A DNA stretch of 64,000 bases. Source: Rhodobacter sp. Lineage in GTDB: Bacteria > Pseudomonadota > Alphaproteobacteria > Rhodobacterales > Rhodobacteraceae. The DNA is taken from contig JASJCA010000034.1 of NCBI GenBank assembly GCA_030066215.1, positions 1 through 64,000 of the forward strand. The letters are read 5' to 3'. The notes beneath the pieces are model-generated. The model was not told the origin of the DNA, did not search any database, and worked only from the letters and a program-made list of their open reading frames with translations. A program made the position numbers and the translations under genes. Positions 1 through 64,000 of this stretch are shown in pieces. Position 1 is the first letter of the stretch. Every line of letters begins with the position of its first letter.

Positions 1-1184
1 TGGCGCTGGCCTGGGCGGGTGGCGTCTGGGCGCATGGGTTGACCGGGCTGGCGCGGGTCGATCCGGCGGGCTCGGCCGTGCAGGACGTGGGCGGCGGGGT
101 CGAGCTTGTCCTGGCGCTGTCGCAGCCGGTGCCCTACCGTGTCTTCACGCTCGACGCACCGCCGCGGCTGGTGCTGGATTTCTCGGAAGTGGCGTGGGAC
201 GGCCTCGACGCCGGCGCCTTCGACCGGGCCGAGGCGGTCTCGGCGGTGGCGGTGGGCGCCGTGCGGCCGGGCTGGTCGCGCATGGTTCTTGAACTGACCG
301 CGCCCCTGGCGGTGCGCGAGGCCGGGATGGCGACCGGCGACGGCGCGGTGGTCCGGGTCGGCCTTCACGAAGTTGGCCTGGAGGCCTTTGCGGCGGTCGC
401 CGGCGCACCTGACTCAGCGCTCTTCCGCTTGCCTGAGCCCGTGCGCGACCTGCCGCCGCCGCGGCGCCGTCCGGTGGGCGACCGGCCGGTGGTGGTGGCG
501 CTCGACCCCGGCCATGGCGGCATCGATCCGGGCGCGGAGCGCGGCGGCGTCGTCGAGGCCGAGCTGATGCTGACCTTCGCGCGCGAGCTGCGCGAGGTTC
601 TGCTGCGCGCCGGGTTCGAGGTGGTGATGACCCGCGACGCCGACATCTTCGTGCCGCTCGAGGCGCGGCAGTCGCTGGCGCGGGCCCAGGGCGCGGACGT
701 CTTCTTGTCGCTGCACGCCGACGCCATCGCCGAGGGGCGGGCCAGCGGGGCCACGATCTACACCCTGGCCGAGACCGCCAGCGACATCGCGTCGGAAAAA
801 CTGGCCGAACGGCACGACCGGGCCGATCTGCTGGCGGGCGTGGACCTGAGCGATCACGACGACGAAGTGGCGGGCGTGCTGATGGATCTCGCACGCGTTG
901 AGACGGCGCCGCGGTCGGACCGGCTGGCGGATGCGCTGGTGCAGGGGCTAAGCCAGAACATCGGCCGGCTGCATAAGCGGCCGCGGCTCGAGGCGTCGTT
1001 TTCGGTGCTGAAGGCGGCGGACCTGCCGTCGGTGCTGATCGAGCTGGGCTTTATGTCGTCGGAACGCGATCTGCAAAACCTCGTCTCGCCTGAGTGGCGC
1101 GCCAAGGCGGCCTTGGGCATCCGCGATGCGCTGCGGGTCTGGGCGGCGGACGACGCCGCAGAGGCGGCGCTGCTCAGGCAGTGA
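1..1184 (+). CDS. N-acetylmuramoyl-L-alanine amidase (AMIN + Amidase_3), 5' end outside window
   Basis: Periplasmic zinc amidase that cleaves the stem peptide from MurNAc in peptidoglycan, as in cell separation. The reading frame is open from base 3 and runs into a residual signal peptide (ALAWAGGVWAHG), so the true start lies before the window; the TTG at 39 is not a convincing start. About 100 residues resemble an AMIN domain, then a Pro/Arg linker, then the catalytic domain with the expected zinc/acid residues: His in DPGHGG, Glu in VVEAEL, His in SLHADA and Glu in IELGF. It precedes mrcA, an arrangement common in Rhodobacteraceae (known gene order). Function is confident; the AmiC-type label is inferred. 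Confidence 0.9.
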   Translation, partial: ALAWAGGVWAHGLTGLARVDPAGSAVQDVGGGVELVLALSQPVPYRVFTLDAPPRLVLDFSEVAWDGLDAGAFDRAEAVSAVAVGAVRPGWSRMVLELTAPLAVREAGMATGDGAVVRVGLHEVGLEAFAAVAGAPDSALFRLPEPVRDLPPPRRRPVGDRPVVVALDPGHGGIDPGAERGGVVEAELMLTFARELREVLLRAGFEVVMTRDADIFVPLEARQSLARAQGADVFLSLHADAIAEGRASGATIYTLAETASDIASEKLAERHDRADLLAGVDLSDHDDEVAGVLMDLARVETAPRSDRLADALVQGLSQNIGRLHKRPRLEASFSVLKAADLPSVLIELGFMSSERDLQNLVSPEWRAKAALGIRDALRVWAADDAAEAALLRQ

Positions 1185-1186
1185 GT

Positions 1187-1792
1187 TCAGGCCGTGCCGC
1201 GGCGGCGGGCCATCCAGATTGTATGCCCCTTGCAGTCGGGGTCCTCGGGCTGGAAGCGCAAGAGCTCGAACCCATGTTCGGCCAAGAGCGCCTTGTAGTC
1301 CTCGGGCGCGAGGCTGGCATGATAGACCGGTTCGCCCTGGACCGCGCCGATGGGTTCGCCGGCGCGGGGCCCGGCAGTGAACATCAAGACGGCGCCGGGG
1401 GCGGCATGGGCGGCGAAGACCGGGAACATCGCGCGCTGATCGGCCGGCGCGAGGTGGAAGAAGCTGTTCCAGGCCAGGATCGCGTCGAAGCTCTGCCCCA
1501 GGTCGAGCCCGCGCATGTCGGCATGGACCGCCGTTGCCTCGGGCAGGTTCTCGCGGAAAAGCGAGATCATCGCGGCCGCCCCGTCGACGCCGGTCACCTT
1601 GCAGCGCCGCTCGGCAAGATAGGCGGCGATCGGTTGCCCGGCGCCGCAGCCCAGATCGAGCACCCGGCGCGGCGGACGGGTATGATTCAGCATCCTGTCG
1701 AGCCAGCGCCGCTCGAATAGCGTGCGGTCGCGGTGGCGGGCGAAGGCGTGGGCGACGCGGTCGTAGGTGGGCAGGATGTCTTCGGGGCGCAT
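1187..1792 (-). CDS. class I SAM-dependent methyltransferase
   Basis: 201-residue methyltransferase. The SAM-binding motif I is VLDLGCGAG at residues 44-52, followed by an acidic VTGVD loop and a DAILAWNSFFHL motif IV/post-IV region. The substrate cannot be told from sequence. The ATG at 1792 is preferred because the upstream 20 residues are low-complexity Arg/Pro/Ser and lie outside the domain. It is antisense to its neighbours, ends 2 bases from the convergent amidase stop, and interrupts the usual amidase-mrcA pair, so it looks like an insertion in an otherwise conserved block (inference). Confidence 0.82.
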   Translation of the reverse strand: MRPEDILPTYDRVAHAFARHRDRTLFERRWLDRMLNHTRPPRRVLDLGCGAGQPIAAYLAERRCKVTGVDGAAAMISLFRENLPEATAVHADMRGLDLGQSFDAILAWNSFFHLAPADQRAMFPVFAAHAAPGAVLMFTAGPRAGEPIGAVQGEPVYHASLAPEDYKALLAEHGFELLRFQPEDPDCKGHTIWMARRRGTA

Positions 1793-1929
1793 GGGGCGGC
1801 TGCTAGGCGTCTTCCAGCCCCGGCGCAAGCGGATCGGTGCGGATCGGCGCACAGCTGCTCGCGGGGGCTTTTGACCCTGCCCGGCGGCGGGCGTATATTG
1901 CCGCCAGAGGCTTATCCCGGGGGCAGTGC

Positions 1930-4446
1930 ATGCTGCGGTACATCCTGTCGTTTTTCGGCGCGATCTTCAGTTGGGTCACCATCGGGGCGGTGATGGCGGC
2001 GCTGACGGTGGGCGCGATCTTCTGGATGTACGGGCGCGATCTGCCGAACCACGAACAGTTGGCGCAATACGCCCCGCCGACGATATCCCGGATCTATTCG
2101 GGTGAAGGACGGATGATGGACGAGTTCGCGCGCGAACGCCGGCTCTACTCGCCCATCGAAGAGATTCCAGACCTGGTCAAACAGGCCTTCATCAGCGCCG
2201 AGGACAAGAATTTTTATCTGCACAAAGGCTATGACCCGCGCGGCATGGTGGCCGCTGGGCTCGACGCGCTGCGGGGCGGGCGGCTGCGCGGCGCCTCGAC
2301 CATCACTCAGCAGGTGATGAAGAACTTTCTGCTGTCCTCGGACCGCTCGGCGGAGCGCAAGATCAAGGAGTTGATCCTGGCCTCGCGGCTGGAAGAAACG
2401 CTGTCGAAGGACAAAATCCTCGAGCTTTATCTCAACGAGATCTTCCTGGGCCAGAACTCGTTCGGGGTGGCCGCGGCGGCGCAGAGCTATTTCAACAAGA
2501 CGCTGAGCGAGCTCAATGCGGCCGAGGCGGCCTATCTGGCCAGCCTGCCGAAATCGCCCTCGAACCGGCATCCCGTGCGCAATCGCGACGACGCGGTGTT
2601 CTGGCGCGACAACACGCTGCGCGAGATGTTCGAAAACGGCTATATCGACTCGGCTGCGTACCAGGACGCCAAGGCCTCGCCGCTGATGACAGTGCAGGGC
2701 GGCGACTACGAGCCGTTCAAGAAGTCGCTGCCGCCGCGGGATTATTTCACCGACGAGATCCGCCGCCAGCTCAGCCGCAACGACCAGTTCGGCGAGGACG
2801 AGTTCTTCACCGGCGGGCTGTCGATCCGGGCGACCATCGATCCCGAGTTGCAGCGCGAGGCGGCCAAGGCCCTGCGCGCGGGGCTAGAGCGGTTCGACCG
2901 TGGCATCGGCCGGTGGCGCGGCACGCGATTCAAGATCGCCGAGGACAAGCTTGGCGACGAGGCGGCCTGGCGCGAGGCCTTGCGCGAGATCGACGTTAGC
3001 CGTGACATCGCGGGCTGGTATCCGGCCGTGGTGCTGGGCGTCGAGGACCAGCAGCTTCGGATCGGCATCGAGGAGGTCGAAGAGACCGAGGCCGAGCCCT
3101 TCGTGGTGCCGCGCAAGGACATCGCCTGGATCAAGGGCGATTTCTTCGAGAATTTCGAGGTTGGCGACGTGGTGCATGTGCGCCGGATGACCTCGGACGA
3201 CGACGGCAGCTTCATCCGCTGGACCTTGCGCCAAATCCCCGACGTCCAGGGCGGATTCATGGCGATGGATGTGCATACCGGCCGGGTTTTGGCGATGCAG
3301 GGCGGGTTTTCCTACCAGCATTCGGTGTTCAACCGCGCCACCCAGGCGACGCGGCAGCCGGGCTCGTCGTTCAAGCCCTTCGTCTATGCCACCGCGCTCG
3401 ACAGCGGGTTTTCGCCCGCCACCATCGTGATCGACGCCCCGATCGAGGTCGAGACCGGCGCCGGGGTCTGGCGGCCGACCAATGCGTCTAAGCAGTTTTA
3501 TGGGCCGACGCCCTTGCGCACCGGGATCGAGCGGTCGCGCAACCTGATGACGGTGCGGCTGGCGCAAGAAATTGGCATGGACACGGTCGCGGGCTACGCC
3601 GAGCGCTTCGGCGTCTACGACCGGCTGCAGCCGTTTTTGGCCAATTCGCTCGGCAGCCAGGAAACCACGCTGATGAAGATGGTGGCGGCCTATGCGATGT
3701 TCGCCAATGGCGGCGAACGCATCGAGCCGACACTGGTCGACCGGGTGCAGAACCGCTGGGGCGAGACGGTCTATCGCCACGACCAGCGGATCTGCGAGGA
3801 CTGCCAATTCGCCTCGCTGGATCCGGGGCTGGCGCCGCGCATCACCTCGAACCGCTCACGCGTGATGGACGCGATCACCGCGTACCAGCTGACCTCGATG
3901 ATGCAGGGCGTGGTGCAGCGCGGCACCGCGGCCGGCAAGGTCAAGCTGGGCGTGCCGGTGGCGGGAAAGACCGGCACCACCAACGATGCCAAGGACGTCT
4001 GGTTCATCGGGTTTACCTCGAACATCGTGGCGGGCTGCTATATCGGCTATGACCGGCCGCGCTCGATGGGGCGCGGCGCCTCGGGCGGCGGCATGTGCGG
4101 GCCGGTCTTCAACCAGTTCATGAAGGTCGCGACCGAGAAATACGGTGGCGGCAAGTTCGCCGTGCCGCCGGGCGGCTATTTCATCAAGATCGACCGTTAC
4201 ACCGGGGCGCGGCTGCCGAATTCGGCCTCCGGTCCGCATGTGGTGGCCGAGTATTTCCGCGAAGGCGAGGAGCCCTTGTTTGGGATCATGTTCGACGGCG
4301 GCTTTGCCATGGGCGCCAACCTGCCGCTGTTTTCGCCCGGCGAGGACGTGGCGGGCGGGCGCCAGATCCGAACCTCGGAGGGCGACGTCGTGGTGATACC
4401 GAAGAAGGCGGATTTCGGCACGCTGAGCTCCGGCGGGCTTTATTAG
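1930..4446 (+). CDS. mrcA: class A penicillin-binding protein 1A
   Basis: Bifunctional peptidoglycan glycosyltransferase/DD-transpeptidase of 838 residues anchored in the inner membrane. One N-terminal membrane segment spans about residues 8-34. The glycosyltransferase domain has catalytic Glu91 in SAEDKNFY and a STITQQVMKN motif. An OB-like insert follows, then the transpeptidase with S479-x-x-K482 (SSFK), SRN, and KTGTT at 680-684. The ATG at 1930 begins directly before the membrane helix; an upstream in-frame start would add 31 non-hydrophobic residues and is unlikely. Length and motifs fit PBP1A (PBP1a/MrcA family). It polymerises lipid II strands and cross-links them. Confidence 0.95.
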   Translation: MLRYILSFFGAIFSWVTIGAVMAALTVGAIFWMYGRDLPNHEQLAQYAPPTISRIYSGEGRMMDEFARERRLYSPIEEIPDLVKQAFISAEDKNFYLHKGYDPRGMVAAGLDALRGGRLRGASTITQQVMKNFLLSSDRSAERKIKELILASRLEETLSKDKILELYLNEIFLGQNSFGVAAAAQSYFNKTLSELNAAEAAYLASLPKSPSNRHPVRNRDDAVFWRDNTLREMFENGYIDSAAYQDAKASPLMTVQGGDYEPFKKSLPPRDYFTDEIRRQLSRNDQFGEDEFFTGGLSIRATIDPELQREAAKALRAGLERFDRGIGRWRGTRFKIAEDKLGDEAAWREALREIDVSRDIAGWYPAVVLGVEDQQLRIGIEEVEETEAEPFVVPRKDIAWIKGDFFENFEVGDVVHVRRMTSDDDGSFIRWTLRQIPDVQGGFMAMDVHTGRVLAMQGGFSYQHSVFNRATQATRQPGSSFKPFVYATALDSGFSPATIVIDAPIEVETGAGVWRPTNASKQFYGPTPLRTGIERSRNLMTVRLAQEIGMDTVAGYAERFGVYDRLQPFLANSLGSQETTLMKMVAAYAMFANGGERIEPTLVDRVQNRWGETVYRHDQRICEDCQFASLDPGLAPRITSNRSRVMDAITAYQLTSMMQGVVQRGTAAGKVKLGVPVAGKTGTTNDAKDVWFIGFTSNIVAGCYIGYDRPRSMGRGASGGGMCGPVFNQFMKVATEKYGGGKFAVPPGGYFIKIDRYTGARLPNSASGPHVVAEYFREGEEPLFGIMFDGGFAMGANLPLFSPGEDVAGGRQIRTSEGDVVVIPKKADFGTLSSGGLY

Positions 4447-4502
4447 AAGCGGCTGACCCGACTGCTGCGAAAAAGGCCTTGAATTGTTTGAAAACATTCG
4501 CC

Positions 4503-4533
4503 TTGACCTCAGGTTTACTTGAGTATGCAGGAT
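4503..4533 (+). promoter_or_regulatory. SoxR/MerR-type operator with overlapping -35
   Basis: TTGACC at 4503-4508 overlaps a dyad CCTCAGGTTTACTTGAGT at 4507-4524, which matches 15 of 18 positions of the classical SoxR box CCTCAAGTTAACTTGAGG. With the 19-bp spacer typical of MerR-family promoters, the -10 would be CAGGAT at 4528-4533, which is poor. It sits 41 bases before the ATG of the small gene at 4565. No soxR gene is in the window. Confidence 0.5.
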
Positions 4534-4564
4534 CCCTATTCCATCACCGGAAAGGATTGCTTTC

Positions 4565-4873
4565 ATGATCTACCACGTGACCGCTGACCTTAAGGCAGAA
4601 ACCGCTGCAGAGCTCTTCGCCAAACTCACAGACGGCTCGATTGCAAATCAGCGGCCGGATGGGCCTGAGTTGGTGGCGTCGATGAAGCGCGCCGTGGTCA
4701 ACTCAGAAGGCAAAGTAGAGTGGAGCGAGATGTGCTTTTGCCCGAGCCCGCTTTATCACGAGCGCACGACAGTGCTCGACCTGCATTTCGACGACATAAC
4801 CACAGAACCGATCGAAGCTCACGACGCGTATGAAGGCACGCCGTTTATGGAGCACCTGCGTGCGCTTACTTGA
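4565..4873 (+). CDS. conserved-looking hypothetical protein, 102 aa
   Basis: I do not recognise this family. It encodes a soluble, acidic 102-residue protein with no signal peptide or membrane segment. Two Cys lie in a CFCPSPL stretch near the middle, and the C-terminus is rich in Asp/Glu/His. A good ribosome site (GGAAAGGA, 4549-4556) precedes the ATG. Its own promoter region contains a SoxR-box-like dyad, so induction by redox-cycling compounds is plausible but inferred. It is inserted between mrcA and prfB, which are usually close neighbours. Confidence 0.75.
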
Positions 4874-4965
4874 AGACCGGGCGCAAAACGCCCAGGCGGC
4901 AGCGCTTGCTGCCATGTGCCGCCGTTGGTATCACCGCGGTCCAAGCAGGACATGCGAGACCCGCC

Positions 4966-6093
4966 ATGCGCGCCGAGACGCAGAACACCGTTGATGCCAT
5001 TGAGAAGTCACTGGGGCTGTTGCGCCAGCGGATGGACTGGGACACCGCGCAGCACCGGCTGGAGGAATTCAACGCGCGTGTCGAGGATCCGGGCCTTTGG
5101 GACGAGCCCGACAAGGCCCAAAAGCTGATGCGCGACCGGCAGACGCTGGTCGATGCGATTGAGACCTACGAGGGCATCGCCCGTGACCTCAGCGACAATG
5201 TCGAGCTGATTGAGCTTGGCGAGGCCGAAGACGACGCCGAGGTCGTGGCAGAGGCCGAGGCGGCGCTGAAGCGGCTTGCGACCCGCGCGGCGAAGAAGGA
5301 GATCGAGGCGCTGCTCGACGGCGAGGCCGACGGCAACGACACGTTTCTGGAGATCAACTCGGGCGCCGGCGGCACCGAGAGCTGCGACTGGGCGGCGATG
5401 TTGGCGCGGATGTATGTGCGCTGGGCGGAAAAGAAGGGCTACAAGGTCGAACTGCAATCCGAGAGCGCCGGCGAAGAGGCCGGGATCAAGTCGGCGGCCT
5501 ACAAGATCTCGGGCCCGAACGCCTATGGCTGGCTGAAGACCGAATCGGGCGTGCACCGGTTGGTGCGGATCTCGCCCTTCGATTCCTCCGCCCGGCGACA
5601 CACCTCGTTTTCCTCGGTCTGGGTTTATCCGGTGGTCGACGACGACATCGAGATCGAGGTGAACCCCGCCGATATCCGGGTCGACACCTACCGATCAAGC
5701 GGCGCCGGCGGCCAGCACGTCAACACCACCGATTCGGCGGTGCGGATCACCCATATGCCCACCGGGATCGTGGTAACCTCGTCGGAAAAGTCTCAGCACC
5801 AGAACCGCGACATCGCGATGAAGGCGCTGAAATCGCGGCTTTATCAGATGGAGCTCGACCGCCGCAACGCGGCGATTGCGGAGGCGCACGAGGCCAAAGG
5901 CGAGGCCGGCTGGGGCAACCAGATCCGGTCTTACGTCTTGCAGCCCTATCAGATGGTCAAGGACCTGCGCACTGCCCACGAGACCAGCGACACGCAGGGC
6001 GTTCTGGACGGCGATCTCGACGGGTTCATGGCGGCGACGCTGGCGCTGGATGTTGCGGGCAAGTCGCGCGCCGAGGCCACGGCGGAGGAGTAA
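4966..6093 (+). CDS. prfB: peptide chain release factor 2
   Basis: RF2, 375 residues, recognises UAA/UGA and triggers peptide release on the ribosome. The codon-recognition tripeptide SPF is at 203-205 and the catalytic GGQ at 248-250 (GAGGQHVN). The frame is continuous from the ATG at 4966, so there is no programmed +1 frameshift of the E. coli kind. The ATG at 4966 was chosen because the first residues ([16 protein letters not shown]) begin the normal RF2 N-terminus; the extra upstream 32 residues are Arg-rich and atypical. Confidence 0.96.
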
Positions 6094-6097
6094 TCCG

Positions 6098-6232
6098 GCG
6101 GAGCGGGCCTGACGGCCCGCGCTGGTTTCTTTGCGCCGCGCGTTCCGCGCGTTGCGGTGGGCCGGCCACTGGCCGGCAAAGGCCGCGGGTGCGGCCTGCC
6201 TTCGGCGGGCGTATTGCAGACGAGAAGAAGGA
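6098..6232 (-). repeat. dispersed GC-rich palindromic intergenic element, copy 1
   Basis: Read on the minus strand, this stretch resembles copies at 26579-26680 and 62665-62770. Shared parts are a CCTTCTTCTCGTC..GCAA-like start, a central GC-rich hairpin, a CGCGGAACGCGCGGCGCA-like arm and a GCGCGGGCCGTCAGG-like end. Inside it are two perfect hairpins: GCGGGCC-TGAC-GGCCCGC at 6103-6120, ten bases after the prfB stop and followed by a T-rich GGTTTCTTT, and GCCGGCC-ACT-GGCCGGC at 6161-6177. Confidence 0.6.
6103..6130 (+). terminator. hairpin with T-rich tail after prfB
   Basis: A perfect 7-bp stem with a TGAC loop is followed by CTGGTTTCTTT. It is positioned as a terminator for prfB, but the U-tract is interrupted, so efficiency is uncertain. 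Confidence 0.5.
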
Positions 6233-6242
6233 GGGGCGGGGG

Positions 6243-7646
6243 GTGTCGGAAATCATGGGGCTCTCGGGCATGGAGCTGTCGGCGCGGATGGCCCGGGGCG
6301 CGATGTCGGCGGTCGAGGTGATGCGGGCCGCGCTCGACCGGATCGCGGCGGTCAATCCGGACGTAAACGCCATCGTGTCGCTGCGCGACGAGGACGTGCT
6401 TTTGGCGGAGGCGGCGACGGCGGATGCGGGGCCGCGGCGCGGGTGGCTGCACGGCATGCCTCTGGCCGTGAAGGACGTGGTCGCGACCGCGGGGATCCGG
6501 ACGACCTGGGGCTCGCCGCTTTATGCCGATTTCGTGCCGGACCGCGACGATCTTCTGGCGGCGCGGCTGCGCGCGGCCGGGGCGATCCTGATCGGCAAGA
6601 CCAACACGCCCGAGTTCGGCTTCGGCGCGCATTCCTACAACCCGGTCCACGGGGTGACGCGCAATCCCTACGGCCCGGACCGCACCGCGGGCGGGTCGTC
6701 CGGTGGGGCCGGGGCGGCGCTGGCGACCCGCATGGTGGCGGTCGCCGACGGCTCGGACGCGATGGGGTCGCTGCGCAACCCGGCCGGGTGGAACAACGTC
6801 TACAGCTTGCGGCCGACCTACGGGCTGGTGCCGGGCGAGCCGCAGGGCGAGATGCTGCTGCATCCCTTGGTGGCGGCGGGGCCGATGGCGCGGTGCGTCG
6901 CCGATCTGGCCGCGCTGGTGCAGGTCATGGCGGGTCCGGACCCGCGGGTGCCGGACGGGCGGGTGTTCGAAGCCGGCGATCTGCGCGCGGACGTGGCCGG
7001 ACGGCGGATCGGTTGGCTCGGCGATTGGGGCGGTGCTTGGCCGGTCGAGGCCGGTATTCTGGAGCTCTGTCGCGGGGCCTTGAAGGTTTTCGAGGACCTG
7101 GGATGCGTGGTCGAGCCCGTCGCCGCGCCGTTTCCGGCCGACCGGCTGTGGCAAAGCTGGACCACGCTGCGGTCTTGGGCGGCGGTGGGCAAGCAGGGGT
7201 TGCTCTATGCCGATCCGAAAACCCGGGCGCATCTGAAGCCCGAGCTGATCTGGGAAATCGAGCGCGGCCACGCCCTGACCAACGCCGAAATCCTGGCGGC
7301 AAGCGCGATTCGATCGGAGTGGTTCCGCGCGGCGGCGGCGCTTTTCGGGCGCTTCGACGCGCTGGTCCTGCCCTCGGCGCAGGTCTGGCCGTTCCCGGCG
7401 GACTGGGAGTGGCCGAAGGCGATCGACGGCCACGCAATGGACACCTACCACCGCTGGATGGAGGCGATGATCCCGGTCAGCTTGATCGGGCTGCCCTGCA
7501 TCACCCTGCCAGCGGGGTTCGGCGCGGCGGGGCTGCCGATGGGCCTGCAGGTCTTCGGGCCCGCCTGGTCGGACCGCCAGCTTCTGCAGCTGGGGCAGGG
7601 CTATCACGATGCGACCGATTGGCCCGCCAGGCGCCCGCCGCCTTGA
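6243..7646 (+). CDS. amidase-signature family enzyme
   Basis: 467-residue hydrolase of the amidase signature family (GatA/fatty-amide-hydrolase type), which cleaves amide bonds with a Lys-cisSer-Ser triad. Here the triad is K77 (LAVKDVV), S152 (GGSSGG) and S176 (GSLRNPAG). The GTG at 6243 is preferred because a strong GAAGGAGG lies about 9 bases upstream; upstream in-frame residues run into the intergenic repeat. It lacks GatCAB partners nearby and is probably a stand-alone amidase; the substrate is unknown. Confidence 0.88.
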   Translation: MSEIMGLSGMELSARMARGAMSAVEVMRAALDRIAAVNPDVNAIVSLRDEDVLLAEAATADAGPRRGWLHGMPLAVKDVVATAGIRTTWGSPLYADFVPDRDDLLAARLRAAGAILIGKTNTPEFGFGAHSYNPVHGVTRNPYGPDRTAGGSSGGAGAALATRMVAVADGSDAMGSLRNPAGWNNVYSLRPTYGLVPGEPQGEMLLHPLVAAGPMARCVADLAALVQVMAGPDPRVPDGRVFEAGDLRADVAGRRIGWLGDWGGAWPVEAGILELCRGALKVFEDLGCVVEPVAAPFPADRLWQSWTTLRSWAAVGKQGLLYADPKTRAHLKPELIWEIERGHALTNAEILAASAIRSEWFRAAAALFGRFDALVLPSAQVWPFPADWEWPKAIDGHAMDTYHRWMEAMIPVSLIGLPCITLPAGFGAAGLPMGLQVFGPAWSDRQLLQLGQGYHDATDWPARRPPP

Positions 7647-7688
7647 TTGATCTTGGTCAAAGAGCGGCGCGTGTGCTCTGATTAGCCT
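7647..7688 (+). promoter_or_regulatory. FnrL/FNR-like box and putative promoter
   Basis: TTGATCTTGGTCAA at 7647-7660 matches the FNR/FnrL consensus TTGAT-N4-ATCAA with one mismatch. With class II spacing (22 bp after the box) the -10 would be TAGCCT at 7683-7688, which is weak. It lies directly before the DUF2189 gene and overlaps the end of the amidase region. Confidence 0.5.
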
Positions 7689-7714
7689 TGGGCGCCAAGG
7701 GAGGAGAGGACGCT

Positions 7715-8494
7715 ATGGTAGAGACCGCCGCACCGCAGGCCTCGCCGCTGCCGCAGATCGGCAAGGTGACGGTGGAAGAGCTCTACCTTTCGCTACGCGC
7801 GGGCTGGTGGGATTTCCGCCGCGCGCCGGCCTTCGGTCTGTTCTTTTCCGCCGTCTACGTGGTGACCGGGCTGGTGCTGGTGATGCTGGGGGCCGGAACG
7901 GTGGCATGGACGCTGATGCTGTCCTTGGGCTTTCCTCTGGTCGGGCCCTTTGCGGCGGTCGGGCTCTACGAGGTGTCGCGACGGTTGGAGGACGGCGAGC
8001 CGCTGGTCTGGGGGGAGATTCTCGGCGTGGTGGTGCGCGAAAAGGACCGCCAGATCCCCTGGGCCGGGGCGATCATCGTGATCTACTTCCTGTTCTGGTC
8101 GTTTCTGGCGCACATGATCTTCGCCCTCTTCATGGGGCTGTCGGTGATGACGAACGCGACCTCGTCCTACGAGATCTACTTGACCTCGAACGGCATGACG
8201 ATGATCGCCGTCGAGGTGTTGGTCGGCGCGGTCTTTGCCTTCGTGCTGTTCGGCCTGACGGTCGTGAGCCTGCCGCTTCTGCTGGAAAAGGAGGTCGATT
8301 TCATCTCGGCGATGCTGTTGAGCTTTTCCATGGTGCGTCGCAACTTGCCGGTGATGCTGGTCTGGGCCTTTCTGATTGCAGCACTTCTCTTCTTGGGCAT
8401 GCTGCCCTATTTCCTGGGTCTCTTCGTGATCCTGCCGGTGTTGGGGCACGCGACCTGGCACCTCTACCGACGTGCGCTCTACGAGCCGGTGTGA
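7715..8494 (+). CDS. DUF2189 multi-pass membrane protein
   Basis: 259-residue inner-membrane protein with about six hydrophobic segments, resembling the DUF2189 family; no biochemical function is established for the family. The ATG at 7715 follows a strong GGAGGAGAGG site. The N-terminal 35 residues are hydrophilic and cytoplasmic, followed by paired helices near 45-90, 115-150, 165-205 and 215-250. An FnrL-like box upstream suggests oxygen-responsive expression (inference). It stands alone and converges with the MFS gene at 8549. Confidence 0.8.
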   Translation: MVETAAPQASPLPQIGKVTVEELYLSLRAGWWDFRRAPAFGLFFSAVYVVTGLVLVMLGAGTVAWTLMLSLGFPLVGPFAAVGLYEVSRRLEDGEPLVWGEILGVVVREKDRQIPWAGAIIVIYFLFWSFLAHMIFALFMGLSVMTNATSSYEIYLTSNGMTMIAVEVLVGAVFAFVLFGLTVVSLPLLLEKEVDFISAMLLSFSMVRRNLPVMLVWAFLIAALLFLGMLPYFLGLFVILPVLGHATWHLYRRALYEPV

Positions 8495-8548
8495 GCGATG
8501 TCCCGGGTGGGATGCTATCTAGTTCTCAGAGAGTGACGGGAAAAAAGT

Positions 8549-10051
8549 TCATTTGGTCGATTCTGCCGGCGCCGGGCGCTTGCGGTCAATGCCGACCCAG
8601 GCAATGCCGGCAGAGACCGCCGACAAAGCCGCTGTGATCCAGGCGATGGTGGCAAAAGCGGCGGTCGAAGCGGCGATGTGGGCCGCGTCCGCGCGGCTTG
8701 CGCCGAAGCTGTCGGGCCCGCCGGACATGCCATAAGCCGCCGCGGCGACCCCGCCCATGGCGGCGACGGCGACCAATCCAGAGGTGCGGCTGACGGCGTT
8801 GTTGATGCCCGAGGCGGCACCGGTCCGGTCCGGTGCGACGTCGCCCATCACCGCGGCCGAGAGCGGCGCCACGACCAGCGCCATGCCGAGCCCCATCAGG
8901 CACATCAGCGGGATCACCAGCCCCCAGAAGTTCTGCGCTGGCGCGGTGGCGCCGAGCCCGGCGAAGGCCATGGCCACCAGTGCTGCGCCCAAGGCGATCG
9001 GCGGGCCCGGGCCGAACCGATCGGCGAGCCGGCCGCTGAACGCCGAGAGCGCGGCGATGAAGACCGAGATCGGAACGAAGGCCGCCGATGCCTCGGCTTC
9101 GGTCACGCCCCAGGTCGAAATCACCGTCATGGGCAGGAAGAACAGGATGGCCGAAAGCGAGAAGTAGAGGAAGAACGTTAGCAGGTTGGCGGCCGAGAAG
9201 CTGCGGCTGGCGAAAAGGCCCAGATCGAGCATCGGTTGCGCGGTCCGGGTTTCGATGACGAGAAACACGACCAAGACCACCGCCCCGGCCACGGCAAAGA
9301 GCGCGCGGCCCGACACCTCGCCGCCGCCCTCGGTCGACAGCGCCCAGGCCAGAAGCCCCAGGCCCAGCACCGCCAGCGCTGCGCCGAGCAGGTCGAGTCC
9401 GCGGTCGGGCTGGCTGCGGTCCTCCTCGACGGCGCGCTGGATCAGCCATAGCGCCACAAGACCGATCGGAAGGTTCACCGCGAAGATCCAGCGCCACATG
9501 TCCGGCCCACCGAGCGACAACGCCACACCGCCGACGATCGGCCCCAGCGAGGTGGTCAGGGCCGACGCGGCCGCCCAGATGCCGATGGCCCGGCCGCGGT
9601 CCTCTTCGGGATAGGCGCGGGCGATGATGGCGAGCGAGCCAGGGATCATCAACGCCGCGCCGAACCCTTGCGCGGCGCGAGCCCAGATCAGGAACTCGGC
9701 GCCGGGGGCGACGGCGCACGCCAATGAGGCGAGAATGAAGACCACGATGCCACCGGCGAACACACGGGCGAGGCCAAACCGGTCACCCGCTGCACCGCCG
9801 ACCAGGATCAGCGCCGAGGAAATCAGCATATAGGCGTTGTTGATCCAAGTGACCTCGGTCAGCGATGCGCCCAGGGACCCGCGGATCGCCGGGATTGCGA
9901 TGGCAACGACGGTGCCGTCGATGAAACTCATGGACGAGCCGAGGATCGCAGCGATCAGGATCAGGCGACGGGCGCGGACCGCACAGAAGCCGGAATCGAA
10001 ACCGGGCGCCGCAGCGGTCTGCGGCGCCCGGGGGTCGGGACAATGGGTCAT
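8549..10051 (-). CDS. MFS drug/solute exporter, EmrB/QacA (14-TM DHA2) type
   Basis: 500-residue major facilitator. The N-terminal half carries the characteristic WINNAYML segment (TM2) and a GDRFGLARVF loop (motif A position), then the GPIVGG motif C typical of antiporters, all of which point to the DHA2/EmrB-QacA group. It likely exports toxic compounds in exchange for protons; the substrate is unknown. No membrane-fusion partner (EmrA) and no regulator are adjacent. The C-terminus is Arg/Lys/Pro-rich and cytoplasmic. Confidence 0.85.
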   Translation of the reverse strand: MTHCPDPRAPQTAAAPGFDSGFCAVRARRLILIAAILGSSMSFIDGTVVAIAIPAIRGSLGASLTEVTWINNAYMLISSALILVGGAAGDRFGLARVFAGGIVVFILASLACAVAPGAEFLIWARAAQGFGAALMIPGSLAIIARAYPEEDRGRAIGIWAAASALTTSLGPIVGGVALSLGGPDMWRWIFAVNLPIGLVALWLIQRAVEEDRSQPDRGLDLLGAALAVLGLGLLAWALSTEGGGEVSGRALFAVAGAVVLVVFLVIETRTAQPMLDLGLFASRSFSAANLLTFFLYFSLSAILFFLPMTVISTWGVTEAEASAAFVPISVFIAALSAFSGRLADRFGPGPPIALGAALVAMAFAGLGATAPAQNFWGLVIPLMCLMGLGMALVVAPLSAAVMGDVAPDRTGAASGINNAVSRTSGLVAVAAMGGVAAAAYGMSGGPDSFGASRADAAHIAASTAAFATIAWITAALSAVSAGIAWVGIDRKRPAPAESTK

Positions 10052-10060
10052 CGGACCCGC

Positions 10061-10582
10061 TTAGCTTTTGGCGTCGGCAGGCTCCGGGGCAGCTTTCGCT
10101 GCGGCGGCGGCCGGTTTGGCGGGTCCGCCCTTGGTCAGCGGATCGTCCTGGCGCTGGACCGAGCCTTCGAAATGCGCGCCGGATTCGATCGCGATGGTCT
10201 TGTGGATGATGTCGCCTTCGACTCGCGCAGTGGCGGTCAGGCGCACCTTCAGTCCGCGCACCCGGCCGACGATACGCCCGTTGACGATGACGTCATCGGC
10301 AATCACCTCGCCCTTGATCGTGGCGCCTTCGCCGACGGTCAGCAGATGCGCACGGATGTCGCCTTCGACGGTGCCTTCGACCTGAATATCGCCGGCGGTC
10401 TTGAGATTGCCGGTGATCGTGAGGTCGGCCGAAAGCGTCGAAGGGGGCGCCTTCGGCTTGGGCGCGGCGGGCGGCATGTCGGGGGTCGGACGGGGCGCCG
10501 CAGCGGCCGGCTCGGCCGGCTTTGCGGGTGTGTCCTCGGCAGGTTTGCCGCCGGGCTCGTTGATTCTGCTTTTAGAAAACAT
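10061..10582 (-). CDS. bactofilin
   Basis: 173-residue bactofilin, a polymer-forming beta-helical cytoskeletal scaffold that positions cell-wall enzymes. It has a Pro/Ala-rich N-terminal tail (about 1-45), a central bactofilin core of repeated short beta strands (STLSADLTITGNLKTAGDI onward, about 48-145), and an Ala/Lys/Pro tail. The start overlaps the 3' end of the upstream M23 peptidase gene by 11 bases, so the two are translationally coupled. Bactofilin/M23 pairs are known in other bacteria, where the bactofilin recruits the peptidase; the same is inferred here. Confidence 0.92.
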   Translation of the reverse strand: MFSKSRINEPGGKPAEDTPAKPAEPAAAAPRPTPDMPPAAPKPKAPPSTLSADLTITGNLKTAGDIQVEGTVEGDIRAHLLTVGEGATIKGEVIADDVIVNGRIVGRVRGLKVRLTATARVEGDIIHKTIAIESGAHFEGSVQRQDDPLTKGGPAKPAAAAAKAAPEPADAKS

Positions 10583-11885
10583 CTCTGGCTGCCTTGATGT
10601 AGGTCATCGGATTGACGGGCTTGCCGCCGATCCGCACCTCGTAGTGAAGATGGGTGCCGGTGGATCGGCCAGAACTTCCCATATCACCGATCCGGTCCCC
10701 GCGCGAGACCCTTTGCCCGACTTTCACGCGAATTTTCGCCAGATGCGCATAGCGGGTTTCGATGCCAAATTCGTGCTGGATCTTGATCAGGCGGCCGTAG
10801 CCGGACAGCCAGGTCGCATGGGTGACGACGCCGTCGGCGGTGGCATAGATCGGTGTGCCGTGCTTGGCGGCGAAATCGGTGCCGTTGTGCATCCGGCCCC
10901 ATCGCGGCCCGAAGCCAGAGGTGTAGCGGAACGCCGATTTGACCGGCAGCGAGAACGGCGTCTTTTCCAGCGCGATCCGGTAAAGGTTCATACGGTCGAG
11001 CTGTTGCAGAATGCCGTTGGCGCGCAGGCCGTCCGCGTCGGGCTCTTGCCCCTTGGTCGAAAATTTCAGCGGCGTCAACGGGCCGCCTTGACCGGAGTAG
11101 CCGCGCCGGATCGTGTTGAGAATCGAGTCGGCGCTCAGCCCAGCTGACGCAAAGATCTTGTCGAGCGGTTCCAGCGACACGCTGACCGCGTCTTCCAACT
11201 GAGTGAAGATCTGTTCGTTGCGCTCTTCGAGCAATTTACGTTCGAGTTCAAGCTCTTGCGCGGTGAGCTTCGCCTCGGCTGCCAACAACGCCATGGTGTC
11301 GCGCTCGTCTGAGGCGCTGTGCAAAGCGGCGGTCAGGAAATCGAGTGTGCTCTCGGCGTCGGGCGATGGCCCGCCCTCGCTGGGTGCGCCGCCAACGAGC
11401 CGGGCAAGTGCGGTCTCAGCCTCGCCGCGCGCCGTGTCGCGTTCCTTCATCGTGCGGCGCAACGTGGATTGGATGACGTCGATGCCCTTTTCCAGTTCCT
11501 TGCGGCGATCCTCGGAGGCCAAAAGCTCCGACTGCATATCCGAAATCTGTCCCAGTGCCGCCGCAAACCGGTCTTGCGCGGCGCGCGCCTCGGCGGCGCG
11601 ATGGTCACGGTCCAGACTAAGCGCGTTCAGCCGATCTTCGTACAGCGCACGTTCGCGTTCGGCCTGATCGCGCAGCGAGCCGGAGCCGATCGAGTCCATC
11701 AACAGGATGGCGGTGGCGACGATGGCCCAGGCCACAAACAGCGCGCTGCCGGTCCAGGCGATCAATTGCGACGCCGGGCTCAGCCGAATGAACTTGGTGT
11801 CAGTGTCGGAACGCAGGAATACCCGCTGTTCCGGAAATGTACGCTCCAGCGCCGAGTGCAGCCGCTGCGAATATCCTGCCTTCAC
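10572..11885 (-). CDS. M23 (LytM) peptidase with DUF5930-type N-terminus
   Basis: 437-residue envelope protein. A cytoplasmic start (1-40), one membrane helix (about 43-66) and a long coiled coil (about 75-245, with an Arg/Glu/Ala heptad pattern) lead to a periplasmic LytM metallopeptidase domain. The zinc motifs are HNGTDFA (HxxxD) and HLHYEVR (HxH). It should cleave peptidoglycan cross-bridges or bind them; all metal ligands are present, so it is probably active. It forms an operon with the downstream bactofilin through an 11-base overlap. Confidence 0.92.
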   Translation of the reverse strand: MKAGYSQRLHSALERTFPEQRVFLRSDTDTKFIRLSPASQLIAWTGSALFVAWAIVATAILLMDSIGSGSLRDQAERERALYEDRLNALSLDRDHRAAEARAAQDRFAAALGQISDMQSELLASEDRRKELEKGIDVIQSTLRRTMKERDTARGEAETALARLVGGAPSEGGPSPDAESTLDFLTAALHSASDERDTMALLAAEAKLTAQELELERKLLEERNEQIFTQLEDAVSVSLEPLDKIFASAGLSADSILNTIRRGYSGQGGPLTPLKFSTKGQEPDADGLRANGILQQLDRMNLYRIALEKTPFSLPVKSAFRYTSGFGPRWGRMHNGTDFAAKHGTPIYATADGVVTHATWLSGYGRLIKIQHEFGIETRYAHLAKIRVKVGQRVSRGDRIGDMGSSGRSTGTHLHYEVRIGGKPVNPMTYIKAARDVF

Positions 11886-12087
11886 TGCCTGTCGTCCCCG
11901 TTCCCCATCCCAATCGGGCAGGCGGCGTTCCCCAGCGCCGCAAACCGTGTTCGTCCTTAACCAGCCACCTGCATTGCTGCAAGAAATTTACGCAACTGCC
12001 CGGGAATGCGCGTCAATTTGGCATCGGACCGGCGGTTTTTCGCCGACCTCCATGCGGATTTCCAAAGCCGTTCCCGTGTCTGGCCGG

Positions 12088-12549
12088 TCAAAGCGCCTGC
12101 ACGGCCTCCAGCACCGTCTCGACATGGCCCGGCACCTTCACCTTGCGCCAGGCGTGTCGCAGGGTGCCCGTTCCGTCGATGATGAAGGTCGACCGCTCTA
12201 TGCCCATGTATTTCTTGCCATACATGCTCTTTTCAACCCATGTGCCGTAGCGTTCGCAGACGTCGCCGGCCTCGTCCGACAACAGGATTACGCCCAAATC
12301 GTACTTGGCCACGAACTTGTCGTGCTTGGCGACGCTGTCCTTGCTGACGCCCATCACCACCGCGCCGGCGGCCTCGAACGCAGCGAGATGCTCGGTGAAC
12401 CCCTGTGCCTCTTTGGTGCACCCCGAGGTGTCGTGTTTAGGGTAGAAGTAGAGTACCACAGTCTTCGGCCGCTCAGCCGACAGAGTAACGTCGCTGCCGC
12501 CGTCGCGTGGCAAAGTGAAATCCGGTGCGGGCTGGCCGATCTCGATCAT
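12088..12549 (-). CDS. bcp: Bcp/PrxQ-type thioredoxin-dependent peroxiredoxin
   Basis: 153-residue peroxiredoxin that reduces hydroperoxides. The peroxidatic Cys is C44 in the SGCTKEAQGF motif. The resolving Cys found five residues later in E. coli Bcp is replaced by Gln49, so this is an atypical or 1-Cys member; another Cys is present in DVCERYG. The ATG at 12549 starts MIEIGQPAPDF, the usual N-terminus; a longer frame upstream is intergenic. It lies behind an intergenic region shared with the divergent AsmA-like gene. Confidence 0.92.
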   Translation of the reverse strand: MIEIGQPAPDFTLPRDGGSDVTLSAERPKTVVLYFYPKHDTSGCTKEAQGFTEHLAAFEAAGAVVMGVSKDSVAKHDKFVAKYDLGVILLSDEAGDVCERYGTWVEKSMYGKKYMGIERSTFIIDGTGTLRHAWRKVKVPGHVETVLEAVQAL

Positions 12550-12650
12550 GGCAAATTGATCCCTCTTGCGTATGATTGACCGTTCAGTTTTAGGGCGGGG
12601 CGGGCCAAGATAAAGGGCAGGGACGAACGGCGCGGCGCGACCGGAGCTGG

Positions 12651-15600
12651 ATGAGCGAAACGGACCTTCAGAACACGGGCACACCGCCGCCCCCCAGGCG
12701 GCGCCGCAGGCGTGCGGGCCTGTGGGTTGTGCTCAGCGTCACTGCGCTGGTCTTTGCCGCCGGCTTGGGATTTCTGGCCCTGACCGGCACCCCGCTGACG
12801 GCGCCCGACTGGGTGGCGCGCAATGTCGAAGAGCGGTTGAACAAGGGTTTGGGCGGCGGCCGTGTTTCTGTGGGGCAGCTGCAATTGGTCGTCGACCGCA
12901 GCGTGGTGCCGCGGGTCAGGATGCGCAATGTCGGGGTTTTCGATCAGGGCGGCGCGGAAGTGGCGCGGTTGAACGAAGTCGGCGCCCGGTTGGCTAAGGG
13001 TGCGCTGGCGTCCGGCGCGGTCGAGATGCGGGCATTGCAGGTCTCCGGCGCCCAGATCACCGTGCGGCGCCGGGCGGACGGTACGTTCGACTTCACCTTG
13101 GGGACCGGGGCCGGCACCAGCGGCACGCTGGCCGGCGTGTTGGACGCGATCGAGGCGGCCTTCGCTAGGGCGCCGCTGGCGGGTCTTGAACGGGTGATCG
13201 CCGACGAATTGACGATCACCCTGGAAGACAGCCGATCGGGACGGATTTGGCAGGTAACCGGGGGCAAACTGACGCTCGACCAAGAGGCCGGCAGCCTCGA
13301 CCTGACGGTCTCTGCCGAGGTGTTCAACGGCACAGAGGAACTGGCCAGCACCGTGATCGGGGTGACCACCGAAAGGGGCTCTGCCCAGGCCAGCCTGACG
13401 GCCACCTTTGAAAACGCCACGGCCGCCGACATCGCCGCGCAATCCCCGGCTTTGTCGTTTCTAGAGGTGATCGACGCACCGATCTCTGGTGCGTTGCGCG
13501 CAGCGCTGGACCGATCCGGCGAGCTGGCCGACCTTGCCGGAACGCTGGAGATCGGCGCCGGTGCGGTGCAGCCCACGCCTGAGACCAGGCCGATCCCGTT
13601 TGACGGCGCGCAGGCCTATGTCGACTACGACCCGGAAGAGGCCAGGCTGTCGATCAGCGGCGTCACCCTCGATAGCGCGGCGGCGCAGGGTCGAGCCGAA
13701 GGCGTCGCCTTTCTGCAGGACTTCCAGGCGGGCTGGCCCGAAGCCCTGGTTGGGCAGTTTTCGCTCACCGATGTGAGCCTGCAACCGGGAAAGGTTTTTG
13801 CCGAACCGATGCGGTTCAGCGCCGGGGCTGTGGATTTCCGCCTGCGGCTCGACCCGCTTTCGATTGAGGTCGGCCAGGTTAGCCTGCAAGAGGAAGACCG
13901 CCGCTTTCTGGGCGCCGGCACCGTCCGGACCGAAGGCGCCGGCTGGGGCGTCGCGCTGGATCTGGCGCTGAACACGATTCCGCTGGACCGGCTGTTGGCG
14001 CTTTGGCCGGTCCAGATCGCGCCCGGTGCGCGCAACTGGATCGAACGCAACACACTTGCCGGTGACATAAGCGAACTCGCCGCCGCCTTCCGCCTGTTTC
14101 CGGACCAGGAGCCGCAGATTTCGCTGAGCTACCTCTACAGCGGCGCAGATGTGAAGTTCATGCAGACCTTGCCGCCGGTTCGGGACGGAGCTGGCTATGC
14201 CAGCCTGACCGGCAAGACCTATACGATGGTGATCGAGAAAGGGCAGATCGAGGCGCCGCAGGGCGGGGCGATCGACGTTGCGGGCACCGTGTTCCGGGTG
14301 CCCGACATCACCGTGCCCGAGGGCCGCGCCGAACTGACCCTGCTGACCGACGCCTCGATCACTGCGTCTCTGTCGCTGATGGATCTGCCGCCGTTTCAGC
14401 TGATGCAAAAGGCCGAGCTGCAGCCCGATCTGGCCGAGGGCCGTGCCCGGATGCGCGCCGAGGTGGCGTTCAACCTCGAAAAGGAGGTGGCGCTGGAGGA
14501 TGTCAGCTATGCCGTCGCCGGTCGCCTGACCGACTTCGCCTCGGACACGCTGGTCAAGAACCGCCGGATCAGCGCGCCGGAGCTGGAGCTGATCGCCGAC
14601 GAGGACGGCATCACTATCGGCGGGCGCGGCCGGCTGGGCGCGGTGCCGGCGGATGTGATCTGGGGCCAGGACTTCGGTCCCGAACACGCCGGCAAGAGCC
14701 GGGCCGAGGGCACCATCGAGCTCAGCCAGGCCTTTCTCGACGAATTCGGCATCACACTGCCGCCGGGGTCGATCACCGGTCGTGGCGCAGGGCAGTTCGA
14801 GGTCGATCTGGTGCGCGGCGAGGCGCCGAAATTCACCCTTGTGTCCGACGTCAACCGGATGGGGCTGCGGCTGGCGGCGATCGACTGGGCCAAGCCGCGC
14901 AACCAGACCGGGCGCTTCGAGGTGTCCGGCCGCCTGGGCGAGCGGCCCACCATCGACCGGCTGGCGCTGAACGCCGCGGGGCTCAGCGCCAGCGGCGTCG
15001 TCGACCTGACCGAGACCGGCGCCATGGCGCGGGCGCAGTTCGACCGGGTGCGGGTCGGCGGCTGGCTCGACGGGCCGGTGACGCTGACCGGCCGCGGCGC
15101 CGGGCGATCGCCGGCGGTCACCATGTCGGGCGGCAGCATCGACCTGCGCGCCGCCCGGTTCGGCGCGGGTGGGGGCGGCGGCGGCGGGCCGCTGGCGCTC
15201 AGCCTCGATCGGCTGGTCGTGTCCGAGGGCATCACCTTCACCAACTTCGCCGGCCGGTTCGACAATGGCACGGGCCTCGACGGGCAGTTCACCGCGCGGA
15301 TCAACGGCCGCACGCCGGTGGCGGGGCAGGTCGTGTCGACGCCCTCGGGCGCGGCGGTGCGGCTGGTGTCAGACGACGCTGGCGCCGCGATGGCCGCCGC
15401 CGGCATCCTGCCGAACGCGCGCGGCGGCCGCATGGACCTAACGCTGAACCCCACCGGCGCCGAGGGCGTCTATGACGGCCGCCTGCGCGTCAACCGCACC
15501 CGCATCGTGCAGGCGCCGGCGCTGACTCAGCTTCTGTCGGCGATCAGCATCGTCGGCCTGCTCGACCAGATGAATTCCAGCGGCATCACCCTCTCGGAGG

Positions 15601-15929
15601 TCGAGGCCGAGTTTCAACTGACGCCGCGCCGCCTGACGCTCTACCGCTCCAGCGCCGTGGGCCCGTCGCTCGGCATCTCGCTCGCCGGCATCTACGATCT
15701 GGCCAGCGGACGTATGGACATGCAGGGCGTGCTGTCGCCGGTCTATTTCCTCAACGCCATCGGCCAGGTGTTCTCGCGCCGGGGCGAGGGGGTCTTCGGC
15801 TTCAACTTCCGCATGCGCGGCGCCGCCGGCAACCCCAGCGTGACGGTCAATCCGCTGTCGATCCTGACCCCAGGCATGTTCCGCGAGATCTTCCGCCGCC
15901 CGCCGCCGCAGCCGTCCTCCGGGCAATGA
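12651..15929 (+). CDS. AsmA-like/DUF3971 giant envelope protein
   Basis: 1,092-residue protein anchored by one N-terminal helix (about 23-47) after an Arg-rich cytoplasmic stretch. The rest is a repetitive beta-rich periplasmic body typical of the AsmA/YhdP/TamB superfamily; a DUF3971-like region occupies the middle and an AsmA-like C-terminal module ([22 protein letters not shown]) the end. Relatives form bridge-like tubes that carry phospholipid to the outer membrane (family knowledge; role here inferred). A Gly-rich run lies near residue 845. Its stop overlaps the queA start by 4 bases (ATGA). Confidence 0.85.
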
Positions 15930-16996
15930 GGCTGTCGGAGTTCGACTTCGATCTGCCCGAGCGGCTGATCGCCACCCGACCCGCGCGCCCGCGGTCCTCG
16001 GCACGGCTTCTGGTGGCTGGGCCCGACTGGCAGCGCGACGCGCATGTCGTCGACCTGCCCGCCTTCCTCAACCCCGGCGACCGGCTGGTCTTGAACGACA
16101 CCAAGGTGATTCCGGCGCGGCTGACCGGCACGCGGACCCGCGACAGCGCGCAAGGCAGGGTCGCGGCACGGATCGAGGCCACGCTGTTGGAGCCCACGGC
16201 CGCCGGCACCTGGCTGGCCCTGATCAAGCCGCTGAAGAAGCTACGCGAAGGCGAAGAGATACATTTTTCCAACACCTTGTCGGCGCATCTTAAGGTCAAG
16301 ACCGACGGCATGGGCGAGCTAGCCTTCAACTTGGAAGGCGAGGACTTCGACGCCGCCCTGGCAGAGGCCGGGGCGATGCCGCTGCCGCCCTATATCGCCG
16401 CAAGGCGGCCCGCCGACGACGCCGACAAGCGCGACTACCAGACGATCTGGGCCGAGAAATCCGGCGCCGTCGCCGCGCCGACCGCCTCGCTGCATTTCGA
16501 CCCGCCGCTGATGGATGCCCTGCGCGACCGCGGCGTGGGCTTCAGCCACGTCACCCTGCATGTCGGCGCCGGCACCTTTCTGCCGGTCAAGGTCGACGAC
16601 GTGACCCGGCACAAGATGCACGCCGAATGGGGCGAGGTTTCGGCCCGCGCGGCGGACGAGGTCAATGCCACCCGCGCCGCCGGCGGGCGCATCATCCCCG
16701 TCGGCACCACCGCGCTTCGGCTGATCGAGAGCGCCGCCGACGAGACCGGCCACTTGCATCCCTGGCGCGGCGACACCGACATCTTCATCCGCCCCGGCTA
16801 TCGCTTCAAGATCACGGATGCCTTGATGACCAACTTTCACCTGCCAAAATCGACCCTGCTGATGCTGGTCGCGGCACTGATGGGGCATGAGCGGATTTTG
16901 GCCGTCTACGCACATGCCGTGGCCCGGGGCTACCGGTTTTTCTCTTACGGCGACGCCTCGCTTTTGCTACCGGGCGGCCAGATGCGACAGGCGTGA
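15926..16996 (+). CDS. queA: S-adenosylmethionine:tRNA ribosyltransferase-isomerase
   Basis: 356 residues, usual length for QueA. It transfers the ribosyl of SAM to 7-aminomethyl-7-deazaguanine in tRNA to make epoxyqueuosine. Family signatures visible are [16 protein letters not shown] at the start, [15 protein letters not shown], the [11 protein letters not shown] region and the [16 protein letters not shown]-terminal motif. It is translationally coupled to the AsmA-like gene by an ATGA overlap. No tgt is seen in the window. Confidence 0.96.
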
Positions 16997-17065
16997 GTCG
17001 CAACCCGGCGGGACGTCCCCGCCGCATCGGGCAAACTACCGGCGACGCGGGTTCAAGAGACGGCG

Positions 17066-18331
17066 ATGATACAGGTGCTGGCAGCCTCCTGGGCGCTGTT
17101 GCTCGGGATCGGATTTCTGATGGTCGGCAATGGCTTGCAGGCCACGCTTATGGGCGTACGCGGCTCGCTCGAGGGTTTTTCGACGCTGGAATTGTCGGTC
17201 GTCACCTCGGCCTATTTCGCCGGGTTTCTGGGCGGCTCGCGGCTGACCCCGGGACTGATCCGGCGGGTCGGGCATGTGCGGGTCTTCGCGGCCCTGGCCT
17301 CGCTGATTTCGGCCGCGCTGATCCTGTTTCCGGTGATCACCGAGCCCTGGGCCTGGATCGTCCTGCGCATTGTCATCGGCTTCGGGTTTTCCGGCGTCTA
17401 CGTCACCGCGGAAAGCTGGCTCAACAACGCCGCCACGAACGAGACACGGGGCCAGACGCTGTCGGCCTATATGATTGTGCAGATGGCCGGGATCGTGTCG
17501 GCCCAGGCGGTGGTCGCGGCGGGCGATCCGTCGGGCTTCGTCCTCTTCATCATCCCTTCGGTGCTGGTCTCGATCTCGTTTGCGCCGATCCTTCTGTCGA
17601 TCTCGCCCACCCCGGCCTTCGACACCGCCAAACCGATGAGCCTGGGCGCGCTCTTCCGCAACTCGCCCCTGACCTTCGTCGGCATGACGCTTTTGGGCGG
17701 CGCATTCTCGGCGCTCTTCGGCATGGGCCCGGTCTATGCCGCCGAACTGGGCTTGAGCGCAGCGCAGGTCTCGACCTTCATCGCCGCGATCTTTATCGGC
17801 TCGATGGTGTTCCAATATCCGGTCGGCTGGCTCTCGGACCGCTCCGACCGGCGGCGGCTGATCTTCGGCGTGTCGGTCTTGGGCGGGATCGCCGCGCTGG
17901 CCGGCTATGTCCTCGGCACGAGCTTCACGACGCTCTTGGTCGTCGCCTTCCTGCTGGGGGGGACCACAAACCCACTTTACTCCCTTCTGATCGCCTATCT
18001 GAACGACTATCTCGATCCCGACGACATGGCGGCGGCATCGGGAGGTTTGGTGTTCATCAACGGGGTGGGGGCGATCGCGGGACCACTGGTCACCGGCTGG
18101 CTGATGGGCACGGCAGGGACCCAGGGCTACTGGCTGTTCGTCTCGGCAATCATGCTGGCGATCGCCGGCTACGCGCTCTACCGGATGACCCAGCGGCCTT
18201 CGACCCCAGTGGCGGAAACAGCGGCATATGTCGGCGTCCTGCCGACGGCGTCTCCCGTTGCGGTTGAAGCCGCCCAGGAATGGGCGATCGAACAGGGTGA
18301 GGCTGTGGAAGAACACTCAGACCCCACCTAA
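17066..18331 (+). CDS. MFS transporter, 12-TM, YcaD-like
   Basis: 421-residue major facilitator with 12 predicted helices. Features include a TM2-3 loop region SRLTPGLIRRVGHVRVF, TM5 ending in ESWLNN (typical of the YcaD-like subgroup), and a second-half loop SDRSDRRRLIF (motif A repeat). The C-terminal 40 residues are acidic and hydrophilic. The substrate cannot be inferred. It lies 69 bases after queA on the same strand and may be read through from it. Confidence 0.85.
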   Translation: MIQVLAASWALLLGIGFLMVGNGLQATLMGVRGSLEGFSTLELSVVTSAYFAGFLGGSRLTPGLIRRVGHVRVFAALASLISAALILFPVITEPWAWIVLRIVIGFGFSGVYVTAESWLNNAATNETRGQTLSAYMIVQMAGIVSAQAVVAAGDPSGFVLFIIPSVLVSISFAPILLSISPTPAFDTAKPMSLGALFRNSPLTFVGMTLLGGAFSALFGMGPVYAAELGLSAAQVSTFIAAIFIGSMVFQYPVGWLSDRSDRRRLIFGVSVLGGIAALAGYVLGTSFTTLLVVAFLLGGTTNPLYSLLIAYLNDYLDPDDMAAASGGLVFINGVGAIAGPLVTGWLMGTAGTQGYWLFVSAIMLAIAGYALYRMTQRPSTPVAETAAYVGVLPTASPVAVEAAQEWAIEQGEAVEEHSDPT

Positions 18332-18413
18332 AATCAAGGACTTGTCAGAATGTGGATTTTCTGTAACGCTTCCATTTGTCTGGTGGGGGCATACCGAGTG
18401 AGGAGGGGTGGCC

Positions 18414-18989
18414 ATGGCAGACCCTGAGGACATCCTCAATTACTGGCTCGATGAGGTGGGGACCGAGGGCTGGTACAAAGGCGGCGCAGCTCTGGACGCC
18501 GAAATCCGCGACCGGTTCGAGGCCGACTGGCACCGGGCGATGGAGGGCACCAACGCGCTGTGGCTGACCTATCCCAGCGGCACGCTGGCCTACATCATCC
18601 TCACCGACCAGTTTCCGCGCAACATGTACCGCGGCACCGGCGAGGCTTTCGCCAGCGACCGGCTGGCGCGGTCGGCGGCCAAGGCGGCGATCGCGCGCGG
18701 CTGGGACATGCGGATCGACGAGCCGGCACGGCAGTTCTTCTACATGCCGTTGATGCATTCCGAATGCCTGGTGGACCAGGACCGTTGTGTGCGGCTGATG
18801 AAGACGCGGATGCCGCAGACCGGATCGCACAACCTGCCGCACGCCAAGGCGCATCGCGAGGTGATCCGCCTCTTCGGCCGGTTCCCGACCCGCAACGGGG
18901 CGCTGCACCGCGCCTCGACGGCGCCCGAGGCGGCCTTCGTCAGCGAGGGCGGCTACCGCAAGGCGCTTGAGATGGTGAACGCAGCCTGA
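18414..18989 (+). CDS. DUF924 family protein
   Basis: 191-residue soluble protein of the DUF924 family (TPR-like alpha-helical fold, unknown role). The family pattern is visible: ILNYWLDEVG near the start, an LTDQFPRNMYRGT motif, FFYMPLMHSE, and HAKAHREVIRLFGRFPTRN near the C-terminus. ATG at 18414 is chosen over the GTG six bases earlier because GAGGAGGGG at 18400-18408 is spaced correctly for it. It precedes lpdA. Confidence 0.88.
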   Translation: MADPEDILNYWLDEVGTEGWYKGGAALDAEIRDRFEADWHRAMEGTNALWLTYPSGTLAYIILTDQFPRNMYRGTGEAFASDRLARSAAKAAIARGWDMRIDEPARQFFYMPLMHSECLVDQDRCVRLMKTRMPQTGSHNLPHAKAHREVIRLFGRFPTRNGALHRASTAPEAAFVSEGGYRKALEMVNAA

Positions 18990-19002
18990 GCACCGGCGGC
19001 GG

Positions 19003-19048
19003 CAAATTCTCGACGAGAATTTGGACGCAAAGTTTCGCGGAGACTTTG
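19003..19048. repeat. pair of AT-containing hairpins between DUF924 gene and lpdA
   Basis: CAAATTCT-CGACG-AGAATTTG (19003-19023, perfect 8-bp stem) is followed by CAAAGT...ACTTTG (19028-19048). There is no U-tract. It could act as a processing signal or weak bidirectional terminator; function unknown. Confidence 0.45.
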
Positions 19049-19173
19049 GCCGCAACCGCGGCGGCCGTGCATGCGCCCGGCGCATGGCGGTATCCCGGCC
19101 GCCGCGATTGCCCGGCCGGCCGAGATAGTTTAGCGTTCAACTAAATTTCGGAACCGACCGGGAGGAGCCGCGC

Positions 19174-20571
19174 ATGGCCGCCAAGTCCTTTGACATGATC
19201 GTAATCGGCGCCGGCCCCGGCGGATATGTCGCCGCCATCCGCGGTGCCCAGCTCGGCCTAAAGGTCGCCATTGTCGAGCGCGAGCACATGGGCGGCATCT
19301 GCCTCAACTGGGGCTGCATTCCGACCAAGGCGATGCTGCGGTCGTCAGAGGTGTTTCATTTGATGCACCGCGCCAAGGAATTCGGGCTCAGCGCGACGGG
19401 CATCGACTATGACCTCGACGCGGTGGTCAAACGCTCGCGCGCCGTGGCCAAGCAGCTCAATGGCGGCGTCGGCCACCTGATGAAGAAGAACAAGGTGGCC
19501 GTGGTGATGGGCGAGGCGACGCTGCCCGCCAAGGGCAGGGTCTCGGTCAAGACCGACAAGGGCGTCGGGGAGCTGACCGCGCCGGCCATCGTGCTGGCCA
19601 CCGGCGCCCGGGCGCGCGAACTGCCGGGGCTGGAGGCTGACGGCGATCTGGTCTGGACCTACAAGCACGCGCTGGTGCCGCCGCGGATGCCTTCGAGGCT
19701 CCTGGTCATCGGCTCGGGCGCCATCGGTATCGAATTCGCCAGCTTCTACAACACCTTGGGGGCCGAAACCACGGTGGTAGAGGTGCTGGACCGGATTCTG
19801 CCGGTGGAAGACGCCGAGATCTCGGCCTTCGCCAAGAAGAGCTTCGCCAAGCAGGGTATGACGATCATGGAAAAGGCCATGGTCAAGCAGCTTGATCGGG
19901 CCAAGGGCAAGGTGACGGCGCATATCGAGGTCGGCGGCAAGGTCGAGAAGCACGACTTCGACACGGTGATCTCGGCCGTGGGCATTGTCGGCAATACCGA
20001 GGGGCTGGGGCTCGAGGCGCTCGGCGTCAAGGTCGACCGGACCCATGTGGTGACCGACGCCTTCTGCCGCACCGGGGTCGAGGGGCTTTATGCCATCGGC
20101 GACCTCGCCGGCGCGCCTTGGCTGGCGCATAAGGCGAGCCACGAGGGCGTTATGGTGGCCGAGCTGATCGCCGGCCGCAACGACGTGCACCCCGTCAAGC
20201 CCGAGGCGATTGCGGGATGCACCTATTGCCATCCGCAGGTCGCCTCGGTCGGCTATTCCGAGGCCAAGGCCAAGGAGTTGGGCTACGACGTCAAGGTCGG
20301 CCGGTTCCCGTTCATCGGCAACGGCAAGGCCATCGCGCTCGGCGAGCCAGAGGGGCTGGTCAAGACCGTCTTCGACGCCAAAACCGGCGAGCTTTTGGGC
20401 GCGCATATGATCGGGGCCGAGGTGACCGAGCTGATCCAGGGCTACGTCGTCGGCCGGACGCTCGAGACCACCGAGGAGGACCTGATGAACACGGTCTTCC
20501 CGCATCCGACGTTGAGCGAGATGATGCACGAGAGCGTCTTGGACGCCTACGATCGCGTGGTTCATATCTAG
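19174..20571 (+). CDS. lpdA: dihydrolipoyl dehydrogenase (E3)
   Basis: 465-residue FAD disulfide oxidoreductase that reoxidises lipoamide in 2-oxoacid dehydrogenase complexes with NAD+. The N-terminal FAD motif is GAGPGGYVAAIRGAQLG. The redox disulfide is GGICLNWGCIPTK; the NAD motif is GSGAIGIEFASF; the dimerisation end contains the catalytic HPTLSE His-Pro-x-x-x-Glu. GGAGGAG lies 8 bases upstream of ATG. Inverted repeat TAGTT-N8-AACTA (19126-19143) lies in the promoter region. No E1/E2 genes are in the window. Confidence 0.96.
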   Translation: MAAKSFDMIVIGAGPGGYVAAIRGAQLGLKVAIVEREHMGGICLNWGCIPTKAMLRSSEVFHLMHRAKEFGLSATGIDYDLDAVVKRSRAVAKQLNGGVGHLMKKNKVAVVMGEATLPAKGRVSVKTDKGVGELTAPAIVLATGARARELPGLEADGDLVWTYKHALVPPRMPSRLLVIGSGAIGIEFASFYNTLGAETTVVEVLDRILPVEDAEISAFAKKSFAKQGMTIMEKAMVKQLDRAKGKVTAHIEVGGKVEKHDFDTVISAVGIVGNTEGLGLEALGVKVDRTHVVTDAFCRTGVEGLYAIGDLAGAPWLAHKASHEGVMVAELIAGRNDVHPVKPEAIAGCTYCHPQVASVGYSEAKAKELGYDVKVGRFPFIGNGKAIALGEPEGLVKTVFDAKTGELLGAHMIGAEVTELIQGYVVGRTLETTEEDLMNTVFPHPTLSEMMHESVLDAYDRVVHI

Positions 20572-20928
20572 GACGCGCCCCGTGGAATAGAGCGGGTCTT
20601 CACAGAAGGCCTGAGGACTCCCGCACTCGCGGATATCCAGCGCCGATCGTCGAGCGTCCTGGACGTTCAATCGAGTGGCTCCGCCACGCCGTTGTCCGGC
20701 CCGTACTCGCCTCCGGTTCCGTGCGGGCGGGAAGAATGAGGTTCGGCGCGTCGATTGCAGCGGTGCGCTGGTTGTGAGCTTAAGCGGGAATCCTGAGAAG
20801 CGGTTGAAAGGCAATCTGCCTACAAACGCACTCTATCCTTCATTTCGCGGATTGGCGACGTATTGGCGGACTTCTGCCGCGCCGGCGGCGCCCTTGACCC
20901 AGTGCCGACTGGCGGCGAGAGGTGGGCG
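20572..20928. other. non-coding gap between lpdA and MFS gene
   Basis: 357 bases with no convincing gene. It holds only a small GTGGC-TCC-GCCAC hairpin (about 20674-20686), and I see no clear promoter or recognised RNA. Confidence 0.5.
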
Positions 20929-22092
20929 ATGGATGTGCGAACGGATTGGCGGTTGGTGTGGCTGCTTTGGGCCGCGGGCCTCGGGGCTGCGGGGCAGTAC
21001 GGCAAGATCTCGGTGATCTTCGAGCGACTGCCCGAGGTCTATCCGGACGCCGGCGCGGCGTTGGGCTTCGCGGTTTCTCTGGTGGGGTTTCTCGGCATTC
21101 TGTTGGGCGTGGTCGCCGGCGTCCTGGTGGCACGTTTGGGATATCGGCGGGCGCTGATCTGGGCGTTGGCGCTCGGCGCGGCGATGTCGGTGCTTCAGGC
21201 GCCGTTCCTGCCGCTGCCATGGTTTCTGGCAAGCCGAGTGGTCGAAGGTGCGGCGCATTTGGCGGTGGTGGTGGCGGCACCGACCTTGATCGCGCAGGTG
21301 ACCTCGGCCAAGGACCGTGGCGTCGCACTGACCTTGTGGGGGACGTTCTTCGGCGTGGCGTTCGCGGTGCTGGCTTGGGCCGGCGTGCCGTTTGCGCGGA
21401 GTTTCGGTCTTGGGGCCCTGATGCTTGCGCATGGGGTCTACATGGCGGCCATGGCATGCGCGCTGTGGTGGTTGCTGCCTAAAGAGCGTGATGCGCCGGC
21501 GGGCGTGGTGTCGTTAGGCGAGCTGGTGCGCGCGCACGGGCGGATCTACCGCTCGGCACGGATTGGTGCGCCGGCCTTGGGGTGGCTCTTTTACACGGCC
21601 TGTTTCGTCAGCGTGCTCACGGTATTTCCCCCTTTCGTGGCGGCGGAATGGCGCGCGATCGTCGCGGGGGCGATGCCGCTGATGTCGATCCTGTCGTCGC
21701 TGACCCTTGGGGTCTTGCTGTTGCGGTATATCGAGGCCGTCTCAGTGGTGATGATCGGGTTCGGGGTCTGCGCCGGTTTCTCGGTGATTTTGTGGGCAAT
21801 GCCGGGCCAACCGGCGCTGGCGCTCGGGTTAGGCGCGGGTCTCGGGCTGGTGCAGGGGGCCAGTTTCGCAGCCGTGGCGCAGTTGAACGAGCGGGCCGAG
21901 GATCGGGCGCTGGCCAATGGCGGGCTCGCGCAGATGGGCAATCTGGGCAATACCAGCGGGACGCCGATCATGGTCGCGGTGATCGGCGGCGCCGGGTATG
22001 GCGGGCTGATGTGGGCGCTTGCGGCGCTGTTCCTGGCCGGGGCGGCGGTGCATCTGCGGCTGCGCGCGCGGCGGCGGATGGGCTGGCCGTAA
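20929..22092 (+). CDS. MFS transporter
   Basis: 387-residue major facilitator with about 12 hydrophobic helices, of the CynX/NNP-like small type by overall look. Motif A position reads ARLGYRRAL. It carries a GQYGKISVIFE region after TM1 and a long cytoplasmic mid-loop (KERDAPAGVVSLGELVRAHGRIYRS). ATG at 20929 follows GAGAGGTG; the upstream in-frame stretch is not hydrophobic. The substrate is unknown. Confidence 0.83.
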   Translation: MDVRTDWRLVWLLWAAGLGAAGQYGKISVIFERLPEVYPDAGAALGFAVSLVGFLGILLGVVAGVLVARLGYRRALIWALALGAAMSVLQAPFLPLPWFLASRVVEGAAHLAVVVAAPTLIAQVTSAKDRGVALTLWGTFFGVAFAVLAWAGVPFARSFGLGALMLAHGVYMAAMACALWWLLPKERDAPAGVVSLGELVRAHGRIYRSARIGAPALGWLFYTACFVSVLTVFPPFVAAEWRAIVAGAMPLMSILSSLTLGVLLLRYIEAVSVVMIGFGVCAGFSVILWAMPGQPALALGLGAGLGLVQGASFAAVAQLNERAEDRALANGGLAQMGNLGNTSGTPIMVAVIGGAGYGGLMWALAALFLAGAAVHLRLRARRRMGWP

Positions 22093-22123
22093 GGTTGCGA
22101 CTTCAGAGTACGGCGACGTGAGA

Positions 22124-23071
22124 TCAGCGCTGGCTAACGCGACGGGCAACGCGGTCGATGGCGGCGATGACTTCCCCAGGATGCGTGTGATGCGGCATGT
22201 GACCGCCGCGAGGGATCAAGCGTAGCCGGGCGTTCGGCAGACGGCGGGTCAACGGCGTGGCGTGGATCTCGGGCGAAACGATGCGGTCGGCAGTCCCATG
22301 GACGATCTCAACCGGCAGCCGGAGATCCCGGTAATCCCGGGACATTTCCATCAGGCTGTCGCGCAGGGCGGCAATCTGGCGGGCGTTGTTGCGGATCGTG
22401 TCGCGCCGCAGAGCAAGCCCCACGCCAACAAAATCTGCGTAGCCTGCCGGCGGACGCTGCGGCGAAAACACCAGGCGCAAGGGGCCGGTGGCGTCCGCCT
22501 CGTCCGCAAGGGCGGCGATCAGCGGAGCGAGGGTTGCGCGGGTGCGGGCGGTGCCGATCACAGCGGATTGGCTGGTCAACTCCTTCGGCCAGGGCAACGT
22601 CGTGCCGGAGACGGTGACGAGCCCGGCGGTCGCATCGGGCGCCTCCAGCCCCCAAGCGAGGGCAACGGCGGCGCCATAGGATTGACCGAGCACGATCGGG
22701 TTGGTCACGCCGAGCTGCGAGGCGGCGGCGCGGAGGGCGCGGGCCTGGGCACGAGGGCTGTCGCCGCCTGGGATCGGGTCAGAATAGCCTAACCCGGGGC
22801 GGTCAAAGACGATGACTCGATAGCGGGACTTGACCCGATCGACGAAACCAAATGTGAAGTCGCGAACATTGCCGCTGGCACCGTGAATCAGCACCAGGTC
22901 GGGTCCTTGGCCGGTGACGACGGCGTGGACCCGACGGCCTGCGACCTCGACGAATTGGCCTTGCGGGGGGTAGGCCGCTTCGGCGGCACGCTCTCGGTCG
23001 TCGAGGGCAGGCCCGCAAGCGGCGAGGGAGAGGGCTGCAAATAGAAGAGAGACGACAAGAGCGTTGCGCAT
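22124..23071 (-). CDS. alpha/beta hydrolase lipoprotein
   Basis: 315-residue alpha/beta-hydrolase with a lipoprotein signal peptide ending in the lipobox LAAC, so probably membrane-anchored on the periplasmic side. The nucleophile elbow is GQSYGAA, the oxyanion region HGASGN, an acid lies in HGTADRIV, and the catalytic His is in GGHMPHHTH. ATG at 23071 begins MRNALVVSLLFAAL, a clean signal peptide; a start 13 codons earlier would bury it. It is a close paralogue of the next gene upstream (23324-24286). The substrate is unknown. Confidence 0.88.
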   Translation of the reverse strand: MRNALVVSLLFAALSLAACGPALDDRERAAEAAYPPQGQFVEVAGRRVHAVVTGQGPDLVLIHGASGNVRDFTFGFVDRVKSRYRVIVFDRPGLGYSDPIPGGDSPRAQARALRAAASQLGVTNPIVLGQSYGAAVALAWGLEAPDATAGLVTVSGTTLPWPKELTSQSAVIGTARTRATLAPLIAALADEADATGPLRLVFSPQRPPAGYADFVGVGLALRRDTIRNNARQIAALRDSLMEMSRDYRDLRLPVEIVHGTADRIVSPEIHATPLTRRLPNARLRLIPRGGHMPHHTHPGEVIAAIDRVARRVSQR

Positions 23072-23323
23072 GCGGCAGAAATAGGGCGGGGCGGCCCTGT
23101 GTCCTGTCATGTTTCAGCGCGCCGGCTGTTGTCGCGCGTTGGATGCGTGCTGTCGATAACGGCTGGGAACAGACATTGGTGAAGCACCCTGAGTACGGAA
23201 CTCAAAATGCGGGAAACCACGGCTCCACCAATCTCCTGTCCTTCGTGCTCAGACTCCGGTTCGCGTTCTCCGGCCCGCCCTCGGGCCCTTGTCGGAACAC
23301 CAATTTGTGCTCCGACGACGGCG

Positions 23324-24286
23324 CTACCGCATCGCGAGCCCGGCCCGCTCGGCTGCGCGATCTATAGCCGAAACCACCTCGTCGGCGTGGGTATGGTGGA
23401 TCATATGGCCGCCCCCCTCGATCACAGTCAGTCGGGCCGCATCGGTATCCTGGATCATTCGCTCGGCATGGATCTTGATCGAAACGGTGGTGTCGGCGTC
23501 GCCATGCACGATCTCAAGCGGCACCGGGAAGCCGGGATAGCGGGGGGCAAGCGCCGTGATTTCACGCTTCAACACCGCCCGGTGCTGGGCGTTGGCACGC
23601 AAAGGCTCTCGCCGCAGCGTCAAGGGTGCTCCGAAATGTTCGGCATAGCCGGTCGGCATGGATTGCGGTGCAAAGACCTCGGCGACCGCCTCGCGGACCC
23701 GGCCACGGCCGATGAAAGCGGTGATCAGGGGGACCGCCAGCGCGGCGCCAACAGCATTCGAGTTCACTTGGTAGAGCCGCGGAAGCGGACCCGACCAGGG
23801 ATGCGAGGGGCCGGCGATATTGACGACGGCTGCTACGTGGTCGGGCGCATCAAGCGCCCAGGCCATCGCGACCGCCGCGCCGTAGGAATGGCCTAGGACG
23901 ATCGGCTTGTCGGCGCCGAGCGCTTGGGCAGCGGCGCGCAGCACGGCGGCCTGCTCGTGAATGCCCTCGGCGCCTTGCGGTAATCGGTCGGAATAGCCAA
24001 GGCCCGGGCGGTCGAAGACAATGACGCGGTAGCGGTCGGCCAACCGGTCGACAAGACTGTGCGTGAAGTCGCGGGTGTTGCCGCTGGAGCCGTGGATCAG
24101 CACCAGATCGGGGCCGTTGCCCTTGACGACGGCATGAACGTCACGGCCTTGGACTTCCAGGATCCGGCCCTCCGGCGGGTAGGCGGCCTCGGCCGCTCGT
24201 TCGCGCGCCGTCGCCCGCCACTGCACAGCCAGCGCTGCGAGGATCAACAGTGCAAGAAGGCTAGCGGCCAATTTGGTCCAGATCAT
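23324..24286 (-). CDS. alpha/beta hydrolase, paralogue of adjacent gene
   Basis: 320 residues. An N-terminal membrane helix (about 4-23) replaces the lipobox of its paralogue; a shared [11 protein letters not shown] linker leads to the hydrolase domain with HGSSGN, nucleophile in GHSYGAA, Asp in HGDADTTV and His in GGHMIHHTH. The start at 24286 lies inside the 3' end of metA (26-base overlap), suggesting coupling. Sequence similarity along the whole length shows a tandem duplication with diverged anchoring. Function unknown. Confidence 0.88.
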
Positions 24287-25178
24287 AGGGTGTCGACTGG
24301 TAAATCTCGTTGATCCAGTTGCCATATAGAAGGTGGCCGTGGCTGCGCCAGCGGTTCTGCGGCGTCAGTGATGGATCGTCTCCGGGATAATAATTGGTGG
24401 GCACGTTGATCGGTGTGCCGTTGGCGATGTCGCGGTCGTATTCGCCTTTCAGCGTATCGCTGTCGTATTCGAAGTGGTTGAAGATATAGAGCGCCCGATG
24501 CGCGGGGTCCTCGACCAGGCATGGGCCGACCTCCTCCGAACCCAGTAGGGTGGACAGGTCCGGCACGGCGTCGATCTCGTCTTGGCGCACTTCGGTCCAT
24601 CGGCTGACGGGAATCACGCAATCGTCGGAAAATCCGCGCAGGTAGGGCGAGGCTGGCGACATGTTTTGGTGCCGGAAACACCCGAAGGCCTTGTGCGGCA
24701 GCATGTGTTTTTCGATCCCGTAGAGGTGCCACATCATCGCCATGCCGCCCCAACAGACGCCGAAGGTGGACTGCACATTGGTCCGGGTCCAGTCGATGAC
24801 CTCTGTGAGTTCGTCCCAATAGGTGACTTCCTCGAAGGGCAGGTGCTCGATCGGCGCACCCGTAATGATCAGGCCATCGAATTTCTCGTCTCGGACATCT
24901 GCAAAGGGGCGGTAGAACGCCTCCATATGCTCCGGGGCAACGTTCTTCGATTGATGCTCGGTCATCCGGATCAGCTGCAGGTCGATCTGCAGCGGCGTCG
25001 CACCGATCAACCGCGCGAACTGGTTCTCGGTCTGGATCTTCTTCGGCATCAGGTTCAGGAGCCCGATGCGCAACGGGCGGATGTCTTGCCGTTTCGCCTG
25101 ATCGTCTGACATCACCATCACGCCTTCGCGCCGAAGCACGTCATAGGCGGGCAGGTCGGAGGGCAAGGTGATCGGCAT
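24261..25178 (-). CDS. metA: homoserine O-acetyltransferase, MetA family
   Basis: 305-residue MetA-type acyltransferase that activates homoserine for methionine synthesis. The triad is at canonical positions: C142 (FGVCWGG), H235 and E237 (NHFEYD). Residue 111 is Glu (GAPIEHL); work on the family showed that Glu111 gives acetyl-CoA and Gly111 gives succinyl-CoA specificity, so O-acetylhomoserine is the predicted product. ATG at 25178 begins [11 protein letters not shown]; the upstream frame is not homologous. A small hairpin CCGCC-N7-GGCGG lies about 22 bases before the start. Its 3' end overlaps the downstream hydrolase. Confidence 0.95.
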
Positions 25179-25666
25179 CGTGACGGTTCTGATCGCGGAC
25201 CGCCTATTTAGGGCGGAAATGGCGCCAGCGCCAGACGGGTTTTCACACCTCTCATGGCCAGTCGTTCTGGATTTGCGCTGGCCGCCCAACATGAGGGCCC
25301 ACCACAGACCCTAATACACCTATGAGGGTGTAGTTATGAGAAGCACATGCTTTGAGCGAAATCGTTCGAAATGCCGTGCCCAACTCATTGCATTTTTCAC
25401 GGAGAAATCACGCCACGTTCGCACAGACTACGGTAATCTAGCCTTTGTCCGGCGGGGCGTCATGGAGCGAAGCGACGTGGGGTTGCGCCACAGAAACAGA
25501 GATACAGGGGGAACATCCGGCAGGGGTTAACATTACACCATGGTGGTGAGTGGCACCATTTTTCCACCCCAGCACCGGTTATTGTGCGGTGCGCGTCCGT
25601 TCTCCCTGTCCCATGCACCGGACCCTGGATCGCGAAGTCGGGGGCCGGTGCGTGGGGCCTATTCCG
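25179..25666. other. 488-bp gap upstream of metA
   Basis: No convincing gene. It contains TACACC-N6-GGTGTA (25315-25332), a hairpin ATGGTG...CACCAT followed by TTTT on the plus strand (25540-25563), and the metA leader. Base composition is less GC-rich than its surroundings. I could not match a SAM-II riboswitch in the metA leader. Confidence 0.45.
25540..25563 (+). terminator. hairpin plus T-run in metA upstream region
   Basis: ATGGTG at 25540-25545 pairs with CACCAT at 25554-25559 and is followed by TTTT. No plus-strand gene ends here, so it may belong to an unseen transcript or be chance. Confidence 0.3.
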
Positions 25667-26527
25667 TTACTTGCGGTCGAGAGCGACGGCGACAAGACGG
25701 TCGAAACCCTCGGCCGAGTCCAGGTCGGCAATTTCTTCGGCACTGACGGTCACCCCCCAGTAGTCTGCCATCGCCCGATAGCGCGGCTGCCTGTGGGCCA
25801 GCGCGCGGGCATAGGTCCAGCGCACGAAGGCATCCGGGTCGACCTCTGCCTCCGGACAGCCAGTGTCCGACCGGTATTCGGCCCAGGCCGCGTTGAGAAA
25901 CTCGGGCTGGTAATACATCGGCTTCGGCGCGGCGTCGAACCGGCGCACCAGCTCCGCGCTATGCGCCTCGGTGCCCTCGATCCAGACCAGCAGGACCGCC
26001 TGGCTCAGCGCCGTCAGAACCGGGTCGGCGCTGTCCCAAGGATCTACGACCTCGCAGATCGAGCCGCCTGAGTCGCAGATGAAATTGGCATAACCGTAGA
26101 TACCGCGGGCGCGCTCGATGAAATGCGCCGTGTCGAGCAGTGCTGCGACCTCGGCCTGGCGGTGCTGCTCCTGCCGCGCCATGTAGTCGGCGAAGGCCAG
26201 CCCGCCCTTCTTCGGATCGCCCGGCTTGCCGAGATATGTCGAAAGCGGCGCCAAGTTATGAAAGCTGATGTTCGACCCGATATAGATCGAATCGGTCATC
26301 AACAGATCGCGTAGAAACGGCACCTGCATCGCCTGGCGCTTGAAGTTATCGACGATGTGCTCGCCCATGTACCGGGTGCCGATGCGGTAATCGATCGAGT
26401 AATGGTACCAGCCGCCGCCGGCGCGCAACATGGTCGAGACATGGGTCTTGCCGAGCCCCGACATCCCGAACAGCAGCACGCGCTTGCGCTCTGCCGAAAG
26501 CCAGTCCTTCGCGGTGCCGTAGATCAT
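25667..26527 (-). CDS. P-loop nucleoside-triphosphatase of unknown role
   Basis: 286 residues. A Walker A motif GMSGLGKTH lies near residues 20-28 and a DYRIGTRY segment follows. The remainder is helical, with a hydrophobic VLLVWIEGT strand that could carry Walker B/kinase-like residues. It resembles small kinase-type P-loop proteins rather than AAA+ proteins (no arginine-finger block seen). ATG at 26527 gives a compact protein; the upstream frame crosses the intergenic repeat. No assignable partner: its neighbour downstream is the metA leader. Confidence 0.75.
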   Translation of the reverse strand: MIYGTAKDWLSAERKRVLLFGMSGLGKTHVSTMLRAGGGWYHYSIDYRIGTRYMGEHIVDNFKRQAMQVPFLRDLLMTDSIYIGSNISFHNLAPLSTYLGKPGDPKKGGLAFADYMARQEQHRQAEVAALLDTAHFIERARGIYGYANFICDSGGSICEVVDPWDSADPVLTALSQAVLLVWIEGTEAHSAELVRRFDAAPKPMYYQPEFLNAAWAEYRSDTGCPEAEVDPDAFVRWTYARALAHRQPRYRAMADYWGVTVSAEEIADLDSAEGFDRLVAVALDRK

Positions 26528-26578
26528 CGCGCCAACCCCATGGTCCCACCTAACCGAAAGCCCCCGACGAACGCCAGC

Positions 26579-26680
26579 ATCCTTCTTCTCGTCGCAAATA
26601 CTCCGGGGGTTTGGGGGTGGAACCCCCAAGCGCGGCGACGCCGAAGGCGGCGCAACCAAACGGCGCGCCGTCAGGCGCTC
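26579..26680 (+). repeat. dispersed GC-rich palindromic intergenic element, copy 2
   Basis: Starts CCTTCTTCTCGTCGCAAATA, followed by the hairpin CCGGGGGTTTGGGGGTGGAACCCCC-like core, and ends GGCGCGCCGTCAGGCGC. It resembles 62665-62770 directly and 6098-6232 in reverse. Its right end includes the last codons and stop of the EamA gene at 26671. Confidence 0.6.
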
Positions 26681-27588
26681 ATTTTTGGGAACAGCCGCCG
26701 GACCAGCCGCCCGTCGAGGATGACAAGCCCCGCGGCCAGCAAAACGAAGCCCAGATAGGCCTGCGGCAGCAGCGCCTCGCCGCGGACCAGGGCGCCCAGC
26801 ACGATGGCGACCGGCGGGATCAAAAGGGTGCAGAGCATCAGGTTGCCGCTGCCCGCACTCGCCAGCACTCGGTAGTAGAGCAGATAGGCGAAGGCGGTTG
26901 CGGCGACGGCGTAATAGGCGATGGCGATGGCGGTATCGGCCTGCAGGGCAAAGCTCGGCACGCCCTCGAGCCACAGCGCTGCGGGCAGCATCACCAGGCT
27001 CGATCCCGTCAGCATGCCCGCCGCGGCGATCTGCGGCGGCAGGCCCGCCAGCGTCGCCCGGCCCCAGGCGCTGGCCAACGCATAGGACAGCGCCCCGGCC
27101 AGAACCGCCAGTTGCGCCAGAGACCGCAGATCGAAGCTTATGAGGTTGCCGAGCCCGATCGCCACCGCCACGCCCAGAAACCCAAGCCCCACGCCGATGC
27201 CCCGGCGCAAGCTCAACCGCTCATCATGGAACAGCAGCGCCGCCACCAGCACGCCGAAGATCGCCGTCGCCGCGTTCAGGATCGCGGTCAGGCCGGTCTC
27301 GATGTGAAGCTGCCCCCAGGCCATCAGCGAAAACGGCAGCACGTTGTTCAAGACCCCCATCGCCAGGAACGCGCCCCAGACCTTCGGGTCGCGGGGCAGC
27401 GGCAGACGGCGCAGCAGCACCACGACCCAAAGCACCAGCGCCGCCCAGACCACCCGATGCGCCACCGAGGTGACGAACCCGATCTCGTCCAGCGCCACCC
27501 GGATCGACAAAAACGACCCGCCCCAGATCGCCGACAGCAGCATCAACTCGGCCCAGGCCCGGCCCGAAAGTGTCTTTTGTGCGCTCAT
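26671..27588 (-). CDS. EamA/DMT-family permease (10 TM)
   Basis: 305-residue drug/metabolite transporter with two EamA repeats of five helices each (about 10-140 and 150-295). Typical features are SAIWGGSFLSIRVAL at TM1 and a HDERLSLRRGIGV loop ending repeat one; GEALLPQAYLGFVLLAAGLVIL closes repeat two. The substrate is unknown; family members export amino acids or metabolites. The stop lies inside an intergenic repeat copy. Confidence 0.88.
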   Translation of the reverse strand: MSAQKTLSGRAWAELMLLSAIWGGSFLSIRVALDEIGFVTSVAHRVVWAALVLWVVVLLRRLPLPRDPKVWGAFLAMGVLNNVLPFSLMAWGQLHIETGLTAILNAATAIFGVLVAALLFHDERLSLRRGIGVGLGFLGVAVAIGLGNLISFDLRSLAQLAVLAGALSYALASAWGRATLAGLPPQIAAAGMLTGSSLVMLPAALWLEGVPSFALQADTAIAIAYYAVAATAFAYLLYYRVLASAGSGNLMLCTLLIPPVAIVLGALVRGEALLPQAYLGFVLLAAGLVILDGRLVRRLFPKMSA

Positions 27589-27640
27589 GAGTTTGCTCTA
27601 CCCGGCCCCACGCAGCCCCGCGACCCGGTTCCTGCGGCAA

Positions 27641-27669
27641 ACGAAAACCCCGCCGGAATGGCGGGGTTT
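27641..27669 (-). terminator. rho-independent terminator of the FadL-type gene
   Basis: AAACCCCGCC (27645-27654) pairs perfectly with GGCGGGGTTT (27660-27669) around a GGAAT loop. On the minus strand the stem is followed by TTTTCGTTT. It sits 24 bases after the stop of the gene at 27694. Confidence 0.88.
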
Positions 27670-27693
27670 CCAGGCGTCACAGGGGTCGCGGGA

Positions 27694-28842
27694 TCAGAAA
27701 AAGATGCCGATCTTGAAGCCGGCGCTGATCGCGGTGTTGTCGGTGAATGTCGCCCGCGCGGTGTCCGGCGTGCCGGTTTCGGGCCGCGCATCGCCCAGCC
27801 AGGTATGGCGGATACCGCCCGAGACGACGACGTTCTCGTCCTTGTACCGCACGCCGATCCCGACCGAGAAGTTGCCGTTCGTGGGCGCCAGCGGCGACAC
27901 CAGGTCGTCGGACCCTTCGGGCTCGTAGCCCAGCACGCCCGAGACCGACCAGTTCTCGTTGATCGCGCGGCCGATGCCCAGCGAATAGCTGAAGGTGTCC
28001 TCCAGATCACTGATGCTGTCCTGGTTCAGCAGGCCATCGACCGCCAGGTCGAAGCCCCGCGGCGAGATGATCAGGTCCGACCACATCGCGTACCGCACCG
28101 AGCCGAACAGAAGCGTCTTCTCGTTCAGACCGGTCTGAAAGTCGAGGTTGATCGACGCCGGCGACTTGATCTCGGTGTTGGGCGAGGGCCCGAAGACCGG
28201 AATGCCGCCCAGGGTCTCGACGGTCGGCGTGCTGTGGGTGATCTCGGAATTGTAGGTCAGCGCCACGCGCGCGGCGTATTGCGGCAATTCGAAGGCGCCG
28301 CCGACGACGAAGCCCATCGCGCTGTTGCTGCCGAGCGCGACGTTATAGCCGTTCAGCGGGCCGTAGCTCAGGCCCGACAGCCCGATATTGCCGTCGATCG
28401 TCTGGTGCCGCACGCCGCCATGTACGCTGAACTTGTCCGAGAACTTGTAGCGCCCGATCGCGGTCAGCGATACCGCGTCGGCGATCGCCGTGGTGCCGCC
28501 CAGTTCGGTGGCGCCCGGCGCCCCAGGATAGGTCACGTCGGATCCGAAGGGCTGGTCCCAGATCAGCGCCAGCGAGAAATTGTCGGTGAAGTCGTATTTG
28601 AACCCGGCGCCGGAATTCACGAAGCCGCCGGCGACGTTGCCGTAGGGCGTGCCCGGCGGCACTGGCCCGATGCCGACACCGGTGCCAGTCACGTCGGCCC
28701 GGGTCGTCGAGAACGACAATTCGGCGTAGTTGCCCTGTTCGAAGATGATGCCGATCGGCTGCCCCGACCGGTCCAGTCCCCCCGCAGTAGCCCCGCTTGC
28801 CGCCAGCGCGCCGGCCGCCGCCGTGATCAAAAACCGCTTCAT
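27694..28842 (-). CDS. OmpP1/FadL/TodX-type outer-membrane porin
   Basis: 382-residue outer-membrane beta-barrel. A signal peptide (MKRFLITAAAGALAASGATA) is followed by alternating amphipathic strands, and it ends in the aromatic signature GIFF typical of BAM substrates. Features of the FadL group are the NSGAGFKYDF and NFSLALIWDQPFGSDVTY segments. It likely imports hydrophobic compounds such as fatty acids. Promoter-like TTGACC (-35, 28903-28908) and GATAGG (-10) lie upstream with a palindrome beside them. A strong terminator follows. Confidence 0.87.
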   Translation of the reverse strand: MKRFLITAAAGALAASGATAGGLDRSGQPIGIIFEQGNYAELSFSTTRADVTGTGVGIGPVPPGTPYGNVAGGFVNSGAGFKYDFTDNFSLALIWDQPFGSDVTYPGAPGATELGGTTAIADAVSLTAIGRYKFSDKFSVHGGVRHQTIDGNIGLSGLSYGPLNGYNVALGSNSAMGFVVGGAFELPQYAARVALTYNSEITHSTPTVETLGGIPVFGPSPNTEIKSPASINLDFQTGLNEKTLLFGSVRYAMWSDLIISPRGFDLAVDGLLNQDSISDLEDTFSYSLGIGRAINENWSVSGVLGYEPEGSDDLVSPLAPTNGNFSVGIGVRYKDENVVVSGGIRHTWLGDARPETGTPDTARATFTDNTAISAGFKIGIFF

Positions 28843-28880
28843 GTCCTCTTCCCAACCATGACGTTTTTGTTGGCGCTCAC

Positions 28881-28927
28881 CCTATCGGTGTGCTGCGGAA
28901 AGGGTCAAACGATGACCCAGCGTCATC
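28881..28927 (-). promoter_or_regulatory. putative promoter and operator of the FadL-type gene
   Basis: On the minus strand TTGACC (28908-28903) and GATAGG (28886-28881) are spaced 16 bp apart. Immediately upstream is a perfect dyad GATGAC-CCAGC-GTCATC (28911-28927), in position to bind a regulator next to the -35. Regulator unknown. Confidence 0.4.
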
Positions 28928-28958
28928 GGATTGTTGCCCCCTGACCGTTGCAATCCCG

Positions 28959-29837
28959 TCACCCTGAGGCGTGCGTGCGGGCCTCGGCGCGTATGTTGAG
29001 ATAGTTTGCCGCGAAGATCACAGCGGCACCGGCCAGGACCAGCGCGTCGAGCGGCTCGCCGTAAAGCGCCATGCCGACCAGCGCGATGATCGGCAGGCGC
29101 GCGAAATCGATGGGCATCACAACCGTGGCGGGTGCGATGGCCAGCGCCGTGGTCAGGCAGAAATGCGCCACCAGCCCGGCGCAGGCCACCAGCGCCAGCC
29201 AGGGCCAGGCCGCTGGCACGGGCCAGGCGATGGCGCCGTCGATACCGGCGGTGATCAGCCCGAAGGCGGCCTGCATGACGGTGAGGTGGAACAGAATGCA
29301 GGTGGTGGTCTCGGTCCGGGTCAGAAGCCGGGTAAAGGTCGCCGAGCCGGCAAAGCCGATGGCGGCCAGCGCAGCGGCGACCAGCCCCGGGCTCAATGCG
29401 CCGGCGACGCCGGGTCGGGCAACGATCAGAATGCCGGCAAAACCCAACAGAGCCGCCAGGCCGCGGGTGCGGGTCAGCCGCTCGCCCAGAAACAAGGGCG
29501 CAAACAGCGTGATCCAAAGCGGCGAGGTGAATTCCAGCGCGAAGACCTGCGCCAGGGGAGCTGCCGCCACCGCGTAGAACCACAGGTTCTGGCCAGTGAA
29601 GTGGCTGATATTGCGCACGAAATGGATGTGCAGGCTGCGGGTGGTGATCTGCCCAAGGGTGCCCGCCCAGGCGGCCGCGGCCAGCACCAAGACGATGCCG
29701 ATGAGCGAGCGGTAGGTCATGATCTCGAAGGTGTCGAGGTCTGCGGCAAGTGCTCGCCCAGCGATCGCCATGCCGGTGAACGATACGATCGCGCCCGTCA
29801 TCCAAAGCGCGGCGCGCAGCGGGTGATGGGCGCTCAT
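28959..29837 (-). CDS. EamA/DMT-family permease
   Basis: 292-residue ten-helix transporter of the EamA family, with two repeats (about 8-140 and 150-285). First repeat ends GERLTRTRGLAALLGFAGILIVARPG; second ends GEPLDALVLAGAAVIFAANYLNIRAE. It is distinct from the EamA protein at 26671 (clearly different sequence). The start overlaps the upstream small secreted-protein gene by 4 bases (ATGA), so the two are coupled. Substrate unknown. Confidence 0.87.
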   Translation of the reverse strand: MSAHHPLRAALWMTGAIVSFTGMAIAGRALAADLDTFEIMTYRSLIGIVLVLAAAAWAGTLGQITTRSLHIHFVRNISHFTGQNLWFYAVAAAPLAQVFALEFTSPLWITLFAPLFLGERLTRTRGLAALLGFAGILIVARPGVAGALSPGLVAAALAAIGFAGSATFTRLLTRTETTTCILFHLTVMQAAFGLITAGIDGAIAWPVPAAWPWLALVACAGLVAHFCLTTALAIAPATVVMPIDFARLPIIALVGMALYGEPLDALVLAGAAVIFAANYLNIRAEARTHASG

Positions 29838-30184
29838 TCTCGCGGCGTGCAGCAGCCGGTCAGCAGGATCGGCGTTTGGGCCCGCTGGGTCAGGACATGG
29901 GCGCGGAACCGGGCATCGGCGCCGCAGGCCTCGCGCTCCAGCAGCACGATGGCGGTGTCGCGCGCGCCGATCAGGGTGAAGGCGCGCGGCCAGTCGGCGC
30001 CCTCGGCCGGGACGGCGGTCTTTACCTCCATCTCGGTCGGCGCGGGAAACTCCAGCCGGGCCTGGACGTCGTCGAAGCGCAACCGCCAGGCCGGCGCGCT
30101 GCCGCTACAGGTATAGCTTTCTGCCGCCGCGGCGGCGGGCAGCGACAAAAGGACGAGGCCAAGTAGCGGGGTGCGACGGCGCAT
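29834..30184 (-). CDS. small secreted protein, COG3650-like
   Basis: 116 residues with a signal peptide cleaved near AAAAAES. The mature part begins with a CSGSAPAWRLRFDD motif and ends with a LLTGCCTPRE double-Cys tail. The C-x-G-x-x-P-x-W pattern and GCC tail recur in the protein at 30341 (CAGTEPFWSLRL, SGCCQLP), so the two share a domain, possibly the COG3650-like lipoprotein domain. Function unknown. It is coupled to the EamA gene downstream. Confidence 0.78.
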   Translation of the reverse strand: MRRRTPLLGLVLLSLPAAAAAESYTCSGSAPAWRLRFDDVQARLEFPAPTEMEVKTAVPAEGADWPRAFTLIGARDTAIVLLEREACGADARFRAHVLTQRAQTPILLTGCCTPRE

Positions 30185-30233
30185 GGCGTCGCGCTATAGA
30201 TCAGGCCCGCGCCAAGCGGTAGCCCCGCCAGTA

Positions 30234-30312
30234 CGATTTGCGTTGACCTCCAGGCCGGTTGGGATGGCTCTCAATCGGCAATGAGCTGATATCGAACGCA
30301 GATTTCAGTGCC
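30234..30312. repeat. ~75-bp intergenic repeat, copy 1 (downstream of 30341 gene)
   Basis: Shares TTTGCGTT, GCTCTCAATC-GCAA, AGCTGAT-TCGAACGCA blocks in the same order with 31008-31083. Ends are imperfectly inverted (GATTTGCGTT / AACGCAGATT). Confidence 0.55.
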
Positions 30313-30340
30313 TGGCACCCGGCTCAAGACCCGCATCGGC

Positions 30341-30967
30341 TCAGTGAAACCCGACCTCCAGCGGCAATTGGCAACAGCCCGACAGAAAGCGCTGGCCGCC
30401 GGCGGTGTTCAAAAGATAGGCGATGGTCCAGGGATAGACCCGCTCGCTCATCCCGTCCGAGCATCCGGCCGGGCTGACCACCGCGATGCTGGAGGCCGCG
30501 CCGCCGGCATGGCTGAGCTGCAAGGGAAACGCCGGCCGGCCCTCGGCGATCTTGGTGCCCGAGAGGCTCATCGCGAAGCCGGCGCCGGCGAGGTCGGAAT
30601 AGGTGGCGCCGCCAGGCGAGAGGCGCAGCGACCAGAACGGCTCGGTCCCGGCGCAGAGCAGCCCCGCGGGCAGCGCCGTGCCGCCGATCGTCGGGACCGG
30701 ATCGGGGGCGAGAAAGCGCATGGAAATCCAGGCGTTGCCCTCCTGCCAGACGATCGTGCCCCATTTGCCGCTGGCATCGGTCCCGGCGACCTCGATACCG
30801 CGCGCATCGGGCGGCAGATCGCCGATATCGGCAGAGCTCGCCGAGGGTCCGGCGCGCACGTTCAGCGTGTCGTCGGCGGCGACCCCGGTGACGCGGAAAT
30901 AGCCGGGCTGGGCGGTCGCCAGGCCAGGGAAGGCGAGGAGAAGGAAAAGGCAGATCAGGCGGCGCAT
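30341..30967 (-). CDS. secreted SH3b + COG3650-like domain protein
   Basis: 208 residues. Signal peptide (MRRLICLFLLLAFPGLATA), then a bacterial SH3 domain (about 22-90; VAADDTLNVRAGPSASSADIGDL is the SH3b signature), then a second domain carrying CAGTEPFWSLRL and a C-terminal SGCCQLP. SH3b domains often bind cell-wall peptides. ATG at 30967 is placed at the signal peptide. It is flanked by two direct copies of a short intergenic repeat. Likely a periplasmic wall-associated protein; role unknown. Confidence 0.85.
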   Translation of the reverse strand: MRRLICLFLLLAFPGLATAQPGYFRVTGVAADDTLNVRAGPSASSADIGDLPPDARGIEVAGTDASGKWGTIVWQEGNAWISMRFLAPDPVPTIGGTALPAGLLCAGTEPFWSLRLSPGGATYSDLAGAGFAMSLSGTKIAEGRPAFPLQLSHAGGAASSIAVVSPAGCSDGMSERVYPWTIAYLLNTAGGQRFLSGCCQLPLEVGFH

Positions 30968-31007
30968 GGCAGGTCCCTCGGCAGTCGGCAGCGCCGGTAG
31001 CCTAGAG

Positions 31008-31083
31008 CAATTTGCGTTTACGTTGAATCGGAATTCGCTGCCTCTCAATCAGCAAAAGCTGATTTCGAACGCAAATTCCGATG
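31008..31083. repeat. ~75-bp intergenic repeat, copy 2 (upstream of 30341 gene)
   Basis: Contains AATTTGCGTT ... AACGCAAATT (perfect 10-bp inverted ends) and an internal TCAGC-AAAA-GCTGA hairpin. Related to 30234-30312. Confidence 0.55.
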
Positions 31084-31165
31084 CCGCGCGTTTCTTTGAA
31101 AACGCAAACCGTTTGAGCAGATCGCCCCGCGTCGCGTCTTGCGGACTCCCCAGTGGGCGGCGTGG

Positions 31166-31840
31166 TCAGGCCAGCAGCGGGTCGATTGCCGCCCGGTCCC
31201 GCCCCAGCCCGTGCAGCACCGACCACATGGCGGCCCGGGCGAGGTTGAACCAGACCGCCGCGACCTCGCGCACCACCATCCGCGCCACGTCCCATCGGGC
31301 GCCGTCTGGCGAGCGGCGGAACCGCGTGCTGTGGCAGACCGCGTCGACCGGCAGGCCGGCCCAGCGGAAACTGGCCCAGCTGCGCATCAGGTGAAAGCCC
31401 TCGCTGACGACGACGACCGAGGCGCCGGCAGGGATCGAGGGCCCCGAGAACAGCGCGTTCTGCAGGGTCGAGAGCGCGGCGTTCTCGCGGGTGATCTTGC
31501 CCGGGTCCGCCCCCAACGCGACGGCGTGCCGCGCCATCCGGTCGCCTGCCGCCGGCCCGTCCGGCACCGCGCGCCCGCCGGTCATGTGCAGCGTCTGCGC
31601 CCTGCCGGCCTGCAACAGTGCAACGCCCGCGGCCACCCGACGAAGCGTGGAGTCATGTAGCGTGCCATTGGGATCCATACCGGCGCCCAACGCCACGGCG
31701 ATGTCGTAGTCTGGCCCGCCATCGCCCTGCGCGAGGTCGGCACAGGGGGTGGACCAAACGGCGACCACCAGAACCGCGACGGCGCTGGCGGCCACAAGCC
31801 CGGCCGCGGCAAGGCCCAACCGCCACAGCCAGCGGATCAT
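31166..31840 (-). CDS. DUF218/YdcF-SanA-type membrane protein
   Basis: 224 residues with one N-terminal membrane helix (about 5-28) and an external DUF218 domain: IAVALGAGM, TLRRVAAGVALLQAGRA, HMTGGRAV, ENAALSTLQNALF and VVSEGFHLMRSW match the family pattern. DUF218 proteins are envelope-associated and linked to wall integrity in E. coli (SanA). ATG at 31840 is chosen because it overlaps the upstream methyltransferase stop as ATGA, indicating coupling. Confidence 0.87.
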   Translation of the reverse strand: MIRWLWRLGLAAAGLVAASAVAVLVVAVWSTPCADLAQGDGGPDYDIAVALGAGMDPNGTLHDSTLRRVAAGVALLQAGRAQTLHMTGGRAVPDGPAAGDRMARHAVALGADPGKITRENAALSTLQNALFSGPSIPAGASVVVVSEGFHLMRSWASFRWAGLPVDAVCHSTRFRRSPDGARWDVARMVVREVAAVWFNLARAAMWSVLHGLGRDRAAIDPLLA

Positions 31841-32556
31841 GCCACGGGGCGTTTCTCGCACAGAAACCCGATTGAGGGCGACACCGCGCGGGGCACGATC
31901 TGCGACGGCGAGGTGAATTTCCGCACGATCCGGACGTTGCCGCGCAGGGTCTGCGCGAGCCAGCGCCAGTCAAAGCCCTTGTGGCTTATGTGATGCGGCG
32001 GCAGCCGGTCCAACTCGTAGGTCGCGGCAAAAAAGGTCTCCGCCCAGGTATACTGCTTGTGCCGGGTATAGCCCATCAGCATGCTGCCGAGGTTCTTGAT
32101 CGCCACCGCTGGGCCGACTTCGTTCGGGACAGTGACGTAGAGCCGGCCGAAGTCCGATCTGCCGATGGCCTCTATCACCCGCACGACGGTGGGTTCGGGG
32201 ATGTGCTCGAAGGTTTCGAGCCCGATGATCAGGTCGAAGCGGTCGATCAGGTTCAGTGTGTCGGCGACGCTGGCGCAATGCACCTCGAAATTGCCGCGAC
32301 CCCCGTAGCGTTCTTGCGCGAGGGTGCAGTATTCCTGGTTCCTGTCGACGCCGACATAGTCGATGTCATCGCGCAACTGGCCGAGCACGTCGAAGGCCTT
32401 GCAGGTGCCGCAGCCGATATCGAAGACGCGCAGCCTGGGTCCGTAGGCGGGCGACAGATCGCGCGCAATCATTTCAAGGTTGCGGTAGCGAGTCCTGTGA
32501 AGAAACCGCGTTACCGCATTGAAGTTTTGTGTTTTTTCGTATTTGTGGAGTTTCAT
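31837..32556 (-). CDS. class I SAM-dependent methyltransferase
   Basis: 239-residue methyltransferase with SAM motif I VFDIGCGTCKAF (about 44-55), acidic loop VGVDRN, and motif IV region FDLIIGLETFEHIP. The C-terminal half contains a YVTVPNEVGPAVAIKN stretch common in methyltransf_11/23 type enzymes acting on lipids or sugars. It is coupled to the DUF218 gene downstream by an ATGA overlap, suggesting a shared envelope-related role (inference). Confidence 0.83.
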   Translation of the reverse strand: MKLHKYEKTQNFNAVTRFLHRTRYRNLEMIARDLSPAYGPRLRVFDIGCGTCKAFDVLGQLRDDIDYVGVDRNQEYCTLAQERYGGRGNFEVHCASVADTLNLIDRFDLIIGLETFEHIPEPTVVRVIEAIGRSDFGRLYVTVPNEVGPAVAIKNLGSMLMGYTRHKQYTWAETFFAATYELDRLPPHHISHKGFDWRWLAQTLRGNVRIVRKFTSPSQIVPRAVSPSIGFLCEKRPVA

Positions 32557-32629
32557 CGCGGACGTGGTTCCGGGTACTTTCGGCCTCTTCCGTGTTGCGA
32601 CGGTCGTGCCGATCGGGGCGCGGGTTTGC

Positions 32630-34186
32630 TCATTCCCATTCGATGGTGCCGGGCGGCTTCGATGTGATGTCGTAGGTCACGCGGTTGATGCCGGGCACCT
32701 CATTGATGATCCGCGTGGCGGTCTCGCTAAGGAACGCGTGGCTAAACGGGTAATAGTCGGCTGTCATTCCGTCGACCGAGGTCACCGCGCGTAGCGCGCA
32801 GGCATAGTCATAGGTGCGCCCGTCGCCCATCACCCCGACCGTGCGCACCGGGAGCAGCGCCGCAAACGCCTGCCAGATGTCGTCATAAAGCCCATGGCGG
32901 CGGATCTGGTCGATATAGACCGCATCGGCCCGGCGCAGGATGGCGAGTTTGTCGCGGGTGATTTCGCCGGGACAGCGGATCGCCAGTCCGGGTCCGGGGA
33001 ACGGGTGACGGCCGATGAAGCTGGCGGGCAGGCCAAGCTCGTGGCCAAGCGCGCGGACCTCGTCCTTGAACAGTTCGCGCAGCGGTTCGACCAGTTCTAG
33101 CCCCATCTTCTCGGGCAGGCCGCCGACATTGTGGTGCGACTTGATGGTGACCGACGGGCCGCCGGAGAAGCTGACCGACTCGATAACGTCTGGGTAGAGC
33201 GTGCCTTGCGCCAGAAACCTGGCGCCGCCGACCTCTGCCGCATGTTTCTGGAACACGTCGATGAAGAGCCGCCCGATGGTTTTTCTTTTGGTCTCCGGGT
33301 CGGTTACACCGTCAAGTTCATTGAGAAACAGATCGCTTTCGTCGGCGTGAATCAGAGGGATGTTGTAGTGGTCGCGGAACATCGCGACGACCTCGGTGGC
33401 CTCGTTTTGACGCAACAGCCCGTGGTCGACGAAGACGCAGGTCAGCTGGTCGCCGATCGCCTCGTGGATCAGCACCGCGGCGACCGAACTGTCGACCCCG
33501 CCCGACAGGCCACAGATCACTTTCGCATCGCCCACTTGGTCCCGAATCCTGGCGATGGCCTCGTCCCTATAAGCGCCCATGGTCCAGTCGCCGGCGAAGC
33601 CGGCCAGGCGCACGAAGTTCTCGTACAGCGTCTTGCCGTTCGGCGTGTGGTGCACCTCGGGATGGAACTGGACGGCATAGAAGTTGCGGCCGAGGTCGGC
33701 GGTGATCGCGAAAGGGGCGTTGGGCGAGGTGCCGTAGACCTTAAATCCTGGAGCGATTTCAGAGACATGGTCGCCATGGCTCATCCACACCTGTTCTCGG
33801 TCGTCGAGGAACCAGCCGGTCAGCAGATCGATGCGCTCGTCGGTGTGCGAGACATAGGCGCGGCCGAATTCGGCGGTGCCCTGGCCACGCTCCACCTTGC
33901 CGCCGAGCATCTGCATCATCACCTGCTGGCCGTAGCAGATGCCCAGGATCGGCACGCCCAGATCGAACACCTCGCCCGGCGGATGCGGCGCGCCGTCGTC
34001 GAAGACGCTGGCCGGACCGCCGGAAAAGATCACCGCTTTGGGGGCAAAACCGGCCAAGAAGACTGGAGTGACCGTCTGATAGGGGTGGATTTCGCAGTAT
34101 ACGTTTAGCTCGCGCAGACGACGGGCGATCAACTGCGTAACCTGGCTGCCGAAATCGATGATCAGAAGGCGTTGATGGCTGCTCAT
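32630..34186 (-). CDS. guaA: GMP synthase (glutamine-hydrolysing)
   Basis: 518 residues; converts XMP to GMP using glutamine and ATP. Class I glutaminase domain with nucleophile C84 (LGICYGQQ) and HPE in [13 protein letters not shown]-pyrophosphatase P-loop [13 protein letters not shown]-terminal dimerisation domain ends in the conserved [12 protein letters not shown] at 34186 begins [15 protein letters not shown]. Full length and intact. Confidence 0.97.
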
Positions 34187-34367
34187 GCGGGCGGTGTAGG
34201 GGCGAGAACGCGGGATGTCGAGTGGGGGGCGTCGGTCCAACGCTGCGGAATACGGCTAGTCTGTTGAAGTCGAGCGCGTGTCGCTTTCGGGGCTCAGTTG
34301 ACGGAAATCGGTGATTGGTATGCCTGTGGATTGAGTATCACCGGCGCCAGGCCTTGGAGGTGACGTT

Positions 34368-36176
34368 ATGGCGGAAGCAGCGACCCGCAGGCGCGGGCGA
34401 GGCGGCGGTGGAGCGGCCCGCCGGGCGGAGCGGTCGGCGGTGGTGATTGAGACCGCGCGGTTCATCGAGCGAAACATCCCGGATTTCGAGATCCTGAATG
34501 CCGAGGCGTTGGAGATCATCGAGGCCAACGCCGAAACGGTGCTGGAGGAAATCGGGGTCAACTTCGTCGAAAACCATGCGGCACTGGAACGATGGCGCGA
34601 GGCCGGGGCGGACGTGCAGGGTGAACGGGTGCATATCCCGCGCGGACTTGCGCGGCAGCTTTGCGCGACGGCACCGTCCATCTTCACCCAACATGCGCGC
34701 AACCCGGCGAAGTCGGTCGAGATCGGCGGCCGCAATCTGGTGCTGGCCCCGGTCTACGGACCACCCTTCGTGCGCGACCTCGAGCGTGGTCGGCGCTACG
34801 CCACGATTGAGGATTTCCGCAATTTCGTGAAGCTCGGGCAGATGTCGAAATGGCTGCACCATTCCGGCGGTACGGTCTGCGAACCGACGGACGTGGCGGT
34901 GAACAAGCGCCATCTCGATATGCTGCTGTCGCACATGACGCTGTCGGACAAGCCCTTCATGGGCTCGGTGACCGAGCCCAGCCGGGCGGTGGATTCGGTC
35001 GAGATGTGCGAGATTCTGTTCGGGCCGCTGGAAGACCGGACGGTTATGACCTCGCTGATCAACATCAATTCGCCGCTGACCTTCGATTCTGTGATGATGG
35101 GCGCGCTGGAGGTGTATGCGGCCGCAAATCAGGCTTCGATTGTCTCTCCGTTCATCGTCGGTGGAGCGATGGCGCCGGTCTCGGTGGCGGGCACCCTGAC
35201 GCAAGTGCTTGCCGAGGTTCTGGCTGGTGTGGCCTATTCCCAGCTCGTGCGGCCTGGCGCGCCGGTGATCATGGGGGCCTTCGTCACCTCGATCGACATG
35301 AATTCCGGTGCGCCCACTTTCGGCACGCCCGAGGCGGCGAAGATCACCTATGGCGCAGGCCAGTTGGCGCGTCGGCTGGGCTTGCCGTTCCGGTCAGCCG
35401 GATCGTTCTGCGGATCCAAGCTTCCGGATGCGCAGGCTGCCTATGAAACCTCCAATTCACTCAACGTAGGGTTGTTGGCGGGTGTCAACTTCATGCTCCA
35501 TGCCTGCGGCTGGCTCGAGGGCGGACTCGTGTCCTCCTACGAGAAATTCGTGATGGACGCCGACCAGTTGGGCGTGTTGCACCGGCTGGCGGCTGGCGTC
35601 GCGGTGGACCCGGACGCCCAGGCGATGGACGCCCTGCGCGAGGTTGGACCGGGTGGACATTTCCTGGGCTGCGCGCACACCCAGGCGCATTTCAAAGACG
35701 CGTTCTGGCGGTCGGATCTGCTGGACTACAAGCCGTTCGAGACCTGGGACGAAGAGGGCGCGCGGCTGGTGACCGGCGGCGGACGGGTGAACCGGCCGGG
35801 GTTCTTTTTGCAGCCCACGGTCTTTGCCGAGGTCAGCGACGGGATGACCATCGCGCGGGACGAGATCTTCGGCCCCGTCATGTCGGTTCTGGACTTCGAG
35901 ACCGAGGACGAGGTGGTGGCGCGGGCCAACGCGACGCCGTTCGGGCTGTCGGCCGGGGTCTTCACCGCCGATCTGACCCGCGGGCACCGGGTGGCGGCGG
36001 CGTTCCAGGCCGGCTCGTGCTGGATCAACGCCTACAACCTGACCCCGGTAGAAGTGCCGTTCGGCGGAGCGAAGTTGTCGGGCGTCGGCCGCGAGAATGG
36101 GTTGGCGGCGATCGAGCATTTTTCGCAGCTGAAGACGGTTTACGTCGGGATGGGAGACGTCGATGCGCCCTATTGA
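34368..36176 (+). CDS. chimeric MttB-family methyltransferase fused to BetB C-terminal fragment
   Basis: 602 residues. Residues 1 to about 461 match non-pyrrolysine MttB/COG5598 trimethylamine/betaine-type methyltransferases ([33 protein letters not shown], and [39 protein letters not shown] in short pieces). From about 466 to the end it matches the C-terminal ~137 residues of betaine-aldehyde dehydrogenase ([33 protein letters not shown]). The last ~50 residues of MttB and the first ~345 of BetB, including the catalytic Cys and Glu and most of the NAD fold, are missing. The joint at 35748-35765 falls in DEEGAR, which both parents have, so an in-frame deletion between adjacent mttB and betB is likely. 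Start: ATG after GGAGGTGA. Confidence 0.88.
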
Positions 36177-36185
36177 GACCTGGGA

Positions 36186-36238
36186 CCGCCCCCTCGGGCG
36201 CGCGCCCACCCGCCCACCCCGCGCGCCCGAGGGGGCGG
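36186..36238 (+). terminator. 18-bp perfect hairpin after the MttB-BetB chimera
   Basis: CCGCCCCCTCGGGCGCGC (36186-36203) pairs perfectly with 36221-36238 around a 17-base loop, 10 bases after the stop codon. No T-run follows, so it may be an attenuator or RNA-stabilising structure rather than a true terminator. Confidence 0.5.
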
Positions 36239-36430
36239 GGCGGTGTTCGGGCGTCGCGCAGTTTGCAGACGTGGACTGTGCTGAGAGGCGCTTGAGTGGC
36301 AGGTTTGCCTCTCAAGGCGCCGGCTCGATGGTTGGGCGGGCCGGCGCCGCGTCAAGGACGCCTGCGGCGCCGCCTGCGGCGGTTGGCCGGGGGCCAATCC
36401 TTGACCCGGCGCCGGCTCGCGAAGGGCGGG
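36232..36430 (+). repeat. direct repeat A, palindromic intergenic element
   Basis: Shares GCTGAGAGGCGCTTGAG, a CTTGAG..CTCAAG hairpin, GTCAAGGACGCCTGCGGCG and GGGGGCCAATCCTTGACCCG with the copy at 36496-36696. Internal inverted arms GCCGGCGCCG-GTCAAGGA / TCCTTGACCCGGCGCCGGC differ at one base. Confidence 0.75.
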
Positions 36431-36495
36431 GGGTCTGGCGATGTAACCTGACATGGGGCCGCTTTCTCCTGCCCTCATCAACCCCATATTCGCTG

Positions 36496-36696
36496 GGGCC
36501 GGGGCGGCATTCGAGCGTTGCCCGGTTTTGGAGGGGTTTGAATTCTGCTGAGAGGCGCTTGAGCGGCAGGTTCGCCTCTCAAGACGCCCTCTCGATGGTT
36601 GGGCGCGCCGGCGCCGCGTCAAGGACGCCTGCGGCGCCGCCCTTGGCGGTTGGCCGGGGGCCAATCCTTGACCCGGCGCCGGCTCGCGAAGGGCGG
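36496..36696 (+). repeat. direct repeat B, palindromic intergenic element
   Basis: Second copy of the element at 36232-36430, in the same orientation, ending 15 bases before the glutathione S-transferase start. Confidence 0.75.
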
Positions 36697-36710
36697 AGGG
36701 AGGTGGGGCC

Positions 36711-37355
36711 ATGTTGACGGTTTATGGGCGCGCGACCTCGTCGAACGTGCAGCTCGTGATGTGGGCGATCGGCGAATTAGGGCTGGCGCATGAGCGGCTC
36801 GATTACGGCCACGTCCATGGCGGGCTCGACACGGACGCGTATCGGGCGATGAACCCGCACGCGCTGGTGCCGACCCTGAAGGACGGCGACCTCGTGGTCT
36901 GGGAAAGCTGCGCGATCCTGCGCTATCTGGCGGCGCGCTATGGAAGCGAGGCGTTTTGGCCCGCGGAACCCGCCGCCCGCGCCCGCGTCGACATGTGGGC
37001 GGAATGGGGCAAGATCACGCTGACCACTGCCTTCACGGTGCCGATCTTCTGGTCGCGCGTGCGCACCGCCGCCGCCGACCGGGACGAGGCGGCGCTGACC
37101 GCCGCCATCGCCCGGTTCGAGACCCTGCTGGGCCGCATCGAGGACCAGCTTGGCCCGAACGACTATCTCTGCGGCGCCGATCTCTCCGCGGCCGACATCG
37201 TCGTCGGGCACCTGCTTTACCGTTGGTTCGACATCGACGTGCCGCGCACGCCGCGCCCAGTGCTCGAGGCCTATTACCGCCGCCTCGCCGCACGTCCGGC
37301 CTATCGCGAGCACGTCATGGTCGACTATTCGGTCCTGCGGGTCGAAGGCGCCTGA
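36711..37355 (+). CDS. glutathione S-transferase family protein
   Basis: 214 residues. N-terminal thioredoxin-fold domain (about 1-78) with SSNVQ at the catalytic-Ser/Cys position, cis-Pro in ALVPTLKDG and the ESCAILRYLAARY G-site segment; helical C-terminal domain with LCGADLSAADIVVGH. Conjugates or isomerises glutathione adducts; substrate unknown. The stop touches the betA start with no gap (TGA-ATG), so it is coupled to it. Confidence 0.9.
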   Translation: MLTVYGRATSSNVQLVMWAIGELGLAHERLDYGHVHGGLDTDAYRAMNPHALVPTLKDGDLVVWESCAILRYLAARYGSEAFWPAEPAARARVDMWAEWGKITLTTAFTVPIFWSRVRTAAADRDEAALTAAIARFETLLGRIEDQLGPNDYLCGADLSAADIVVGHLLYRWFDIDVPRTPRPVLEAYYRRLAARPAYREHVMVDYSVLRVEGA

Positions 37356-39008
37356 ATGCAGGCCGATTTCGTGATTGTCGGCGCCGGGTCGGCGGGCTGT
37401 GCGCTGGCCTACCGGCTGAGCGAGGCCGGCGCCTCGGTGCTGGTGATCGAACACGGCGGCACCGATGCCGGCCCGTTCATCCAGATGCCCGCCGCGCTAT
37501 CGTTCCCGATGAACATGCGCCGCTACGATTGGGGCTACCGGACCGAGCCCGAGCCGCAGCTAAACAACCGCCGCCTAGTCTGCCCGCGCGGCAAGGTGAT
37601 CGGCGGGTCGTCCTCGATCAACGGCATGATCTATGTCCGCGGCCATGCCCGCGACTACGACACCTGGGCCGAGATGGGCGCCGACGGCTGGGCCTTTGCC
37701 GACGTGCTGCCGTATTTCAAAAGGATGGAAACCTGGCACGGCGAGACCGGCGACCCGGACTGGCGCGGGCGCGACGGCCCGCTGCACGTCTCGCGCGGGC
37801 CGCGGACCAACACCTTGGTGCGCGCCTTCGTCGAGGCCGGGCGGCAGGCCGGTTATCCGGTGACCGAGGACTATAACGGCCGCCAGCAAGAGGGCTTCGG
37901 CGCCTTCGAATCGACGATCTGGCGGGGCCGGCGCTGGTCGGCCGCGAATGCCTATCTGCGCCCGGCTCTGCGCCGTCGGAACTGTACGCTGGTGCGCGCC
38001 TTCGTTGAACGGGTGGTGATCGAGGACGGCCGCGCGATGGGCGTCGCGGTCCGCCGGCGGGGCCGGGCCGAGGTGATCGGAGCCCGGCGAGAGGTCATTC
38101 TGGCGGCCTCTGCGATCAACTCGCCCAAGCTTCTGATGCTGTCGGGGATCGGGCCGGCGCGGGACCTGGCCGCGCAGGGGATCGACGTGGTGGCCGACCG
38201 GCCCGGGGTCGGCCGGAACCTGCAGGATCACCTGGAGATGTATATCCAGATGTCCGCCAAGGCCCCCGTAAGCCTTTACAAACACTGGAATATTCTGGGC
38301 AAGGGTCTGATCGGGGCGCGCTGGCTGCTGACCCGGGGCGGGCTGGGCGCGTCGAACCAGTTCGAAAGCTGCGGCTTCATCCGGTCGGCCGCCGGCGTCG
38401 ACTATCCCGACCTGCAATTCCATTTTCTGCCGATCGCGGTGCGCTATGACGGCCAGGCGCCGCCCGAGGGCCACGGCTTTCAGGCCCATGTCGGCCCGAT
38501 GCGGTCGAAGTCGCGCGGCACGGTCACCCTGCGCTCGCCCGATCCGGCCGCGCCGCCGGTGATCCGCTTCAACTACATGAGCCATGACGACGATTGGCGC
38601 GATTTCCGCACCGGCATCCGGTTGACGCGCGAGATCTTCGCCCAGCCGGCCTTTGCGCCGTTTGCCGGCCGCGAGCTCCAACCAGGGGACGCCGCCCAGA
38701 CCGACGCGGCACTCGACGCGGCGATCCGCGACCATGCCGAAAGCGCCTATCACCCCTGCGGCACCGCGCGCATGGGCCGGCGCGACGACCCGATGGCTGT
38801 CGTCGACCCTGAGACCCGGGTGATCGGGGTGGACGGCCTGCGCCTGGCCGACAGCTCGGTCTTTCCGCAGATCACCAACGGCAATATCAACGCGCCCTCG
38901 ATCCTGGTGGGCGAGAAGGCGGCCGACCACATCCTGGGCCGCGCGCCGCTGGCCCCCGACAACGCCGCGCCGTGGGTCCATCCCGACTGGCGCAGCGCGC
39001 AGCGCTAA
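37356..39008 (+). CDS. betA: choline dehydrogenase / GMC oxidoreductase
   Basis: 550-residue GMC flavoprotein that oxidises choline to betaine aldehyde (family BetA). FAD-binding [15 protein letters not shown] at the start, [24 protein letters not shown] (in short pieces) for the GMC signature 1, catalytic His in HPCGTARMG and Asn in [17 protein letters not shown]. Close match to BetA in length. The expected partner betB is represented only by the C-terminal fragment in the upstream chimera, so the locus appears broken for choline-to-betaine conversion unless another BetB exists (inference). Confidence 0.88.
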
Positions 39009-39061
39009 CGAACCCTGCCCGCCCGCCTTGATCGCCGCGCCGCGCGCGGCGATGTTAAGGA

Positions 39062-39709
39062 ATGTTAAGATTGGTTATCGTTTTATGCCTGTTGGCGGGC
39101 CTTGCGCGGGCCGAGACGTTCTCCGGCCGGGTCACCGTGGTCGACGGCGACACGCTGCGGGTCGGGGCCGAGAAAGTCCGGCTTTACGGCATCGACGCGC
39201 CCGAACTTGGCCAGCGCTGCGGCGACGGCGCCGGCGGCGACTGGGCCTGCGGGCGATGGGCAGAGGCGACCGCGTACGGGCTCTACCAAGCCAAGATCGC
39301 CACCTGCCAGCGGATCGACACCGACCGCTACGGCCGCACCGTCGCGCGCTGTTTCGTCGCCGGCCAGGACATCGCCGCGCGCCTGGTCCGCGATGGCGTG
39401 GCCCAGGCCTACCGGCGCTATGCCCTTGATTACGTTGACGAAGAAAAGGAGGGCTCGATTGCCGGCCGGGGCATTTGGCGCGGCGGGCTGCAATCGCCGG
39501 CGGAGTATCGCGCCGGTCTGCAGGGCCCCGCGCCGGCCGCGCCTGGTGGCTGCGCGATCAAGGGCAACATCTCGGCCGGCGGCAAGATCTATCACATGCC
39601 TGGGCAGGAACACTACGCACAAACGCGGGTCAGTGAACCCAAAGGCGAGCGCTGGTTCTGCAGCGAGGCCGAGGCGCGCGCGGCGGGCTGGCGGCGCGCG
39701 CGGCGGTGA
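39062..39709 (+). CDS. secreted thermonuclease-like (SNase) protein
   Basis: 215 residues. Signal peptide (MLRLVIVLCLLAGLARA), staphylococcal-nuclease fold with VVDGDTLRVG, VRLYGIDAPELGQ, Arg in DRYGRTVARCF and DGVAQAYRRYALDY; it lacks nothing obvious. A C-terminal extension GCAIKGNIS-GGKIYHMPGQEHYAQTRV...WFCSEAEARAAGWRRAR is shared by many proteobacterial relatives. Likely periplasmic nucleotidase/nuclease. The TTAA-N6-TTAA sequence over the start does not fit a full CtrA site. Confidence 0.9.
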   Translation: MLRLVIVLCLLAGLARAETFSGRVTVVDGDTLRVGAEKVRLYGIDAPELGQRCGDGAGGDWACGRWAEATAYGLYQAKIATCQRIDTDRYGRTVARCFVAGQDIAARLVRDGVAQAYRRYALDYVDEEKEGSIAGRGIWRGGLQSPAEYRAGLQGPAPAAPGGCAIKGNISAGGKIYHMPGQEHYAQTRVSEPKGERWFCSEAEARAAGWRRARR

Positions 39710-39710
39710 G

Positions 39711-39752
39711 TTGATCCCGGTCAAGGTCCGGGCTATGCGCGAGACCTAAATT
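39711..39752 (+). promoter_or_regulatory. FnrL-like box with class II promoter geometry
   Basis: TTGATCCCGGTCAA (39711-39724) matches TTGAT-N4-ATCAA with one mismatch. A TAAATT hexamer lies at 39747-39752, exactly 22 bp after the box as in class II FNR promoters (box centred at -41.5, start near 39759). It precedes the DUF465 gene at 39787. Confidence 0.6.
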
Positions 39753-39786
39753 GCCCCTGACGAGGATCGGAAAGGACCCGCGACAA

Positions 39787-40032
39787 ATGTCTCACACGCC
39801 CCACGAACTGCACGACGACTTCCCCGAGCATGCCGACCGCATTCACACTCTGAAGGAGTCGGATGCGCATTTCGCCAAGCTGATGGGCGAGTACCACGAG
39901 ATCAACCGCGCCGTGCACCGGGCCGAGACCAATGTCGAGCCAATGGACCAGTTCGCCGAGGAAGACCTGCGCAAGAAACGCATGGTGCTGAAGGACGAGC
40001 TTTACGGCATGTTGACCGCCGCGGCCGGCTAG
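39787..40032 (+). CDS. YdcH/DUF465 small coiled-coil protein
   Basis: 81 residues of the DUF465 family: HTLKESDAHFAKLMGEYHEINRAVHRAE followed by a KKRMVLKDELYGML helix, the usual two-helix coiled coil. No function is established. ATG at 39787 is used because the DUF465 motif starts soon after and a GGAAAGGAC site lies upstream (39768-39776). The upstream promoter looks FnrL-dependent (inference). Confidence 0.9.
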   Translation: MSHTPHELHDDFPEHADRIHTLKESDAHFAKLMGEYHEINRAVHRAETNVEPMDQFAEEDLRKKRMVLKDELYGMLTAAAG

Positions 40033-40104
40033 CGCGCTTCGGCAGTCGCGTGACGTCCGCGCCAGATTGAACGTAGCACGCTCCGTTCTGCAATAGCTTG
40101 CCGA

Positions 40105-41505
40105 TCAGCCGATCTGGTAGGGCAGCACGCCGCGGGCGTCGGGGTCGACGCTGAGTGGGCGTTCCAAGGGCGGGACAGAACGCTGGTGGCAGTCGCGCCG
40201 CTCGCAGATCCGGCAGGAAATCCCGATCGGCTCGAACGCGGCGCGGTTGGTCACGTCGAGATCGTCTGCATAGACCAGCCGGTCGGCATGGCGCACCTCG
40301 CAGCCCAACCCGATGGCATAGCGCCGCACCGGCGCGGTGAAGCTGCCGCCCGGCTTCGACACGTCGCGCGCCAGGCACAGATAGCGCACGCCGTCGGGCG
40401 TCTCGGCGAGCTGCCGGAGAAACCGTCCCGGCGTCTCGAAGGCCTGGTGCACGTTCCAAAGCGGGCAGGCGCCGCCGAAACGGGCGAATTGCAGCCGCGT
40501 GGCGGAGTGCCGCTTAGTAATGGTGCCGGCCTGGTCGACCCGGACGAAGAAGAACGGCACGCCCTTGGCCCCAGGCCGCTGCATCGTCGACAGCCGGTGG
40601 GCCACTTGTTCGATCGATGCGCCGAAGCGGTCGGCGAGACGTTCGAGGTCGTGTCGTACCGCATCGGCCGCCTCCAGAAACCTGGTGTAGGGCATCAAGG
40701 CCGCACCGGCGAAGTAGTTTGCCAGGCCGATCTTGGCGATGGCGCGGGCCTCGTCCGTCTGGAATCGCGCCAAGTCCAGCGTTGCCTCAAGAAGTTCGTT
40801 TTGTCCAACTAATGCGATCTGATGGAGCAGCTGAAATTGCTGGGTCGCGCTGGACTCGCGAGTCGAAAGTGTCAGTTTCCTCAAAGCACTGTCAAATGAA
40901 CGAAGACTAGCAATCTCCTCTAATTGAATGGAAATATGGTGTTTGTCTAAATACGATATTGCGACATCCCACACATTCCTGTTCGATTCGTCGCCGGTGG
41001 TGAAATGCTCGGCAGCTCGATCCACGGCATCGATGTAGTTGTCGCAATAGTGAAAGAAATCGCGAACTTCCTCCCACGGACTTGGCTGCACCGCACTGTC
41101 CGCACGGCCGAGCGCCTCGTCGAGCGAGGCCAGCCGTTCATGGCTTTGCCGATAGGCCTGATGCAGCGCCAGGAACGACCGCGCGAGTGCCGGCGCATTT
41201 GAGGCAGCCAGCCGCAGGTCGGCCAGGGGCGGCGCAGCGTCGGCAAAGACCGGATCGGCCAGTGCCTCGCGCATGTCGACCACCAGTCGCTCGGCGTCTC
41301 CGGTGGACAGTTCGGTCACGTCGAAGCCAAACTCCTGTGCCAGCGCCAAAACCACGCCGGCCGACACCGGACGGTGATTGTTTTCCATCTGGTTGAGATA
41401 GGGCAGCGACACGCCGAGCTTTTCGGCAAAGGCCTTTTGGGTCAGGCCAAGCCGGGTCCGTACCTCGCGCAACTTGGCGCCGGCATAGAGTTTTTGGGTG
41501 GTCAT
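40105..41505 (-). CDS. pccR: ScfR-family transcriptional regulator, PccR-like
   Basis: 466-residue regulator. N-terminal XRE-type helix-turn-helix (about 10-62, GLTQKAFAEKLGVSLPYLNQMEN), a central ImmA/IrrE-like region, and a C-terminal Cys-rich CRICERRDCHQR segment typical of short-chain fatty acyl-CoA regulators (RamB/PrpC-regulator/PccR). In Rhodobacter sphaeroides PccR senses propionyl-CoA and activates pccB. Here it lies about 2.5 kb from pccB, with TTTGCAAA-type elements before both genes (41545-41552 and 43891-43898). ATG at 41505 begins MTTQKLYAGAKL. Confidence 0.88.
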   Translation of the reverse strand: MTTQKLYAGAKLREVRTRLGLTQKAFAEKLGVSLPYLNQMENNHRPVSAGVVLALAQEFGFDVTELSTGDAERLVVDMREALADPVFADAAPPLADLRLAASNAPALARSFLALHQAYRQSHERLASLDEALGRADSAVQPSPWEEVRDFFHYCDNYIDAVDRAAEHFTTGDESNRNVWDVAISYLDKHHISIQLEEIASLRSFDSALRKLTLSTRESSATQQFQLLHQIALVGQNELLEATLDLARFQTDEARAIAKIGLANYFAGAALMPYTRFLEAADAVRHDLERLADRFGASIEQVAHRLSTMQRPGAKGVPFFFVRVDQAGTITKRHSATRLQFARFGGACPLWNVHQAFETPGRFLRQLAETPDGVRYLCLARDVSKPGGSFTAPVRRYAIGLGCEVRHADRLVYADDLDVTNRAAFEPIGISCRICERRDCHQRSVPPLERPLSVDPDARGVLPYQIG

Positions 41506-41515
41506 TTGGGCTGCC

Positions 41516-41552
41516 TTTGCAGGTTTGCTTGCTGGCACTTAGCCTTTGCAAA
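41516..41552 (-). promoter_or_regulatory. TTTGCAAA-type elements upstream of pccR
   Basis: TTTGCAAA at 41545-41552 with further TTTGCA/TTTGC half-sites at 41516-41528, between pccR and the convergently placed MFS 3' end. PccR has been reported to bind TTTGCAAA-type repeats; suggests autoregulation. Confidence 0.5.
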
Positions 41553-41568
41553 CCGCTTCGCGCAACCC

Positions 41569-42795
41569 TCAGGCCAGGGCCAACGTCCGCTCCCGCCGCA
41601 CGACGTAGAGGATCGACAAGAAGGACATCACCGAGGTGATGAACATGATCCACAAAAGCGGGAAAGCGCCGGTTCCGGGGGTCAAAAGCGCGCCGGCCAA
41701 GGCGGACAGCGCGGCGCCGCCGCCGATCATGATCGCACCGCCGAGCCCGCTGGCCGAGCCGGCCAGATGCGGACGCACCGACAGCATGCCGGCATTGGCG
41801 TTCGGCACCAACAGACCGTTGCCGAGCCCCATGAATGTCATGAACCCGAAAAACGACTGGACCGATCCGAAGCCGCCGTAAAACACGACCAGCGCACAGG
41901 CCATGCCGCAGGAGACGATGATCGTGCCGGTCAAGATCATCCGGTTGATGCCGAACCGGATCGAATAGCGCCCCGAGATGAAGTTACCCAGGAAATACCC
42001 CACCGCGGGAGCGCCGAAGTAAAAGCCAAGCTGAGCCGGGTCGAGGCCGAACACTTCGGTGCCGATATAAGGCGCACCGCCGAGATAGGCGAAAAACGCC
42101 CCCGATCCAAAGGCGGCGGCCAGGCAATAGCCCCAAAACCTGCGCGCCATCAAAAGCTCTGGGTATTGGCGAAACTGTGCGGAGAAGCTCGACGACCGAT
42201 GCGCCGCCGTTTCGCCGAGGTCCGACCAGACAAGCCACATCGTGATCGCCCCGAGCAGCACCAGCATCCAGAAATTCGCCTGCCAGCCGAAGATCTCGTC
42301 CAAAACCCCGCCGACGGCCGGGCCGATCATCGGCACCACGGCCATGCCCATGGTGACGTAGCCGATCATCGAGGCCGCCTGGTCCTGGGGCACCATGTCG
42401 CGCACGATGGCGCGGCTCAGCACGATGCCGACGACGACGAAGGCCTGGATCATGCGGAAGGCCAGGAATGTCTCGGCCGTGGGCGCATAGACGCAGCCGA
42501 TCGAGGCCAGGACGAAGATCAGAAAGCCCGCCAGCACCACCGGGCGACGGCCGTAGCGGTCCGAGATCGGGCCCACAATGATCTGCAGCACCGCGTTCAC
42601 GCCCAGGTAGATCGCCACCGACAGCTGCATCAGCCGGTAGTCGGTCGCAAAATACTCGGTCATGTTCGGCAGGGACGGCAGGAACACGTTCATCGACAGC
42701 GCCGACACGCCCGCGATCATGATCAGCGTAAAGATGTGTGGCGGGGTGGTGCGGTCGAGGAAACGCACCTGCGGTTCACTTGTCATTGGAGACAC
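41569..42795 (-). CDS. MFS exporter, Bcr/CflA type
   Basis: 408 residues with 12 helices. Bcr/CflA features: SALSMNVFLPSLPNMTEYF after TM1, GPISDRYGRRPVVLAG (motif A), RMIQAF, GPAVGGVLDE (motif C). Probably exports a drug or metabolite by proton antiport. It lies between pccR and the racemase-family gene, all on the minus strand. Whether it belongs functionally to propionate metabolism is not clear. Confidence 0.88.
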   Translation of the reverse strand: MSPMTSEPQVRFLDRTTPPHIFTLIMIAGVSALSMNVFLPSLPNMTEYFATDYRLMQLSVAIYLGVNAVLQIIVGPISDRYGRRPVVLAGFLIFVLASIGCVYAPTAETFLAFRMIQAFVVVGIVLSRAIVRDMVPQDQAASMIGYVTMGMAVVPMIGPAVGGVLDEIFGWQANFWMLVLLGAITMWLVWSDLGETAAHRSSSFSAQFRQYPELLMARRFWGYCLAAAFGSGAFFAYLGGAPYIGTEVFGLDPAQLGFYFGAPAVGYFLGNFISGRYSIRFGINRMILTGTIIVSCGMACALVVFYGGFGSVQSFFGFMTFMGLGNGLLVPNANAGMLSVRPHLAGSASGLGGAIMIGGGAALSALAGALLTPGTGAFPLLWIMFITSVMSFLSILYVVRRERTLALA

Positions 42796-42818
42796 TTAGA
42801 ACGCGTGACGGCCTAAGT

Positions 42819-43865
42819 CTATGTGTGCGCCCGCACAGGCCAGGTATCGGCCACAGTGTAGCCGCGCGGCCAGGGGTCGGCCGGGTCGCACAACACCTCG
42901 TGCCGTCCGGTGATCCAGGCGCGGCCCTTCAAGGCGGGCACAATGGCCGGGCGGCCGCCGACGTCGGTCGTGGCGGCCACGCGGCACTCGAACCGGCCGC
43001 CGATGATCGATCGCCCGGTGAACCGTCCGGCCGCCAGCTGCCCACGTGCGTGCATCACCGCCATCCGCGCCGAACAGCCCGTGCCACAGGGCGACCGGTC
43101 GATCTTGCCCGGGTCGATCACAACCGCATTGGTGGCCTCTGGCACGCCGTCTACCGTGCGAACCGGCCCAGCGAAGAGACAAAACGAGATCTGCGACCAG
43201 GGCTGTACGGGGTGCGAGAACCCTATCTGTTCGTTCGCCGCCGCAGTGATCCGGGCGCCAAGGTCGGCGATGTCTCGCCCTTCGTCAGGGGTCAGCGCCA
43301 ATCCGACGTCTTCGGCCCGGACCAACACGAAACTGTCCCCACCGAAAGCCGTGTCGACCGTCAGCGATCCGAGCGCCGCGACCTCCAGTGTCGCATCCAG
43401 CCGGTCGGCGAAGCTCGGCACGTTGGTCAGTTCGATTGCTTCCGCCTTGCGACCCTTGCAAAACGCCCGGACCGGCACCAGCCCCGCTGGCGCCTCCAAC
43501 GCGAACTCTGTCACCGGCTCCGCCATCGGCACCAATCCGGTCTCTAGGCACACCGTTGCCACGCAGATTGCGTTCGAACCCGACATCGGCGGGGTATGCA
43601 CCGGTTCCATGATCAGGAACGCCATTGCCGCATTCGGGTGTTTGGGCGGCACCAGAAGGTTGACGTGGGTGAACACCCCGCCGCGCGGCTCATGCAGCAT
43701 CAGATCGCGTAGCCGCCCGTCAGCGGCCAGCCAATCGCGCATCTGCCACAGCGTCTCGCCCGGCGGTGGCGCCACCCCGCCGGTGATCACATTGCCGACT
43801 TCGCCTTCGGCATGGGCCGATACCATCTGGATCGGATCACCACCTGAGGGTTCGCTAATTTGCAA
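42819..43865 (-). CDS. proline racemase family protein (Ser/Cys active-site pair)
   Basis: 348 residues; alternative start ATG at 43826 gives 335. The family interconverts or dehydrates proline derivatives using two catalytic residues. The first site reads MSGSNAIC (Ser instead of Cys), the second SPCGTGCSA (Cys kept). In the family, Cys/Cys and Ser/Cys pairs occur in proline racemases/4-hydroxyproline epimerases and Thr/Cys in trans-3-hydroxyproline dehydratases, so 4-hydroxyproline epimerase is the best guess. It is divergent from pccB; the longer start overlaps a TTTGCAAT element at 43859-43866. Confidence 0.85.
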   Translation of the reverse strand: MQISEPSGGDPIQMVSAHAEGEVGNVITGGVAPPPGETLWQMRDWLAADGRLRDLMLHEPRGGVFTHVNLLVPPKHPNAAMAFLIMEPVHTPPMSGSNAICVATVCLETGLVPMAEPVTEFALEAPAGLVPVRAFCKGRKAEAIELTNVPSFADRLDATLEVAALGSLTVDTAFGGDSFVLVRAEDVGLALTPDEGRDIADLGARITAAANEQIGFSHPVQPWSQISFCLFAGPVRTVDGVPEATNAVVIDPGKIDRSPCGTGCSARMAVMHARGQLAAGRFTGRSIIGGRFECRVAATTDVGGRPAIVPALKGRAWITGRHEVLCDPADPWPRGYTVADTWPVRAHT

Positions 43866-43950
43866 TTTTCACAAAGCTCCCTGCCAAGAGTTTGCAAATT
43901 TACTGGATTTTCCTTTCCCTCCCCTATACGCCCGCGTAGTTTGCCGCAAA
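43859..43950 (+). promoter_or_regulatory. pccB promoter region with TTTGCAAA elements
   Basis: TTTGCAAT (43859-43866), TTTGCAAA (43891-43898) and TTTGCCGCAAA (43940-43950) precede pccB. TATACG at 43925-43930 is a plausible -10; TTTGCAAA would be centred near -42. PccR-type activators bind such repeats. The -35 is poor, in line with activator dependence. Confidence 0.55.
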
Positions 43951-43985
43951 CCCGGCCAGGCTCAAGACCATAGGGGGAGGGGCAC

Positions 43986-45518
43986 ATGAAGGACATCCTG
44001 CAGGAACTCGAAAACCGGCGCCAGACCGCGCGGATGGGTGGCGGCCAGCGCCGGATCGACGCCCAGCACGGCAAGGGCAAACTGACCGCGCGGGAGCGGA
44101 TCGAGCTGCTGCTCGACGAGGACTCGTTCGAGGAATTCGACATGTTCGTCGCCCACCGCTGCACCGATTTCGGGATGGAGGCGGAACGCCCCTCGGGCGA
44201 TGGCGTGGTCACCGGCTGGGGCACGATCAACGGCCGCATGGTCTATGTGTTCAGTCAGGATTTCACCGTCTTCGGCGGCTCGCTGTCGGAAACCCACGCC
44301 CAGAAGATCTGTAAAATCATGGACATGGCCATGCAGAACGGCGCCCCGGTGATCGGCATCAACGATTCGGGCGGCGCGCGGATCCAAGAAGGCGTCGCCT
44401 CGCTCGCCGGCTACGCCGAGGTGTTCCAGCGCAACATCATGGCTAGCGGGGTGGTGCCGCAGATCAGCGTGATCATGGGCCCCTGCGCCGGCGGCGCGGT
44501 CTATTCGCCGGCGATGACCGACTTCATCTTCATGGTCAAGGACACGTCCTACATGTTCGTCACCGGGCCCGACGTGGTGAAGACGGTGACCAACGAGGTG
44601 GTGACGGCCGAAGAGCTCGGCGGCGCCTCGACCCACACCCGCAAATCCTCGGTCGCCGACGGCGCGTTCGAAAACGACGTCGACGCGCTCACCGAAATCC
44701 GCCGCCTGGTCGATTTCCTGCCGCTGAACAACCGCGACCAGGTCCCGGTGCGCCCGTTCTTCGACGACCCCGCCCGGATCGAGGTCAGCCTCGACACGCT
44801 GGTGCCCGACAACCCCAACACGCCCTACGACATGCACGAGCTCATCCGGAAGACCGCGGATGAGGGTGATTTCTTCGAGATCCAAGAGGAGTTCGCCAAG
44901 AACATCCTGACCGGCTTCATCCGGCTCGAAGGCCGCACCGTGGGCGTGGTGGCGAACCAGCCGATGGTATTGGCGGGCTGCCTGGACATCGACTCGTCGC
45001 GCAAGGCCGCCCGTTTCGTTCGTTTCTGCGACGCTTTCGAGATCCCCATTCTCACCTTCGTCGACGTGCCGGGCTTCCTTCCCGGGACCAGCCAGGAATA
45101 CGGCGGCGTGATCAAGCATGGTGCGAAGCTCTTGTTTGCCTATGGCGAGGCGACCGTGCCCAAGGTCACCGTGATCACCCGCAAGGCCTATGGCGGCGCC
45201 TATGACGTCATGGCCTCAAAACACCTGCGCGGAGACTTTAATTACGCCTGGCCGACGGCCGAGATCGCGGTGATGGGTGCGAAGGGTGCGACCGAGATCC
45301 TCTACCGCTCCGAACTCGACGACCCGGAAAAGATCGCCGCGCGGACAGCGGACTACGAAGCCCGCTTCGCCAACCCCTTCGTCGCCGCCGAAAAGGGGTT
45401 CATCGACGAGGTCATCATGCCGCGGAATACGAGGAAACGCGTCTGCCGGGCGTTCGCTTCGCTGAGGGGCAAGAAGCTGCAGAACCCATGGAAAAAGCAC
45501 GACAATATTCCGCTTTAG
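43986..45518 (+). CDS. pccB: propionyl-CoA carboxylase beta subunit
   Basis: 510 residues, the normal length. Carboxyltransferase subunit that moves CO2 from biotin (on PccA) to propionyl-CoA, giving methylmalonyl-CoA. Oxyanion loops include GGARIQEGV and [25 protein letters not shown] and [13 protein letters not shown] mark the C-terminal half. Starts the pcc locus downstream of a PccR-like promoter; pccA is 3.9 kb further on. GGGGGAGGGGCAC lies before the ATG. Confidence 0.97.
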
Positions 45519-45519
45519 A

Positions 45520-45765
45520 ATGCCCACGATCCACAGGTGGCGCGGCTGGAGGGTTCAGTTCTATTCATCGGATCGGGACGAGCCCGCGCATGTGCATGTG
45601 CGCAAGGGAGACGATCAGGTGAAGATCTGGCTGCACGATCTGACCATTGCGCGCGCCTATGGGGTCAGCACCCGCGATCTTGGTGCGATCATCCGCATGG
45701 TCCAAGAGAATCGAGACGACTTTCAGGAGGCTTGGGATGGTTATTTTGAACACCGAGATCAATGA
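45520..45765 (+). CDS. DUF4160 protein
   Basis: 81 residues of the DUF4160 family (MPTIHRWRGWRVQFYSSDRDEPAHVHVRKGDDQVKIWL, then a short helical end). The family is commonly paired with DUF2442, as here; such pairs have been suggested to be toxin-antitoxin-like but the activity is unproven. The ATG is one base after the pccB stop and lacks a strong ribosome site, so it may depend on pccB translation. It overlaps the DUF2442 start by 29 bases. Confidence 0.85.
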   Translation: MPTIHRWRGWRVQFYSSDRDEPAHVHVRKGDDQVKIWLHDLTIARAYGVSTRDLGAIIRMVQENRDDFQEAWDGYFEHRDQ

Positions 45766-46015
45766 GGCCGACCGTCCGGTCTCGGCGGTGTGCGACGACA
45801 CCAATCTGACGGTCGAACTCGCCGATGGCCGGCAGATCGTCACGCCGCTTTGGTGGTATCCGCGGCTGCTCGCGGCCTCGCCCGAGCAGCGGGCGAATGT
45901 CGAGTTGTCCCGTTTCGCGGTGCATTGGGAGGAGATCGACGAGGACCTCAGCGTTGACGGTATGCTGCGGGGCGCCAAGGCACCTGGCGCCAAACCGCCG
46001 GAGGAGGCGGCGTGA
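45737..46015 (+). CDS. DUF2442 protein
   Basis: 92 residues of the DUF2442 family: LTVELADGRQIVTPLWWYPRLLAASPEQR is the recognisable core, followed by a WEEIDEDLSVDGML helix. AGGAGG at 45725-45730 sits 6 bases before the ATG. It overlaps the DUF4160 gene and shares GTGA with the cupin gene downstream. Partner of DUF4160; function unknown. Confidence 0.87.
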   Translation: MVILNTEINEADRPVSAVCDDTNLTVELADGRQIVTPLWWYPRLLAASPEQRANVELSRFAVHWEEIDEDLSVDGMLRGAKAPGAKPPEEAA

Positions 46016-46410
46016 GCGATCCTCGTGCGCAGGCCTTCACTATCTCCCACGCCGACGCCTCGCCGTTCGAGGGCGACGGCCTGCGGGCGTTCTTTGAATA
46101 CCGCGACCTTGGCATCCGGGGCGCCACGCAAGGCAGCTTCGGCGCACATGTGATCCGCGCGGTGCCGGGGGAGGAGAGCCCAGGGGCCTGGCACAGCCAC
46201 GACCTCGATTTCCAGATGGTCTATGTCACCAAGGGCTGGGTCGTCTTCGAATATGAAGGGAAGGGGGAGCATCTGCTCCGCGCGGGATCCTGCGTGTTGC
46301 AGCCGCCCGGCATCCGCCACCGCGAGCTGCGGCATTCCGATGACATGGAGCTGATCGAAATCACCGCCCCGGCCGCGTTCGACACCCACCCCGAAGAGGC
46401 GCCCACGTGA
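46012..46410 (+). CDS. cupin-domain protein
   Basis: 132-residue single-domain cupin. Metal-ligand pattern HSHDLDFQMVY (His/His plus Glu-equivalent Gln) and PPGIRHRE (His) with the barrel strands around them suggest a metal-binding small-molecule or stress enzyme; substrate unknown. GTG at 46012 overlaps the DUF2442 stop (GTGA), and the stop overlaps the next gene's GTG (46407) the same way, so it is translationally coupled in the cassette. Confidence 0.87.
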   Translation: MSDPRAQAFTISHADASPFEGDGLRAFFEYRDLGIRGATQGSFGAHVIRAVPGEESPGAWHSHDLDFQMVYVTKGWVVFEYEGKGEHLLRAGSCVLQPPGIRHRELRHSDDMELIEITAPAAFDTHPEEAPT

Positions 46411-47564
46411 CCGGCCCGGTCTTCCACCTCTTCGATGCCGCGCCGCGCCCGGTCGCGCCGTTCAGCCACGCCGTCGAGGCCGACGGCTGGGTGATCCTCA
46501 CCGGGCAGATGCCCACCGATCCAGCGGCGCCTGACGCCTCGCTGCCAGACGGCATCGCTGCACAAACCGAACAAGTGATCGCCAATCTCGCCCTGGTTCT
46601 GGGCGAGCTCGGCCTCGGCCTTGACCATATCGTGCAATGCCGTTGCTTTCTCACCGACTTCGAGAGAGACTACGCCGCCTTCAACGAGGCTTACGCGCGC
46701 CACTTCCCGTTCGACCGTCTGCCCGCGCGTACCACCGTTGGCGTGACCGCGCTGGCCGTCGGCGCGCTGGTCGAGATCGACTGCATCGCCCGCCGGCCGG
46801 ACGCCTTGCCGAAACCCGTCGCCGCCGGGTCCGCGGAGGCCGCCGATCCCGGCCCGCTCGACGTCAGCATGTTCGACACCGAGGATCTGGTGAACATCGC
46901 TTTGCAGCGGTCCGGCGTGCTGCATGACACCCCGGCTGCCGGCAAGCTGATCCGCGCCTGGGAGGCCGGCGACCGCGGGCCGCTCGAGGCCAGGGTCGCA
47001 GAGATCGGTCCTGAGGTCGCCCTACGCGCGGCGCGAATCATCTCCGCCGAATTCGCCGCGATCACCGAAACGCTCGACCGGCTGGCGCCGAAACGGCTCG
47101 CCGATATCGGCTGCGGCTACGCGTTTTTCGATCTCTTCGCCCATCGCCGCTATGGCTGCGACCTGCTGCTGATCGACATCGAAGCCACCGAACACCGCCA
47201 TTTCGGCTTCCAGACCGAGGGCGCGGGCTACACCAGCCTCGCCAAGGCGCGCGAATTTCTGGTCGCCAATGGCGTTCCCGAGGACCGGATCCACCTATGG
47301 AATCCCGACCACGGCGACCCGCCCGAGATCGGCCCGATCGACCTCGCCGTCAGCTTTCTCAGCTGCGGGTTTCACTTTCCGATCGACATGTACCTGCCGT
47401 TCTTCCGGCTCGCGATTCGGCCCGGCGGCGGCATCATCCTGGACCTGCGCGCCGGCCAGACACGCGAGGCGATCGCGCAATTGTCGGAGCTCGGCACGGT
47501 CTCGAAAGTGCCGGGCCAGGACCGGGCGCGGCGCGTGCTGGTCGAGAAAAGGGCAACGAAATGA
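46407..47564 (+). CDS. RidA - methyltransferase-like fusion
   Basis: 385 residues in two parts. About 1-130 is a RidA/YjgF domain with Arg in PARTTVGV and Glu in VEIDC, both at the imine-deaminase positions. About 155-385 resembles a class I methyltransferase: LADIGCGYAFFD (motif I), LLLIDIEATEH, LAVSFLSCGFHF, and a final beta-hairpin. RidA hydrolyses reactive enamines/imines. I know of no standard architecture with this pair, so the combined job is unknown. GTG start overlaps the cupin stop; its stop overlaps the next gene (ATGA). Confidence 0.83.
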   Translation: MTGPVFHLFDAAPRPVAPFSHAVEADGWVILTGQMPTDPAAPDASLPDGIAAQTEQVIANLALVLGELGLGLDHIVQCRCFLTDFERDYAAFNEAYARHFPFDRLPARTTVGVTALAVGALVEIDCIARRPDALPKPVAAGSAEAADPGPLDVSMFDTEDLVNIALQRSGVLHDTPAAGKLIRAWEAGDRGPLEARVAEIGPEVALRAARIISAEFAAITETLDRLAPKRLADIGCGYAFFDLFAHRRYGCDLLLIDIEATEHRHFGFQTEGAGYTSLAKAREFLVANGVPEDRIHLWNPDHGDPPEIGPIDLAVSFLSCGFHFPIDMYLPFFRLAIRPGGGIILDLRAGQTREAIAQLSELGTVSKVPGQDRARRVLVEKRATK

Positions 47565-47947
47565 GGCGCCTAGCGGCTCTTGCTGCAATCCTCGCAGGGC
47601 CGGCCGCAGCCCAGACGGTCGCGGTGCCGTCGGGCCAGACGGTCACCCTGACAGAGGTGATCCGCGACGTGCCGGGGCCTGGGGGCATCGCCTACCGCTA
47701 CCGCTTCGTGGCCCCCGGGATTGCCCGGAACGGCGGCGGCATCGACGCCACAACCGCCGCGGCCGATATCGACGCGCTCTGCCGCGACGTGGTGCTGCCC
47801 GACCTCGCCGGCGGCGTGCGCCCTGACCAGGTCATCATCTCGCTGTCGGACCGCCCGGTTCCATTCGGCCAGCCTGCCCCGGACGCCACGCAATTCTTCG
47901 AATCCTACCGGATCGAAGACGGCGCCTGCATCTGGGAGGAATTCTGA
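47561..47947 (+). CDS. small secreted protein, DUF6497-like
   Basis: 128 residues with a signal peptide (MRRLAALAAILAGPAAA). The mature protein has DVPGPGGIAYRYRFVAPGIA, CRDVVLPDL and DRPVPFGQPAPDATQFFESYRIEDG segments that recur in Rhodobacteraceae proteins of this size; I would label it DUF6497-like with caution. Function unknown. ATGA overlap couples it to the RidA-methyltransferase gene; it is the last member of the coupled cassette. Confidence 0.75.
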   Translation: MRRLAALAAILAGPAAAQTVAVPSGQTVTLTEVIRDVPGPGGIAYRYRFVAPGIARNGGGIDATTAAADIDALCRDVVLPDLAGGVRPDQVIISLSDRPVPFGQPAPDATQFFESYRIEDGACIWEEF

Positions 47948-48037
47948 TGCCTCCCCAATATCTTGCCCCGGAATCGCCGCATCGCGGCAAAGTTGATGCA
48001 AAGTGGCCACAGCATGGCCCCTGCGGCGATGTGGAAT

Positions 48038-48054
48038 TTCCTTTTGAAAAGGAA
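48038..48054. repeat. AT-containing palindrome before the small lipoprotein gene
   Basis: TTCCTTTT-G-AAAAGGAA, perfect arms. It could be an operator or RNA hairpin in the 214-bp gap; no factor identified. Confidence 0.35.
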
Positions 48055-48161
48055 TCCTTTAACGTGGCGCAAGGTTACCGGACAGTGACCTGTACCCCGA
48101 ACGGGAGGCCGGGCGGTCTAGCATGGGCGCGTGGCCTTCGTCATTATGACAGGAGACTAGG

Positions 48162-48302
48162 ATGTCGAAGAGCATCAAACTGGTTCTTACCCTCGGCCTC
48201 GTGGCCTTCGTGGCTGCCTGCGCCCAACAGGAAGAAGAGCCGGTCTTCGTTGACCCTGAGCCGATTACGGTCGACCCGCCGTTCACCGGCAAGTACAAGT
48301 AA
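48162..48302 (+). CDS. 46-residue lipoprotein
   Basis: A short gene between 48162 and 48302. Lipoprotein signal peptide with lipobox FVAAC (Cys20), then an acidic, Pro-rich tail ending GKYK. AGGAGA at 48151-48156 gives a good ribosome site. It is followed by a strong GAAA-loop hairpin. Codon use matches the neighbours. Its position inside the pcc locus and the well-formed signal argue that it is real. Role unknown. Confidence 0.82.
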   Translation: MSKSIKLVLTLGLVAFVAACAQQEEEPVFVDPEPITVDPPFTGKYK

Positions 48303-48310
48303 GTACCGCA

Positions 48311-48336
48311 CGGGACGGGCGGAAACGCCCGTCCCG
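48311..48336 (+). terminator. GAAA-tetraloop hairpin after the 46-aa lipoprotein gene
   Basis: CGGGACGGGCG pairs perfectly with CGCCCGTCCCG around a GAAA loop. No T-run follows; very stable, so it probably protects or terminates the short transcript. Confidence 0.6.
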
Positions 48337-48371
48337 GACGCGTGCCGCGCGGCCCCACGGGAGGCGCGCGC

Positions 48372-48731
48372 ATGCTAAAGCACCGCGGCTTTCCCGGCCG
48401 CCTTCCCGGTACGGATTATCAATTCACTATCCGCCGCGCCAATCCGCGTGGCGTTACGCCGTTGCAACGGCGCGAGCGCCACGTCGACCGGCGTCCGGCG
48501 GACCGTCAGGCCGACGCTGCGTTTTTACAGGCGCTGTGGGAGCATTTCGGCGACGCGCCGTTTGAACGCGGCAATCTGGACGCCGGGCGCTTGGGCTGGC
48601 TATTCGGCCGCGAGGTGGTTCCGGCCGAAGACCCCTTCGACCCAGAAAACTACGACGCGTTGTTGCGCGTAGATCGGGCGGTCGCCCAGGCAAGTTTCCC
48701 GGAACTAACGCTCGACGGAGGATCGGCATGA
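48372..48731 (+). CDS. hypothetical protein, 119 aa, in the pcc locus
   Basis: 119-residue soluble protein, Arg- and Asp-rich, with no signal or membrane segment: RRERHVDRRPADRQADAAFLQALWEHFGDAPFERGNLDAGRLGWLFGREVVPAED in short pieces. I do not recognise the family. It lies between the small lipoprotein genes on the pcc strand. The ATG at 48372 is chosen; the 10 residues before it come from a GC-rich spacer. Confidence 0.6.
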   Translation: MLKHRGFPGRLPGTDYQFTIRRANPRGVTPLQRRERHVDRRPADRQADAAFLQALWEHFGDAPFERGNLDAGRLGWLFGREVVPAEDPFDPENYDALLRVDRAVAQASFPELTLDGGSA

Positions 48732-49068
48732 TCCCGCGGACCAACATGCAATTTCGGCGGGAAATGGCGCATGTGCGGCGGGTCTTTTGCCAGGGCTTTT
48801 CAGCCGAAGCCAACCTCGCCAATGTCTCGAATATGGTCGGGCCCAAAGACCGGTGGTCCGAGGGACTTCGACCATACCGTTACCCTTCCCCTTCTCTACG
48901 GTCTGGCCCCTCGTGGGTCAGACCACCCCTTTTGCGGGCGCCTGTTATCCACATAAAGATTCGGCGACAACCTGCCGAAATCATGGGGACAACAGGGTTA
49001 TCCATTGTCAATGAACAGGTGTTTCGGCTTTCTCCGTTCAGAGAGCAGGACACAGAAGGACACCAGGC
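48732..49068. other. non-coding gap before the 67-aa lipoprotein gene
   Basis: 337 bases. An ATG overlaps the previous stop (48728-48731), but the frame it opens becomes low-complexity and lacks a fold, so I do not call it. TTATCCACA (48945-48953) is a consensus DnaA box and TTATCCATT (48998-49006) is a near match. Confidence 0.5.
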
Positions 49069-49272
49069 ATGGCGATCAAGCCCCTCATACTTTCCGCCGT
49101 TGCGGCGCTGGCGCTGGCCGGCTGCGGCGACACCGTCACCGAACAGTCGCTCATCGGTGCGGGCGCCGGCGCCGGCACTGCGGCGATGCTCGACGGCAAT
49201 CTCGCGCTTGGTGCCATCGTCGGCGCCGGCGCCAACGTCGCCTATTGCAACCAATACCCCGACCGCTGCTAG
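49069..49272 (+). CDS. 67-residue lipoprotein, Gly-rich
   Basis: 67 residues: lipoprotein signal with lipobox LAGC, then IGAGAGAGTAAMLDGNLALGAIVGAGANVAYC, a small glycine-zipper-like segment, ending CNQYPDRC. Glycine-zipper lipoproteins can insert into or organise membranes. AGAAGGACAC precedes the ATG. Directly upstream of pccA; role unknown. Confidence 0.85.
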   Translation: MAIKPLILSAVAALALAGCGDTVTEQSLIGAGAGAGTAAMLDGNLALGAIVGAGANVAYCNQYPDRC

Positions 49273-49401
49273 CGGTCCCCTGACATCCGAGTCCGCCTCG
49301 GCGGACGCCACCGACACCGCCGCCGGAGCCCCGCGCACCGGCGGCGCTTTTGTCATGCCCGAACGCCACAGGCGCGGGCCAAGACCCAGAAGGACCGGGA
49401 C

Positions 49402-51402
49402 ATGTTCAAGAAGATCCTGATCGCCAATCGCGGCGAGATTGCCTGCCGCGTGATCAAGACCGCGCGCAAGATGGGCATCAAAACGGTGGCGATCTATTCC
49501 GACGCCGACCGCAACGCGCTGCATGTCGAGATGGCCGACGAGGCCGTGCGTATCGGCCCGCCGCCCGCCAACCAGTCCTATATCGTGATCGACAACGTCA
49601 TGACCGCGATTGCCGAGACCGGCGCCGAGGCGGTGCATCCCGGCTATGGCTTCCTCAGCGAGAACGCCAAATTCGCCGAGGCGTTGGAGACGGCCGGCGT
49701 CGCCTTCATAGGCCCGCCCAAGGGCGCGATCGAAGCGATGGGCGACAAGATCACCTCGAAGAAGATTGCCCAGGACGCCGAGGTTTCCACCGTGCCGGGT
49801 TACATGGGCCTGATCGAGGATGCCGACGAGGCGGTGAAGATCTCAACCGAAATCGGCTACCCGGTTATGATCAAAGCTTCTGCGGGCGGCGGCGGCAAGG
49901 GCATGCGCATCGCCTGGGATGACCAGGAGGCGCGCGAGGGGTTCCAAAGCTCTAAGAACGAGGCCGCCAGCAGCTTCGGCGACGACCGCATCTTCATCGA
50001 GAAATTCGTCACCCAACCCCGACATATCGAAATCCAAGTGCTTTGCGACGGCCACGGCAACGGCATCTATCTGAATGAACGCGAATGCTCGATCCAGCGC
50101 CGGAACCAGAAAGTGGTGGAGGAGGCGCCGTCGCCCTTCCTCGACCCCGCGACACGGAAGGCGATGGGCGAGCAGGCCGTCGCGTTGGCCAAGGCGGTCG
50201 GCTACACCAGCGCCGGCACCGTCGAGTTCATCGTCGACGGCGACAAGAACTTCTACTTTCTCGAGATGAATACCCGGCTGCAGGTGGAGCATCCGGTCAC
50301 CGAGCTGATCACCGGCGTCGATCTGGTGGAACAGATGATCCGCGTGGCCAATGGCGAGCCGCTGTCGATCGCCCAGGCCGACGTGAAGATCAACGGATGG
50401 GCGATCGAGAACCGGCTTTACGCCGAGGACCCCTATCGTGGGTTTCTGCCCTCGATCGGGCGCCTGTCGCGCTACCGCCCGCCGGAGGAAATCGCCACCG
50501 ACGACCACGTCGTCAGGAACGACACCGGTGTCTACGAAGGTGGTGAGATTTCAATGTATTACGACCCGATGATCGCCAAGCTCTGTACCTGGGGCCCCAC
50601 CCGCGAAGAGGCGATCGAGCACATGCGCGTGGCGCTCGATTCGTTCGAGGTCGAGGGCATCGGCCACAACCTGCCGTTCCTCTCGGCGGTCATGGACCAC
50701 CCGAAATTCATCTCGGGCGACATGACCACGGCCTTCATCGAGGAAGAATACCCCGACGGCTTCGACGGCGTGACGCTGCACGAGGATGCGCTGCGCCGCA
50801 TCGCCGCCGCCGCCGCGGCGATGTACCGAGTCGGAGAGATCCGCCGCACCCGGGTTTCGGGCCGGATGGACAACCACGAACGCCATGTGGGCGACGACTG
50901 GGTGGTGACGCTGCAGGGCCACGCCTATCCGGTGACGATCAGGGCCGACAAGAAGGGCGCCAGTGTGCATTTCGACGGCGGCGGCGAGCATCGGGTGGAA
51001 TCCGACTGGACCCCGGGCCAGCCGCTGGCTTTGCTCGACGTCGACGGCACCGCGCTGGTTTTGAAGGTCAACAAGGTGCCGAACGGCTTCCGCATTCGCA
51101 CCCGCGGCGCCGATCTCAACGTCCGCGTGCGCACCCCGCGCCAGGCCGAGCTTGCCGGTTTGATGCCGGAAAAGCTGCCGCCCGACACCTCGAAGATGCT
51201 TCTGTGCCCGATGCCTGGGCTGATCGTGAAGGTCGATGTCGAGGTCGGCCAAACCGTGCAGGAAGGTCAGGCGCTCTGCACCGTGGAGGCGATGAAGATG
51301 GAGAACATCCTGCGCGCCGAGAAGAAATCTGTCGTCGCCAAGATCAACGCCGGCCCGGGCGACAGCCTGGCAGTGGACGACGTGATCATGGAGTTCGAAT
51401 GA
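49402..51402 (+). CDS. pccA: propionyl-CoA carboxylase alpha subunit (biotin carboxylase)
   Basis: 666 residues. Biotin-carboxylase domain with the ATP-grasp GGGGKGMRI loop (about 173-181), ERECSIQRRNQK and EMNTRLQVEHPVTE; then the BT (oligomerisation) region and a C-terminal biotinyl domain with biotinylated Lys632 in EAMKMEN. Carboxylates biotin with bicarbonate/ATP, then passes the CO2 to PccB. It starts 3.9 kb after pccB on the same strand, unlike the usual adjacent pair. Confidence 0.97.
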   Translation: MFKKILIANRGEIACRVIKTARKMGIKTVAIYSDADRNALHVEMADEAVRIGPPPANQSYIVIDNVMTAIAETGAEAVHPGYGFLSENAKFAEALETAGVAFIGPPKGAIEAMGDKITSKKIAQDAEVSTVPGYMGLIEDADEAVKISTEIGYPVMIKASAGGGGKGMRIAWDDQEAREGFQSSKNEAASSFGDDRIFIEKFVTQPRHIEIQVLCDGHGNGIYLNERECSIQRRNQKVVEEAPSPFLDPATRKAMGEQAVALAKAVGYTSAGTVEFIVDGDKNFYFLEMNTRLQVEHPVTELITGVDLVEQMIRVANGEPLSIAQADVKINGWAIENRLYAEDPYRGFLPSIGRLSRYRPPEEIATDDHVVRNDTGVYEGGEISMYYDPMIAKLCTWGPTREEAIEHMRVALDSFEVEGIGHNLPFLSAVMDHPKFISGDMTTAFIEEEYPDGFDGVTLHEDALRRIAAAAAAMYRVGEIRRTRVSGRMDNHERHVGDDWVVTLQGHAYPVTIRADKKGASVHFDGGGEHRVESDWTPGQPLALLDVDGTALVLKVNKVPNGFRIRTRGADLNVRVRTPRQAELAGLMPEKLPPDTSKMLLCPMPGLIVKVDVEVGQTVQEGQALCTVEAMKMENILRAEKKSVVAKINAGPGDSLAVDDVIMEFE

Positions 51403-51403
51403 T

Positions 51404-51922
51404 CTACTCCGCCGCCTCGGCCTTGCGGTCGCGGATCTCCTGCTGCCGCATTGGCATCTTGTCGATCGACCGTGAGATTTCGCGCACGTCCCAGGGGAAC
51501 GGCTTGCGCAGTTTCACGCCGCCATCCTTGCCGATGATGGTCAACATGAAGCCGCGCGGGCGCAATTTCGTCCGAATCTCCGACCGCGGTGTGGGCTGGG
51601 TGTCAACGATCAGGACCACGTCGCGCTCCAGCAACTCGGCCGGCCGCTCCAACAACAGCTCCATCTGCTCCTGGAACCGCGGATCGGCGGGCGTGTCGGC
51701 GAAGACCACAACCGGCCGCTTGATCCACTGGAACTCGGCCAGCGAGACCTCGGCCGCGATGAGCGGCTCCAGCACCGGCGCGGCCATCTCGGCCTCGTCG
51801 GCGGGAGCCGCATCGGCCTCCGCCACTGTGTCGACACCGGATTCCGCTGCGGCCACGGCCTCTTGCGCGCCGGCTTTCATGGCCAGAAGCCCAGCGAAAA
51901 CAATGACCAAGACGTGCCTCAT
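51404..51922 (-). CDS. secreted DUF4174 protein
   Basis: 172 residues. Signal peptide ([19 protein letters not shown]), an Ala/Glu/Asp-rich linker, then a DUF4174 domain: [75 protein letters not shown] in short pieces. The family is thioredoxin-like in fold prediction and periplasmic; function unproven. Antisense to the pcc genes; its stop is one base after that of pccA. Confidence 0.85.
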
Positions 51923-52045
51923 GCGCTCTCCTTCCGCACAGGATATAGGACGCCTTGCGCCGAAAACGAAGGCCCATTCGACCCCGAGGCACGGGAATTT
52001 GTGCCACGCGGGCCGCAGGGGCCTAGCCACGAAAGGACCGACCCG

Positions 52046-54190
<2,145 letters not shown>

Positions 54191-54262
54191 CGGATTCCTG
54201 TCTTGCCGCTCGGCCAATCCAGCGCCTAGGTTCCCGCCGTGGGCAGTGAAAAGGGGCTCAAA

Positions 54263-54619
54263 ATGGCCGGTAGTGTCACAGGAATTGGCGGTGTCTTCTT
54301 TCGCGCCCGCGACCCCGAGGCGCTGGCCGCCTGGTATGCCGATCACCTCGGCGTCACGTCGTTCGGCCCGTGGCCGCAGGCCGAAGGCATCGCGGTCTTC
54401 GCCCCGTTCGGCGCCGAGACCGACTACTGGCCGGCCGAGAAGCAATGGATGCTGAACCTGCGCGTCGAGGGCCTCGATGCCCTGATCGACCGTCTGCAAG
54501 CCGCGGGCATCGCGGTCGAAACCCGGCCCGAGGAATGGGACACGGCAGAAACCGGCCGCTTCGCCCGGATCACCGACCCCGAGGGAACCCCGATCGAGCT
54601 TTGGGAGCCGCCGGCATGA
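54263..54619 (+). CDS. VOC/glyoxalase-family protein
   Basis: 118-residue VOC-fold protein with the two beta-alpha-beta-beta-beta halves: GIGGVFFRARDPEALAAWYADHLGV and MLNLRVEGLDALIDRLQAAGI, ending ITDPEGTPIELWEPP. Metal ligands are plausible (Glu in IELWEP) but the full set cannot be assigned. ATG at 54263 is used; GTG at 54239 is possible. It overlaps the next gene by 4 bases (ATGA). Confidence 0.85.
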   Translation: MAGSVTGIGGVFFRARDPEALAAWYADHLGVTSFGPWPQAEGIAVFAPFGAETDYWPAEKQWMLNLRVEGLDALIDRLQAAGIAVETRPEEWDTAETGRFARITDPEGTPIELWEPPA

Positions 54620-55110
54620 GCAAGCGCCAGAAGATCCTCGCGGGTATGGCCGCCGGGCTCGTCTGGGCTATCGGCATCGTCTGGATCGGCGCGGCGCTCG
54701 TTGACATCCCGATTATGTTCCTCAACTGGTCGCTGTTCTTCGCGTTCTTCTTCCCTGGCCTAGCCCTTGCTGCGATGATCGCACGGATCGCCCAGCGGCG
54801 GTTCTTCGACGACACGATCATCGACGGTGAGCCGCTGTCCGGCCCCGCCGGGATCGACCAGCTCGTCTTGCGCAATACCGTTGAGCAACTGGTGTTGGCG
54901 CTGGCGCTCTGGCCCTTCGTCGGCACCGTCTTGGCGACCGACGGGCCCGGTGTGGTCGCCGCGCTCGGCATCGGGTTCGCCATCGCCCGGGTGCTGTTCT
55001 GGGTTGGCTACCACATCTCGCCGCCGTTGCGCGCCTTCGGCTTCGCGGCCACGTTCTATCCGACGCTCGTCGCTTGCGTTTGGACGGTGCTGTTCTGGGT
55101 CTTCCTCTAG
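54616..55110 (+). CDS. MAPEG-family membrane protein
   Basis: 164 residues, about four hydrophobic helices. The RNTVEQLVLALALWPF motif is the MAPEG signature (glutathione-handling membrane proteins such as microsomal GST). Coupled to the VOC gene by ATGA overlap. A glutathione-linked detoxification role is possible but only inferred from the family. Confidence 0.83.
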   Translation: MSKRQKILAGMAAGLVWAIGIVWIGAALVDIPIMFLNWSLFFAFFFPGLALAAMIARIAQRRFFDDTIIDGEPLSGPAGIDQLVLRNTVEQLVLALALWPFVGTVLATDGPGVVAALGIGFAIARVLFWVGYHISPPLRAFGFAATFYPTLVACVWTVLFWVFL

Positions 55111-55113
55111 GCC

Positions 55114-55842
55114 ATGGCGCTCGCCATCGAGATGCTCGATCCGCATGGGCCGGTCTATGGGCCGGACGCAGATACGCGCGGACCAGGCATCGTCATCGTC
55201 CATGGTGGCGAAGGGCCGATGGCGGGCTGGTCACACCGGTTTGCCGTGATCGTCGCCGCCCACGGCTTCCGCGCCCTTCCGATCAGCTAGGGCGAAGGTG
55301 ATTTCTTTGCCGCGGGCCCGATCCACAAGGTTCCGCTGGAGCCCATACGCGATGCCATCGCCGCCCTCGCGGCACATCCCAAGGTCACCCGCGCGGGCGC
55401 GTTCGGCTGGTCCCGCGGGGCCGAGAAACTGGCGCTGCTTGCCAGCACCCTCGCTAACACCGACCCGCTCGCCGCCATCGCCCTTCACGCCGGGTCCGAC
55501 ATCGTGCATTCGGCCTTCGACCCCCAAGCGTTCAGGACAGGGCAGGGTGGTCTCGACGCCGACCCCGGCTCTGAAGCGGCCTGGACCCGGAGCGGCCGAC
55601 CGGTCCCGCCGGGCCAACCCATCGAAATCGAACGCTACCCCGGCCCGGTCTTCCTGTCGGTCGGCGATGCCGACGAGGTCTGGGATCACCGCCAGACGCT
55701 GCGCCTCGCGGACCGGCTTTCGAAAGCCGGCCGCCCGGCCGATCTTTGGGAGGCAGAGGGGCAGGGGCACGGCCTGACCCTCGACGTTGAGCCCGAACTA
55801 TGGGCACGGCTGACCGCCTTTTTCACGCAACATCTAAGCTGA
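55114..55842 (+). pseudogene. alpha/beta hydrolase (BAAT/dienelactone-hydrolase type) broken by one amber codon
   Basis: Reading from ATG 55114, the frame is a complete alpha/beta hydrolase but codon 59 is TAG (55288-55290), where relatives carry Tyr (PIS-Y-GEGDFF). After it the frame continues to a normal stop at 55840 with nucleophile elbow GWSRG, Asp in GDADEVW and His in GQGHGL. One base change would restore it, so it is either a recent pseudogene or a sequencing error. The part after the stop has no good start of its own. It would follow the MAPEG gene by three bases. Confidence 0.82.
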
Positions 55843-55868
55843 GCGCAGGCAGCGCGTGCCTGCGAGCT

Positions 55869-57065
55869 TTATTCGGCGGCGGCGGCAACCGCCTCGCGCT
55901 CGTCCGCCGTTCCGGGGCGCGACGACAGCATAAGTGCCGTGTAACCCAGCACCGCCGACACCGCCGAACCGCAGAGCACACCCAACCGCACCGCGTTCAT
56001 CAGCCCCGGATCGTCGAAGCTCAGCGAGCCGATGAAGAGCGACATGGTAAAGCCGATGCCCGCCAGACACGCCACGCCATAGATCTGCGCCCAATTGGCG
56101 CCGGTGGGCAGCTTGGCCCAGCCGAGTTTCACCATGGCGTAGACCAGGCCGAACACGCCGACCTGCTTGCCGATCACGAGGCCTGCGGCGATGCCTAGGG
56201 GCAGCGGCGCCATCAGATCGGCCAACGACAGACCCTCCAGCACCACGCCGGCATTGGCGAAGGCGAAGACCGGCACGATGAAGAACAGCACGTAGGGAGC
56301 CAACCCATGCTCCAGCGCGTGCAGAGGCGATTTGTTCCATTTGTCGGTCAACGGAATGCAGAACGCCGCAACCACACCGGCCAAAGTCGCATGCACGCCG
56401 GATTTCAGCACCAGCACCCAAAGCACGACGCCCAACAGCAGAGTCGGCGCCATCCGGTGCGCGCCCGCCTGGTTGCGCCAGATCATCGCCGCCAGCGGCA
56501 CCAGCGCCATCAGCAGGTACTCGACCTGCAAATTCGCCGTGTAGAACAGCGCGATGATCACGATCGCGCCGAGGTCGTCGAGGATTGCCAGGGTCAGCAG
56601 GAACACCTTCAGCGACGACGGTACCCGGTCGCCCACCAGCGCCAGCACGCCAAGCGCAAACGCGATGTCGGTCGCCGCCGGGATCGCCCAGCCGCCCGCC
56701 GCCGGTCCGCCCCAGTTCAGCGACAGAAACACCAGCGCCGGCACCGCCATGCCGCCCACCGCGGCCATGCCCGGCAGCACCACGTCGCGGGGGTTCTTCA
56801 GCTTGCCCTCTAAGAGCTCTCGCTTCAGCTCAAGCCCGATCAGGAAGAAGAACACCGCCATCAGCCCGTCGTTGATCCATAGGATCAACGGCTTTTCCAG
56901 CCCGTTGCCATTGATGGTCACCGACAGATAGCTGTTGAGCACGCCGTCGTAGACCGGCTGCAGCGCCGAATTGGCCACGATCAGCGCCGCCAACGCAGAC
57001 AGCATCAGCAGAATGCCGCCCGAAGCTTCGTGGGCAAAGAACCGGTCGATGGCGCGCAACAGCAT
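55869..57065 (-). CDS. nhaA: Na+/H+ antiporter NhaA
   Basis: 398-residue antiporter with the NhaA signatures: FFFLIGLELKRELLEGKL, PAATDIAFALGVLALVG (the two adjacent Asp of the DD motif are in ILDDLGAIVIIALFY) and GVHATLAGVVAAF. Exports Na+ in exchange for H+ and helps alkaline/salt tolerance. ATG at 57065 begins MLLRAIDRFF. A longer upstream frame is not homologous. Ends 26 bases from the hydrolase pseudogene, convergent. Confidence 0.95.
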   Translation of the reverse strand: MLLRAIDRFFAHEASGGILLMLSALAALIVANSALQPVYDGVLNSYLSVTINGNGLEKPLILWINDGLMAVFFFLIGLELKRELLEGKLKNPRDVVLPGMAAVGGMAVPALVFLSLNWGGPAAGGWAIPAATDIAFALGVLALVGDRVPSSLKVFLLTLAILDDLGAIVIIALFYTANLQVEYLLMALVPLAAMIWRNQAGAHRMAPTLLLGVVLWVLVLKSGVHATLAGVVAAFCIPLTDKWNKSPLHALEHGLAPYVLFFIVPVFAFANAGVVLEGLSLADLMAPLPLGIAAGLVIGKQVGVFGLVYAMVKLGWAKLPTGANWAQIYGVACLAGIGFTMSLFIGSLSFDDPGLMNAVRLGVLCGSAVSAVLGYTALMLSSRPGTADEREAVAAAAE

Positions 57066-57215
57066 GGGAAATCCCTGAGTCTTTCGGTAAAGATGACGGG
57101 GACATGGAGCAATTCGCCGCGATTTCAACGGCGAAGTCCCGAAAATCCGCGGGAAATCGATGGAATTCGCCATCGTATTGCGGCAATTGCTCAATATACC
57201 GGCAAGGAGGCCGCC

Positions 57216-57842
57216 ATGACGCGCCCGCGCGTTGCGCTCGACCATCTCGTGGTCTCGGCCGAGACCCTCGCCGCCGGCGTCGCCCATGTCGAGGCCGCGC
57301 TTGGCGTTGAGATGGCGCCGGGCGGCACACACGCGGCGATGGGCACCCATAACCGGCTTCTGGGCCTCGGGCCGGCCTATCTGGAGGTGATCGCCATCGA
57401 CCCCGACGCGCCGCCGCTGGCCCGGCCGCGTTGGTTTGACCTCGACAATTTCTCCGGCCCGCCGCGGCTGACGCATTGGGTCGCGGCAGCCGACGACCTT
57501 GCGGCGGCGCTGGCCGTTGCGCCGGACGGCAGCGGCACAGCCACCCCGCTGGCGCGTAGCGATCTGCGTTGGACCATGGCGGTGCCCGCGGACGGGCGGC
57601 TGCCCTTCGACGGTGCCTTTCCGGCGCTGATCGAATGGCACGGCGACGCCCATCCCCGGGCGCGGCTGCCCGACCGGGGCTGCCGCCTCGCGGCGCTGCA
57701 GATCGCCCATCCCCGCGTTGATGCACTCCGCGGCGCATTGGCGCAGCTCGCTGATATCCCTCAAGTTTCCGTTGCCGACGGCCCCGAGCCGCGGCTGCAG
57801 GCGGAGCTCGACACGCCCTCGGGGCGCCGGGTCCTGGAATGA
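57216..57842 (+). CDS. VOC family protein (Glyoxalase_3-type)
   Basis: 208 residues, VOC-like with LDHLVVSAETLAAGVAHVEAALGVEMAPGGTHAAMGTHNRLLGLG in short pieces at the N-terminus and a final short beta part. Matches the glyoxalase-like domain (Pfam Glyoxalase_3) that often acts on small metabolites; substrate unknown. AAGGAGG at 57204-57210. Its stop overlaps the GNAT start (ATGA), so the pair is coupled. Confidence 0.85.
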   Translation: MTRPRVALDHLVVSAETLAAGVAHVEAALGVEMAPGGTHAAMGTHNRLLGLGPAYLEVIAIDPDAPPLARPRWFDLDNFSGPPRLTHWVAAADDLAAALAVAPDGSGTATPLARSDLRWTMAVPADGRLPFDGAFPALIEWHGDAHPRARLPDRGCRLAALQIAHPRVDALRGALAQLADIPQVSVADGPEPRLQAELDTPSGRRVLE

Positions 57843-58327
57843 TCCTGCGCCCCGCCATTGCTGCGGACGCCGAGGCCGTCGCCGCGATCTGGAACCCGGT
57901 CATTCGCGACACCGAGGTGACGTTCAATTCGGTCGAGAAGACGCCCGACGATCTGTCGCGTCTCTTCGCCGAGAAGTCCGCGGCCGGCCACGTCTTCCTG
58001 GTGGCCGAAGAAGACGGACAGATCCTTGGCTTCGCCACCTACGGCCAGTTCCGCGGCGGCGTCGGGTACAGGCGCACCATGGAGCACACAGTGGTTCTGG
58101 CCCCGGGGGCCCATGGCCGCGGCGTTGGCCGGGCGTTGATGACGGCAGTCGAAGACCACGCCCGCGCCGGCGGCGCGCATACGATGTTCGCGGGCGTCAG
58201 CTCCGGCAACCCCGCCGGCATCGCCTTCCACGCCGCGCTCGGCTACGTCGAGGTCGCGGTCCTGCGCGAGGTCGGCTGGAAATACGGCAAGTGGTTCGAC
58301 CTGCACCTGATGCAGAAGCGCCTCTAG
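57839..58327 (+). CDS. GNAT N-acetyltransferase (PAT-like)
   Basis: 162-residue acetyltransferase. ILRPAIAADAEAVAAIWNPVIRDTEVTFNSVEKTPDD resembles phosphinothricin/methionine-sulfoximine acetyltransferases; the acetyl-CoA motif is [17 protein letters not shown] typical member acetylates small amines or sulfoximines, giving detoxification; substrate inferred only from the family. Coupled to the VOC gene by ATGA overlap. Confidence 0.88.
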   Translation: MILRPAIAADAEAVAAIWNPVIRDTEVTFNSVEKTPDDLSRLFAEKSAAGHVFLVAEEDGQILGFATYGQFRGGVGYRRTMEHTVVLAPGAHGRGVGRALMTAVEDHARAGGAHTMFAGVSSGNPAGIAFHAALGYVEVAVLREVGWKYGKWFDLHLMQKRL

Positions 58328-58666
58328 GGCGGGTGGGAGTTGGCCCGGTGCGGGTGTCGGTGCACCTGCCCCGGGCACGGACTCAAGGGGCGCAGCCCCG
58401 CCGGGCCCATCGCCGCCCCGCCCGGGTGGGGTGGCGATTGGTCGACACCTGCGCACCGCGCGATGTTCTACGGACTCGATTGCCATAAAGCGCCTCAGAT
58501 CCGAGGTCGGCTCGCCACCCCGCGGGTCGTCGATGGGCACGGCTCATCTCTTCGTCACCAAGGCTGATCCAGCTCATAACCACGCCACGCCGCCGTCTCC
58601 CCACCGATCGCCGCACACACCCGATTTCCGTTCAAGCCCGCCGCAAAACCCGCTACGGTTGCCGCC
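58328..58666. other. 339-bp gap containing intergenic repeat copy
   Basis: No convincing gene; largely occupied by the repeat 58360-58545, whose inverted mate is at 60770-60998. Confidence 0.65.
58360..58545 (+). repeat. ~200-bp inverted-repeat element, copy 1
   Basis: Contains CCCCGGGCACGG-CTCAAGGGGCGCAGCCCC, GGGTGGCGATTGG, ATGT-CTACGG, GCCATAAA and CTCGCCACCCCGCGGGT, all present in reverse orientation at 60770-60998. Confidence 0.7.
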
Positions 58667-59347
58667 ATGTCGATCTGGACCCGCATCGCCAACGCCGTTT
58701 CCGCCCTCGCCAGTGGCGAAGGTCTCAGTGCAGTGTTCGACCGGCTGCGCACGCCGCCCGAACGCTCCATCGGCTTCACCATCGCCGTCATCGCGCTCGG
58801 CGCCAAGATGGCCAAGGCCGACGGGCTGGTGACCCGCGATGAGGTCACCGCCTTTCGCGAGGTTTTCACCATCCCGTCCGACGCCGAAAAAGAGGCCGCA
58901 CGGGTCTTCAACCTCGCCCGTACCGACGTCGCCGGGTACGAAGACTACGCCTTGCGCATCGCGATCATGTTCGGCGAGGACAAAAGCGTCTTGTGCGACC
59001 TGATGGAGGGGCTCTTCCACATCGCCGTGGCCGACGGCACCTACCACCCGGCCGAGGACGATTTCCTGGCCCGCGTCGCGCATATCTTCGCGATTCCCGA
59101 GCGCCAGTTCCGCACCTTGCGCGCCCGCTTCGTGCCCGACGCCAAGCCCGACCCCTACGACGTCCTGGGCGTCGACCCCGACACGCCGCTTGCGGACATC
59201 CGCAAGGCCTGGCGGGCTCAGGTGCGCGAGACCCATCCCGACCGACTGACCGCCCGCGGCCTGCCCGAAGAGGCCGTCAAGATGGCCGAAACCCGGCTCG
59301 CAGCATTGAACCAAGCGTGGGACGAGATCTCCAAAGAAGCCGCGTGA
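58667..59347 (+). CDS. TerB + DnaJ-domain protein (DjlA-like)
   Basis: 226 residues. About 30-150 resembles a TerB/DjlA helical domain (GAKMAKADGLVTRDEVTAFREVF, HIAVADGTYHPAEDDFLARVAHIF). The C-terminal J domain is PYDVLGVDPDTPLADIRKAWRAQVRETHPDRL with the HPD motif, which stimulates DnaK. Unlike E. coli DjlA there is no N-terminal membrane anchor. The stop overlaps the next start by one base (TGATG). Confidence 0.9.
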   Translation: MSIWTRIANAVSALASGEGLSAVFDRLRTPPERSIGFTIAVIALGAKMAKADGLVTRDEVTAFREVFTIPSDAEKEAARVFNLARTDVAGYEDYALRIAIMFGEDKSVLCDLMEGLFHIAVADGTYHPAEDDFLARVAHIFAIPERQFRTLRARFVPDAKPDPYDVLGVDPDTPLADIRKAWRAQVRETHPDRLTARGLPEEAVKMAETRLAALNQAWDEISKEAA

Positions 59348-60378
59348 TGCGCATCGCCACCTACAATGTCGAGTGGTTCACCAATCTCTTCGACCGCAAG
59401 GACCGGCTGATCGAGGACGACGACTGGTCCGGCCGCCAGGACGTCACCCGCGCCGACCAGCTGACCGCGCTCGGCATCGTCTTTACCGCGCTCGACGCCG
59501 ATGCGGTGCTGATCGTCGAGGCCCCGGACACCAGCCGCAGCCAGCACCGCTCGACCGTCACCGCGCTGGAAAACTTTGCCGCCCGTTATGGCTTGCGCAG
59601 TTCCCAGGCGCTGATCGGCTTTGCCAACGGCACCCAGCAGGAAATCGCGCTGCTCTACGACCCCGACGTGCTGACCGCCGCCCACGACCCGATGGGCGAC
59701 CCCACCGGCAAGCACGGCGCCTGGGACGCGCCACGCTTCGACGGCACCTTCCGTCTCGATCTCGACACCGACGCCGCGCCCGAGTCGGTGACCTTCTCGA
59801 AGCCGCCGCTCGAGGCCAAGCTCACGACCGTGGACGGCACCGACTTGCGCCTGATCGGGGTGCATGTGAAATCCAAGGCCCCGCACGGCGCCGACACCCC
59901 CGACGAGATCATGCGCGTGGCGATCGAGAACCGCCGCAAGCAGCTTGCCCAGTGCATCTGGCTGCGCCAGCGCATCGACGGCCATGTCGAGGCCGGCGAG
60001 AACCTGATCGTCTTGGGCGATTTCAACGACGGCCCCGGGCTCGACGAATACGAAAAGCTGTTCGGCCGGTCGGGCATCGAGATCGTGATGGGCGAGGACA
60101 GCGCGCACCGGCTCTACGACCCGCATGCCCGCATGGCGTTGTCGCAGCGAGTCGGCGCCATGCCGGCCACCGCGCGGTTCTACATTCACGAGGAAAAACG
60201 TTATCTCCAGGCGCTTCTCGACTACGTCATGGTCTCGCCCGGCCTGCGTCCCAAGGCGCATGGCTGGCGCATCTGGCACCCCTTCGACGACCCCGCCTGC
60301 TATCGCACGCCCGAGCTGCGCGAAGCCTTGCTCACCGCCTCCGACCACTTCCCGGTCAGCGTCGATCTGGCGCTTTGA
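59347..60378 (+). CDS. endonuclease/exonuclease/phosphatase-family protein
   Basis: 343 residues. MRIATYNVEWF at the start, VLGDFNDGPG (metal and catalytic motif), and SDHFPVSVDLAL at the end mark the EEP (exonuclease III/DNase I) fold. It could act on DNA or phosphoesters; no signal peptide. ATG at 59347 overlaps the DjlA-like stop, so coupled. Confidence 0.88.
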   Translation: MRIATYNVEWFTNLFDRKDRLIEDDDWSGRQDVTRADQLTALGIVFTALDADAVLIVEAPDTSRSQHRSTVTALENFAARYGLRSSQALIGFANGTQQEIALLYDPDVLTAAHDPMGDPTGKHGAWDAPRFDGTFRLDLDTDAAPESVTFSKPPLEAKLTTVDGTDLRLIGVHVKSKAPHGADTPDEIMRVAIENRRKQLAQCIWLRQRIDGHVEAGENLIVLGDFNDGPGLDEYEKLFGRSGIEIVMGEDSAHRLYDPHARMALSQRVGAMPATARFYIHEEKRYLQALLDYVMVSPGLRPKAHGWRIWHPFDDPACYRTPELREALLTASDHFPVSVDLAL

Positions 60379-60415
60379 GCTTAAAATCCGCGCGGTTTTC
60401 GCCTATATTGGGGTC

Positions 60416-60709
60416 ATGACAAAGCTGACGACATATGCAGTCTGCCTCTGTCTCGCTGCCACGCCGTTGGCCGCTCAGGACAAAGATAGCGACCTGCGCG
60501 AAGGCATGGACCTGCTCTCGGAGGGCACCAAGCTGTTGCTGCGGGGCCTGATGGGCGAAATCGAGCCCGCTCTGCGCGAGCTCGAAGGCGCGCTGCGCGA
60601 CATGCACGCCTATCACCCGCCCGAGGTCCTGCCGAACGGCGACATCATCATCCGCCGCAAGGTGCCGCTGACGGCCCCGCGCGGCGGCGATGTGGAGATC
60701 GAGCTCTAG
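60416..60709 (+). CDS. small secreted protein, 97 aa
   Basis: 97 residues with a signal peptide (MTKLTTYAVCLCLAATPLAA). The mature protein is a short amphipathic helix region (LREGMDLLSEGTKLLLRGLMGEIEPALRELEGALRDM) and a GDIIIRRKVPLTAP tail. Proteins like this are sometimes mis-labelled as AAA+ ATPases in Rhodobacteraceae, but there is no P-loop. Function unknown. Follows the EEP gene on the same strand. Confidence 0.82.
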   Translation: MTKLTTYAVCLCLAATPLAAQDKDSDLREGMDLLSEGTKLLLRGLMGEIEPALRELEGALRDMHAYHPPEVLPNGDIIIRRKVPLTAPRGGDVEIEL

Positions 60710-60769
60710 GCGGCGAACGCCGGTGAAGCGGACGCCAGGCCGGCGGTGACAGCTGCCGTGGCTAGTGCA

Positions 60770-60998
60770 GCCGTGCCCATCGCCAACCCGCGGGGTGGCG
60801 AGGCGACCTCTCAACTGCAGCGATTTATGGCTGTCGAATCCGTAGGACATCGAGCGGCGCGCGAGGATCGTCCAATCGCCACCCCTCCGGGGCGTTCGTG
60901 GCCGCCCGAAAAAAGGTCCACTGGACCATTTTCGGTCTACGAACTGGCGATGGGCGCGGCGGGGCTGCGCCCCTTGACTCCGTGCCCGGGGCTTAGAT
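60770..60998 (-). repeat. ~200-bp inverted-repeat element, copy 2
   Basis: Reverse-orientation copy of 58360-58545, with an extra ~45-bp piece near 60901-60945 carrying a GGTCC-AGT-GGACC hairpin. Confidence 0.7.
60909..60927 (-). terminator. hairpin plus T-run downstream of ppx
   Basis: On the minus strand GGTCC-AGT-GGACC is followed by TTTTTT, about 115 bases after the ppx stop (61041). Plausible rho-independent terminator, within the extra piece of repeat copy 2. Confidence 0.5.
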
Positions 60999-61040
60999 GG
61001 AGCGCCGCCTTCAGGCCGACCCCGCCCCGCACGCCTGCCG

Positions 61041-62582
61041 TCACGACGCGACCTTCACCACGGCCTCCGCCCCCAGCGACGCCGCGAGCGAGGCGAACCG
61101 CGCCTCGGCGACCTCGCCGAACAGCCCCATCGCCCGCGCCGGCAGGTGCAGCTCCAGCCGTTTCTTTACCGGGAACCACTTCAGCGAGGCGATCAGGTCG
61201 GGCTGGTCCAGCGACAGCATCGAGCCGAGCCGCATCGCCTTGCCCAGGACCTCCGCCTGCTGCAGGTCCCGATCGGGCAGCAGATCGAACAGCGGCGCGA
61301 ACCGCGTCCCCTCGCGCTTGTTCTTGTAGCGGTGCAGCAAAGCCAGCCCGAGAAATATCCGCGCCGGGTGGGTCAGCCCGCCGAGGCTGGCCCGCGTGAC
61401 GGTGTCGAAGCAGACCTCGTGGCGGTAATCGGGATGCGCCCGCCAACTGACGTCGTGCAACAGGCACGCCGCCTTGATCACCCGCTTGCGCCCCTCGGGC
61501 ACGTTGCGGAACAAGGGCGCGATGAACCGGCTCAGCGCCTTGCCGAAACCGGGCCGCCGCGCGTCCTTGGCCTCGGCGAATCGACAGGCCTCGATCAATG
61601 GATCGCGCCGGCGCAGCGCCTCGGGCATTTGCTCATAGAGCAACCCCTCCCGCAGCCCATAGCTCGACACCGCGATCTCGCGCGGGCCGAGCGTGCGGAT
61701 CAGCTGCCGCAGCACCTCGCCCGCCAGAGGCACCAGCGACAGCCGGGCCAGCGACGTCCCGGTCATCGCGCTTAACTCCTCGGCGCTGAAGCCGGCAATC
61801 CACTTCAACGTTGCCCGCACCGCCTTGGGCGTCATGCGGTATTCGTGCAGCACGTGCAGCGGATAGCCGCGCCGCTCCATATCGAGCCGCGCCACCGCCC
61901 GCCACGACCCGCCCACCAGGTAAAGCCGGTCCTGCCGCGCCCCAAGCTCTGCCGCCATCGCCTCGACCACCGCCGCGATATGCGCCTTGCGCGCCTTCCG
62001 GCCCCGGATCGCCCCCAGCCGCAGCGGCCCCAAGGGCGAGGTCAGGCAGGCCCCGATCCGCCCCTCGCGCAGCGTCGCCAGCTCCATCGAGGCGCCGCCG
62101 ATGTCGCAGACCGTGCCGCTGGCGTCGGGCCAGCCCAGCAGCACGCCCTGCGCACTCAGCCGCGCCTCCTCCTGCCCGTCGATGACGTATAGCGCGAGCC
62201 CGGTTTCACGCAGAACCTCGTCGCGGAACGCCGGCCCGTCCGCGGCCTCGCGCACCGCCGCCGTCGCCACCGCGGTCAGGGGCGCCATCCCCAGCCCCTC
62301 GGCCAGCATCCGGAACCGTTTGAGCGCCGCGATCGCCCGCACCCGGCCCTCTGGATTCAGCCGCCCGGTCTCGGACACGCCGGCCCCGAGCGCGGCCATG
62401 ATCTTTTCGTTGTAGAAATAGGCCGGCGATCGCGCCGCCCCGTCGAAAATCACCAGCCGGACCGAGTTCGAGCCGACATCGACCACACCCACGCGCTTCA
62501 GCCGCTGCATCTCGGGGTCGTTGAACAGCGGCCGGCCAAACGGCCCCCAGTCGTCGCCCTGGGCGTCCGTGCGTCCGTCCAT
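61041..62582 (-). CDS. ppx: Ppx/GppA-family exopolyphosphatase
   Basis: 513 residues. ASKHA-type phosphatase that releases phosphate from polyphosphate (or hydrolyses pppGpp): VGVVDVGSNSVRLVIFDG, VCDIGGASMEL and VGGSWRAVARL mark the actin-like core, and a helical C-terminal HD-like half follows (LLHDVSW). ATG at 62582 is preferred; TTG at 62597 is possible. It lies just downstream of ppk, the usual pairing of polyphosphate synthesis and breakdown. Confidence 0.92.
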   Translation of the reverse strand: MDGRTDAQGDDWGPFGRPLFNDPEMQRLKRVGVVDVGSNSVRLVIFDGAARSPAYFYNEKIMAALGAGVSETGRLNPEGRVRAIAALKRFRMLAEGLGMAPLTAVATAAVREAADGPAFRDEVLRETGLALYVIDGQEEARLSAQGVLLGWPDASGTVCDIGGASMELATLREGRIGACLTSPLGPLRLGAIRGRKARKAHIAAVVEAMAAELGARQDRLYLVGGSWRAVARLDMERRGYPLHVLHEYRMTPKAVRATLKWIAGFSAEELSAMTGTSLARLSLVPLAGEVLRQLIRTLGPREIAVSSYGLREGLLYEQMPEALRRRDPLIEACRFAEAKDARRPGFGKALSRFIAPLFRNVPEGRKRVIKAACLLHDVSWRAHPDYRHEVCFDTVTRASLGGLTHPARIFLGLALLHRYKNKREGTRFAPLFDLLPDRDLQQAEVLGKAMRLGSMLSLDQPDLIASLKWFPVKKRLELHLPARAMGLFGEVAEARFASLAASLGAEAVVKVAS

Positions 62583-62664
62583 CACCGCAGCATCCAACCC
62601 CCAAGAGAGCCCGCAGGCCCAAGGTGCAGGATCGCCCCCGCCCCGTCAACGCCCGCACAAGGCT

Positions 62665-62770
62665 CCTTCATCTGGCCAAAAATATCTTCGGGGGGTGTGG
62701 GGGGCAGACAGCCCCCCACCCACCGCGACGCGCGGCACGCGCGGCGCACCCAAACCGGCGCGCCGCAGGC
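62665..62770 (+). repeat. dispersed GC-rich palindromic intergenic element, copy 3
   Basis: Like copy 2 (26579-26680): CTCCTTCATCTGG-CAAAAATA start, CGGGGGGTGTGGGGGGCAGACAGCCCCCCA hairpin in short pieces, CCGCGACGCGCGGCACGCGCGGCGCACC, then GGCGCGCCGCAGGCGC end. Confidence 0.6.
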
Positions 62771-62794
62771 GCACAACTCAAGAATGGCCAGCCG

Positions 62795-64000
62795 CTAGTC
62801 CCGCGAATGCGCCAGCTCCGGCACATCCTTCGCGCCCGCCGAACCGCGGCCCGATAGCGACGGGTTTTCCATGAAGAACCTGTGGCAATTGAACATCTGC
62901 TCGCCGTCGCCCGGCAGCCGCCGGGCGAAGCTGCCATCCGGCGCCATCACCCAGCTCTGCGCCTCGTCGGCGAGGTTTGCCGCCATGATCTGGCCGGTGA
63001 TCTGCGCCTTCACCGTGGCGTTCTTGCATTCCACCAGCGTCTCGACCCGGCGGTTCAAATTCCGGTCCATCCAGTCGGCAGACGACATGAAGACCCGCGC
63101 CTTCTTAGACGGCAGCCCATGGCCGTTGCCGAAACACACGATCCGCGAATGCTCCAGGAACCGTCCCACCACCGACTTCACCCGGATGTTTTCACTCAAC
63201 CCCTTGATCCCCGGCCGCAGCCCGCAGATGCCGCGGATCACCAGGTTGATCTTCACCCCCTTCCGCGAGGCCGCATAAAGCGCATCGATCACGTCCGGCT
63301 CGATCAGCGAGTTCATCTTCGCCCAGATCTCCGCCGGCTTGCCGGCCTCGGCAAAGGCGCCCTCCGCCTCGATCCGTTCGATCAGCGAGGATTTCATGGT
63401 GAGCGGCGAGATTGACAGGTTTTCCAGCGTGTCCGGCGGGGCGTAGCCGCCGACATAATTGAACACCTTGGTGGCGTCGCGTCCCAGGGCCGCGTCGCAG
63501 GTGAACAGCGACAGATCGGTGTAGATGCGCGCGGTGATCGGGTGGTAGTTGCCGGTGCCGTAATGCGTATAGGTCACCAGCTTATTGCCCTCGCGCCGCA
63601 CCACGGTCGAGATCTTGGCGTGGGTCTTGTACTGGATGAAGCCATAGACCACATGCGCCCCGGCGCGTTCCAGCCGGCGAGACTGGCGGATATTGGCCGC
63701 CTCGTCGAACCGCGCCTTCAGCTCGACCAGCGCGGTGACCGACTTGCCGTCCTCGGCCGCCTCGCAGAGCGCCTCGACGATCGGGGATTCGGTCGAGGTC
63801 CGATACAGCGTCTGCTTGATCGCCAGGACGTTGGGGTCGCTCGCTGCCTGCTGCAGGAACCGGACCACCATGTCGAAGGTCTCGTAGGGGTGGTGCAGCA
63901 GCATGTCCTTCTGCCGGATCGCGGCGAACATGTCGCCGTCGTAATCTTGCACTCGCTCGGGCACCCGCGGCGTGAACGAGGGCCAAAGCAGCTCGGGCCG
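62795..64000 (-). CDS. ppk: polyphosphate kinase, C-terminal part (5' end outside window)
   Basis: The frame continues from beyond base 64000, so only about the last 400 residues are present. It makes polyphosphate from ATP. The two catalytic regions are in view: [11 protein letters not shown] (active-site His region) and [10 protein letters not shown] (KTHAK, second His), plus [15 protein letters not shown] and [28 protein letters not shown] in short pieces. The C-terminus ends in SRD. Downstream is ppx, on the same strand. Confidence 0.95.

Follow-up and report, generated by a model that had tools for sequence, protein, structure and literature searches.

Extracts from PMC12478193 describe glycine betaine demethylation in Ruegeria pomeroyi with PF06253 proteins named MtgB (for example, SPO2108 and SPO2134), which are of the non-pyrrolysine type within the MttB superfamily. 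The N-terminal half of the frame described here resembles this type at the level of the PF06253 family, and differs from the superfamily in that its last ~46 residues are replaced by sequence of BetB. The C-terminal part in turn matches the C-terminus of BetB (TIGR01804, NF009725); unlike BetB, only the C-terminal third is present, with the ELGG and GQxC motifs and everything upstream absent. The locus also resembles chimeric contigs in metagenome-assembled genomes (MAGs), as they are treated in excerpts of PMC8201837, in that collinearity changes inside two genes, continuations are missing and the assembly is fragmented and incomplete. Unlike the contigs in those excerpts, the demonstrable overlap here is short and both halves resemble one sister genome, seemingly a single organism. 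We find that the frame is best read as a chimeric joint rather than as an evolved fusion enzyme.

Anatomy of the chimeric frame

The window analysed is a stretch of 64,000 nt from Rhodobacter sp. (GCA_030066215.1, contig JASJCA010000034.1, positions 1–64,000), an organism of the same family as Ruegeria pomeroyi; its own assembly is called G000 below. As the original prediction had it, one continuous 602-residue frame (34,368–36,176, plus strand) runs from an ATG start with zero internal stops, and its coordinates and anatomy were right: in Pfam and NCBIfam searches an MttB-family N-terminal part is followed by the last ~138 residues of BetB. Pfam MTTB covers residues 11–466 of the frame (profile 1–458 of 500) and Aldedh covers residues 460–591 (profile 327–461 of 461).

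The mttB 5′ part (34,368–35,754, plus strand) is orthologous to C5:162040–163524 of G001 at 89% protein identity. Among the 41 genomes compared (our own and 40 relatives), G001 alone is of the same genus; 393 genera for 394 family genomes leave no room for a further one. This half scored 725.7 bits against PF06253 (cut-off 25) and 231.3 bits against TIGR02369, the pyrrolysine trimethylamine methyltransferase (equivalog cut-off 525); its best solved chain was 4yyc_A. Close mttB matches (E ≤ 1e-150) were present in 360 of 394 family genomes, G000 included. The MttB C-terminus is incomplete, with profile positions 459–500 unmatched. The predicted loss of ~50 C-terminal residues is borne out at ~46, both by the 512-aa G001 orthologue and by 46 consensus columns missing relative to 86 relatives, an alignment that includes L105, whose own frame end is aberrant. 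In this lost end 35% of columns are at least 90% conserved, versus 69% of the other 448 columns.

L105 (JAAUPC010000058.1, a draft genome) carries a 619-residue mttB frame that abandons the usual C-terminus after SERVK; this end, an out-of-frame read-through with no BetB tail, looks like a frameshift. Other mttB matches lie inside open frames of more than 1,100 codons (for example, G198:C53:13253–14737, G158:C242:29074–30570 and G170:C8:622803–624242), which are perhaps read-through of GC-rich sequence, or fusions with other partners.

The betB 3′ part (35,766–36,176, plus strand) keeps the normal stop, and its best solved chain was 3r31_A. NCBIfam placed it nearest to betaine-aldehyde dehydrogenase, far under the full-length cut-offs (TIGR01804, 183.8 bits, cut-off 668.6; NF009725, 211.9, cut-off 593), with matches over the C-terminal part only. 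It begins at about residue 344 of the 483-aa BetB of relative L039, beyond ELGG (249) and GQIC (280–283), motifs that we take to hold the catalytic Glu and Cys; both residues are thus gone, in agreement with the prediction. The tail nevertheless keeps 42 of 43 invariant columns, and its relative-distance ratio to BetA is 1.05, versus 0.70–1.51 in 11 relatives. A decayed betB remnant was rejected, as this relative-distance test revealed no excess change in the tail.

Two direct repeats of 162 nt, 92% identical to each other, lie between the betB tail and gst (36,272–36,433 and 36,539–36,700, plus strand); related sequence occurs on C3 and C11 of G001. The predicted gst–betA neighbours are still in place after the chimeric frame and on the same plus strand: a glutathione S-transferase-like gene (36,711–37,355), collinear with G001 C1, and betA, encoding choline dehydrogenase (37,356–39,008; TIGR01810, 821.6 bits, cut-off 732.1).

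At the protein level, the joint reads DEEGAR followed by LVTGG. The DNA is mttB-like through GACGAA (35,749–35,754) and betB-like from GCTGGTGACC (35,766 on): the sequence is GACGAAGAGGGCGCGCGCGAC in G001 mttB, GCCGAGGGCGCGCGGCTG in the BetB relative L039 and GACGAAGAGGGCGCGCGGCTG in the window. Overlap can thus be demonstrated over GAGGGCGCGCG (35,755–35,765, plus strand), 11 bases common to mttB and betB relatives; this is a minimum extent, judged from relatives, and the overlap between the genome's own intact parents may be longer. In relatives of mttB, DEEGAR or a similar motif mostly precedes a D and an end of ~46 residues with moderate conservation; most of the 11 betB relatives have (A/K/D)EGAR, then L, with GG two or three residues on. 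The joint therefore lies, as predicted, at a DEEGAR stretch common to both parents (DEEGAR and KEGAR in relatives, with at least 11 bases in common). Codon phase is equal in both parents, so the frame survives, an outcome with a one in three chance. The joint is the sole site of GAGGGCGCGCG across the 165,387 bases of G000 that were examined, so this word is no common repeat there. GC skew is +0.051 to the left of the joint and −0.015 to its right, a difference that is uninformative because 20-kb pieces of both G001 contigs fluctuate equally.

Comparison with relatives

A conserved fusion was not found in the 41 genomes or among the best 80 loci of a GTDB genome-contig scan. In a search of 394 family genomes, with up to three candidates scored per genome, only G000 extended past query residue 494 among the matches listed. 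The runner-up among them was the unfused mttB of G001, at 975 bits; a fused orthologue should outrank it and would therefore be expected among the matches listed. The same domain order in related genomes, as an evolved gene fusion would have it, was thus absent among those matches. A conserved ancient fusion, the counter-case named beforehand, was looked for and not found.

The two halves map to distant places in the sister genome. Window 1–35,764 is collinear with G001 C5:126915–163436, the main matches being in order and mostly at 78–84% DNA identity; exceptions are one stretch at 70.9%, a segment at ~31.0–31.85 kb that lacks any DNA match, and a pair of short secondary matches off the main chain. 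Window 36,699–58,318 is collinear with G001 C1:57782–38259, reversed. Between them, 35,764–36,699 (the betB tail and the two 162-nt repeats) has no collinear match to G001 C5 or C1 because G001 lacks betB, and the change of collinearity, of the kind looked for in a chimeric assembly join, is therefore bracketed to this interval and no finer on G001. The betB tail belongs with the right-hand side, since betB stands directly before betA in L039, L040 and L043. The predicted setting of the chimera at a choline/betaine locus accordingly held for the betB side and was not confirmed for the mttB half, which is collinear with C5.

Judging from contig extents and positions, a distance of about 215 kb or more separates mttB from betA in G001. 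A close betB (61–73% identity to the tail) was present in 12 of the 41 genomes and was beside mttB in none of the 12: the two were on different contigs in 9; in G004 and G014 they share a contig at a distance of hundreds of kb, and in G025, the nearest case, ~28 kb separates them on one strand, betB preceding mttB. The fetched flanks of 88 mttB loci (including duplicate contigs L031/L077 and L035/L153, and some flanks of only 46 bases) contained no betB tail (0/88). No intact adjacent mttB–betB pair was thus found in these flanks or in the 12 close-betB genomes.

A dispersed repeat of ~180 bp is located at window 58,360–58,560 and 60,769–61,020, with many copies in G001; blastn against 470 kb of G000 returned 17 pieces for the first copy and 21 for the second, each count including the copy itself. 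Collinearity with G001 jumps beside both window copies, to C5:264.9 kb and then to C1:276 kb, and on contig C196 a copy (6642–6796) lies just before a jump at 6904. Rearrangement through the repeat would account for these jumps, as would assembly joins made at its copies.

Missing continuations in the assembly

G000 is a draft of 4.55 Mb in 211 contigs, with 89.14% completeness and a contamination value of 3.13. Downstream of mttB in G001 come genes for DUF6477 and DUF6456 proteins (L031 11171–12858, G001 C5). Of the 78 mttB loci whose downstream flank reached 2.5 kb or more, 73 contain DUF6456 (72/76 distinct contigs; absent from L090, L097, L121, L035 and L153), so its absence from G000 suggests incomplete assembly more than loss; among loci with less than 2.5 kb of downstream flank, the count was 7/10. 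Within G000, the mttB end was represented only by the joint itself and by a 33% paralogue on C180, DUF6456 was not found, and a DNA search with the G001 stretch returned no counterpart of DUF6477. The transporter genes next in line after DUF6456 in G001 are on contig C129 of G000, ending at C129:4597 versus G001 C5:165421.

The bet locus of G001 is arranged as choV-choW-choX / betI-betC-gst-betA, without betB (BetI-type and choline-sulfatase domains were found); choV, choW and choX are the names that we assume for these genes in G001 and on C89. In G000, choV and part of choW lie at the very end of contig C89 (C89:11–1564 versus G001 C1:62278–63834), where choW stops at position 11, a contig end. 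choX was not found in G000, and a DNA search for betC/betI with the G001 stretch gave only a 93-base, 73% match on C67. For betB, G000 yielded the tail alone: other matches were aldehyde dehydrogenases of at most 41% identity, with no betB 5′ part and no second betB elsewhere in the assembly. The G001 locus (L068, C1:50000–69900) has betI-betC-gst-betA and no close betB, its best aldehyde dehydrogenase being 41% identical; betaine aldehyde may therefore be oxidised there by another enzyme.

Origin of the joint

Collinearity changes at the joint, the continuations of both genes are missing, and mttB and betB are both broken in this sequence whichever explanation applies. We infer that the 602-residue frame is a one-off weld of two gene regions, somewhat more probably made outside the cell, in vitro or in silico, than inside it, a weighing of odds that is judgement and not computation. 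Such a weld would join the mttB locus (window 1–35.76 kb) to the choline–betaine locus (joint to ~58.3 kb), and the two appear to come from one Rhodobacteraceae genome. The contig could have been closed by a read or fragment that bridged the two genes at their common GC-rich stretch (at least 11 bases), or by an assembly path running through that stretch, with the true continuations of both genes left out of the assembly or the bin. The organism itself would then probably carry mttB and betB, along with the genes usually beside them, intact and at separate places.

A join made in the library or assembly leaves both true continuations missing by construction. We prefer an artefact because two well-conserved genes are cut at once with both continuations missing, and because a contig end truncates choW and no decay is seen in the betB tail. 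Library end repair can produce chimeric reads at microhomologies, according to extracts from PMC8674242. Several points count against an artefact. Further order breaks separate G000 from G001 (for example, at C129:4597 and at window 58.3–58.7 kb), and de Bruijn assemblers usually work with k-mers longer than the 11-base overlap. The GUNC authors call misassembly in MAGs relatively rare in the excerpts from PMC8201837. In Salmonella, the deduced junction microhomology cut-offs that separate true duplications, inversions and deletions from ligation chimeras are ≥11, ≥12 and ≥8 bp, respectively (PMC3411829, in extract); by analogy, at least 11 bases of junction homology would be long for a ligation chimera. 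Twenty further G000 stretches, hand-chosen and partly from contigs with earlier matches, were compared with C5 (most of it) and C1 (in part) of G001; just three (C20, C38 and C92) gave a match that passed the filter, too few to estimate a base rate of chimeric genes.

A real and recent inversion or translocation, with ends in mttB and betB and acting through the common GAGGGCGCGCG, is a credible but less probable source of the joint. Both genes would have been broken in the organism, the reciprocal junction (choW-choX-betI-(betC)-betB 5′ joined to mttB 3′-DUF6477-DUF6456) would fall in one assembly gap, and the in-frame read-through would be a one-in-three accident. Consistent with this, the other order breaks also separate the two genomes, a single gap of ~7 kb (lengths taken from G001 and from the L039 betB) would cover all the missing pieces, and junction homology of at least 11 bp is within the range of experimentally verified bacterial rearrangements in the extracts from PMC3411829. 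The double gene disruption must, however, have spread, in an mttB with close matches in 360 of the 394 family genomes; the reciprocal junction must be unassembled; and the other breaks that could be placed fall at gene ends or close to them (C129:4597, C129:569, C89:1564 and C196:6904).

The original prediction favoured a local microhomology deletion in a neighbouring mttB–betB pair, which would fit the common DEEGAR/KEGAR stretch and the kept frame. This was not supported, and we regard it as improbable: the parents were not neighbours in any of the fetched flanks or close-betB genomes, G025 has betB before mttB and thus the wrong order, and, assuming that the G001 order is ancestral, genes expected inside the deletion or next to it are still found on other contigs (choV-choW on C89, the transporter on C129).

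A functional fusion, in which an MttB-type methyltransferase has gained a new BetB-derived C-terminal domain, would be very improbable despite the open frame without stops, the well-conserved betB part and the close identity of the mttB part to that of G001, given that it is seen in a single genome among the matches listed for the 394 family genomes, that the tail lacks both BetB motifs and the part preceding them, and that MttB loses its 46-column end. It would be just as surprising, judging from sequence, if the joint were present in a living population and the 602-residue protein were made, through recent recombination of two distant methylated-amine genes; the sequence offers no functional case for the chimera. 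Among the three readings originally offered, the wreck and the assembly join thus survive, and a true fusion is unlikely.

The preferred reading of a chimeric joint carries a wider lesson. In a fragmented assembly, a chimera whose frame is open and looks conserved can be mistaken for a fusion enzyme, and it is revealed by comparing collinearity with a single sister genome and hunting for the missing continuations. Were the joint real, it would mark a fresh rearrangement in one lineage, with an MttB-type gene and betB both broken.
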